Shown piece after piece: positions 1 through 40,283 of a DNA stretch of 40,283 nt. Each line of letters begins with the position of its first letter. Positions within the stretch are counted from its first letter, which is position 1. The notes under the pieces were generated by a model. It ran no database searches. It had not been told where the DNA came from and worked only from the letters and a program-made list of their open reading frames with translations. Source of the stretch: a virus. The DNA is taken from IMG/VR virus record IMGVR_UViG_3300044533_001663, positions 1-40,283 of that record. One strand, 5' to 3'. Position numbers and translations under genes: made by a program.

Positions 1-122
1 GGCCGACACCACCGACGCCATCAAAGCTGGCCTGCTCAGCCCCCTGCGCGCCGCGGGAGCAGCTGCGCGGGGGCTGGGGCAGTCCCTGACTCAGGCCGCA
101 GGCGTGGACCTGAAGAGCCTCA
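1..122. repeat. Left copy of the 122-bp end overlap
   Basis: These bases recur at 40162-40283 with one difference: A at 23 here, C at 40184 there. The last 99 bases match exactly. Both copies lie inside the tape-measure gene in the same frame, so this is the closing overlap of a circular or circularly permuted map rather than a physical terminal repeat bounded by genes. The mismatch changes a codon from AAA (Lys) to CAA (Gln). Confidence 0.93.
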
Positions 123-952
123 CCAGCGCCGAGGGCCTGGTCACCCTCGCCGCCGACGCTGTGACCGCCGAGCGCGACGCGCTGGCCAGCGTCGCCGAGG
201 CCCGCGCCGGCCTGCGCGAGGCCGTTGCCAGCGGCGACGCCGAGGCCATCGCCGCGGCCCGCGCCGCCCTCGCCACCGCCAAGCAGGAGCTGCAGGCCGC
301 CCGGCCCGAGGCCTTCGTCACGGGCCTGATCGAGGGCGCCGCCGACATGGTCCAAGGCATCGTCGACGCGCTTCCCGGCGTGGTTGACGGCCTGGTCAAG
401 TCGGCCCCAGCCCTCATCGACGGCATCATCGGCGCGATCCCTGACCTCGTCGTCGCGCTGGCCGAGGCGTCGCCCCAGATCGCGATCGACCTCGCGACCG
501 CGCTGGCGATCCAGCTGCCGATCCAGCTTCTCGCGGCAGCCCCTCAGATCGCCGTCAGCCTCGCGCGCGGCATCGCCGGCGGCTTCGTCGCGGCGGCCGG
601 CCGCATACGGCAGGTCGTCGGCGACATCTTCCGCGAGATCAGCACCGGCGGCCGGGCCGATACGCGCACCTTCGGCGACACCCCGGGCCCCACCCGCGTC
701 GGCCCCGGCGGCGCGCGCGTCAGCTCGGGCGACTACGTCGTGGCCGCCCGCAGCCGCGAGGGCCTACAGGCGCAACTTGGGGGCACCACCCAGGCCGCCC
801 CCGTCGTTGTGACCCTGGATGTGCGCGACGGCCCGGTCCGGCTCGGCATCTCGCGCGCGGTCAGCCGTGAGCAGCGCCGGCAGGGGCTCGGCCGGGATAC
901 GACCGGCCGGCGGTCCCCCTACTCGGGCGTGTCCGTAGTTTGGGGGATGTGA
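2..952 (+). CDS. Tape measure protein, C-terminal part (continues from 38585-40283)
   Basis: This is the C-terminal portion of the tape measure protein, which sets tail length and is threaded through the tail tube. The frame is open from base 2 and continues the reading frame that leaves the right end of the window. Joined across the junction the product is about 842 residues. This part holds an Ala/Glu-rich helical stretch, then hydrophobic helices with alternating Val, Ile, Ala and Gly (about 330-600), and ends in a Gly/Arg-rich tail. Its stop TGA (950-952) overlaps the ATG of the next gene. The identification rests on size, composition and position between the connector genes and tail-tip genes. 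No enzymatic domain was noticed in it. Confidence 0.85.
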   Translation, partial: ADTTDAIKAGLLSPLRAAGAAARGLGQSLTQAAGVDLKSLTSAEGLVTLAADAVTAERDALASVAEARAGLREAVASGDAEAIAAARAALATAKQELQAARPEAFVTGLIEGAADMVQGIVDALPGVVDGLVKSAPALIDGIIGAIPDLVVALAEASPQIAIDLATALAIQLPIQLLAAAPQIAVSLARGIAGGFVAAAGRIRQVVGDIFREISTGGRADTRTFGDTPGPTRVGPGGARVSSGDYVVAARSREGLQAQLGGTTQAAPVVVTLDVRDGPVRLGISRAVSREQRRQGLGRDTTGRRSPYSGVSVVWGM

Positions 953-3900
953 TGGCCGAGCTTGCCCAAAACGCGCTGACGGTCCTGATCGAGCCCGATC
1001 CACTGATCACGCCCTCGACGCTGATCGGTGTGCTGGGCGGGGCCTCGGACAGCACCTACACCACCGCCAGCCCGATCCCCGGGCCCGCTGTCTTCCAGCC
1101 CACCAACACCGGCACAAGCCCCACGCTGGGCACCCGCTCCCCAGACCTGCGCGTCGTCACCGGCGGCAGCCAGGCCACGACCCAGGGCGTCGTCGTCACC
1201 CGCGCCGGGATGCCGGGCGAGGGGTGCGATGTGGCCGCGATGATGATGGTCGAGGGGTCGCCTGTCTGGTACGGGGCCAGCCAGCCACAGGTGGTCGAGG
1301 CCGTCAGCGCGTCGGTGCTAAGCAAGGGCATCGACAAGGACCACAACGCCGCCGCCGTCGACACCCTCGACGGATACGCCGTCTTCGTGTGGGCCGACTC
1401 CTCCGCCGTCTACGCCCGCCGCTACAACCCCACGACCCACACCTGGGCCGCCAGCGCCGTCACGGTCGTCGACCCGACCCTCGACATGACCGCCGACGGC
1501 GCAGGCTTCGCGGTGCAGCCAGTCGTCGGGGTCTGCCGCCTGCGCTCGGGCCGGCTGCTGATCGTGACCGCCGTCCGCACCGTCTCCGCCGACCTGACCC
1601 TCGCCAGCTACTGGTCTGACGACCACGGCCTCACCTGGCGCAGCGCCAGCCTGTCGGCCGTCGACACGCCGATCGCCACGACCTACGCCCCCGACGGTCT
1701 GGCGGTCGGCTACGACCCCGTCCGCGACGCCGTGCTCGTCGTGATGACCGTCAACTACGGCGAAGTCAACGCGCAGGTGGCGGGCTGGGCGCAGTACGCC
1801 AGCACCGACCTCGGCACGTCCTACACCCTCGTCGAGTGGTGGGGCGACGGCGACACCCCAGCCGGGCCCGAGCCCCGGCACCCGGTGATCCTCGCCCGCC
1901 CGGCCGGCGGTTTCGTCGTGGCCTGCAGCCAGACGTCGGCCGGCGACGCGCTCGTGACCCGCACCATCGGCAGCCCCCACCTGCCGCTCCGCGACGCCGA
2001 CGTGGTCACGATCCTCGCCACGGGCAGCGCCGGCGCCGTCCCCGAGTGGGTCACCGGCTGGGCGGCCTCGACGGGCCTGCTCTACCTCGCCGCGCCGAGC
2101 ACCGCCGACGACGCCATCCGCCTCGTCCTCTCGCGCGACGGGGGTGCGACCTGGGCCGCGACCACGACCCACCCCTACGCCGACCCTGTGGGCCTGCCCG
2201 ACCGCTGCCTCGCGTGCCCCGTGCGCGACGTGGTGGTCTGGGCCGCCACCGACACCACCCTCACCGCGTGGAGCCCCCAGCAGCTGCTGCTGTGGGAGTC
2301 GGCCGGCTGGCAGATGTTGTGCCAGCCCAGGGTTGCGGGCGGCTACCCCGTCGAGCTCCGCGGCTGGGGCGTCGACTGGCTGCCGTGGGACCACCCGCAG
2401 ACGCTCGGCTGGACGCTAACCGGCACCACGGGCACGCTCGCGACGATCGGCACGCCCGGCCTCGCGCTGCCCGCCGGGACGACCAGCCAGCACGTCCGCA
2501 ACTTCGCGACCGCAACCCTCTCGTCTGGCGCCGTCTTCCACGCCGAGGTGTCCGACATCGTCGGCGACCTCAGTCTGCAGGCCGTCCACATCCGCCTCGT
2601 CCTGCAGACCTGCGGCGTCGAGGCTCGGATGGACGCGAGCCACATCCGCCTCTGGGACAGCGTCGCCGGCGCGCAGATCGGCAGCGACCACAACATGAGC
2701 ACCAGCGGCGGCCACCGCTGGCACGTCCGTCTCGCCGCGCAGGGCACCCGGGCCAGCCTCCACGTCCGTCGCCACGACCTGACCACGTGGCACCTCGTGG
2801 CCTCGGGCACGGTCGGCATCTCGGGCAGCCCCGCGACCAGCCGCGCCGCTTGGGGCCACGGCACAGGCATCACCGGCAGTCATCGCTCGACGTGGCACCG
2901 GGTCAGCTACTGCGAAAACGCCGGCTACGGCACGCTGACCGCGCAGACGGACAGCGTCGCGAGCGGGCAGCTCCTGTCGCGCGCGTGGCAGTCCCTGCCC
3001 GGCGCGCTGCTCCCGGGTCCAGACGCGCGGCTGCCGCTGCTTGAGGGCCTGACAGTGCACGGCACCGCGGGCCCGGGCCTGCGCGGCGAGTCGTGGCTGA
3101 TCACGGTCGACGACACCCGCGCCGCCGAGCATGTCGTCACCCGCGCCGTGGCCGAGCGGTGGGAGAGCGCCGACACCACGGCGCAGCGGCTGGTCTGGGA
3201 GCCCGCCGCGGGGCAGGCCCACCACCCGGGCGGGCACGCGGTCGCGGTCGCGGTCTTCGACGCCAACATCCGCACGGCCACGCTGCAGGGCTGGGACGGG
3301 TCCGCCTGGGTCGACGTGGCCGCGCTGGACCTCGGGCTCACCGGCTGCGCCTACACCCGCAGCGGCGACACCGTGCGGCCTGCGAGCGGCGGCACAGCCC
3401 GGCCCCTGCTGCGCGCGCAGGACCTCGCCGGCGCCAGCGTCCTACTCGACGGCACGTACCGCCGCGCCATCGCCAGCGCGACCGGGGGCGTGTGGGGCAC
3501 AGGGTCTGCCCCCGCGACCCTGCGCCTGTCCGGTGTGACGGGCGCGGAGCCGACCTCGGGCACGGCGACGATCCTGCTCACGCAGGGCGCGGCCGTGCGC
3601 CTCGGGCACGTGACCGGCTACTCGCGCTGGGCCCTGTACATCCCGAGCCAGAACACCGTCAGCGGAACCTTTCGCATCGGCCGCGCCGTCATCGGCACCG
3701 CGCACGTGCTCGGGCAGCAGCCCAGCTGGGGTCGCGTCGAGACGCGCGAGGTTCAGGCCGACACCTACGAGGTGCCCGGCCTCACCCGCGCGCGCCGCCT
3801 CGCCCGCACGCGCCGGCGGTGGAGCGTCGCGTGGGTCGAGGGCGTGATCAGCAGGCGCGGGCAGACCCAGCCCAGCTACACCGCGGCCGGCGGCGTGGGG

Positions 3901-4158
3901 CAGGTGGTCGCCGGTGACGTGTCCGCCATCGACGCGCTGACCGACCTCTACGGCGCGGGCCTGGGCCAGATCGCCTACCTGCCCCGCGTCGCGCACACGC
4001 GGGGGGCTGGTAGCGCCGAGACGATCCTGTGCCTGGGGCGCGACGCCTGCGCGCTCGTGACGCTGCGCGGGGCGCCGCAGGTGGAGCAGGTGCTGGGGCA
4101 GGAGCTGGGCGTCGAGCTGCTGAGGGTGTCCAGCGTTGAGCTTGAGGAGGAGGTCTGA
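952..4158 (+). CDS. Large tail protein with BNR/Asp-box repeats, putative tip or receptor-binding protein
   Basis: This 1068-residue protein is the largest in the genome. Two clear Asp-box (BNR) motifs of the form S-x-D-x-G-x-T-W are visible at residues 222-229 (SDDHGLTW) and 394-401 (SRDGGATW), as in sialidase-like beta-propellers. The remainder is beta-rich, with many Trp, Thr and Gly residues, and the C-terminus is acidic. Such propellers in phage tails usually bind or trim surface glycans. No complete sialidase active site was recognised, so binding is as likely as catalysis. The ATG at 952 overlaps the tape-measure stop; a TTG at 940 is in frame but less likely. Its place directly after the tape measure suggests a distal-tail or tip component. 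Confidence 0.75.
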   Translation: MAELAQNALTVLIEPDPLITPSTLIGVLGGASDSTYTTASPIPGPAVFQPTNTGTSPTLGTRSPDLRVVTGGSQATTQGVVVTRAGMPGEGCDVAAMMMVEGSPVWYGASQPQVVEAVSASVLSKGIDKDHNAAAVDTLDGYAVFVWADSSAVYARRYNPTTHTWAASAVTVVDPTLDMTADGAGFAVQPVVGVCRLRSGRLLIVTAVRTVSADLTLASYWSDDHGLTWRSASLSAVDTPIATTYAPDGLAVGYDPVRDAVLVVMTVNYGEVNAQVAGWAQYASTDLGTSYTLVEWWGDGDTPAGPEPRHPVILARPAGGFVVACSQTSAGDALVTRTIGSPHLPLRDADVVTILATGSAGAVPEWVTGWAASTGLLYLAAPSTADDAIRLVLSRDGGATWAATTTHPYADPVGLPDRCLACPVRDVVVWAATDTTLTAWSPQQLLLWESAGWQMLCQPRVAGGYPVELRGWGVDWLPWDHPQTLGWTLTGTTGTLATIGTPGLALPAGTTSQHVRNFATATLSSGAVFHAEVSDIVGDLSLQAVHIRLVLQTCGVEARMDASHIRLWDSVAGAQIGSDHNMSTSGGHRWHVRLAAQGTRASLHVRRHDLTTWHLVASGTVGISGSPATSRAAWGHGTGITGSHRSTWHRVSYCENAGYGTLTAQTDSVASGQLLSRAWQSLPGALLPGPDARLPLLEGLTVHGTAGPGLRGESWLITVDDTRAAEHVVTRAVAERWESADTTAQRLVWEPAAGQAHHPGGHAVAVAVFDANIRTATLQGWDGSAWVDVAALDLGLTGCAYTRSGDTVRPASGGTARPLLRAQDLAGASVLLDGTYRRAIASATGGVWGTGSAPATLRLSGVTGAEPTSGTATILLTQGAAVRLGHVTGYSRWALYIPSQNTVSGTFRIGRAVIGTAHVLGQQPSWGRVETREVQADTYEVPGLTRARRLARTRRRWSVAWVEGVISRRGQTQPSYTAAGGVGQVVAGDVSAIDALTDLYGAGLGQIAYLPRVAHTRGAGSAETILCLGRDACALVTLRGAPQVEQVLGQELGVELLRVSSVELEEEV

Positions 4159-4721
4159 TGCAGCACACCGTCGCCGCCCTCTACGTCGACCGCGGCGGCA
4201 TCTACGACCGCCCCGACGTCGACCTCTGGGACGTGGAGCGCGACGCCCGGCTCTACGCGGGCCCGCTGCCTGTGGTGGCGCACCCACCGTGCGAGCGGTG
4301 GAGCCGCCTCGCCCACATCTGGGCCGCTGTCCCCGGCCGCCCCAGAATCGGCGAGGACGGCGGTTGTTTCGCCGCTGCCCTCGCCGCCGTCGAGCGGTGG
4401 GGCGGCGTGCTGGAGCACCCCGTGGGGTCGGCCGCGTGGCCCGCCTTCGGGCTGCCCCCGGCGCCCGCGGCCGGCTGGGCGCGCACGCTCTACCGCCCGG
4501 GCTGGGCCTGCCAGGTGGAGCAGGGCGCCTATGGCCACATCGCGCCCAAGCCGACCCTGCTCTACTACGTGGGCGACAGCGCGCCCCCGTCGCTGCGCTG
4601 GGGCCCGTCCGGCGCCGCCGGTCGCATCGAGCTGATGTCAAGCCGCGACCCGCGCCGCCGACAGACCCCGCCCCCCTTCGCCGACCTGCTGCTGACGATG
4701 GCACGAGTGGCCCGCCGATGA
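4158..4721 (+). CDS. HPPC-motif phage protein, copy A
   Basis: This 187-residue protein is of unproven function. It carries AHPPC at residues 41-45 and a second conserved block, GGVLEHP, at 82-88, plus RDARLYAGP near residue 28 and a C-terminal LRW segment. A divergent relative is encoded at 12711-13301. The PPC followed about 40 residues later by an E-x-P motif recalls motifs IV (PPC) and VI (ENV) of cytosine-5 DNA methyltransferases. The SAM-binding motif I is not visible and the protein is short, so methyltransferase activity is speculative. It overlaps both flanking tail genes by 1-4 bp (start at 4158, stop at 4721) and is therefore translationally coupled to virion genes, an odd place for a DNA-modifying enzyme. 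Confidence 0.7.
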   Translation: MQHTVAALYVDRGGIYDRPDVDLWDVERDARLYAGPLPVVAHPPCERWSRLAHIWAAVPGRPRIGEDGGCFAAALAAVERWGGVLEHPVGSAAWPAFGLPPAPAAGWARTLYRPGWACQVEQGAYGHIAPKPTLLYYVGDSAPPSLRWGPSGAAGRIELMSSRDPRRRQTPPPFADLLLTMARVARR

Positions 4722-6367
4722 CCCCCGCCCTCATCCTCCTCGCCGACACCACCGAGGGCCGCCTCGCGCTGACCGACGGCACCCCGCTGACGGTCGCGCA
4801 CCTGGTCACCGCCGCGTGGCAGGCCCTGCCCGGCCTCGCGGTCGACGGCGACACCGACGAGCTGCTCGCGGTCGACGACAGCCTCGCCGCCCGCAGCGTG
4901 CGTGTCGCCGTCCCTGTCGACGCTGTGTCTCCCTCCGCAGGTCGGCTGCGCTGGGACACCACCGGCCGCGCCGAGCTCCACCGCGCGGCGCCCGATTCTG
5001 ACGGCGTGGTCAGCCTCAGCGACCGCACCCTGCTCGCGGCCGGGCGGCTGGACGAGGTCGCAACCGACGGCCTGTCGTGGTCCGCCAGCATCGTTGACGA
5101 CCCGCTGGACGATGCTGGCCTGCTGCTCGAACAGGGTGCCACCGTGCGCCCCGAGACCTGGCCGCGCACCGACGCGCAGCGCATCGCTGACGGCGAGGGC
5201 GCCTTCGTCGGCACCGGCGCGGCAGACCCCGCAGTCGAGGCCGCGCCCTACCCGCTGATCCTCGGCCGGCCAGGGCAGGGCATCCCCTACCGCGTCACGG
5301 GTGCGGGCCTGATTGAGACCGACGCCCCGTGCTCCCCCGCGCTGACCGTCGAGCGGTCGGCCGCGCCGTCGGTGGGGGACTGCCGGCAGGTCGTGGCTGT
5401 GGGGCGGATCACCGCGACGACGGTGCGGCGCTTCTCCGTCGACCAAAACGACGCGCCGACCGCGGAGGATTGCGCCGTCGAGGTTGCCCACGACGCCGAG
5501 GGCCGGCTCGTCAGCGTGATCAGCCCCGGCTCCGTGCTGGACATCCCGCCCGAGGGCGCGGAGACGTGGATCGCGCTGGTCACCGGCGGCGGCATCGTCG
5601 ACCCCTACGGCACCGGCGAGCTGCGCCGCGCCGACCACGTCATCCGCCTGGCACTCGACCGCAGCACCCTTCGGATCGACCGCCGGCAGCTGCCGCGCCT
5701 GTCGAGCCTCGCCGCCTACCAGATCGACACCGCGGTCTACAGCCAGGTCGGCGCCTGGGACTGGCTCCGCGGACAGGTCCTGCCGCACCTGCCCGTCGCC
5801 GTCGCCGTGGGCCCGGCCGGGCTCTACCTCTGGCCCCGGCTGCGGGCCCCGGCACCCGAGCACGCCGCGCAGCACCTGACGGTCGGGGTCGACTGCGCGC
5901 GCGAGGGCGCGGCCGTGGGGCAGGCCCTCGACCCCATCACGCGCCTGACGGTGTCCTATGCGCTGGACGCGCGCGCGGGCCAGTGCCGCCGGCGGCTCAC
6001 GGTCAGCGGCCGGCGCCTGCCCTACGACGGGCCCGACGTGCTGCCCAGCTACTGGGCGGAGCGCGCGTGGCAGGCCCACGGGCAGCGCAGCGCCGAGATC
6101 GAGGTGCCGATCACCAGCGACCCCGCGACGGCGCTCGCCATCGCGCTCGACGTCATCGACCGGACCTGCCGCCCCGCCTTCGACGTGGTCCTCTCTCTCG
6201 ACGCCGACGACTGCCGCGTCCTGCCCGGCGACGTCATCGCGATCACCGACGCCGACCTCGGCCTCGCCGGGCAGCCTGCGCAGATCCAGCGCCTGGGCTA
6301 TGCTGGCGGTGCCGCAGTCGTGACCGCGCGGTGGTACGCTGCGGCGGGGTCAGCGGCCACCACCTGA
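4718..6367 (+). CDS. Putative tail hub / tip protein
   Basis: The 549-residue product starts at an ATG that overlaps the previous stop (ATGA). Longer in-frame extensions upstream are shadows of the preceding gene. The C-terminal part has the pattern common in tail-hub and J-like proteins: a repeated-domain strand pair around LSLDADDCRVLPGD, followed by a short turn and a final WY strand near the C-terminus. The middle has beta-rich stretches with RITATTVRRF-type strands. Its position between the tip protein and tail tube supports a baseplate or hub role. No lytic or peptidase domain was recognised. The family assignment is an inference from pattern and context. Confidence 0.6.
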   Translation: MTPALILLADTTEGRLALTDGTPLTVAHLVTAAWQALPGLAVDGDTDELLAVDDSLAARSVRVAVPVDAVSPSAGRLRWDTTGRAELHRAAPDSDGVVSLSDRTLLAAGRLDEVATDGLSWSASIVDDPLDDAGLLLEQGATVRPETWPRTDAQRIADGEGAFVGTGAADPAVEAAPYPLILGRPGQGIPYRVTGAGLIETDAPCSPALTVERSAAPSVGDCRQVVAVGRITATTVRRFSVDQNDAPTAEDCAVEVAHDAEGRLVSVISPGSVLDIPPEGAETWIALVTGGGIVDPYGTGELRRADHVIRLALDRSTLRIDRRQLPRLSSLAAYQIDTAVYSQVGAWDWLRGQVLPHLPVAVAVGPAGLYLWPRLRAPAPEHAAQHLTVGVDCAREGAAVGQALDPITRLTVSYALDARAGQCRRRLTVSGRRLPYDGPDVLPSYWAERAWQAHGQRSAEIEVPITSDPATALAIALDVIDRTCRPAFDVVLSLDADDCRVLPGDVIAITDADLGLAGQPAQIQRLGYAGGAAVVTARWYAAAGSAATT

Positions 6368-6394
6368 CCCGACCCCTCGCCTCTGGAGTCTGCC

Positions 6395-6922
6395 ATGACC
6401 TCGCCCGTCGCCACCAATCGATCCGCTGTCCTCGTCCTCCGCGACGGCACGGGCAGCCCCAAGACCATCACGATCAGCCCGATGGAGGGCGATGTCGAGT
6501 ACACGCCCGGCGAGGTCAGCTTCGCCGAGGTGCTCGACCGCGGGCGCCCCATCGCCAGCGGCGAGGGCGTGATCGAGGAGTCGTCGGGCCTCGCCGAGAT
6601 TAGCTTCAGCTTCTACGTCAAGGAGTTGACCGACGTTGTGACTGCGCCGGATTGCATCCTGCGCTGGATGGAGGACACGGCCGACACCAGCGCCGCGTCC
6701 GTCGTCACCGCGTCGTGGACCTCGACCACCACCCGGACCGACGCGCGGGCCACGCTCGACGCCGTGTACTACCCGCACGGCACCGGCTCCGGCAAAGCGA
6801 TCTACGTGCTGGAGGACTGCCTCTTGGTGAGCAAGAACCTCGTCGAGGGCAGCCCCTCGCTCTTCAATGTGGTCCTGCGCAGCACCACCGCCCGCAAGTG
6901 GCAGCTGACCGCCGCGACCTGA
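6395..6922 (+). CDS. Putative major tail tube protein
   Basis: This 175-residue beta-rich protein, with several Thr/Ser-rich strands and a C-terminal block LEDCLLVSKNLVEGSP followed by a final strand, matches the size and pattern of siphovirus tail tube proteins. The tube polymerises around the tape measure. The following gene pair looks like the frameshifted tail assembly chaperone, which normally sits directly downstream of the tube gene; this supports the call. The position is unusual because both lie downstream of the tape measure and tip genes. A TGGTACGCT sequence resembling an extended -10 element lies at 6332-6340, inside the end of the previous gene. Confidence 0.6.
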   Translation: MTSPVATNRSAVLVLRDGTGSPKTITISPMEGDVEYTPGEVSFAEVLDRGRPIASGEGVIEESSGLAEISFSFYVKELTDVVTAPDCILRWMEDTADTSAASVVTASWTSTTTRTDARATLDAVYYPHGTGSGKAIYVLEDCLLVSKNLVEGSPSLFNVVLRSTTARKWQLTAAT

Positions 6923-6955
6923 TCCTGACCCCCGCCAACCCCAGGAGCTGACACC

Positions 6956-7297
6956 ATGACCACCACCGACACCGCGCCGACCACCGGCAGCCCCACCCGC
7001 TACCGCATCGGCCTCCTCGGCGTCGACATCCTCGGCGCCGCCGCCGACGCCCACCCCCTCGCCGTGTCCGCCCTCGCGGTGCGCGCGGCGCGGGAGGGGG
7101 GTCTGCCCCAGCCGCTGACCCCGGCCCGGCTCGACGCGCACATCGCCGAGGCGCGCGCGTGGCTGGAGGCGGAGGCGGAGGCCGGCCGCGACCTCGACCC
7201 TGGCGAGGTCGCCCGCGCCTTCACCAGCCTGCGCACCGGCTCCGCGCTCACCACCCCCGTCGGTGACTTGGTCCCTCCGACGCCCTCGGCGAGCTGA
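6956..7297 (+). CDS. Putative tail assembly chaperone, zero-frame product (G-like)
   Basis: This 113-residue, mostly helical protein lies immediately after the putative tail tube gene. A Shine-Dalgarno AGGAG lies at 6942-6946. The zero frame ends at TGA 7295-7297, but the -1 frame is open from 7267 to 7494 without a plausible start codon of its own, which is the arrangement of lambda G/GT-type chaperones. These proteins keep the tape measure soluble and recruit tube subunits. The identification is by organisation and position, since these proteins are poorly conserved in sequence. Confidence 0.6.
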   Translation: MTTTDTAPTTGSPTRYRIGLLGVDILGAAADAHPLAVSALAVRAAREGGLPQPLTPARLDAHIAEARAWLEAEAEAGRDLDPGEVARAFTSLRTGSALTTPVGDLVPPTPSAS

Positions 7298-7494
7298 TCG
7301 TCGAGGGCTGGCAGGCCGTCGGCGACCCCGAGGCCGTGTACCGTCTCTCCCCAGAGTCCCAGGCCCTCCTCCTCGCCGCGCGCGCTCGCCTCGCCGCGGC
7401 GCACCTCGTTAGCAGCGACAAGCCCAGCGACCGCATCCGGGGCCGGATGCTGCTCACCCGACCCCTCGTCCGCGACCCTGACCCCGACCAGTAG
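7267..7494 (+). CDS. Chaperone T-like extension read by -1 frameshift from 6956
   Basis: This open stretch is in the -1 frame relative to the gene at 6956. A stop in this frame at 7264-7266 and the zero-frame stop at 7295-7297 confine any slip to 7267-7297. It encodes about 75 residues ending in TAG 7492-7494, with a helical segment containing EGWQAV and ALLLAARARLAAAHL and then a charged tail. There is no Shine-Dalgarno site or good start. A slip would give a fusion of roughly 179 residues. The best candidate slip site is GGTCCCT (7270-7276), which is not a canonical heptamer. An independent small gene with a rare start cannot be excluded. Confidence 0.55.
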   Translation, partial: LGPSDALGELIVEGWQAVGDPEAVYRLSPESQALLLAARARLAAAHLVSSDKPSDRIRGRMLLTRPLVRDPDPDQ

Positions 7495-7562
7495 GCCGCC
7501 CCCGTCCAGACCCGCGACTCGGCCCGCGGGCAGACCCCACCCGACCACGACCCGAGGTCCCC

Positions 7563-8144
7563 ATGCGCTTTGTCAACGTCCCCGCCGACCGCACCGCATC
7601 CATCCGCGAATGCCGCGGCGGGCTCATCATGCGCCTGGCCGCGGGCGTGACCCTCGACCTGCCTGAGATGAAGGGCGACGACTACGCCATCACCGTCAAG
7701 GCGATGGGGGCCTCGTGCAAGGTCGGCAGCCCCGACGCCGGCCTCGAGCTCGGCGAGGGTGCGACCACCGGCAGCCCCGCGGCGCTGACGCTCACGACCA
7801 GCGACGTGACCCTGCTCCCCGGCGAGGCCCGGACCTACGTCTGGAGCGACAGTGGGCCCGCGGGCTGGCTGCTCGTGTCGCGCTCCATCGCCCCGTCCGC
7901 GATCCGCGCGACTGCCACCGAGTGGACCGAGTACACCGCTGATGGGACCACGGTCAACTACGACCTCCCGAGCGCCAACACCGCGCAGACCGTCGTCTTC
8001 GTCAACGGCATCCCCGCGGACAACAGCGCGTGGAGCGTCTCGGCCGGCGCCGGCACTGGGGGCGTCGACCGCCTGGTCTTTGCGAGCGCGCCCACCAACA
8101 CGCACAAGATCAAGATCCTGGCGTTTCGCGCGTCGAAGGCCTGA
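7563..8144 (+). CDS. Putative virion / tail appendage protein
   Basis: This 193-residue protein is not assigned to a named family. It is beta-rich. The C-terminal part (about residues 115-190) contains TVVFVNGIP, an SxWSVS strand, then RLVFASAP and a closing strand, a pattern seen in short repeats of phage tail fibres and other appendage proteins. Its place between the tail chaperone and other beta-rich genes suggests a structural tail or appendage component. Confidence 0.6.
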   Translation: MRFVNVPADRTASIRECRGGLIMRLAAGVTLDLPEMKGDDYAITVKAMGASCKVGSPDAGLELGEGATTGSPAALTLTTSDVTLLPGEARTYVWSDSGPAGWLLVSRSIAPSAIRATATEWTEYTADGTTVNYDLPSANTAQTVVFVNGIPADNSAWSVSAGAGTGGVDRLVFASAPTNTHKIKILAFRASKA

Positions 8145-8177
8145 TCGCCACCCTGACCTCGACCCCAGGAGGCCCAC

Positions 8178-8507
8178 ATGGCCGCGACCGACCTCTCCGC
8201 CGTCACCAGGGGCTCGGGCTGGCGCACGCGCCGGGCCAGCCTCCCCGCCTCCGCCGGCAACGTGCGGCAGATCATCCTGCCCAGCTGGGCCCGCTCCGTC
8301 GTCGTCAGCGGCCGCGACAGCTCGGGCGCCGCCGCCGACTGTGCCGTGGCTGACGCCGGCACCGACGACGCCGCGCAGTCGGCGTCGGCCTTCCGTGTGG
8401 GTGCGGGCGCCGCCGTCGGGCTCAGCCTCGCCCCCGGCGGCGGCTCCATCTACGTCAGCGGCGCCGCCGGCGGGTCGGTGGACCTGCTGCTGTCGAGGGC
8501 CGGCTGA
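8178..8507 (+). CDS. Small putative structural protein
   Basis: This 109-residue protein is rich in Ala, Gly and Ser, with alternating hydrophobic strands and no Cys cluster or membrane segment. A strong Shine-Dalgarno AGGAGG lies seven bases before the ATG (8165-8171 region). Its stop overlaps the ATG of the next gene, which carries a fibronectin-like domain. It could be a decoration or appendage accessory protein. The function is not recognised. Confidence 0.55.
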   Translation: MAATDLSAVTRGSGWRTRRASLPASAGNVRQIILPSWARSVVVSGRDSSGAAADCAVADAGTDDAAQSASAFRVGAGAAVGLSLAPGGGSIYVSGAAGGSVDLLLSRAG

Positions 8508-9625
8508 TGCCGGGCCTGATCATCGTCGACCCCGAGGCGTGGGGCGGCGGGGCAGACCCCCTCACCGCCCCCACCCCGCCCACACAGGGCCCGCCCGAGC
8601 CCGTCGGCACCACGTCGGTATCCCTGACGTGGACGCACCCGACCGCCCCGGCCTCGGGCATCACCTACACCCTCACCGCGACCGACGTCACCACCGGCGA
8701 CCCTGTCACCCCGTCGTCGGGCAGCGGCCTCGGGCCGTGGGTCCTGCCTGTCACCGATGGGCAGGGGATCATCTGCACGCTGACCGTCACCCGGACCGCT
8801 GACAGTCAGGCGGTGCCAAGCCTGCCGTACTACGCCTCGGTGGAGGCCAGCAGCAGCATCCCCGGCGCGTGGACCAAGATCGGTGACGTGAATTTTGTCG
8901 GCGCGACCGCGCAGACCTTCACGACGACCGGCGACAAGACGGTCACCCTCGCCAACGCCTCGACCGTCACCGTCAACGCCACGATGAGCGTCGGCACGAT
9001 CACCACCGGCACGGCAGGCGTCGACGCCACCCGCGGCCTGATCGCCGACGTCCCCGGTGCGGTAGCCTCGACCGCCTACCGCCTGCGCGCCGCGATCCCC
9101 GTCAGCCCGAGCGTCGGCAGCACCGATGACGTGCTCGTCTTGGTGCGCTGGCGCGTCAATATGGCCACGGGCACCGGCCAGCGCGCCCTGACCGGCGTCA
9201 CGATCGTCGGCGGCAGCGAGGCCAACGCCGAGTTCTCGGGTGCGGTGTGGCAGAACACCGCCGGCAACCTCGTGAAGCTCCAAAGCCGCAAAGGCTTGTC
9301 GGTGGCCGATGTTGCCGCGTCCGTTCCCACCGGCTGGCGCGACGGAACCACGCTGGTTCAGACCGACGTGCGCGTCGTGGGCAAGGCCCGGACGTTGTTT
9401 GCGACCGGCGGCACGCGCAACCCTGACAGCGGATCGGCAACCTACCTCGCCGACATCGGAGGGGATAGCAGCGGGCCGAACGCAGGCTTGGAAGCGCCGC
9501 TCTTTAGCGGGTCGACCATCTACGTCCAGCTCTACAGTTGGAACGGCGCGGCATCCGGCGGCGCGTGCTCAACCGCAATCGAGCGCATCCAGATCTTCGA
9601 GCGCACCACCTCCCGCGTCCCCTGA
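8507..9625 (+). CDS. Appendage protein with fibronectin type III-like domain
   Basis: This 372-residue protein has an N-terminal Pro-rich leader. A fibronectin III-like unit spans about residues 28-105: TSVSLTWTHP, then a Y-T-L-T strand and a C-T-L-T-V-T strand. The remaining roughly 260 residues are beta-rich and could form a jelly-roll-like head. Such proteins decorate tails or capsids and may contact the host surface. The start ATG overlaps the previous stop. It lies in the appendage cluster that precedes the lysis genes. Confidence 0.65.
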   Translation: MPGLIIVDPEAWGGGADPLTAPTPPTQGPPEPVGTTSVSLTWTHPTAPASGITYTLTATDVTTGDPVTPSSGSGLGPWVLPVTDGQGIICTLTVTRTADSQAVPSLPYYASVEASSSIPGAWTKIGDVNFVGATAQTFTTTGDKTVTLANASTVTVNATMSVGTITTGTAGVDATRGLIADVPGAVASTAYRLRAAIPVSPSVGSTDDVLVLVRWRVNMATGTGQRALTGVTIVGGSEANAEFSGAVWQNTAGNLVKLQSRKGLSVADVAASVPTGWRDGTTLVQTDVRVVGKARTLFATGGTRNPDSGSATYLADIGGDSSGPNAGLEAPLFSGSTIYVQLYSWNGAASGGACSTAIERIQIFERTTSRVP

Positions 9626-9633
9626 GGTAGCCC

Positions 9634-9831
9634 ATGCAGATCAGCAACCTGCGCGCCGTCACCCTCGCCGATGAAGCCGGCGAGCGCGTGCGCCCTGCCT
9701 TTGAGAGCCTCGTCGATGAGCACTGCCCGGCGCTCTACAGCACCGACCCCGCGACCGTCGCCGCCGCCAAAGCCGCCATCGCCGACGTGATCGCCGACGC
9801 CATCGTCGCCAGCGGCATCGGCGCCCCGTGA
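9634..9831 (+). CDS. Hypothetical protein, 65 aa
   Basis: This is a small acidic helical protein with an Ala-rich C-terminal helix. It starts nine bases after the appendage gene, and its stop overlaps the GTG of the next gene (GTGA), so it belongs to the same transcript. No known domain was recognised. Confidence 0.5.
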   Translation: MQISNLRAVTLADEAGERVRPAFESLVDEHCPALYSTDPATVAAAKAAIADVIADAIVASGIGAP

Positions 9832-10142
9832 CCACTCCCGACCCCATCGCCGCCCTCGCGCTGCGCGACTGCGGCCCCAGCACCCCCGGCGCACCCGTGC
9901 GGGACCACCTGCCGGCGCACCTGAGCGCCGACGCGCGCGCGGTCTGCCTCGCCCGGCTGGCACACGGTGAAGCCCTCTACGGCGCGCCGCTGGCGATCGG
10001 GTGGGAGCCCGCGCCCGTCGAGGCGGTGCAAGAGGCCGCCGACCTCGTGACCTACCTCGTGGCTGCGCGGGCGGGCGAGGGGCGGGTGCGGGACGCTGTC
10101 GAGCTTCTCAACGCCTTGATGCGGGATGGGGTTCGCCGATGA
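9828..10142 (+). CDS. Hypothetical protein with a YG-PL and QEAADLVTYL pattern
   Basis: This 104-residue protein starts with GTG overlapping the previous stop. The central segment HGEALYGAPL followed by VQEAADLVTYLVAA resembles a widespread family of small phage proteins in which a Gly-x-x-x-Tyr-Gly loop precedes an acidic helix that ends in a Tyr-Leu pair. That helix is reminiscent of MazG-like nucleotide pyrophosphohydrolases. The full set of MazG metal ligands is not visible, so no enzymatic role is claimed. Confidence 0.55.
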   Translation: MTTPDPIAALALRDCGPSTPGAPVRDHLPAHLSADARAVCLARLAHGEALYGAPLAIGWEPAPVEAVQEAADLVTYLVAARAGEGRVRDAVELLNALMRDGVRR

Positions 10143-10381
10143 CGCCGCCCGTCAAGCTGCGCGCCCTCACCCCCGAACCGGCCGCCGACGTGATCAACGT
10201 GCTGGAGTCAGCCCTTGCGCGAGCCCGCACCGGTGAGCTGCAGGCGGTCGCCATCGCAGGCATCACCGCCGACGGCGCCGCTACCACCGTCTGGGCCGGT
10301 GACCGCTGGGTGGCACTGCTGGGGTGCGCGTTCGATCTGACGTGCCGCCTGCAGTCCGAGGGCAAACCGCCACACCGATAG
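10139..10381 (+). CDS. Hypothetical protein, 80 aa
   Basis: The start ATG overlaps the previous stop. The sequence has the pattern of a common small phage protein: an N-terminal helix containing VINVLESALARA, then an AVAIAGITADG strand-turn and a hydrophobic LLGCAFDL helix. The function is unknown. It directly precedes the endolysin. Confidence 0.55.
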   Translation: MTPPVKLRALTPEPAADVINVLESALARARTGELQAVAIAGITADGAATTVWAGDRWVALLGCAFDLTCRLQSEGKPPHR

Positions 10382-10390
10382 GAGTTGACC

Positions 10391-10840
10391 ATGCCCAGAC
10401 CCTACAGCTTCGGCGGCACATCGACCGCGCGCCTGCTGACCTGCCACCCCCTGATCGTGGCCCTGTTCCAGCGCGTGATCCGGCGGCCGGACCTGCCCCA
10501 CGATCTGACCGTGGTCTATGGCCACCGGACCAACGCTGAGCAGGCCGAGTTGTACCAGAAGGGCCGCCGCGGCATCCCCGGCGAGAAGCCGGTAACGTGG
10601 GTCAAGCCGGGCCGGTCGAAGCACAACGCCGTCCCTGCCGAAGCCGTCGACGTGGTCCCCTTCATCAACGGCGCCGCATCCCCCGCCGACTGGGGCCCGA
10701 TCCGCGCCTGCGCCCCGGTGATCCGTGCGGAGTGGGCGCTGATGCAGGCCGAGGGCCTGACCGGCGGCGCGACCCTGCACTGGGGCGGCGACTGGGACGG
10801 CCCGCCGGACGGGGCGCATTGGGAGGTCCGGGGTGTCTGA
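10391..10840 (+). CDS. Endolysin, M15-type peptidase (L-alanyl-D-glutamate / D-Ala-D-Ala peptidase family)
   Basis: This 149-residue protein carries the zinc-peptidase motifs of the M15 family. SKHN contains H78, AVDVVP contains D87, and the C-terminal AHWE contains H143 and E145. The arrangement S-K-H-N, A-x-D and H-W-E is typical of single-domain phage endolysins that cut peptide stems of peptidoglycan. ATG 10391 is preferred because a TAGGAG Shine-Dalgarno site ends six bases upstream; an in-frame TTG at 10385 is less likely. There is no signal peptide, so release probably depends on a holin encoded just downstream. Confidence 0.88.
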   Translation: MPRPYSFGGTSTARLLTCHPLIVALFQRVIRRPDLPHDLTVVYGHRTNAEQAELYQKGRRGIPGEKPVTWVKPGRSKHNAVPAEAVDVVPFINGAASPADWGPIRACAPVIRAEWALMQAEGLTGGATLHWGGDWDGPPDGAHWEVRGV

Positions 10841-11291
10841 GCCCATCCCGGCGCCGCACCCGCGTGCTACGCTGGCGGCGATGCCACGCCTCGCCCCTCA
10901 CCTCCGCCTCGCCGCCGGTGCCATGGCTGTCCACATCGCAGCCTGCCTCGTCTGCGCAGCCGCCGCCTGGGCGCAGGCGCCTGACCTCGCCCCTGCCGCA
11001 GCCGTCGCCACCGACCCCATCGCCGCCACCCTCCCGCCCGGCTCGCCGTGGTGGGCCGGCGCGCTGCTCGCCGTGGTCGGCGCCGTCGTCGCCGCCGCCC
11101 GCTGGGCCGCGGGGCTGGTCGAGCGCCGGCTGGCCGCCGACGACGCCACCCGCGCCGCCTACCGTGCCGGCATCGAGGGCCGCCTCGCGACCGTCGAGCG
11201 CGAGGCTGTCGAGACCCGGCTGCAGCTCGCCCTCACCCGGCAGGCCCTCGCCCACGTCCGCGACACGCTGCGGGCCGCCGCCGACGACTGA
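10833..11291 (+). CDS. Membrane protein, holin or spanin candidate, with two possible starts
   Basis: The 152-residue product has a hydrophobic segment near residues 25-47 ending in AWAQA, which reads like a signal peptide or first membrane helix. A second membrane segment lies at about 73-92, followed by a charged coiled-coil C-terminus. GTG 10833 overlaps the endolysin stop and has a GGGAGG site six bases upstream. A second in-frame ATG at 10881 is preceded by TACGCT (10868-10873) seven bases upstream, like a leaderless start. Two membrane segments directly after an endolysin suggest a holin; the coiled coil also allows an inner-membrane spanin. Confidence 0.65.
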   Translation: MSEPIPAPHPRATLAAMPRLAPHLRLAAGAMAVHIAACLVCAAAAWAQAPDLAPAAAVATDPIAATLPPGSPWWAGALLAVVGAVVAAARWAAGLVERRLAADDATRAAYRAGIEGRLATVEREAVETRLQLALTRQALAHVRDTLRAAADD

Positions 11292-11332
11292 CCACCTCCA
11301 CCCCGTGCCCGGCGCACCGGGCCGGAGCCTCC

Positions 11333-11545
11333 ATGCTCGCCGTCCAGCCCGCCGCCCCCGCTGTCGCGCCCCTGCACATCGCCCCCGCGCCCACCGAGAG
11401 CCGGCTGCTGACGCGCCTGCGGCTGCCCCGGGCGACCGCGGCGGCGCTGGTCCTGCTGCTCGACGGGGTGTGCGCGGAGCCCGAGCCCCGGCCCGAGCCG
11501 GAGGGGCAGACGCTGCGCCCGGTCGGGCCGCGGGGGCAGGCATGA
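11333..11545 (+). CDS. Small protein, possible lysis accessory
   Basis: This 70-residue protein has a hydrophobic helix around residues 36-50 ending in DGVC, followed by a Pro/Glu-rich tail. The composition recalls small Rz1-like lipoproteins, but the residues before Cys do not make a standard lipobox. A GGAG site lies six bases before the ATG. The stop overlaps the ATG of the next gene. Assignment to lysis is by position only. Confidence 0.45.
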   Translation: MLAVQPAAPAVAPLHIAPAPTESRLLTRLRLPRATAAALVLLLDGVCAEPEPRPEPEGQTLRPVGPRGQA

Positions 11546-11940
11546 GCGCCATCGACACCATCGCCGTGCTCGCCCTCGGCTGGGCCGGCGGCGTGGCGAC
11601 CGCGTGCATCGTGGTCGTCGCGACGCTGCCGCCGCGCGGTGTTTTCCGCGGCCCGGCCGCTGAAGGAGCCCTGATGCCATTCGAGACCGAGCCCCTGCAC
11701 ATCGAAGCCGCGCGCATGTTGCGCGCCCTTGCTGACCACATTGAGGAGGCCGGGGCCTGCAAGGCCTACGTCGCCGCCATCATCGTTGACGAGCCCGACA
11801 ATGCCGCGCACGGCGTCGAGTTCGGAGGCGAAGCGGGCGCCATCGAAGGCGTGCTCGACCGCATCCGGGCCCACCTGGGCGACGCCACGTTCATCCACGC
11901 CGACACCGACTTCGACGCGCTCGACGCGGCGGCCGTCTGA
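11542..11940 (+). CDS. Hypothetical protein with N-terminal membrane segment and internal start
   Basis: The 132-residue reading begins with an ATG that overlaps the previous stop and encodes a membrane helix (about residues 6-28). A second in-frame ATG at 11674 follows a strong AAGGAG site (11663-11668) and would give an 88-residue soluble protein with an acidic alpha/beta composition. There is no stop between them. Either both forms are made or the real gene is the shorter one. The soluble part contains YVAAIIVDEPDNA and a short C-terminal ATFIHADTDFDALD segment. No family was recognised. Confidence 0.5.
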   Translation: MSAIDTIAVLALGWAGGVATACIVVVATLPPRGVFRGPAAEGALMPFETEPLHIEAARMLRALADHIEEAGACKAYVAAIIVDEPDNAAHGVEFGGEAGAIEGVLDRIRAHLGDATFIHADTDFDALDAAAV

Positions 11941-12311
11941 TGGGCCGCCCCGACGTCGACATCGAACCTCCCCGCGTCGTCAGCGTCGTCATCGGCGCCG
12001 CGCTCTACGGCCTCGCTTGGGGGCAGGACCCCGGCAGCGGCGCCGGCTGGCACAGCGCCACCGACCGCGACGTGCCGTCCGAGCGCCTGACCGCGGCCGA
12101 GGTTGCCGCCCTCTTCGCAGCCGCGGCCACCTCTGAAGCTGCGCTGGACGCCGCGCTGACGGTCGGCCCCACGTCCCGCGCGTGGTCGAAGGCCAAGCAG
12201 CGCGCCGAGAACACCGCGCAGGGCGGCGCCGCGGCGCTGCTGACCGCGTGCCGGGCGCGCTACGCGGCGTGGGTCGGGGCGCCGCTGGCCAGCCCGTGGG
12301 TCACGGGGTAG
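11940..12311 (+). CDS. Hypothetical protein, 123 aa, last gene of the late transcript
   Basis: The start overlaps the previous stop (TGATG). The protein has an N-terminal beta strand VVSVVIGAALYGL and then Ala-rich helices with basic residues. No domain was recognised. The gene is followed after 32 bases by a strong hairpin terminator, so it closes the rightward operon. Confidence 0.5.
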   Translation: MGRPDVDIEPPRVVSVVIGAALYGLAWGQDPGSGAGWHSATDRDVPSERLTAAEVAALFAAAATSEAALDAALTVGPTSRAWSKAKQRAENTAQGGAAALLTACRARYAAWVGAPLASPWVTG

Positions 12312-12343
12312 GCTGCGGCACACCCAACGCATGGGCGACTCTG

Positions 12344-12375
12344 GCCCCGGCCTGCTTCGAACAGGCCGGGGCTTT
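12344..12375 (+). terminator. Rho-independent-type terminator of the late operon
   Basis: An 11-bp perfect GC stem (12344-12354 with 12362-12372) encloses a seven-base loop and is followed by TTT (12373-12375). It lies between convergent operons. The T-run is only on the rightward strand, though the hairpin could also slow leftward transcription. Confidence 0.8.
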
Positions 12376-12381
12376 GTGCTG

Positions 12382-12627
12382 TCAGGTCGGCGCCGTCCGC
12401 GCCCTCTCATACAGCCTCCCCGCAGCCCACACCACGCGGACCGCGGCCCACCACACCGCCCCACCCCGTAGCCCGCCCACCGTCAGCAGCAGCCCCACCG
12501 CCTCATGCGCCGCCACCGCCGCCCGGTCGGCGAGCGCCCCGTCCGGCCCCGCGACCGGCGCCCGGAGCAGGCGCGCGGCATCGCGGAGGGTGAGGAGCAG
12601 GGCCTGCCGTGTGCGGTGCGGTGCCAC
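12382..12627 (-). CDS. Hypothetical protein, last gene of the leftward operon
   Basis: The open frame extends further upstream, but that part overlaps the HPPC gene and lacks a start with a good site. GTG 12627 gives 81 residues, with a hydrophobic middle (VGLLLTVGGL then AVWWAAV) that may cross or associate with the membrane, and a basic C-terminus. The start choice is uncertain because the purine run GGGGGAG is very close to the GTG. Confidence 0.4.
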   Translation of the reverse strand: MAPHRTRQALLLTLRDAARLLRAPVAGPDGALADRAAVAAHEAVGLLLTVGGLRGGAVWWAAVRVVWAAGRLYERARTAPT

Positions 12628-12710
12628 GCTCCCCCCGGGCGCACGTCCCCCGGGTGTGGTGGGGGCTCGGGCCTGGGCGGAGTCTACCGCGCGGCAGGGG
12701 CGCGCGGATT

Positions 12711-13301
12711 TCAGCGGGTGACAGCGGCTGCCAGCGACAGTAGCGCCTCCCGAAAAGCGGGCGGCGTGGCGTTCGCCTCGCGTCGCCCGAGCGTCGGTTT
12801 GTTTGCGGCTTTGCCGCGCTGGTCGTGGAAGCCAACCTGATGCGTTCCGACAGGGCGCTCCCAGCGCAGCTCCGCCGGAGCGGCTGGCCCGCGGTAGTAG
12901 AGCCACGTGGCCTTGTTGGCGCGGTGGCCGTAGGCGCTCTGCCACACCTCGCACACCCACCCGCCGCACGGTGTGCCTGACCACCCGAGACCAGTGGGCC
13001 GCGGTAGTCCATGCGCAGCAAAGGCCCGTGTCTTGGCGGGGTGCTCAAGAACACCGCCCCAGGTGCGCACTGCCCCGAGAGCAGCCGCAAAACAGCCGCC
13101 GTCGTTGCCGGGCCGGTTGTGGTCGCCGCCCCATCGCGCGTAGTTCACCGCCGCCATTGAGCCCCACAGTTGGCAGGGGGGATGCGCTACGACCGGCCAG
13201 GGCCCTGCGTAGAGCCGGGCGTCGCGCCCGACAGGCCACGGGTCGACGGCGTCGAGCCCGACGTAGCAGCCATCACCCTGGACGAACAGCGCTGCGATCA
13301 C
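12711..13301 (-). CDS. HPPC-motif phage protein, copy B
   Basis: This 196-residue protein is clearly related to the one at 4158-4721. Shared blocks are RDARLYAGP, PVVAHPPC (Cys43), GGCFAAAL and WGGVLEHP (residues 81-88), then an AYGH segment and LRW near the C-terminal third. The GTG start at 13301 has GGAGG six bases upstream. The family is found in phages but its function is not established. The PPC and EHP blocks resemble parts of cytosine-5 methyltransferase motifs IV and VI, without a visible SAM site. This copy lies among small early or accessory genes, unlike copy A in the tail operon. Confidence 0.72.
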   Translation of the reverse strand: MIAALFVQGDGCYVGLDAVDPWPVGRDARLYAGPWPVVAHPPCQLWGSMAAVNYARWGGDHNRPGNDGGCFAAALGAVRTWGGVLEHPAKTRAFAAHGLPRPTGLGWSGTPCGGWVCEVWQSAYGHRANKATWLYYRGPAAPAELRWERPVGTHQVGFHDQRGKAANKPTLGRREANATPPAFREALLSLAAAVTR

Positions 13302-13380
13302 TCCTCACCTCCATCGCGCCCCATCGGCGCCTCTGCCCTCACGCCCCACCACCCGCCGCGACATGCGGCAGGGGCGGGGC

Positions 13381-13653
13381 TCACCCGCCGACGTGCTCGG
13401 TTGCCTCGCCGCACGGGTGCCGCGGCACCGACGCCACCCACTCGGCGCCGTCGTAGCAGCCCGGGAAGTACACGCGGCCGGCGGTCCACAACGTGAACGG
13501 CTGCCCTGCGGTCCCGCCATAGCCAGCGTCGAACACCACATCGAGCGCAGCATCGTCCAGCGTGCACCCCTCCACGTCCGCCCACGACTCGCCGTGGTCC
13601 TGCATGACCGCGGTGATTTCCTTGCGCCACGTCGTCTTGTCACTGTCGCTCAT
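13381..13653 (-). CDS. Hypothetical protein, 90 aa
   Basis: This is an acidic protein with a Lys/Asp-rich N-terminus and a C-terminal half rich in aromatic residues (WTAGRVYFPGCYDGAEW). It starts with ATG, and this start overlaps the stop of the gene upstream (ATGA). The family is not recognised. The 79 bases between its stop and the HPPC gene start hold no further gene. Confidence 0.5.
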   Translation of the reverse strand: MSDSDKTTWRKEITAVMQDHGESWADVEGCTLDDAALDVVFDAGYGGTAGQPFTLWTAGRVYFPGCYDGAEWVASVPRHPCGEATEHVGG

Positions 13654-13847
13654 GCTCTCTCCCTGCCGGCCCTGCCGGCGCTCCTGTGTGTCCTCGCCGC
13701 CCTACCCCGCCCCACATCGGGCACCGGGGCGGGCTCGGGCTCGCGGTACGCCGCGCCCATGCACCGGACCGTGCACCACGGGGCGGGCCCGGGGCTGCGG
13801 TAGCGGCGGCCGCAGACGGGGCAGGTGGCGGTGATGGGCGCCTTCAT
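13650..13847 (-). CDS. Small zinc-ribbon-like protein
   Basis: This 65-residue protein has CPVC at residues 9-12 and a second pair of Cys (CTVRC) about 16 residues later, a Cys4 zinc-binding pattern, followed by a Pro/Arg-rich basic tail. A GGAGG site lies five bases before the ATG. Both its start and stop overlap neighbouring genes. It may bind nucleic acid, but nothing more specific can be said. Confidence 0.55.
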   Translation of the reverse strand: MKAPITATCPVCGRRYRSPGPAPWCTVRCMGAAYREPEPAPVPDVGRGRAARTHRSAGRAGRERA

Positions 13848-14095
13848 GCCCACCTCCGCGCTGCCGCGGCCCAGCCGTCGGCCCAAGCGATGGCGTCGGC
13901 CTCCATCTTCAGCGCCCATGCCGCGCGCCCTGACCGAGTCGCCGGGTCGGCGCAGTATCCGCAGACCTCCGCCTCCGCATCGGCCCAAACCCACCCCTTC
14001 GACACCAGGAAGTGCGCCCGCAGCCGCGCCTTCGCCGACGTGCGCCGCCCGCCGGGGCGGACCCGCAGGCGGCGGTGGTGCCAGGGGCGCGTCAT
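13844..14095 (-). CDS. Hypothetical basic protein, 83 aa
   Basis: The protein has a strongly basic N-terminus, then a Trp/Ala-rich helical region with a lone C-x2-C (CGYC). The start and stop overlap neighbours by 4 bp. The function is unknown. Confidence 0.45.
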   Translation of the reverse strand: MTRPWHHRRLRVRPGGRRTSAKARLRAHFLVSKGWVWADAEAEVCGYCADPATRSGRAAWALKMEADAIAWADGWAAAARRWA

Positions 14096-14466
14096 GGCTG
14101 GCCCCCTCGGCGCGTGGCGGCCTCAAGGGCGGCGATGAGGGCGTCGGCCTCCGTCTCGCCATAGGCATCGGCCGGGATGCGCGGCACGAACCAGTCGCCG
14201 TCCGGGTGAGGAACGAAGCACCACGCCACACACAGGGTCGGGCAGGCCCACACCTCGCGCACGGCGGCGAGCAACACGCCGACGGTCGCGGGGTCGGTGA
14301 AGTCGGGCTCTTCGCCGATGTTCTCGTCGGCGAAGGTGACACCCGACTGGCTCGCCCACAAGCCGGCGCCGAGAACGCGGGCGCCATGCGTCGACAGCAT
14401 CCCCGGCCGCCACACAGGCAGCCCCAGCGCGGCGCAGGCGGCGCGGTAGCGGTCGGCTGCGGTCAT
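14092..14466 (-). CDS. Hypothetical protein, 124 aa
   Basis: ATG 14466 is chosen because it overlaps the stop of the gene upstream. A longer in-frame reading is Arg-rich shadow sequence. The protein is alpha/beta, with GMLSTHGARVLG, an acidic DENIGEEPDF loop, and a C-terminal helix. The pattern is that of uncharacterised phage proteins. No catalytic motif was identified. Confidence 0.5.
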   Translation of the reverse strand: MTAADRYRAACAALGLPVWRPGMLSTHGARVLGAGLWASQSGVTFADENIGEEPDFTDPATVGVLLAAVREVWACPTLCVAWCFVPHPDGDWFVPRIPADAYGETEADALIAALEAATRRGGQP

Positions 14467-15026
14467 GCGCCCTCCACGGGGCGGACGTGGGCGCCGGCGG
14501 CGATGTCCTCGATGCACTCCTCAAGCATCTCCACCGCCTCTGGCCAGCCACGCGGGGCAGCGTACGCGAGCTGAGCACGCAGCGCGCCGAGCACCGCCGC
14601 CCGCTCAGCCGCCGCCCCCTCCTCCCGCGCGGTGGCCAGCGCGGCCTCGGCGACGTGCGCCCCGTTGTACAGTTCGTGCGCGAGAACGGCACCGGCCGCA
14701 TCGGTGCGAATGAGGGCACCCATGCACATCACGCAGGCGCCATCGGCATCGGGCCCGGCGAAGTGCTCCGGCCCGCAGTGCGGGCAGGCGAGAACCAGCG
14801 CGGCCTCAGCAGCCTCGGCGCGGGCGATGGCAATGGCGAGGTCGGCGCGCAGCCCGGCGGCCGGGTCGATCTTCGGCACGGTGGACCACACCTCCCACGC
14901 CACGCGGCGCCCTTCAGCCTCTGCCTCTTCGCGGGTCGCACGCACGCCGCTGTACACGGCGTCGTCGGCGTCAACTTCCCAGCGCCAGCCGGCAGCGGTG
15001 CGGTTGATGGTTGGGTTCGGCTTCAT
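14463..15026 (-). CDS. Hypothetical protein with Cys-pair ribbon, 187 aa
   Basis: The N-terminal part (residues 1-55) reads like a small beta-beta-alpha domain with WRWEVD and EEAEAEGRR. A Cys4 ribbon follows, with CPHC (about residues 83-86) and CVMC (about 100-103), then a long Ala/Glu-rich helix. An AGGAG site lies upstream of the ATG. The combination suggests a nucleic-acid-binding or adaptor protein, which is only an inference. Confidence 0.5.
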   Translation of the reverse strand: MKPNPTINRTAAGWRWEVDADDAVYSGVRATREEAEAEGRRVAWEVWSTVPKIDPAAGLRADLAIAIARAEAAEAALVLACPHCGPEHFAGPDADGACVMCMGALIRTDAAGAVLAHELYNGAHVAEAALATAREEGAAAERAAVLGALRAQLAYAAPRGWPEAVEMLEECIEDIAAGAHVRPVEGA

Positions 15027-15232
15027 CGGCTCGTCTCCTGTCGGGTGTGGTGCCGCGCCACCGCGTGCGACGCGGCCTCGGCGGCGGTGAGGGCGCCGCA
15101 CAGGGCGGCGATGGCGACGACTCCGGCGAGGGCCAGCCACAGGACGTGGTGCAGGGCGCGCAGCCGGTCCTCGGCGGCTTTGCGCGCGGCGTTCTCGGCG
15201 ATGTAGAGGGCCTGCCAGTCGGGCGCGGTCAC
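15023..15232 (-). CDS. Small single-pass membrane protein
   Basis: This 69-residue protein starts at GTG, overlapping the previous stop. It has a charged N-terminal helix and one membrane segment (about residues 30-50). The size and topology fit a phage membrane accessory or superinfection-related protein, but nothing shows which. Confidence 0.45.
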   Translation of the reverse strand: MTAPDWQALYIAENAARKAAEDRLRALHHVLWLALAGVVAIAALCGALTAAEAASHAVARHHTRQETSR

Positions 15233-15426
15233 TCCTCCCCCTCGCCGCCGTCGGCATCGTCGGCGCTCTCGTCGCTATCGTCAGCCTCCTCGCCGCCGCA
15301 GGCCGAGCACTCCCCGCACGGGTCGCCGTGCGTCGGGCTGCAGGTGCGACCGGCCCTGCCGTCGTAGCGGTCGCTCTCGTCGTACTGGGGGATGCTGTCA
15401 TCGCCCCACGCGCTCCATCGGCTCAT
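15229..15426 (-). CDS. Small acidic Cys-rich protein
   Basis: This 65-residue protein has CGECSACG in the middle, an earlier single Cys, and a very acidic C-terminus of Asp, Glu and Ser. Its strong negative charge is that of a DNA mimic or metal-binding protein, but no family was recognised. The ATG has GGAG upstream. Confidence 0.45.
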   Translation of the reverse strand: MSRWSAWGDDSIPQYDESDRYDGRAGRTCSPTHGDPCGECSACGGEEADDSDESADDADGGEGEE

Positions 15427-15511
15427 GTCGTCTCCGTGCCCCTCGGGGCGGTGGTGGGTGGCCTGCGCGGCGTGCGCAGGTGCTGGGGCCTCTCGGCGGC
15501 CCCGTGGCCAG

Positions 15512-15775
15512 TCAGTCCTGCTCGGCCGGCAGGATCGCGCGCCACGCGGCGCAGGTGTACTCGTCTCCGGCCCCCGCGCGAGTGATGATGGTGCCGGCAG
15601 GGAGCCGCATGGGCGAGCTGGTACCGCGCGGCCCGCCGGGCTGGCTCCACGCCTCGGTGCCGAGCGTGTGCGGCCCGGCGCCGAAGATGTGCCGGTGGCC
15701 GCGCCCGCGGGCGTCGTCGGCGATGGCGAAGGAGTGGCCGCAGTCGGTGCGGATGATGATGGTCTTGTCACTCAT
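15512..15775 (-). CDS. Hypothetical protein, 87 aa
   Basis: The reading starts at ATG 15775 with MSDKTIIIRTDCGHSF, a beta hairpin with a CGHSF turn, and ends with a helix containing CAAW. An upstream in-frame extension overlaps the neighbouring gene and is unlikely. The function is unknown. Confidence 0.5.
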   Translation of the reverse strand: MSDKTIIIRTDCGHSFAIADDARGRGHRHIFGAGPHTLGTEAWSQPGGPRGTSSPMRLPAGTIITRAGAGDEYTCAAWRAILPAEQD

Positions 15776-15831
15776 GGTCGTATCCGTGGCGCCTCTCGCG
15801 GCGGGCGCCGGGCCGGTGGGTGAGGTGAGGC

Positions 15832-16173
15832 TCAGACGGTCGGCTGCACACGCTCCCACCGCGCCACTGCGGCGCTGAGGCGGCGCTGCGCAGCGGCGTA
15901 GCGGTCAGCCTGCCGGGGCGTGGTCCAGCCGCGCAGGCTGGCGACCTGCGCCTCGGCGGCGTCCACAGCGCGGCGGGCGCGGGCGATGGCGGCCCAGCCC
16001 GAGCGGCGCTGGGCACTGGTGATCTGCGCGGGGGTCAGGCTGTGGCAGCGGGTGTAGTGCCCGGCGACGCTGTCCCAGACGCGGACGGTGCCGTCGGTGT
16101 CGACCTGGGCGCGGTAGGTGCCGGTCTCGGTGGCGAAGGCGTTGCGGACGGTCACGGTGGCGAGGCTGGACAT
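15832..16173 (-). CDS. Hypothetical protein, first gene of the 16-12 kb leftward operon
   Basis: The 113-residue product has an N-terminal beta part with TVRVWDSVAGHYTRCH, then an Ala/Arg-rich helical C-terminus. A GGAG site is placed before the ATG. It is the first gene after the leftward promoter at 16231-16259. No family was assigned. Confidence 0.5.
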   Translation of the reverse strand: MSSLATVTVRNAFATETGTYRAQVDTDGTVRVWDSVAGHYTRCHSLTPAQITSAQRRSGWAAIARARRAVDAAEAQVASLRGWTTPRQADRYAAAQRRLSAAVARWERVQPTV

Positions 16174-16230
16174 TGGAGGCTCCTGCGGGTCGGTGGGGCG
16201 CCGGCGGACTCAGCGCCGCCGGACACCCTC

Positions 16231-16259
16231 AGCCTACCATCGCTGCACAAACGCTGCAA
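16231..16259 (-). promoter_or_regulatory. Leftward early promoter, TTGCAG-N17-TAGGCT
   Basis: On the minus strand, TTGCAG (16259-16254) and TAGGCT (16236-16231, preceded by TGG) are separated by exactly 17 bases. The same pair with the same spacing occurs rightward at 21890-21918. It should drive the genes from 16173 down to 12382. Confidence 0.7.
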
Positions 16260-16269
16260 CCCCGCTGCA
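16241..16269. promoter_or_regulatory. Three operator boxes at 11-bp phase
   Basis: The heptamer CGCTGCA (TGCAGCG on the other strand) starts at 16241, 16252 and 16263, exactly one helical turn apart. It covers the spacer and -35 region of the leftward promoter. The same box is present at the divergent early promoters at 21.85-21.90 kb. This suggests one regulator binding cooperatively at both loci. Confidence 0.6.
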
Positions 16270-16278
16270 CAAACTTTC

Positions 16279-16485
16279 TCAATCTTTGTCGAGAACGCCG
16301 TCACCGCCGAAGTTCGCAGCAGCCCGCACCGCCCACGCGCGCAGGATCGCGCAGACCGCCGCGTCCAGGGGCCCGGGCACGAGCCCGCGCAGCTCGGCGG
16401 CGAGGCCTGCGGGCAGGACGACGGTCACGTCAACGTCGACAGAGTCGTCGTCGGCGCACACGTCATCGACGTCGTACTCACACAC
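16279..16485 (-). CDS. Hypothetical acidic protein, 68 aa
   Basis: The GTG start overlaps the end of the Rad50-like gene by eight bases. The protein has an acidic N-terminus rich in Asp and Val and a helical C-terminal half. It is the last gene of the 21.8-16.3 kb leftward operon. The function is unknown. Confidence 0.45.
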   Translation of the reverse strand: MCEYDVDDVCADDDSVDVDVTVVLPAGLAAELRGLVPGPLDAAVCAILRAWAVRAAANFGGDGVLDKD

Positions 16486-18538
16486 GGGGGCCGCCGACGG
16501 CCGACACCGTGATCCAGGCCTGGTCGACGGTGCGGATCAGCCACACGCCTGCGACCTGCGGCCAGCGCCCCGACCAGTCCTGTGCCCGGTCGACGATGAC
16601 GGGCAGGTCCGCGTACCCAACCACTGGCGGCCCCGGATACCGCACCTGGGCCAGCGTCCGCAGCGCGACCCGGAGCTCGAGGTCGGCGAGGACCTGGCGG
16701 CCGGAGCTCGCGCACCACCACGGCCGGCCGTCGATGAGCACGTCGGCCTCGGGCCCGCCCTCTGCGGCAGACCCCCACACGACCGCGACGCCGGTGCCGG
16801 TGAGCTGTGCGTCGAGCGCGGCGGCGGCGCGGGTCGCGGCCTCGGTCGGGGCGCGGCGGGCAGCGTCGAGCACAGCCTCGGCGCGGAGCACGGCCTGGTG
16901 AGCGGCAGCGGCCGCAGCCGCGGTCGCGGTGGCGCGGTCGCGCGCGTCGGCGACGCGCTGGGCGTGGGTGGCAGCCGCGGCGTCGGCGAGGGCCTGGCCC
17001 TGGGCTGCCTGCGCATCGAGCTCGGTGGCGGCGCGGATCGCCGCCTCGGCGCGGCTGCGCGTGTCGGGCCGGTCGTGGCCCGTGGGCGGGGTGCTGACGA
17101 CGGGCGCGGGCCCGGGGTCTGCCTCAGGGGCAGGCTGCGGGCCGAGCGCGCGGACGGCGGCGCTGTGCGCGGCGCGGTCGCGGGCCTGGGTCTCGGCGGC
17201 CTGGGCGCGGGTGCGCGCGGCGTCGAGGGACTGCCGCGCCTGCAGGTGGATGGCCTCGCGCTCCGTCAGCGTCGCCTGCGCCCGCGTGATCTGGCGCTCG
17301 CGCGCGGCCTCGCTCTCGGACTCCTCGCGGGCCAGGGCCTGGGTCGCAAGCTCGACCCGCTCGGCGAGGCGGGACAAGTGCAGCTCGAGGTGCTGGGTCG
17401 ACAGCGTGGTCCCACACGCGGGGCAGTCCCCGACCGTCGGGGTGGCCTGGGCCACTCGGTGCGCCTCGATGGCGAGCGTGAGGCTGGCCCGGCGCTGCGA
17501 AACCATCGGGTCCTGCCACGCCTCGGCCGCATGCAGCGCCTGCCGCGCGACGTGCACCTGCGTCTCGGCCGCGAGCACGGCGTCGACCAGCGCCTGGGGC
17601 ACGGCGACGGCCTCGGGTGCGTCCGGTGCGGGGCCCAGGGCGTCGAGCCGGGCCTGCCACGCGGCGCGGTCGGCCTCGCGCTCGGCGTGCCGGGCGTCGG
17701 CCTGTCGCCAGACCTCGAGCGCGCGCTGGGTCGACGTGTAGAGCTCGAGCTGGGCCAGCCAGTCGCGCGCGGCGCCGGCCTTGCGCTGGGCCTCGGCGAC
17801 GACGCTGGGGTCGGTCGGGCTGTAGGGGGCGGGGGCAGCCCCCTCGGCAGCGGCGAGAGCGGCCTGCGCCTCCGCGGCGGCCCCCTGGGCCGTGGCTTCG
17901 GCTTTGCGCGCGGTCGTCGCCAGGGACGCGGCGCCGCGCACGGCCGTCTTGCCGCGGCCGATGTCGTCGACGTGCGCGACCTCGCCCGGGCGCAGACCGC
18001 CGACCCACTCCGCGACGATGGCGGCGACATCCACCGCGGGCAGGGCCCGCAGCAGCAGGTCGCGCAGGGCCCGGCCGCGGTCGCCGGCGCGGGTCAGGGC
18101 CAGCGCCTCGCCCGGGGCGACGATGGCTCGGACGAGGTCAGGGTCGAGGCCCAGGGCCTGCCCCCAGGCGGCCTGCGAGGTGTAGGTCTGGACCGCGCGG
18201 CTGGCCTGGTCACCGGGCACCTGCGGGGCGCTGGACAGCGACCACGTCGAGGACCGGGCGCGGGTCAGGCTGCGCTTCAGCACGCGGTCGTCGGCGAGGA
18301 CGAGGGCCACGTCGGCGCGGTCGGCGGCGTCGTTGATCAGCTCGGGCGGGAAGGGGCTGCCGTCGGGGGCGGACCCGGTCAGGAGCAGCAGCAGGGCGAG
18401 GAGGGCGGTCGACTTTCCGGCCTGGGAGGGGCCTGCGATCTGGACCGGGCCCTGGGTTGCGGGCGGGGCGAGGGTCAGGCGGCGCGCGGCGGTGTAGGGG
18501 CCGAGGCCGGCGGCGTGCAGCGAGCGGATGGTGGTCAT
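16478..18538 (-). CDS. Rad50/SbcC-like SMC-family ATPase with zinc hook
   Basis: This 686-residue protein has an N-terminal Walker A GPSQAGKST at residues 36-44. Long Ala/Glu/Arg coiled coils flank a central CPAC zinc hook (Cys372 and Cys375). The C-terminal ATPase half has a signature-like SSGRQVLADLELR segment and a Walker B-like LPVIVD. In the Rad50/SbcC family, ATP binding brings the two halves together and a partner nuclease (SbcD/Mre11) cuts DNA ends; the hook joins two coiled coils. It is shorter than bacterial SbcC (around 1000 residues), mainly through shorter coils. No SbcD-like gene is in the window. It lies with the RecE-like nuclease gene in one operon. Confidence 0.8.
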   Translation of the reverse strand: MTTIRSLHAAGLGPYTAARRLTLAPPATQGPVQIAGPSQAGKSTALLALLLLLTGSAPDGSPFPPELINDAADRADVALVLADDRVLKRSLTRARSSTWSLSSAPQVPGDQASRAVQTYTSQAAWGQALGLDPDLVRAIVAPGEALALTRAGDRGRALRDLLLRALPAVDVAAIVAEWVGGLRPGEVAHVDDIGRGKTAVRGAASLATTARKAEATAQGAAAEAQAALAAAEGAAPAPYSPTDPSVVAEAQRKAGAARDWLAQLELYTSTQRALEVWRQADARHAEREADRAAWQARLDALGPAPDAPEAVAVPQALVDAVLAAETQVHVARQALHAAEAWQDPMVSQRRASLTLAIEAHRVAQATPTVGDCPACGTTLSTQHLELHLSRLAERVELATQALAREESESEAARERQITRAQATLTEREAIHLQARQSLDAARTRAQAAETQARDRAAHSAAVRALGPQPAPEADPGPAPVVSTPPTGHDRPDTRSRAEAAIRAATELDAQAAQGQALADAAAATHAQRVADARDRATATAAAAAAAHQAVLRAEAVLDAARRAPTEAATRAAAALDAQLTGTGVAVVWGSAAEGGPEADVLIDGRPWWCASSGRQVLADLELRVALRTLAQVRYPGPPVVGYADLPVIVDRAQDWSGRWPQVAGVWLIRTVDQAWITVSAVGGPRV

Positions 18539-18540
18539 GA

Positions 18541-18840
18541 TCAGGCCTCCGAGGGCAGGATGTGGATGGGGGTCGTCCGGCGGATCTGGGCGAGAGCAGA
18601 CCCCAGCACCGAGGACCACCGCGCGTCGTCGGGGCACCGCTCGCGGTACTCCTCGCGCACGGCGTCGACCACGTCGGGAGAGACGCGCAGGGCGCCGTCG
18701 ACGGTGGTCGCGAGGGAGAGGAGGATGCAGCCGACGTCGGCGCCGATCTCGGCGATGAGGGCGGCGTCGTCGGCTTGGCGCTGGGCGTCGCTGTAGCGGT
18801 GGACGCCGGCGAGGTAGCGGTCGCGGTGGGTGGTGGGCAT
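18541..18840 (-). CDS. Hypothetical protein, 99 aa
   Basis: This is a helical protein with a charged N-terminus (RDRYLAGVHRY). It ends two bases before the Rad50-like start, so the two are probably co-translated. No family was recognised. Confidence 0.5.
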   Translation of the reverse strand: MPTTHRDRYLAGVHRYSDAQRQADDAALIAEIGADVGCILLSLATTVDGALRVSPDVVDAVREEYRERCPDDARWSSVLGSALAQIRRTTPIHILPSEA

Positions 18841-18856
18841 GGTGGTCAGCTCCGGT

Positions 18857-18892
18857 GTCTGTCGAGAGGTCTGTCGAGAGGTCTGTCGAAAG
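18857..18892. repeat. Three tandem 12-bp repeats
   Basis: GTCTGTCGAGAG occurs at 18857-18868 and 18869-18880, and GTCTGTCGAAAG at 18881-18892. The array sits in the gap before the gene that starts at 18840 and after the 40-residue gene. It could be a protein-binding array or a translational leader element. Confidence 0.75.
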
Positions 18893-18896
18893 GTGC

Positions 18897-18919
18897 GCGC
18901 CCCGGGCTCCTCGGGGCGC
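18897..18919. terminator. GC hairpin beside the 12-bp repeats
   Basis: A perfect 8-bp stem (GCGCCCCG, 18897-18904, with CGGGGCGC, 18912-18919) has a seven-base loop. No T-run follows on either strand, so it may be a pause, processing or weak termination element within the leftward operon. Confidence 0.45.
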
Positions 18920-18949
18920 TGTGGTGGGGGCCAGGGCCGGCCGGGCGGG

Positions 18950-19072
18950 CTAGTACCAGCCGCCGTTGCACTCGCAGGCGATGCCGTCCATGATGCCGCC
19001 GTTGCAGGCTTGGGTCTTGGGCGGGGTGTAGAGACCGAGGCTGATCGCCAGGGCGAGGAGGGCGCAGGACAT
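18950..19072 (-). CDS. Very small Cys-rich, probably exported or membrane peptide (40 aa)
   Basis: The ATG at 19072 is preceded by a GGAG site six bases upstream, and the TAG stop is at 18950-18952. The peptide has a hydrophobic N-terminus (MSCALLALAISLGLY), then CNGG, CEC and a second NGG before a final WY. That gives four Cys residues in 40. It looks like a signal or membrane helix followed by a disulphide- or metal-bound tail. It fills most of an otherwise empty gap between larger genes. The function is unknown. Confidence 0.5.
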   Translation of the reverse strand: MSCALLALAISLGLYTPPKTQACNGGIMDGIACECNGGWY

Positions 19073-19158
19073 GGTGGGCTCCAAGGCGCGCCGAGGTCCC
19101 GGTCGGCGCGTGAGGTGAGGCCGCCGGGGCGGCGGGTGGTCAGGGTCAGGCCGGGTGG

Positions 19159-19734
19159 TCAGGCCAGTGGGTCGAAGTCGTCGCCCGGCGTGCCAAAAAG
19201 CGCGTCGACGGGGTCGGCGGAGGGGGCCGCCTCGGGCGTGGGGGCAGCCCCAGCCTCGACGGCCGGATCGCTCAGCGGCTCCCCCGGCAGGTCGAAGTCG
19301 TCGGGCTGGGGCTCGGGCTGGGCCGACGCTTCGGGCGCAGCTTCGGGCTGGGGGCTGCCCTCGCCGCCACGGCTGCGGCGGCCACCGCGGCGGGGCCGGG
19401 GCGCGTCGAGGGGGTCGGGGGTGGTCGTGACGGCGGGCTGGGCGGCGGGCGCGGTGTCGAGTGGGTCGTGGGGGGTGGGCTGCGCCTCGGTGGCGGCCAG
19501 CTCCTCCATCGCGCGCAGGGACTCGGGCGAGAAGGCGGGGGATGCAACTTTGCCGTGCACGTCGGTGTTGAGCATGTACTGCGCGTGCATAGCGGCTACC
19601 TGAGAGCAGCGGAACGCCCGCAACAGCAAATCGTAGCCGTCAGCCTTAGCTTGGATGACGCCGCGCTCGGCTTCTCGGCAGAGCTCGTCTGCGAGCGTAA
19701 GCTGCGTCTGCACAAAATCGTTGGCGGTGGTCAT
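19159..19734 (-). CDS. Hypothetical protein with acidic Pro-rich C-terminus, 191 aa
   Basis: ATG 19734 is preferred because GAGGAG lies five bases upstream; a GTG at 19740 is also in frame. Residues 1-90 are helical (VQTQLTLADEL, then LLRAFRCSQVAAMHAQYML). The rest is a low-complexity Pro/Ala/Asp/Glu region ending in DDFDPLA, which loosely resembles acidic tips of single-strand-binding proteins. It may interact with the recombination proteins encoded beside it. No OB-fold was recognised. Confidence 0.5.
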   Translation of the reverse strand: MTTANDFVQTQLTLADELCREAERGVIQAKADGYDLLLRAFRCSQVAAMHAQYMLNTDVHGKVASPAFSPESLRAMEELAATEAQPTPHDPLDTAPAAQPAVTTTPDPLDAPRPRRGGRRSRGGEGSPQPEAAPEASAQPEPQPDDFDLPGEPLSDPAVEAGAAPTPEAAPSADPVDALFGTPGDDFDPLA

Positions 19735-19736
19735 GG

Positions 19737-20396
19737 TCACTCCTCGCCCTGCTCATCGGCAGGGGCGGGCTCGGGGTTGAGGGCGGGGGCAGTCCCCCGG
19801 ATCGCCTTGATGACGTCAGAGTCGGCGGGGGCCTGCCGCAGGCGCTTGGCCCAGCCTGCGCGGGCGCCGCGGTCGGTGGGCAGGGTCACGGGCTGGGGCA
19901 GGGCGGCGAGGTAGGTCGCCAGCGCGGCTTCGGTGGCCTGCAGCTCCGCGAGCGCGACGGCGAGGGGGTCGCCGGTCGGGATGAGGCGGACGCGCGCGGG
20001 CGGCTTGCGGGCGCCGAGGTTGATCGACACATCCATCGGCTCAGTCAGCGACGGGGACCCGAGCACGCGGACGCCACCCTTGACGTCTTTGCCCACCTTG
20101 ACCGTCGCATCAAAGAACAGCGTCACAGCGCGGCCCTTCCATGCGCCAGTCTTTGCGCCCCACATCGCCGACAGGCACCCGGCGGTGGTGCGGCACGGCA
20201 CCCACGGCTTGACGCCGCGCTCTTGGAAGTACACGACCAGCTTTTCGCGGACCGCCTTGGTTTTGGGGTCTTCGATGTCCTCAATGCCGGCGGCGGCGAT
20301 CGTGAGCGTGCACCCCTCGGTCGGCAGGTTGGGGCCGGTCAGGTAGCGCCCGCCGAAAAGGGCGCGGTAATCGAAGTCGTCAGCGTCAGTCGTCAT
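19737..20396 (-). CDS. Conserved phage DNA-metabolism protein of unknown activity
   Basis: This 219-residue protein matches, in pattern, a widespread phage family found near exonuclease and single-strand-binding genes. There is an FDYRALFGGRYL start and an LTIAAAGI strand. A KLVVYFQERG strand is then followed by a W-G-x-x-T-x-x-W-K-G-R-x-V-T-L turn and a GGVRVL strand. The C-terminal 80 residues are helical. The ATG lies inside the end of the PD-(D/E)XK nuclease gene (11-base overlap), which supports a shared task in recombination. The activity, if any, is unknown. Confidence 0.6.
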   Translation of the reverse strand: MTTDADDFDYRALFGGRYLTGPNLPTEGCTLTIAAAGIEDIEDPKTKAVREKLVVYFQERGVKPWVPCRTTAGCLSAMWGAKTGAWKGRAVTLFFDATVKVGKDVKGGVRVLGSPSLTEPMDVSINLGARKPPARVRLIPTGDPLAVALAELQATEAALATYLAALPQPVTLPTDRGARAGWAKRLRQAPADSDVIKAIRGTAPALNPEPAPADEQGEE

Positions 20397-21312
20397 CGGA
20401 CACCTCCAGGTCATCGTCGAGGTCGGAGTCGTCGCCGAAAGCCCAAGCCGGCAGCTCCACCGGCACAACGTCAGGGGCCTGCCCCATCCACCGCCCCGAC
20501 GCCTCAGCGGCCGCCACACGCGCCAGCGCCTCAGCCCGCACGGCAGCACCGCAGTAGAGCGCGCCATCGAGGTCGTCGGGGTTGGGCCAGTACGTGCCCA
20601 GGCTGTAGACGCCGACGTCGATGCAGGGGCGGACCTCATAGGCGACGATGTAGACGTCGATAGGGCAGGGCCGGAGCTGCCGCGCCGACTCCAGAGCGCG
20701 CACCCCGGCGCAGTAGTGGGCGAGCTGCGCGTGGTAGAGCTGCCGCGCGATCCAGGCCGCCATCCTGCGCGGGTGGAGGCTCGGGACCGCCTTGAGGTCG
20801 ACGATCGCGTGCCGATCGACGCCCCAGCGCAGCAGGTCGAGGCGGCCTTTCATCGCGCGGCCAGCCTCGGTCCACGTCAGCGAGATCTCGGGAAGAACGG
20901 TCCTGCCGCCCGGGGCGCACAGCGGGCCCGCCACCGGATGCTCGGCGACGGCCTGGGCCACGGCCTGAGCCTGGGCATAGTCGTCGGCGCGCAGCCAGGT
21001 CACCAGCGGGTGCGCCGCGCAGGCGGCGTCGTACTCGGCGCCGCGGCGCTGCGCGGTCGCGGTCCATGGGCGGTAGTGGGACGCAAACCGGTCCGACTCC
21101 AAGACCGCGGCGTGCATCGCCTGCAGGCCGCTGGAGTCGCTGCGCTCGGCGTGCTCGCCGTCGAGGGCGAGCTTGTAGTGGCGCGCGCTGGTGACGGCGT
21201 GCTTGAGGATGCTCCAGTTCAGGCCGTCAAGCTGCTGGTAGCGGTCAAACGGCAGGTCGCGGAACAGGCGCCCGCCCTGAGGTTGCGCGCCCGCCGGCAG
21301 ACCCCCGCTCAC
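20386..21312 (-). CDS. RecE-like PD-(D/E)XK exonuclease
   Basis: The GTG at 21312 overlaps the upstream stop and gives 308 residues; longer in-frame readings are shadow. The core has the PD-(D/E)XK arrangement: E142 (in PEISLTW), D159 (in KGRLDLL), then D172 and K174 (in AIVDLKAV). An N-terminal YQQLDGLNWSILKHA helix and a C-terminal QLAHYCAG helix are as in exonuclease VIII-type phage nucleases. These enzymes resect double-stranded ends for strand annealing. The C-terminus is a run of acidic residues. No clear Beta/RecT annealase gene was identified next to it. Confidence 0.75.
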   Translation of the reverse strand: MSGGLPAGAQPQGGRLFRDLPFDRYQQLDGLNWSILKHAVTSARHYKLALDGEHAERSDSSGLQAMHAAVLESDRFASHYRPWTATAQRRGAEYDAACAAHPLVTWLRADDYAQAQAVAQAVAEHPVAGPLCAPGGRTVLPEISLTWTEAGRAMKGRLDLLRWGVDRHAIVDLKAVPSLHPRRMAAWIARQLYHAQLAHYCAGVRALESARQLRPCPIDVYIVAYEVRPCIDVGVYSLGTYWPNPDDLDGALYCGAAVRAEALARVAAAEASGRWMGQAPDVVPVELPAWAFGDDSDLDDDLEVSDDD

Positions 21313-21791
21313 GACGCGGCCTCGGTGGTGGCGGCCACCCCACCGGCAGCCCCCAGAGCCGCCCGCCGCTCGGTCACGGTGCGGGCCGCCATGCGCAGCA
21401 GCTGCATCTCGGCGGCGTCGGGGTCGCGCCCGAGCCAGGCGTGCCGCAGTTCGCGGATCAGGTGGTCGAGTTGGGCGAGCTGCCCGCGGTCGGCGCCGAC
21501 ATCGGCGACGGCTCGGCTGAACCGGCGCGCGACGGCGATCTTGGTCTGCCCGGGCTCCGCGGTCGGGGCCTCCCATCCGTCGGTGACGCCGCGCAGGATC
21601 TCACGGGCGGCGCTGTAGGCGTCGGCGGTCCAGTCGCTGAGGAGAAGGTGCGCCACGTCGGCGCGCCAGGCTTGGGACAGGTCGTCGGCGAGGGCGAGGG
21701 CGAGCGCGAAGCTGCGGGCGTGGCTGGCCCGCTCGCGGGTGCGGTCGCCGCGGGCGGTGCTGGTGAGGGGCTGGCGGGCGGTGCTGAACAC
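21309..21791 (-). CDS. Hypothetical helical protein, first gene of the 21.8-16.3 kb leftward operon
   Basis: GTG 21791 has CAGGAG seven bases upstream; the longer reading would run into the promoter region. The 160-residue product is helical, with an Arg-rich N-terminus and LDHLIRELRHAWLG near the middle. It overlaps the nuclease gene by 4 bp. A role with the nuclease is plausible by position, but no domain was recognised. Confidence 0.5.
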   Translation of the reverse strand: MFSTARQPLTSTARGDRTRERASHARSFALALALADDLSQAWRADVAHLLLSDWTADAYSAAREILRGVTDGWEAPTAEPGQTKIAVARRFSRAVADVGADRGQLAQLDHLIRELRHAWLGRDPDAAEMQLLRMAARTVTERRAALGAAGGVAATTEAAS

Positions 21792-21823
21792 GGTGTGGCT
21801 CCTGGGTTGTGGTTGGTGGTAGC

Positions 21824-21897
21824 TGCAGCGACGGTGTACCATCGGCCGCAGCGTGCGTCAAGCGCCGCCAGAAATAAATCGCAGCGTGGTTGCAGCG
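21824..21897. promoter_or_regulatory. Divergent control region with GCAGCG boxes
   Basis: TGCAGCG or CGCAGCG boxes start at 21824, 21847, 21880 and 21891. The last two are 11 bp apart and 21847 is 33 bp before 21880, so three boxes lie on one helical face. They cover the -35 regions of both divergent promoters. An AT-rich stretch (GAAATAAATC, 21871-21880) sits between them. Confidence 0.55.
21833..21861 (-). promoter_or_regulatory. Leftward promoter, TTGACG-N17-TACACC
   Basis: On the minus strand TTGACG (21861-21856) and TACACC (21838-21833, preceded by TGG) are exactly 17 bases apart. It points to the gene starting at 21791 and is divergent from the promoter at 21890-21918. Confidence 0.55.
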
Positions 21898-21918
21898 GCG
21901 TGGGGAGGGTGGTAGGCT
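21890..21918 (+). promoter_or_regulatory. Rightward early promoter, TTGCAG-N17-TAGGCT
   Basis: TTGCAG (21890-21895) and TAGGCT (21913-21918, preceded by TGG) have a 17-base spacer. The start gene at 21937 follows with an AGGAGG site at 21924-21929. The same sequence pair is used leftward at 16231-16259. Confidence 0.72.
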
Positions 21919-21936
21919 GGGGCAGGAGGTGAGTCC

Positions 21937-22608
21937 ATGACCCAGCGAAACAAGTGGAGCCCGCGAGATGAACGGCGCGCCGAGCGCGCACGCAGAGAGG
22001 AGCAGGTGGAGGTCGTCGCCGCGCTGGTGACGGCGCACCCGGGCGATGCCGCCGACATGCTGCAGCGCGTGTCGGCCGAGCTCGAGACGCTCTGGCCGCA
22101 GGTGACGACGCTGCAGGGGCAGCTCGAGGCGGCGCAGGAGGACCGCGCGAGCTGGCAGAAGCGCGCCCGCGCGGCCGAGCGCGCGCTCGAGGTGTCGCAG
22201 GCGCGCGTCGCAACCCTCGAGGTCGCCGAGAAGCGCGCGAACAAGCTGCAGGGCGACCTCGGCGACGCGCGGCGCGAGATCGCCGCGCTGCAGCGCGCGG
22301 TGGACGCGGCGGCGCCGACGCACCGGGCGCACCCGATGGATGTGGACGCGGCGTGGATCTTCATCCGGCAGCAGCCGTCGCTCCGGCTGATGAGCAGCCA
22401 GACGCGGCCGGACATCCTCCGGCGCGACGACGCGGGCGAGGTCCGGCGCCTGTGCACCCTGCTCAGCGTGGCCGATGAGGGCGCGGCGCGCGCGGCTGCG
22501 CTTGAGGACCTGCGGGCGGGGCTGGTGAAGCTCCGCACGCGGGCGGCGCGGGACAGCCTCAGCGGCGTTGCCTCCGGCGGTGTCGTGGCCCCGCAGGTGC
22601 TCTCATGA
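21937..22608 (+). CDS. Coiled-coil protein, first gene of the replication operon
   Basis: The 223-residue product has a basic N-terminus (KWSPRDERRAERARR) and then a long coiled coil (about residues 40-125) rich in Leu, Ala, Glu and Arg. The C-terminal half is helical, with a PTHRAHPMDV linker. A basic head plus coiled coil would suit a DNA-bound regulator or a replication organiser, possibly including binding to the phased boxes next to its own promoter, but no helix-turn-helix was certain. The first gene of a divergent early operon is often regulatory. Confidence 0.55.
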   Translation: MTQRNKWSPRDERRAERARREEQVEVVAALVTAHPGDAADMLQRVSAELETLWPQVTTLQGQLEAAQEDRASWQKRARAAERALEVSQARVATLEVAEKRANKLQGDLGDARREIAALQRAVDAAAPTHRAHPMDVDAAWIFIRQQPSLRLMSSQTRPDILRRDDAGEVRRLCTLLSVADEGAARAAALEDLRAGLVKLRTRAARDSLSGVASGGVVAPQVLS

Positions 22609-23285
22609 CGGCGACGCGACTGGCCCTGTGGCCGTCTGACACCAGCATCCTCGCCCAGGGCTACGCGCAGGCCGAGGCCCCCGCCGGCGGCGTCGTGTAC
22701 GTGGGCATCGACCCGGGCCAGCACGGCGCGGTCGGGGCGGTGCGCGTCGTGGCCCCGGGACCTGGGGCAGCCCCCCGCGTCGTCGCAGCCGCGGTGGTCC
22801 ACGCCGCGGGCGCGGCCGGGTACCAGAGGGCGCCTGTGGGGGCCCGCCGGGCGCAGCTGGACTCGCTGCGGGCGCGCGCGGCCCTGCGGCTGGTGTGTCA
22901 GGCGGTCGGCGAGGCGCCGCACGTCCTGGTCGCTCTGGAGGCGCTGGGGCTGCGGCCGGGCGAGGGCGTGGTCAGCACGTCGACCGCGGGCGTGGGGCAT
23001 GGGGTGTGGCGGGGGGTGCTCGGGCCCCTGTGCGCAGACTCGGTCGGGTGGTCGTGGCGCGAGGTCCAGACGCAGCAGGTGGACCGCGTGATGGGGCTGC
23101 CTGCGGTCGGGCGACGGCTGCGCAAGGGGCTCGTTTTGTCGTACGGCGTCGAGGCGCTGGCCGAGGCGACCGGGGCGACGGCTGCGCAGTGGCGCGAGGT
23201 GATGCCGCCGATGGGGGCGCGTGTCGTCAGCGATGGTGCGGGCGACGCGCTGTGGATGGGGCTTGCTCTTGCGAGGGGGTTGTGA
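22605..23285 (+). CDS. RuvC-like Holliday junction resolvase
   Basis: This 226-residue protein has the RNase H-fold acidic set of RuvC-type resolvases: D36 in YVGIDPGQHGAVG, E112 in VALEAL, and D210 and D214 in SDGAGDALWMGLA. Such enzymes cut branched DNA during recombination and before packaging. The first 30 residues are an unusual extension. It overlaps the genes on both sides by 1-4 bp, inside the replication operon. Confidence 0.8.
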   Translation: MTATRLALWPSDTSILAQGYAQAEAPAGGVVYVGIDPGQHGAVGAVRVVAPGPGAAPRVVAAAVVHAAGAAGYQRAPVGARRAQLDSLRARAALRLVCQAVGEAPHVLVALEALGLRPGEGVVSTSTAGVGHGVWRGVLGPLCADSVGWSWREVQTQQVDRVMGLPAVGRRLRKGLVLSYGVEALAEATGATAAQWREVMPPMGARVVSDGAGDALWMGLALARGL

Positions 23286-23773
23286 TGACGATGGCGAAGC
23301 GGGTTTCGTTGTGGGTGACCTTTGGCCAGCGGCAGGTCCAGGTGGGGTCGTACGACACCGCCGCCGAGGCCGAGGCTGTGCAGGCGCGCATGCTTGAGGC
23401 TGGCGCCGCTGGTGTGACCGTGGTCGACGCCGGGGCCCCGGACGGTGACGCGCTGGCGGGGCAGGTGGGGCTGCCGTGGCCGGTCTTGCGACAGCCCCCG
23501 AGTCTCGACGCCGAGATCGAGGCGCTGGACCGCGAGATGTGCCACGCGCGGATCGAGGCGGCAGCACGGCTTTTCCCCGTGGAGGGGGCCCTGCGCGTGT
23601 GGGGGATGCAGGGGCGGCGCATGCCTGGGGGGCACGTCTGGGGTGCGCCTGTGTCGCTGGGGACGTGCTCGACGATGGAGCACGCGCAGGAGATCGCGGA
23701 GGGCACGGTCGCGGCTGGGGATGTGGTCGGGGATCGGTGGGTGGTGGTGATCGTGGATGGGAGGTCGTCGTGA
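23285..23773 (+). CDS. Hypothetical protein, 162 aa
   Basis: The ATG at 23285 overlaps the resolvase stop. The N-terminal 50 residues look like a small alpha/beta domain (VSLWVTFGQRQVQVG, then an EAEAVQARMLEAG helix). Two further segments of similar flavour follow, and the C-terminus is VVVIVDG. The function is not recognised. It is coupled to the helicase gene, whose GTG overlaps its stop. Confidence 0.5.
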   Translation: MTMAKRVSLWVTFGQRQVQVGSYDTAAEAEAVQARMLEAGAAGVTVVDAGAPDGDALAGQVGLPWPVLRQPPSLDAEIEALDREMCHARIEAAARLFPVEGALRVWGMQGRRMPGGHVWGAPVSLGTCSTMEHAQEIAEGTVAAGDVVGDRWVVVIVDGRSS

Positions 23774-25770
23774 TCCCCCTCCCCTGCCCCGACGGCCAGA
23801 CCCCGCGCGCCTGGCAGACCCAAGCCCTCGCCGCCCTCCGCGACGCCGCCCGCGGCGCTGGCCTGCGCCGGGTGATCATCACGGCCGCGACCGGCACCGG
23901 CAAAGGGACGCTGCTCGCGGGCCTGTGCGCGATCTACACCCGGGCCAAGCAGCGCGTCTTGGTCTTGGTGCACCGCGACGAGCTGATCCGCGACCTCGCC
24001 GGCCGCTGCGAACTGGTCGGGGTGACGGTCGGCATCGTCAAGGGGGCCGAGAACGGGGTGCTGGCGCCCTGTGTCGTGGCCTCGGTACAGAGCCTGCGCG
24101 GTGAAAAGCGACTGGCGCAGCTCGGGCGCTTCGACCTGGTGATCACCGACGAGTGCCACCACGCCACCGCCCCGACCTACCAGGCGGTCTATGCACGGGT
24201 CGGTGAGGTGCGGACGGCGCTGGGGCTGCCCGCGGCGCTGCATGTCGGCCTGACCGCCACGCCCTTCAGGACCGCGAAGGCTGGGGGTGTCTCTGGCCTG
24301 GGTGACGCCTACGAGGCCATCATCTACGAGCACGGCATCCGGCAGGCCATCGAGGCGGGCGACCTCGTGACGCCCCAGGCGATCCGGGTGGACACCCACG
24401 TCGAGCTCGCGGGCCTCTCCGTCCGCGGCGGCGACTATGCAGAGGAGGACCTCGCGCGCGTCATCGACCACGACGAGCGCAACGAGGCGATCGCGCGCTG
24501 GTATGCCGAGAATGGCGGCTGCGCGAGGTTCCTCGGCTTCGGCGTCTCGATTGCGCACGCCGAGCGGCTGGCGGCGGCTATGCAGGCGCAGGGCATTGCC
24601 GTCGAGGCGGTCCACGGCACGATGCCTGCGGCGCTGCGGGCCGAGCGGCTGGCGGCTTTCAGGTCCGGCGCGCTGCGGGGGCTGTTCAGCCGGGATCTTC
24701 TGTTCGAGGGCTTCGACGCGCCTTTTGTTTCAATGCTTCTCGCGGTCCGCCCGACGGCGTCGCAGATCATCGCGCAGCAGCTCTTGGGGCGGGGCTTGCG
24801 GCTGTACCCGGGCAAAACGACGTGCCTGGCGGTGGACTTCGTTCGCTTCCTTGACGTGCTGGACCTAAGCCTCATCCCGAGCCTGGGGGCAGCCCCTGAG
24901 GCCGACGCTGACGTGGGGTCTGCCCCCGGTCTGCGCCCCGGCGACCTCGTGGTCCACCGCTATGATGACCACGGCGTGGGGCAGATCCTCAGTCTCGTGC
25001 CCGAGGCCGACAGCCTGTGCATCGTGCGGTGGCGGCCGTCGGAGCCAGACACGGCTGAGGCCAGGCACGGGCTCGCGGAGTTGGTCAGGGCCCCGCGCGA
25101 GGCGGTGGAGCAGGTGCCGATCCCACTGCGGGTGACGGGCGTCAGCGAGTCGTCGGTGTGCATCCTGCCCGGGTCCGACCCGCGGCGGGCGTGGCCGTGG
25201 GTGGCGCAGGGGGAGGGCACCAAGGCAGACCCCCGGCGGTGGGTCTGTGTCTGGGAGCCGCACCCGGATGAGCAGGTGCGCCCGGGCGGGGTGCTGGGCG
25301 CCGTGGCCGTCGTAGTGGAGACGACGGGCGGGTGGGTGCTCTGGGTGCACAGCGTGCGCAGGGGCAAGGTCAAGCCCGACGACACCGAGTGGGCCCCGGA
25401 GCCGTTCACCGCCCGGCCGCGCGAGGCCGGGCAGCGCGAGCCGGTGATGGAGCCTGGCGCGCTCGGGCGCCTGGGGCGGATGAAGGCTGGCGAGCGGGTG
25501 CTGGCGGCGTTGGGGTGCCGGGTGCCGGACCTCGGCGCGGCCTGGCGGCAGGCCCCGGCGACGGACGGGCAGGTGCGCCGGCTGCGGGCGCTGAGGTACG
25601 GTCGCGATCTGGGGGCTGTGACCCGCGGCGAGGCGTCGAGCCTGATCGGGGCGGCCGAGGGGTGGCGGGCGGTGGTGGCGGCGAGGATGGAGAACAGGCG
25701 GCAGCACGCAGTTTCGCGTGTGGGCGGCGGTAACGGTCAAGGGTCGCAGGAGGTGGCAGATGTCGGGTGA
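23770..25770 (+). CDS. SF2 DEAD/DEAH-type helicase with C-terminal accessory domains
   Basis: GTG 23770 gives 666 residues; in-frame sequence upstream is shadow. Motifs in order are Walker A AATGTGKGT (K45), DECH box (127-130), TAT (162-164) followed by PFR, and motif VI QLLGRGLR (337-344). These are the hallmarks of ResIII-type superfamily 2 helicases that unwind DNA during replication or repair. After the motor, near residue 391, GDLVVHRYDDHGVG recalls the Tudor-like domain at the end of PcrA/UvrD proteins. A final helical domain contains DGQVRRLRALRYG and GEASSLI, a pattern seen in other phage ATPases. The extra domains may tether the helicase to polymerase or DNA. Confidence 0.82.
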   Translation: MIPLPCPDGQTPRAWQTQALAALRDAARGAGLRRVIITAATGTGKGTLLAGLCAIYTRAKQRVLVLVHRDELIRDLAGRCELVGVTVGIVKGAENGVLAPCVVASVQSLRGEKRLAQLGRFDLVITDECHHATAPTYQAVYARVGEVRTALGLPAALHVGLTATPFRTAKAGGVSGLGDAYEAIIYEHGIRQAIEAGDLVTPQAIRVDTHVELAGLSVRGGDYAEEDLARVIDHDERNEAIARWYAENGGCARFLGFGVSIAHAERLAAAMQAQGIAVEAVHGTMPAALRAERLAAFRSGALRGLFSRDLLFEGFDAPFVSMLLAVRPTASQIIAQQLLGRGLRLYPGKTTCLAVDFVRFLDVLDLSLIPSLGAAPEADADVGSAPGLRPGDLVVHRYDDHGVGQILSLVPEADSLCIVRWRPSEPDTAEARHGLAELVRAPREAVEQVPIPLRVTGVSESSVCILPGSDPRRAWPWVAQGEGTKADPRRWVCVWEPHPDEQVRPGGVLGAVAVVVETTGGWVLWVHSVRRGKVKPDDTEWAPEPFTARPREAGQREPVMEPGALGRLGRMKAGERVLAALGCRVPDLGAAWRQAPATDGQVRRLRALRYGRDLGAVTRGEASSLIGAAEGWRAVVAARMENRRQHAVSRVGGGNGQGSQEVADVG

Positions 25771-26413
25771 GCAGATCGAGATGGTGCGGGGCAAGGCTGC
25801 GCTGAAGCTCTGGGCGGCGCCGAAGCTGCGCGCGGACGGGTCGGCCGAGGACCCGCGGCTGGTCGACGTCGAGGTGGACGGGTGGGTCCTCGGGCCGCTC
25901 CACGTGGCCGACTACGACGTGATGGAGACGCTGTCGGCGATGTCGCCGCTGGGGACGGCGCCGCCTGGGGTGGGCGCCGTCAGCCTGTACGGGCTGAGCA
26001 TCGGCCTGCGCCCGCCGCGGCGGTACATGGACCACCCCGGCAAGGCGGTCGAGGAGGGCAAGCTGGCCGCGCGGGTGATGTGGGAGCACGTCCTGCAGCA
26101 CGTGATCGAGAGGGTCGGGGACGATGAGGCGCAGGTGGTCGCACTCCTGCGGCAGCCCCAGCCCAAGGGGTCGCCGCTGGGCAGGGCCATGATCGACATC
26201 GGCAACGAAACGCTGCACAGGCTCGACACTGTCGAGGGGGTGGCCGAGGCGGCTCGACGCGCGGAGCAGGCCAACGACGCAGCCGCGGAGGCGGTGCAAG
26301 CGGACCGTGAGGCCGAGCAGGCGATCCAGTCGGCCATCGGGGCCGCGGCGCTGGCTCTGGGGCTGACGCTGGGTCTGCCCACTGGCGCAGAGGCGGTGCC
26401 CAATGTCGGCTGA
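25760..26413 (+). CDS. Hypothetical protein, 217 aa
   Basis: The start ATG 25760, inside the helicase end, has GGAGG six bases upstream. The first 100 residues are alpha/beta, with a PPRRYMDHPGKA loop. A helical region follows with an EAARRAEQANDAAAEA coiled stretch, then a hydrophobic C-terminal AALALGLTLGLPTG segment. It overlaps the primase gene by 11 bp. The function is unknown; a primase-helicase accessory is possible by position. Confidence 0.5.
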   Translation: MSGEQIEMVRGKAALKLWAAPKLRADGSAEDPRLVDVEVDGWVLGPLHVADYDVMETLSAMSPLGTAPPGVGAVSLYGLSIGLRPPRRYMDHPGKAVEEGKLAARVMWEHVLQHVIERVGDDEAQVVALLRQPQPKGSPLGRAMIDIGNETLHRLDTVEGVAEAARRAEQANDAAAEAVQADREAEQAIQSAIGAAALALGLTLGLPTGAEAVPNVG

Positions 26414-29066
26414 ACAGACCCTCCTCGCCGCGGCCCTGGACTACGCCCGGCGCGGCTGGCGGGTGCTGCCGCTGCACAGCGTCGACCACCTGGGCGAGTG
26501 CACGTGCGGCAGCCCCTGTGCCTCGCCCGCGAAGCACCCGCGGCTGCCTGACGGGGTCAAGGGCGCGAGCGCCGACGCGCAGCAGGTCCGCGAGTGGTGG
26601 CGGCGCTGGCCCCATGCCAACGTCGGGGTCGCGACGGGGCCTGAGTCGGGCGTGTGGGTGCTGGACCTCGACCGCGCCAAGGCGGGCGAGGCGGACGGGC
26701 TCGCGGCTGTGCTCGACGTCTGCGAGTACGCCCTCGACCTCTCCGCAGCCGTGGAGACGGGCTCGGGCGGGCAGCACCTGTGGTGGGCGTGGCCGGAGGA
26801 GGGCACGGTCCAGAGCCGGGCCCGGGTGCTCACCCTCGACGGCGTCAAAGCTTCGGCCGATACCCGCGGCAGGGGCGGCTACGTCGTCGCGCCGCCGAGC
26901 GTCCATGCGTCGGGCCGGCTGTACCGCTGGACGCAGGAGCCCCCCACCGAGGGCCTGCCCGCCTGCCCAGGCGCGCTGCTCGAGGCGGTCCGGGCGCCGC
27001 AGCGCGAGGCCCCGCCTGCCGCGGCTGGCGGCCCCAGGGTCGCGCCTGAGCTTGACGGCGACTCACGGGCCGCCCGCTACGTCGAGGGCGCTCTGCGGCG
27101 CGCCTGCGAGCGCGTGGCTGCGTCGGCGCCTGGGGGCAGGCACGCGGCGCTGCTGCGCGAGGGCGAGACGCTGGGCGGGTGGGTGCACCTGGGGGTCTGC
27201 CCGCCGGAGGTGATGATCGAGGCTCTGACGGCTGCGGGCGTCGCTGCGGGCGTGCCTGAGGCTGAGGCGGTCCGGACGGCCCGTGACGCGGTGGCGCACG
27301 GGCAGGAGCGGCCCAGGGAGCTGCCCGCGGCGTCGTACGCGGGCAGGGGGCGGGCCCATGACGTGGGCGAGGAGGAGGTCGACGCAGCGGGCCTCGACTG
27401 GGATGTGCCCGACGCTGAGGAGGATGAGGGCGAGGATGATGGCTACGTGCCAGGCGTCGGCGTCGAGGTTGCGGAGGAGGACCCGGAGATCAGCGGCGTG
27501 CAGGTCCGGGGCCGGCCCCAGATCGTCGTCACCGGCCGGCAGCCCCGGGACGTGGTCGGCGACGCGCGGCGGGCGCTGGCCAGCCTGCGGGGCGCGGGCC
27601 GGCTCTACATGCGCGACGGGCGCGTGGTTCAGGTGGTCGTCACCGAGCACGGCCCCGCGATCCGCGAGGTTGGGGCCGACCAGCTGACGGCGTGCCTGGT
27701 CGAGTCGGCGGACCTCATCGAGCTCCGCCGGCCGCGGGCGCGCGAGATGACCGCGGGCGAAGCCCTGCTCGAGGAGCCCGCCAAGGCGATCCCCGGCTAC
27801 CTGCTGCCGGCGCTGGCAGGGTCGCGGGAGGAGTGGCTGCCGCTGCTGTCCAGGGTCGCAACCGCGCCCTACTACGACGCGGACGGGCGCCTTGTGGCGG
27901 ACCCTGGGTACGACCAAGGCAGCCGCGGCTACCTGTCCGAGGGGCTGGCGCGGGTGCGGATGACGGCAGACCAGGCGCTTGCTGTCATTGACGACTGGAT
28001 CGGGCAGTTCCCCTTTGTGGGGCCCGCCGACCGCGCGCATGCGCTGGCTTTCGCCTTGACGCCGATCGTGCGCGACCTGGTCCACGGGCCGGTGCCGATG
28101 ACCGTGTTTGAGGCGCCCGCCCCAGGCACCGGTAAGAGCCTCCTGATGCAGGTTCTGGCCTCGGCAGCGACCGGTCGCGCGGTCGAGCCGACGCCGATGT
28201 CCAGCCAAGAGGACGAGCGGCGCAAGGCGATGGGCTCGATGCTCCAAGAGGGCCGCCCCGTCGTGCTTCTAGACAACGTGCGCGGGCATCTTCACGACCC
28301 GGCTCTGGAGGGCGTGTTGACCGCGTACCCGACGTGGAGTGACCGCCGGATGGGTGGGCAGGACCGGCTCCGCGTGCCCGCCGTGGCTGTCTGGGGATTG
28401 TCGGGCAATAACTTGACCATGAACGCCGACCTTGCGCGGCGCACGGTCACGGTCCGTCTCGACGCACGCTGTGCTCGGCCTGAGGCGCGCACCGGCTGGC
28501 GGCACGCGGACCTGCTGCGCTGGACAGCAGACCATCGCGACGAGCTGCTGAGCGCGTTGCTGGCGCTGGTTCAGACGTGGCAGCTCGAGGGGCGACCGAC
28601 GGGGACTGCCGTGCTCGGCAGCTACGAGGCCTGGGCGCGCGTACTCGGCGGCATCCTCGTGGCCGTCGGTGTGGCGGGGTTCTTGGGCGACCGCGAGACG
28701 CGCGCCGAGACGGTCGACCCCGAGACGGCGGAGTGGGTGGGGCTGTTGCAGGTCTGGCTGACCGACCCGCAGCTCCGCGGGCGCAGGGCGGCGGGTGAGC
28801 TCGCGGCCGTCTGCGCAGACCGCGGGCTCCTGCTCGGGGTGCTGGGCGATGGGCAGCCCCTGTCGCGGTCGCGGCGCATGGGGCGCGCGCTCGGGGCGCT
28901 GCGCGGTCGGGTCTTCAGGATCGACGCTCAGCACGAGGTCGAGGTCGTCTCGCCCGGCATGCTCCACGGCGTGACCACCTACGAGGCTCGGGTGCTGGGC
29001 GAGGTGGGCAACGAGGTGGGCAAGGGCGGCCCGCGACAGGTTCTACCTTTCGAGCCGAGCCCTTGA
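26403..29066 (+). CDS. Prim-pol N-terminal domain fused to a helicase-type ATPase
   Basis: This 887-residue protein has an N-terminal bifunctional primase-polymerase domain. The D-L-D metal site is at 88-90 (in VWVLDLDRAK), the GSGGQH segment has His125, and RGRGGYVVAPPS lies near 155. An acidic linker follows (about 330-370, many Asp and Glu). The C-terminal motor has Walker A PAPGTGKS (K578) and a later Walker B-like VVLLDN and a sensor-like GNN. It should make primers and load or drive the replication fork. No separate DNA polymerase gene was seen, so it may also extend primers or depend on the host enzyme. It overlaps the upstream gene by 11 bp and is followed by a strong terminator and the origin-like region. 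Confidence 0.82.
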   Translation: MSAEQTLLAAALDYARRGWRVLPLHSVDHLGECTCGSPCASPAKHPRLPDGVKGASADAQQVREWWRRWPHANVGVATGPESGVWVLDLDRAKAGEADGLAAVLDVCEYALDLSAAVETGSGGQHLWWAWPEEGTVQSRARVLTLDGVKASADTRGRGGYVVAPPSVHASGRLYRWTQEPPTEGLPACPGALLEAVRAPQREAPPAAAGGPRVAPELDGDSRAARYVEGALRRACERVAASAPGGRHAALLREGETLGGWVHLGVCPPEVMIEALTAAGVAAGVPEAEAVRTARDAVAHGQERPRELPAASYAGRGRAHDVGEEEVDAAGLDWDVPDAEEDEGEDDGYVPGVGVEVAEEDPEISGVQVRGRPQIVVTGRQPRDVVGDARRALASLRGAGRLYMRDGRVVQVVVTEHGPAIREVGADQLTACLVESADLIELRRPRAREMTAGEALLEEPAKAIPGYLLPALAGSREEWLPLLSRVATAPYYDADGRLVADPGYDQGSRGYLSEGLARVRMTADQALAVIDDWIGQFPFVGPADRAHALAFALTPIVRDLVHGPVPMTVFEAPAPGTGKSLLMQVLASAATGRAVEPTPMSSQEDERRKAMGSMLQEGRPVVLLDNVRGHLHDPALEGVLTAYPTWSDRRMGGQDRLRVPAVAVWGLSGNNLTMNADLARRTVTVRLDARCARPEARTGWRHADLLRWTADHRDELLSALLALVQTWQLEGRPTGTAVLGSYEAWARVLGGILVAVGVAGFLGDRETRAETVDPETAEWVGLLQVWLTDPQLRGRRAAGELAAVCADRGLLLGVLGDGQPLSRSRRMGRALGALRGRVFRIDAQHEVEVVSPGMLHGVTTYEARVLGEVGNEVGKGGPRQVLPFEPSP

Positions 29067-29113
29067 CGGCGCCGAGTTTGATCACCGGCTGACAATGACC
29101 ATCAAGACGACAT

Positions 29114-29145
29114 AAACCCTCGGGTGCGCAAGCGCTCGGGGGTTT
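29114..29145 (+). terminator. Terminator of the replication operon
   Basis: A 14-bp stem (29114-29127 with 29132-29145) pairs fully if G-U pairs are allowed. It encloses a GCAA tetraloop and ends in TTT. It lies 47 bases after the prim-pol stop and should end early rightward transcription. Confidence 0.85.
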
Positions 29146-29190
29146 GCTGTTGGGTCTGCCGCGAAGCTCAGGCAGGGCGACGGCAGACCC

Positions 29191-29536
29191 AGGTGGGTGG
29201 GCAGGGTGGGATAGCCGGCCTCTGGGTGGGCAAGGTTTTGCTATCCCACCTCGCTTAGGATGACGTACAGAACGTCGTTACAAGCAAGCTGGGTGGGATA
29301 GGTGGGATAGGTGGGTTCTCCTACGTGGGTGCATGAGTGATGTGTCATATCACACATACGCACATGTACGTATGCGCCACGTGTGCACGCACACGTGTGG
29401 GGATGGCCGTTCTTGCCCACCTATCCCACCCAGTCGCGATTATGGCAGGAGTAAGCGACAATAGTGCTGGGTGGGATAGCTCGCGCTTGCCCACCTGGAG
29501 CCGGATCATCCCACCCTTGCCCACCCTTGCCCACCC
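29191..29536. repeat. Iteron-like array of two decamers, both orientations
   Basis: GGTGGGATAG copies end at 29214, 29301, 29310 and 29479, with inverted CTATCCCACC at 29241-29250 and 29421-29430 and a partial copy at 29507. GGTGGGCAAG occurs at 29225-29234, with inverted CTTGCCCACC at 29412, 29486, 29516 and 29526 and a partial copy at 29196. The shared core is GGTGGGNNAG. Two copies at 29292-29309 are tandem with a 9-bp period. The arrangement is that of replication-initiator binding sites beside a primase-helicase gene. Confidence 0.7.
29340..29397. repeat. Cluster of palindromes in the origin-like region
   Basis: Three inverted repeats follow each other: ATGTGT/ACACAT (29340-29345 and 29352-29357), CATACG/CGTATG (29355-29360 and 29369-29374), and a perfect 9-bp pair CACGTGTGC/GCACACGTG (29378-29386 and 29389-29397) with a two-base centre. 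The stretch alternates purines and pyrimidines, which favours cruciform or Z-like forms. Confidence 0.65.
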
Positions 29537-29580
29537 GCGGCAGCCCCTGCCTGGTCATGTGTGCGATCTCACACAGGCGC

Positions 29581-29602
29581 ACCGTATCGCTGATGATACG
29601 GT
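29581..29602. promoter_or_regulatory. 8-bp inverted repeat, candidate operator
   Basis: ACCGTATC (29581-29588) and GATACGGT (29595-29602) are perfect inverted arms with a six-base spacer. They lie 15 bases before the -35 of the late promoter, a usual place for an activator or repressor site. Confidence 0.55.
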
Positions 29603-29616
29603 CGAGGGTCTGCCGC

Positions 29617-29645
29617 TTGCGTGCTCGGGGTGGCGCGTGTAGTGT
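29617..29645 (+). promoter_or_regulatory. Late promoter candidate, TTGCGT-N17-TAGTGT
   Basis: TTGCGT (29617-29622) and TAGTGT (29640-29645, directly preceded by TG) are 17 bases apart. It would begin the transcript of the terminase, portal and capsid genes. The same -35 sequence is used before the major capsid gene. Confidence 0.6.
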
Positions 29646-29762
29646 GGTCGGGGCACCCACCCCTGGGGCCCCTCCCATGTCCGGTTTCCACCACACACGG
29701 TCGGAAAAACCGGAAATCTCCGCGACATACGAGCCGCCCGTGGGCCGCTCGACGAGGCGCCG

Positions 29763-30590
29763 GTGACCACGCCCGCACCTCCGCACCGGCCTGCAGGCCC
29801 GGCGGCAGATCCCAGACCACCCGCAGCTGCAGGCTCTGGGGCTGCCGCAGCGCCAGTCCGCTCGCGTCGTGAGGACCTGGCCGCCGAGGTGCGCGAGTGG
29901 GAGCTCCTCGCGGGCGAGTGTGGCGACGCACGGCCGAAGGAGCGGCTGGACATCCTCAAGGCTCTGCAGGCCGCGCGGGCGCGCTTGCGCGACTTCGACG
30001 CCGCGCTCACGGTCGACCGGCTCGCGGTTGAGGAGGCGGCGCGCAAGCGGTCCATGCTCGCCCTCGCCGCCGGCTCGCACGTCGCCGCGGGCCGCGCCGC
30101 ACAGCAGGCCGAGCAGTCGCGGCTTGAGCGCGAGGAGCGCGAGCGACAGGTCCGCGAGCAGGAGCTGGCGCGCGAGACCCCGGAGTCGGCGCTGGGCCTG
30201 CTCGGCGAGCGGCTGCGCGCCCTGCCGGCGGGGCAGCTGCGGCGCCTGCTCGACCTCGTGTGCCCGGCGCTCCACCTGGCGCCGGGCGTGCCCTGCGTCG
30301 CGTGCGGCCGGCCGACACCGGACAGCACCCCCGCGGCAGACCCAGGCGCGCCTGTCGTGGCGGTGGCGCCGCCTGTCGTGGCTGCCGCGCCGGCGGCGCC
30401 GGCCACGCACGCTGTAGCCTCGCACGCTGTGGCCCCGCAGGATGCCCCAGGACCGCGCGCGCGCCCGCAGGCGGCTCAGGGTCTGCCGCCGGCTGTGGGT
30501 GCTGCTGTGGGGCCCGTGGCCGCGCCACAGGCGGCACCGGCCGCCCGCCGCGTCATCGGGGCGCCGCGCGTGCCTGGGGGTGACCAGTGA
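29763..30590 (+). CDS. Putative terminase small subunit
   Basis: The 275-residue protein starts at GTG 29763. After a Pro/Ala-rich leader of about 35 residues it is helical, with a coiled stretch from about residue 85 to 140. A CVAC pair lies near residue 180, and the C-terminal 90 residues are low-complexity Ala/Pro. It lies directly upstream of the large terminase, whose GTG overlaps its stop. This position and the helical core suggest the DNA-recognition subunit. No helix-turn-helix was certain, so the call rests mainly on position. Confidence 0.5.
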   Translation: MTTPAPPHRPAGPAADPRPPAAAGSGAAAAPVRSRREDLAAEVREWELLAGECGDARPKERLDILKALQAARARLRDFDAALTVDRLAVEEAARKRSMLALAAGSHVAAGRAAQQAEQSRLEREERERQVREQELARETPESALGLLGERLRALPAGQLRRLLDLVCPALHLAPGVPCVACGRPTPDSTPAADPGAPVVAVAPPVVAAAPAAPATHAVASHAVAPQDAPGPRARPQAAQGLPPAVGAAVGPVAAPQAAPAARRVIGAPRVPGGDQ

Positions 30591-38584: not shown

Positions 38585-40283
38585 GTGGCTGACTCTGTCG
38601 TCTCTCTCGGGCTGGACCTGAGCGCGTTCGAGGCTACGCTGCGAGCCGGGTTCGACGGCCTCGACAAGCGCAGCGTCAAGGCCCTGGCCGAGGCCAAGCG
38701 CGCCGCCAGCGAGGCGATCCGCGAGACGGCGCGCGCGACCACCGCGGCGATCCGCAGCCAGGACGACGCCGCGCGCGCCGCCCGCGCGTCCGCGGCGCAG
38801 GCCGCGCGCGAGGCCGAGGCCGCCGCCCGGGCGCAGGCCGACGCGCTGCGCGAGCAGCAGCGGGAGGAGGCCCGACTGGCGGCCGAGGCCGAGCGCCGCG
38901 CCGCAGCCCAGGCTCAGGCTGGCCGCGCGCTCGCGGGGCTCGCCGCGCAGACCAGCGAGGCCGAGCGCCTGACGCACGCCTACGAGGAGCAGATCCGCGA
39001 GATCCGGCGGCTGGTCAGCATCACCGGCGACCACGCGGCCGGTGAGAAAGCTGCCGCCGCCGCTGCGGCGAAGCACGCCAAGGAGCTCGACCGCGTCGAG
39101 CGCGAGGCCCGCGGCGAGGCCGACGCCCTGCGCGAGGCGGAGCGCGCAGCCAAGGACGCAGCCAAGGCGGCCGCCGATGCCTCGCGCCAGCAACGCGAGG
39201 GCCTGAAGGGGCTCGGCGAACTTGTGGGCCTGCCTGTCGAACAGATCGAAAAGTTCGGCCAGGCCGTCGGCTTGGTCGGCGGCCCCCTCGCCGCAATGGC
39301 CGGCGGCGCCGCCATCGCGGCCGCGTCCGTCGGCCTGGCCGCCGCCGCGACCGTGGGCCTCGTCCGGGCTGCCATCGACCTCGAGGCCGAGGTCGCGCCC
39401 CTGCGCCGCGACGGCCTGCTACCCCCGCTGCCCGACGGCTACGCGGCGCAGCTCGACGAGGCCGACCTCGCCATGCGCGGCGCCGTAACCGCCGCCAAGG
39501 CCCTGACCGCGCAGGTGGGGGCCGCTCTCGCCCCGGCGGTGGAGTACGGCGCGGTGGTCCTGGGCGACCTCGTGACGAGCGTCATGGCCAGCGGCGACAC
39601 CCTGCGCGGCTTCGGGCAGGTGATCCGGTCGGGCGTCATCGTCTGGCTGCAGACCTTGATCGACTACGCGCTCCGAATCCCGACCTTGTACGCGCGGATG
39701 GCGGGCGCGGTCGGGTCCGCCCTCTCCGCGCTGGGCGCGACCGACATCGGCGGGCAGCTTCAGAGCGTGTCCGCCGATCTGATCGACTTCAAGGACAGCA
39801 TCGGTCAGGCCGTCGTGGACGGCGTCATCACCGACTGGACCACCGGCGTCGCGCTCATGGGGCGCAGCGCAGACGTGTCGGGGGCAGCCATCAAGAGGCT
39901 GGGCGCGGCGCAGCGGAGCCTTGACGACCGGCCACCGGCGGCGGCGAAGGGGGACGCCGAGGCGGAGGCGAAGAAGGCGGCCGACGCGCAGCGCAAAGCG
40001 GCCGAGGCCGCCAGAGATTGGGCCATGCAGCTCGGCATGGTCAACGCCGCGGCGCAGGGCTTCGGCGATCTCGTCCCCGAACTCGAGGCACTGATCGTGC
40101 TGCTCGAGCGGACTGCAGCCGTCGAGCTGGAGAAGACCTTCGCCGAACTCGACGCATCGGTGGCCGACACCACCGACGCCATCCAAGCTGGCCTGCTCAG
40201 CCCCCTGCGCGCCGCGGGAGCAGCTGCGCGGGGGCTGGGGCAGTCCCTGACTCAGGCCGCAGGCGTGGACCTGAAGAGCCTCA
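38585..40283 (+). CDS. Tape measure protein, N-terminal part (continues at 2-952)
   Basis: GTG 38585 has GGAGG five bases upstream. The first 200 residues are a long Ala/Arg/Glu coiled coil. Hydrophobic segments then occur around residues 231-262 (with GGPLAAMAGGAAIAAASVGL) and again after 330, followed by a second charged coil (AAKGDAEAEAKKAADA). This mixture of coils and hydrophobic helices is typical of tape measure proteins. Joined with the left end, the full protein is about 842 residues. At roughly 0.15 nm per residue that would suit a tail near 125 nm, which is an inference. Confidence 0.86.
   Translation, partial: MADSVVSLGLDLSAFEATLRAGFDGLDKRSVKALAEAKRAASEAIRETARATTAAIRSQDDAARAARASAAQAAREAEAAARAQADALREQQREEARLAAEAERRAAAQAQAGRALAGLAAQTSEAERLTHAYEEQIREIRRLVSITGDHAAGEKAAAAAAAKHAKELDRVEREARGEADALREAERAAKDAAKAAADASRQQREGLKGLGELVGLPVEQIEKFGQAVGLVGGPLAAMAGGAAIAAASVGLAAAATVGLVRAAIDLEAEVAPLRRDGLLPPLPDGYAAQLDEADLAMRGAVTAAKALTAQVGAALAPAVEYGAVVLGDLVTSVMASGDTLRGFGQVIRSGVIVWLQTLIDYALRIPTLYARMAGAVGSALSALGATDIGGQLQSVSADLIDFKDSIGQAVVDGVITDWTTGVALMGRSADVSGAAIKRLGAAQRSLDDRPPAAAKGDAEAEAKKAADAQRKAAEAARDWAMQLGMVNAAAQGFGDLVPELEALIVLLERTAAVELEKTFAELDASVADTTDAIQAGLLSPLRAAGAAARGLGQSLTQAAGVDLKSL
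40162..40283. repeat. Right copy of the 122-bp end overlap
   Basis: This matches bases 1-122 except for C at 40184 (A at 23). See the left copy for the meaning. The non-redundant unit is 1-40161. Confidence 0.93.

Follow-up and report, generated by a model that had tools for sequence, protein, structure and literature searches.

Genome organization and predicted promoters

The window, meaning the whole stretch of DNA analysed here, is the 40,283-bp IMG/VR virus record IMGVR_UViG_3300044533_001663, which derives from an uncultured phage and has a GC content of 74%. Its gene map shows structural genes in a rightward block, early genes in a leftward block (from about 21791 to 12400) that encodes a RecE-like exonuclease and an SbcC-like ATPase, and a second rightward block with a RuvC-like protein (recognised by eye), a DEAD-box helicase, a Prim-Pol and the large terminase. 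A phage collection contained no near DNA match to the window and only terminase relatives of less than 30% identity, bacterial genome contigs scanned for host or prophage relatives yielded none, and an Rfam search of the window gave no match. Related contigs (handles G001 to G012) were found by scans with the primase, helicase, exonuclease and terminase. G001 (3300042558_005024) carries a coiled-coil protein 97% identical to that of the window, and G011 (3300022752_004098) has an exonuclease and a terminase that are 60% and 80% identical, respectively, to their counterparts.

Several observations on this group of genomes stand apart from the promoters. Four relatives have contigs whose first base coincides (CCCCGCAAATGTCC...), and the contig of a fifth begins at the corresponding point. 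In the window, GGGGCCCCTCCCATGTCCGG occurs at 29665, upstream of the terminase genes; this position looks like a physical genome end or cos site and lies in an 822-bp non-coding stretch (29067-29888) with GGTGGGATAG repeats on both strands. A tiny ORF of the PL operon (18950-19084, minus strand; 38-44 aa), also present in G002, G004 and G005 and not found in G011, has a hydrophobic N-terminus and a conserved C-terminus, ECNGGW[YM], and may encode a peptide that is secreted or resides in a membrane. A 90-aa ORF (13381-13653, minus strand) is 98% identical in G004, where most shared proteins are 45-75% identical, thus indicating recent exchange. G012 (3300042879_006171; loci 12031-12474 and 20727-21141) encodes a tyrosine integrase and a divergent HTH_3 gene pair and, within the group, is probably a temperate phage. 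In the related contigs G007 (25702-26544) and G009 (26434-27240), the exonuclease match spans one in-frame TGA.

We focused on the divergent promoter region (21792-21936) and on a second leftward promoter (16231-16259), whose first downstream gene (15832-16173, minus strand) has a homologue in G012. Three promoters, with their start sites, are predicted here from sequence pattern:

21890-21918, plus strand: PR, predicted rightward promoter, TTGCAG-N17-TAGGCT; counterparts TTGCAG-N17-TAGGCT in G001 and TTGCAG-N17-TACACC in G011
21833-21861, minus strand: PL, predicted divergent leftward promoter, TTGACG-N17-TACACC; counterparts TTGACC-N17-TATACC in G001 and TTGCAC-N17-TACACA in G011
16231-16259, minus strand: PL2, predicted leftward promoter, TTGCAG-N17-TAGGCT; counterparts TTGCAG-N16-TATGAC in G011, TTGACG-N17-TATGAC in G005 and TTGCCA-N17-TAGGCT in G004

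The first-pass annotation had placed TTGCAG-N17-TAGGCT leftward at 16259-16231 and rightward at 21890-21918, which is correct to the base; these are the two copies in the window, against none expected from 100 dinucleotide shuffles. It had counted two promoters, but the region has three, as the divergent and likewise box-bearing PL (21861-21833, minus strand) was overlooked. The emphasis on shared hexamers holds in part: TTGCAG over the -35 is conserved in G011, but the -10 differs there (TACACC and TATGAC), so the matching hexamers are the less important part of that observation. A generic sigma70 and terminator scan of the window missed all three promoters and returned nothing, because the hexamers are weak.

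Phased boxes at the predicted early promoters

Both regions contain short boxes that overlap or flank the predicted promoter elements:

21824-21830, plus strand: TGCAGCG at the predicted PL start site; kept in G001, weak in G011
21847-21853, plus strand: CGCAGCG in the PL spacer, 33 bp before 21880; the 33 bp are kept in G011
21858-21864, plus strand: degenerate box TCAAGCG over the PL -35, 11 bp after 21847; TGCAACC in G011
21880-21886, plus strand: CGCAGCG upstream of the PR -35; CGCGGCG in G011
21891-21897, plus strand: TGCAGCG over the PR -35; identical in G001 and G011
16263-16269, minus strand: PL2 box 1, TGCAGCG; TGCAGCA in G011
16252-16258, minus strand: PL2 box 2, TGCAGCG, overlapping the -35; TGCAGCA in G011
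16241-16247, minus strand: PL2 box 3, TGCAGCG, within the promoter spacer; TGCAGCG in G011

The boxes described previously (TGCAGCG/CGCAGCG at 16241, 16252, 16263, 21847, 21880 and 21891, with 11-bp and 33-bp spacing) are exact, and those at 21824 and 21858 are further finds. The degenerate box at 21858 was recognised from a pair of 21-nt repeats at 33-bp spacing in the divergent region; since it lies 11 bp from 21847, it gives the region a second phased pair, 33 bp from the first.

The simplest explanation would be that these are plain sigma70 promoters and that the repeats reflect chance or a small tandem duplication. The genome is GC-rich and contains 90 YGCAGCR sites, but its only 11-bp same-strand pairs of this motif are three at PR and PL2, where shuffled sequences give a mean of 0.11 per genome and 0 of 400 shuffles reach three. 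Such pairs are likewise confined to these promoters in G001 (1/1) and G011 (2/2), as in the window (3/3), and all five non-coding TGCAGCG copies in the window fall within the two promoter intergenic regions. TGCAGC repeats do recur in unrelated contigs, several of them as plain tandem repeats. An exact-motif scan of viral contigs (TTGCAGCG-N11-GGTAGGCT) returned 24 loci whose flanking sequence does not resemble that of the window, and a triple-box scan returned 19 loci, among which G011 was the sole relative. Three unrelated high-GC phage or prophage contigs also have 11-bp TGCAGC repeats, with varied spacers. Duplication is opposed by G011, where the boxes are conserved while the intervening bases have changed, the opposite of what a recent duplication would leave. 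We consider this explanation highly improbable.

Conservation in close relatives

Loss of the box spacing in relatives had been named beforehand as a possible refutation; the spacing is kept in both G001 and G011. G001 retains PR and PL, and its two PR boxes match those of the window at 14/14 positions, against 10/19 for the surrounding bases; box 21847 is missing when the divergent regions are compared. In G011, PR reads CGCGGCG-4-TGCAGCG, the box 33 bp upstream again falls inside the spacer of PL, and PL2 has three boxes (TGCAGCA-4-TGCAGCA-4-TGCAGCG). Pooled over PR and PL2, 32 of 35 box positions are shared between the window and G011 (91%) but only 14 of 27 non-box positions (52%), which comprise the bases between boxes and the promoter spacer (Fisher p=0.0009). 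Conserved boxes and spacing with unconserved intervening bases, together with the 11-bp phase found elsewhere, provide good support for the earlier reading as an operator array; what was first noted is confirmed, and the case for it is stronger than originally claimed.

Other lineages keep the phase and change the box

More distant contigs share the geometry with other repeats. G002, G003 and G004 have a like divergent arrangement in which [ACG]CGAA recurs at intervals of exactly 11 bp, in four copies (five in G003); as the three are near-identical in this region, they count as one observation. In G005 the repeat is AASCGTY, with copies spaced 33 bp in the divergent region and 11 bp at PL2, and PR and PL2 have in common an extended element ending GAAGCGTTGACG. 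The boxes of G002-G004 and G005 were defined after inspecting the sequences. A motif-free test of lag-11 self-similarity against shuffles was applied. In the divergent region it gave p values of 0.001-0.002 for G002-G004, 0.001 for G005, 0.007 for G011 and 0.03 for the window, was borderline for G001 (p 0.06), and was not significant for G006, G008, G009 and G012. At PL2 it gave p 0.001 in the window, G011 and G005, and the array was absent in G002/G004. Other repeats in the same 11-bp phase in other lineages indicate that the geometry is conserved and the box sequence is not, which points to a regulator that may change its target sequence between lineages while the spacing stays.

That one regulator serves both operons, as first proposed, agrees with the like boxes at both promoters in the window, G011 and G005, but not with G002/G004, whose second promoter lacks an array; a common regulator is nevertheless likely. 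The divergent region could also be a replication origin or bent DNA (iterons plus an A-rich segment), with the PL2 repeats incidental, given that an A-rich centre is found in all lineages, that the region adjoins the replication operon and that the phased CGAA runs of G002-G004 could bend DNA. This we regard as very unlikely: PL2, which lies at a distance of 5.6 kb and has no A-rich core, has matching boxes in the window and G011, PR and PL2 of G005 share their element, and the boxes track -35 elements.

Candidate regulators

Four proteins were considered:

21937-22608, plus strand: coiled-coil protein, first PR gene, leading candidate, with coiled-coil profile matches
21309-21791, minus strand: all-helical protein, first PL gene, less likely candidate, with a confident all-helical model
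18541-18840, minus strand: 99-aa protein, candidate, found only in the window and G011
16279-16485, minus strand: 68-aa protein ending beside PL2, with a low-confidence beta-alpha-alpha model

None of the four has a recognised DNA-binding domain. The initial reading had noted that no regulator could be recognised, and this stands for the KfrA_N, HTH_17, HTH_3 and RHH_1 profiles, which have no match in the window (PF11740, KfrA_N, none up to E=10; PF12728, HTH_17, none up to E=1). HTH_3 proteins beside the divergent promoters are present in G007, G009 and G012 but not in the window, and the divergent region is bare in G006 and G008.

Every array-bearing lineage has the coiled-coil ORF, and a search of the divergent region in G006, G008, G007 and G009 did not reveal it; with about three lineages against three, this association is suggestive only. 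Co-occurrence and position thus favour the coiled-coil protein, already put forward for binding assays, as the regulator, whereas the failure to recognise a DNA-binding domain in it counts against. The protein is poorly conserved; its short G005 version has 55-66 aa, varying with the start chosen, and lacks an obvious DNA-binding part. We propose it tentatively, with the odds somewhat against it, as the first candidate to test.

The other three were set aside. The all-helical protein occurs in all close lineages, but similar-looking proteins (by eye) are encoded in the array-less G006 and G008, and a search of PDB and BFVD with its model returned no clear structural relative. The 99-aa protein tracks the TGCAGCG lineages, but has no counterpart elsewhere and no useful structural match. 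The 68-aa protein might be taken for a ribbon-helix-helix regulator, but PF01402 gives no match and its model is weak; no homologue was found in G011, which has the same boxes, and G002/G004, whose boxes differ or are absent, have one.

Alternatively, a host-encoded factor might bind the boxes, and box sequences would then vary with differing hosts. This explanation would accommodate the failure to recognise a regulator in the window or G011, as well as the possibility that other hosts serve G005 and G002-G004; it would not accommodate the coiled-coil ORF, whose presence follows that of the array across lineages, and we think it improbable.

A proposed mechanism

Taking these data together, we propose, with a probability of roughly 0.6, that the boxes form an operator array for one oligomerising, cooperatively binding transcription regulator that is probably phage-encoded. 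Each 7-bp box would bind one protomer or dimer; with boxes 11 bp apart on the same helix face, neighbours would touch head-to-tail and thus bind cooperatively. Three boxes would cover about -45 to -17 at PL2 and two would cover about -45 to -28 at PR, and the second pair, 33 bp upstream of the PR pair, would cover the -35 and spacer of the divergent PL. As TTGCAG is -35 element and box part at once, bound protein and sigma70-RNA polymerase would compete, which makes a negative effect likely. The regulator is therefore probably a repressor that occludes the -35, a sign of control that we infer, and it could shut off or autoregulate the recombination (PL), replication (PR) and small-gene (PL2) operons.

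The opposite sign is conceivable if a protein at the boxes around -45/-35 recruits RNA polymerase to promoters with a poor -35. TTGCAG is such a -35, and the generic scan missed all three promoters; Pho-box promoters, moreover, have an 11-bp direct-repeat array adjoining or overlapping a weak -35, a likeness that favours activation. The box in the PL2 spacer (16241-16247) and that at the PL start (21824-21830) suit occlusion better, and the -35 is a good TTGACG at PL and at PR and PL2 of G005, so that an activator appears unlikely.

If the operator-array model is right, it would outline the early regulatory circuit of a group of phages that only metagenomes have revealed, and operator spacing that is held while the recognition sequence shifts would offer a clean comparative case for regulator-operator co-evolution. 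A kind of DNA-binding protein that escapes profile libraries might also come to light. In its most specific and more doubtful form, the proposal would describe phage regulators of a new coiled-coil family, each encoded directly behind its own early promoter and polymerising on 11-bp-phased boxes at all early promoters, with a fixed geometry and box sequences exchanged between lineages to give separate specificities, and without a recognised DNA-binding domain or lysogeny module.

Comparison with known systems

PhoB/PhoP-type Pho boxes are 11-bp direct repeats near the -35, but their sequences differ from the boxes described here and no response regulator was found among the scanned window proteins. 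A switch of the CI/Cro type would place an HTH_3 protein beside the divergent promoters, where the window has none. The repressor of L5-type (Cluster A) mycobacteriophages is monomeric and binds single 13-bp asymmetric stoperators spread genome-wide (PMC6550527, PMC9283540); short asymmetric sites with a lineage-specific sequence that diverges with the phage are common to both systems, but the window has phased arrays at early promoters only, rather than scattered single sites.

BldC of Streptomyces binds direct repeats at promoters cooperatively, as a head-to-tail oligomer, with an AT-rich 9-bp unit, AATTNNNN(C) (PMC5859096). The head-to-tail binding to repeats proposed here would be alike, although no BldC/MerR-like protein was recognised in the window. 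KfrA of plasmid RA3 is an almost wholly alpha-helical autoregulator that binds five 9-bp direct repeats over its own -35/-10 (PMC7783346), which establishes that a protein of coiled-coil or alpha-helical build can act in this way. The window coiled-coil gene likewise lies directly behind the repeat-covered PR, but its repeats are spaced at 11 bp rather than 9 bp and KfrA_N is not detected.

A parallel in logic is Apl of phage 186, for which direct repeats 10-11 bp apart overlap the early promoters, cooperative binding represses both, and efficient binding needs three adjacent sites (PMC7498355). Apl also acts at att with integrase, whereas no tyrosine integrase (PF00589) or HTH_17 protein was found in the window, a record that may be incomplete, so that an excisionase role is not supported. 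Furthermore, 186 pR and pL converge whereas the window promoters stand back to back, and the second array at a distant operon has no equivalent in the Apl, P2 Cox or lambda Xis systems. Some recombination directionality factors (RDFs), Apl included, are sequence outliers (PMC7498355). With Apl, Cox and Xis the window shares repeats about one helix turn apart over early promoters, and the mechanism that we favour would, by analogy, copy the logic of 186 Apl.

Follow-up and report, generated by a model that had tools for sequence, protein, structure and literature searches.

The window analyzed here, the whole 40,283-base stretch of an IMG/VR virus record with a GC content of about 0.74, comes from a phage of actinobacterial type and carries a dense cluster of short repeats between a gene combining a primase-polymerase (Prim-Pol) with a helicase and the probable genes of the terminase. 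The question raised by this locus is whether the repeats form the replication origin, as proposed in the initial annotation, or serve DNA packaging, transcriptional control, or partition or recombination.

Repeat units and architecture of the array

The window contains 12 exact decamers, six copies of GGTGGGATAG and six of GGTGGGCAAG, with six on each strand, whereas dinucleotide-preserving shuffles predict 0.02 and 0.06 copies, respectively. All 12 are located within 29015-29535 and none is found elsewhere in the 40-kb window; as regards a second iteron site like crr of P4, exact copies are confined to this segment of a record that is linear and may be incomplete. The initial annotation was right about the two orientations and slightly low in its estimate of about ten copies. 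Its division of the repeats into two decamer families is not retained: given that the copies follow each other at a spacing of 9 bp (29292/29301/29310 and 29412/29421) or 10 bp and that their final three bases drift, the real unit is a single iteron, GGTGGGNNN, with a 9-bp period. Most of the copies are located in the non-coding region to which they had been assigned; the exact copy at 29015 and the near copy at 29003 are in the 3'-terminal coding sequence of the prim-pol/helicase and therefore outside the non-coding DNA. The palindrome reported at 29378-29397 is indeed perfect over 9 bp (CACGTGTGC-AC-GCACACGTG), and the GC content is lower as described, 0.63 at 29067-29762 and ~0.54-0.55 at 29316-29411, against ~0.74 (~74%) for the genome. 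That this is the only large non-coding region is unproven, given that simple gene calls leave gaps at 12.8-16.5 kb and 18.6-20.4 kb, both of normal GC content, which may contain uncalled genes.

By the positions of GTGGG and CCCAC, the array is a mirror image centered on 29360 (Table 1): from left to right, outer iterons, a 24-bp dyad, tandem iterons, a 96-bp center, inverted tandem iterons, a second dyad and outer iterons again. A third match to GTGGG-N14-CCCAC, at 29397, is produced by its overlap with the right tandem; the closest relative (L001, see below) lacks it. The probable terminator hairpin that precedes the array has an equally strong counterpart of different sequence at the same place after the helicase stop in two other relatives (L002 and L028); a terminator consensus scan, which requires a T-tract, gave no match.

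Table 1. Features of the prim-pol/helicase locus and the adjoining terminase genes (window coordinates).
Feature	Position	Strand	Basis or remark
Prim-Pol, D5- or SF3-like helicase and C-terminal winged helix, 887 aa	26403-29066	+	PF09250, E 6e-39
C-terminal winged helix, predicted iteron reader, aa ~773-867	28719-29003	+	AF2 model; third helix aa 819-833
Iteron-like copies in the 3' end of the helicase gene, GGTGGGCAAC and GGTGGGCAAG	29003-29024	+	Near copy 29003, exact copy 29015
Strong hairpin past the helicase stop, probable transcription terminator	29110-29149	+	RNA fold -27 kcal/mol, z -6.3
Outer left iterons	29192-29214	+	Exact-copy positions
Left 24-bp dyad, GTGGGCAAG-GTTTTG-CTATCCCAC (GTGGG-N14-CCCAC)	29226-29249		Geometry common to L001, L002, L028 and pWTY27
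Left tandem iterons, 3 copies, 9-bp period	29292-29315	+	Copy positions
Center, low-stability spacer, proposed melting site	29316-29411		Duplex stability in lowest 0.3%
Right tandem iterons, 2 copies, 9-bp period, inverted	29412-29430	-	Copy positions
Right 24-bp dyad, GTGGGATAG-CTCGCG-CTTGCCCAC	29471-29494		Dyad geometry
Outer right iterons, 3 copies, 10-bp period	29506-29535	-	Copy positions
Probable terS	29763-30590		Directly follows the array region
terL	30587-32221		PF03237

Several further elements were noticed in the same non-coding DNA. An operator-like palindrome, CCGTATC-N6-GATACGG, is present at 29582-29601 and also in L001, L002 (5722) and L006 (8931), and its placement relative to the iterons (right, left or center) varies among these four sequences. 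Half-palindromes of the form TGTG-N8-CACA, resembling CRP sites, are found at 29341-29356 and 29560-29575 (TGTGTCATATCACACA and TGTGCGATCTCACACA), one of them inside the center. A block at 29639-29700, just upstream of terS, consists of GTAGTGTGGYC followed by an inverted repeat of the GGGGCCCC type and ATGTCC, is kept in L001, L002, L006 and L028, and is a candidate for a promoter or for the true packaging site.

The adjacent primase-helicase

The product of the gene upstream of the array is assigned by PHROG to DNA polymerase/primase and contains a Walker A motif (PGTGKS) and an LLDN motif. The AF2 model of residues 361-887 (pLDDT 80) matches vaccinia D5, the SaPI5 primase-helicase, ASFV PrimPol and NrS-1; the match to the SaPI5 structures 7ola/7om0 has a VIA Z of ~13. 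When the C-terminal domain was modeled separately, its core reached a pLDDT of ~85-93 with the order helix-helix-helix-strand-strand, and the best VIA-align rows were the winged-helix regulators Zur and Fur, at a weak Z of 6-7. Given that a Foldseek search with this domain gave no significant match, its relation to the winged helices of P4 and SaPI5 is drawn from the order of the fold; a profile search against PDB sequences yielded nothing at E 0.01. Two genes upstream of the prim-pol gene, the window also encodes a 764-aa SF2 helicase (ResIII/DEAD, phrog_16; 23476-25770).

Conservation of the array and pattern searches

Three relatives, L001, L028 and L002, encode prim-pol/helicases with 97%, 74% and 66% identity, respectively, to that of the window, and all of them retain both dyads, the 9-bp tandems and a dyad-to-tandem spacing of 65-67 bp (67/65 in the window and L001, 67/67 in L002 and 67/66 in L028). 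Between the window and L001, the iteron cores and the center together differ at 1 of 181 positions (the center at 1 of 93 bases), compared with 24 of 464 in the other non-coding DNA (Fisher p = 0.005, a test that, like the enrichment tests, counts related sequences as independent).

When 2.9 million viral contigs were scanned for pairs of dyads separated by 205-235 bp, three contigs were retrieved, all of them these relatives; the 148-178-bp version of the scan gave two chance matches (L085 and L086), which lack the helicase. Searching for three copies of GGTGGGNNN, a gap and two inverted copies identified five viral contigs, and in 5/5 a homologue of the prim-pol/helicase is encoded directly upstream. 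The homologues found upstream of inverted GGTGGG arrays reach down to 25-29% identity. The orientation of the repeats does not discriminate, and the control scan with divergent orientation is no clean negative, because it also matched arrays that adjoin primase/helicases (L033, L035, L036, L037, L038 and L040). Four pattern matches in genome contigs, next to a LysR gene (L056), an ABC gene (L057), a peptidase (L059) and DUF2804 (L061), were set aside as chance or unrelated neighbors, and the protein scan of genome contigs detected no relative. Elsewhere, in phages and bacterial genomes (L033, L036, L037, L040, L041, L050, L058 and L060), arrays of the GGTGGG type were also observed 3' of DUF5906/VapE, D5_N or DUF927 helicases, in convergent or divergent orientation and, in several cases, with an AT-rich center.

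Exchange of the repeats together with the helicase

The comparison of L002 with L006 separates the two neighbors of the array. The DNA of these two loci is 89% identical further upstream, 88% identical in the Prim-Pol domain and 94% identical from a point just to the right of the iterons through the terminase, whereas the helicase, the C-terminus and the iterons are mostly unalignable, with a single 133-base piece at 72%; the iterons that L006 carries at the same place are of the GCGGGGGTT type. Given that this block was replaced between flanks of 88-94% identity that include the terminase, the repeats travel with the helicase and C-terminal domain and not with the packaging genes.

For a wider sample, loci should not be picked by their repeats, so we used a draw led by a helicase profile, run against randomly drawn genomes of Actinomycetota and Pseudomonadota; a locus was scored when the most repeated 8-mer in the 600 bp past the stop surpassed all control windows of that locus. 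Standout downstream repeats were found at 15 of 18 loci in Actinomycetota and at 6 of 17 in Pseudomonadota, where the other 11 homologues have no standout array downstream. The repeats vary in sequence (they include CGGGTACT, GCGGGGTT, GCGGAGAT and GGGGTAAC), and their usual arrangement is one of inverted arrays flanking a center of 70-120 bp; the repeat of L027 is a two-letter k-mer, GGTGGGTT. Remote relatives that share the ATPase alone mostly have no standout array downstream, and no clear or standout iterons were seen 3' of the primase in BPP-1/BIP-1, which are quoted in the pRN1 paper. At one locus (L064, 5318-5427, Limnohabitans sp. Bal53) the iterons, of the GGTGGGTTT type, are within the 3' end of the helicase gene itself, and their translation would therefore give a Gly/Phe-rich tail.

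Comparison with known origins

The plan of the array is already known and belongs with the origins of the pWTY27 type and of PICIs/SaPIs, in which a self-loading primase-helicase has, 3' of its own gene, iterons that flank a melting site. In the Streptomyces theta plasmid pWTY27, repAB and the iteron comprise the minimal replicon, replication was judged bidirectional, and RepA binds GTGGGAAC repeats directly 3' of repA, as demonstrated by EMSA and by DNase I footprinting that left the central loop unprotected; in the published model, the repeat is read as a stem-loop (PMC3583192). The window helicase aligns with RepA at 31.8% identity over 428 aa (blastp, E 9e-55). In both systems, the homologous helicase has a prim-pol partner and its gene is immediately followed by GTGGG iterons; both also have two 24-bp GTGGG-N14-CCCAC dyads, 9-bp tandems, a low-stability center and mirror symmetry. 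The differences are that, in the phage, prim-pol and helicase are a single fused protein, the iterons are more numerous, a terminase is adjacent, and the center spans ~96 instead of 55 bp, with alternating purines and pyrimidines. The dyad-to-tandem distance is 56/56 bp in pWTY27, so that of the phage is 11 bp, or about one helical turn, longer, a difference that would fit binding of the proteins to the same face of the helix.

In the pri-rep-ori modules of PICIs/SaPIs, the primase-helicase initiator is immediately followed on its 3' side by an AT-rich region with an iteron set on either side (PMC6092414, PMC7581432), an organisation stated to be without parallel among known bacterial replicons (PMC6092414). 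The likeness to the window is one of layout and fold, with two iteron sets around a presumed melting region; the center of the window is GC-moderate rather than AT-rich, and the window is not a PICI, given that a large terminase (TerL) is encoded on the record itself. The alpha protein of P4 is likewise a multifunctional primase-helicase, and its C-terminal winged helix binds the origin repeats (summarised in PMC4234260). The resemblance is to the protein as described; since alpha has a Toprim primase and the phage protein an AEP-type Prim-Pol (PF09250), the window does not contain a P4 alpha origin.

For ORF904 of pRN1, which by the published description also combines a prim-pol, an SF3 helicase and a winged helix, the origin adjoins the 3' end of the gene, past a terminator hairpin, and consists of an inverted repeat around a ~60-nt loop; recognition of a stem-loop, not of iterons, was proposed for such proteins (PMC4234260). 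pRN1 is described without iterons, whereas the inverted arms in the window are iteron arrays and not a single essential long stem-loop.

The central spacer

Within the center, palindromes are located at 29355-29374 and 29378-29397, and purines and pyrimidines alternate at 48 of 50 steps between 29346 and 29398, which ranks first in the 40 kb. No other tract of the genome or locus alternates as strongly as the center does in the window, L001, L002 and L028. In duplex stability, three of these four centers fall in the lowest 0.3-0.8%, that of the window in the lowest 0.3%, and the L002 center is at 7.7%; the center of pWTY27 falls in the lowest 1% of the plasmid. Folding of the center, calculated with RNA parameters, is no better than that of shuffles (z -1.1). 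Alternation as a general feature of such origins was considered and rejected, given that it ranks first only in these four sequences and is missing from pWTY27, L006 and others. Low stability, in contrast, is widespread, and we take it to be the general feature and alternation to be a special trait of this GC-rich group.

Function of the array

The array is mirror-symmetrical, conserved, linked to the helicase gene and separable from the terminase. We interpret the segment 29003-29535 as the replication origin, and the neighboring Prim-Pol and D5/SF3-type helicase with its C-terminal winged helix as the initiator, with a probability of roughly 0.9. This agrees with the function originally suggested, adds an initiator where that suggestion named none, and is supported by the mirror anatomy kept beside homologous helicases, including that of a footprinted plasmid origin, and by the exchange of the repeats along with the helicase but independently of the terminase. 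The GC-skew check suggested at the outset was of no help: the cumulative skew has its minimum at ~14.5 kb and its maximum at ~29.5 kb, the latter opposite to the usual sign of an origin, and it is uninformative as an origin test because, in addition to the wrong sign, both turns coincide with borders of gene modules.

By analogy with the binding published for RepA of pWTY27, the window helicase would bind the iterons, most likely by reading GGTGGG through the C-terminal winged helix. In the mechanism that we propose, the winged helix of each monomer would read the GGTGGG core of one iteron, so that the mirror arrays, with a 24-bp dyad and tandem iterons on each side, could assemble two facing helicase rings, presumably hexamers. 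The rings would melt the low-stability center and depart in opposite directions, making replication bidirectional, and the fused Prim-Pol domain would prime the exposed strands for the replicative polymerase.

Three other functions have to be weighed against an origin. The repeats could be operators at which a repressor, or the helicase itself, controls transcription of replication or late genes. Plasmid iterons often serve the control of copy number as well, and the palindrome at 29582 is operator-like. However, a scan for promoters of the sigma-70-like type found none in 28900-29900, the array follows the gene and its hairpin and is symmetrical around a low-stability center, and the homologous array of pWTY27 is needed for replication (PMC3583192). 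We consider a purely regulatory role very unlikely; dual use of the iterons, including autoregulation or copy control, is possible.

A packaging site (pac or cos), with the small terminase, the product of the next gene, binding the repeats, is suggested by the position of terS and terL directly after the array. However, L006 shares the terminase side with L002 and yet has different iterons, and plasmids that lack a nearby annotated terminase (pWTY27, pCM32 and Streptomyces plasmids) have the same arrays next to helicases, so that the repeats are not inherited with the terminase genes. Packaging therefore appears to be a scarcely credible function of the iterons, and a separate packaging site may be located nearer to terS. 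A ParB-type partition site or a recombination/attachment site, which repeats and palindromes clustered in non-coding DNA might also indicate, has a negligible probability, given that the ten flanking genes scanned include no recognizable ParA/ParB, integrase or recombinase and that the repeats co-vary with the helicase gene.

Implications for replication origins of Prim-Pol/helicase elements

The published models for this class of initiators are in conflict, with a stem-loop proposed for pRN1 (PMC4234260) and iterons for pWTY27 and PICIs. The window, its relatives and the block exchange indicate that initiators of this class read iterons, with the C-terminal domain as the probable reader, and they suggest that what was published as a stem-loop reflects the inverted symmetry of two iteron arrays. 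As general statements, both an origin plan restricted to PICIs and stem-loop recognition are argued against by the loci examined here.

A broader reading, which we offer tentatively and which as a whole is rather unlikely to hold in every part, is that the helicase domain, the winged helix and the origin could form one exchangeable cassette, as in a swap of the L002/L006 kind; that the mirror origin with two arrays could be general for the Prim-Pol/D5-like helicases of phages, plasmids and integrated elements; and that, in the GC-rich group, the alternating tract could replace the AT-rich melting site, with opening through a change of conformation, for example to Z-DNA or a cruciform. If this reading is true, the mirror origin with two arrays would be no hallmark of PICIs. 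The rule of dyad, tandem and center is specific enough to locate this group's origins from sequence alone, and the paired variants of helicase and iterons are a ready set for learning how a winged helix selects its repeat.
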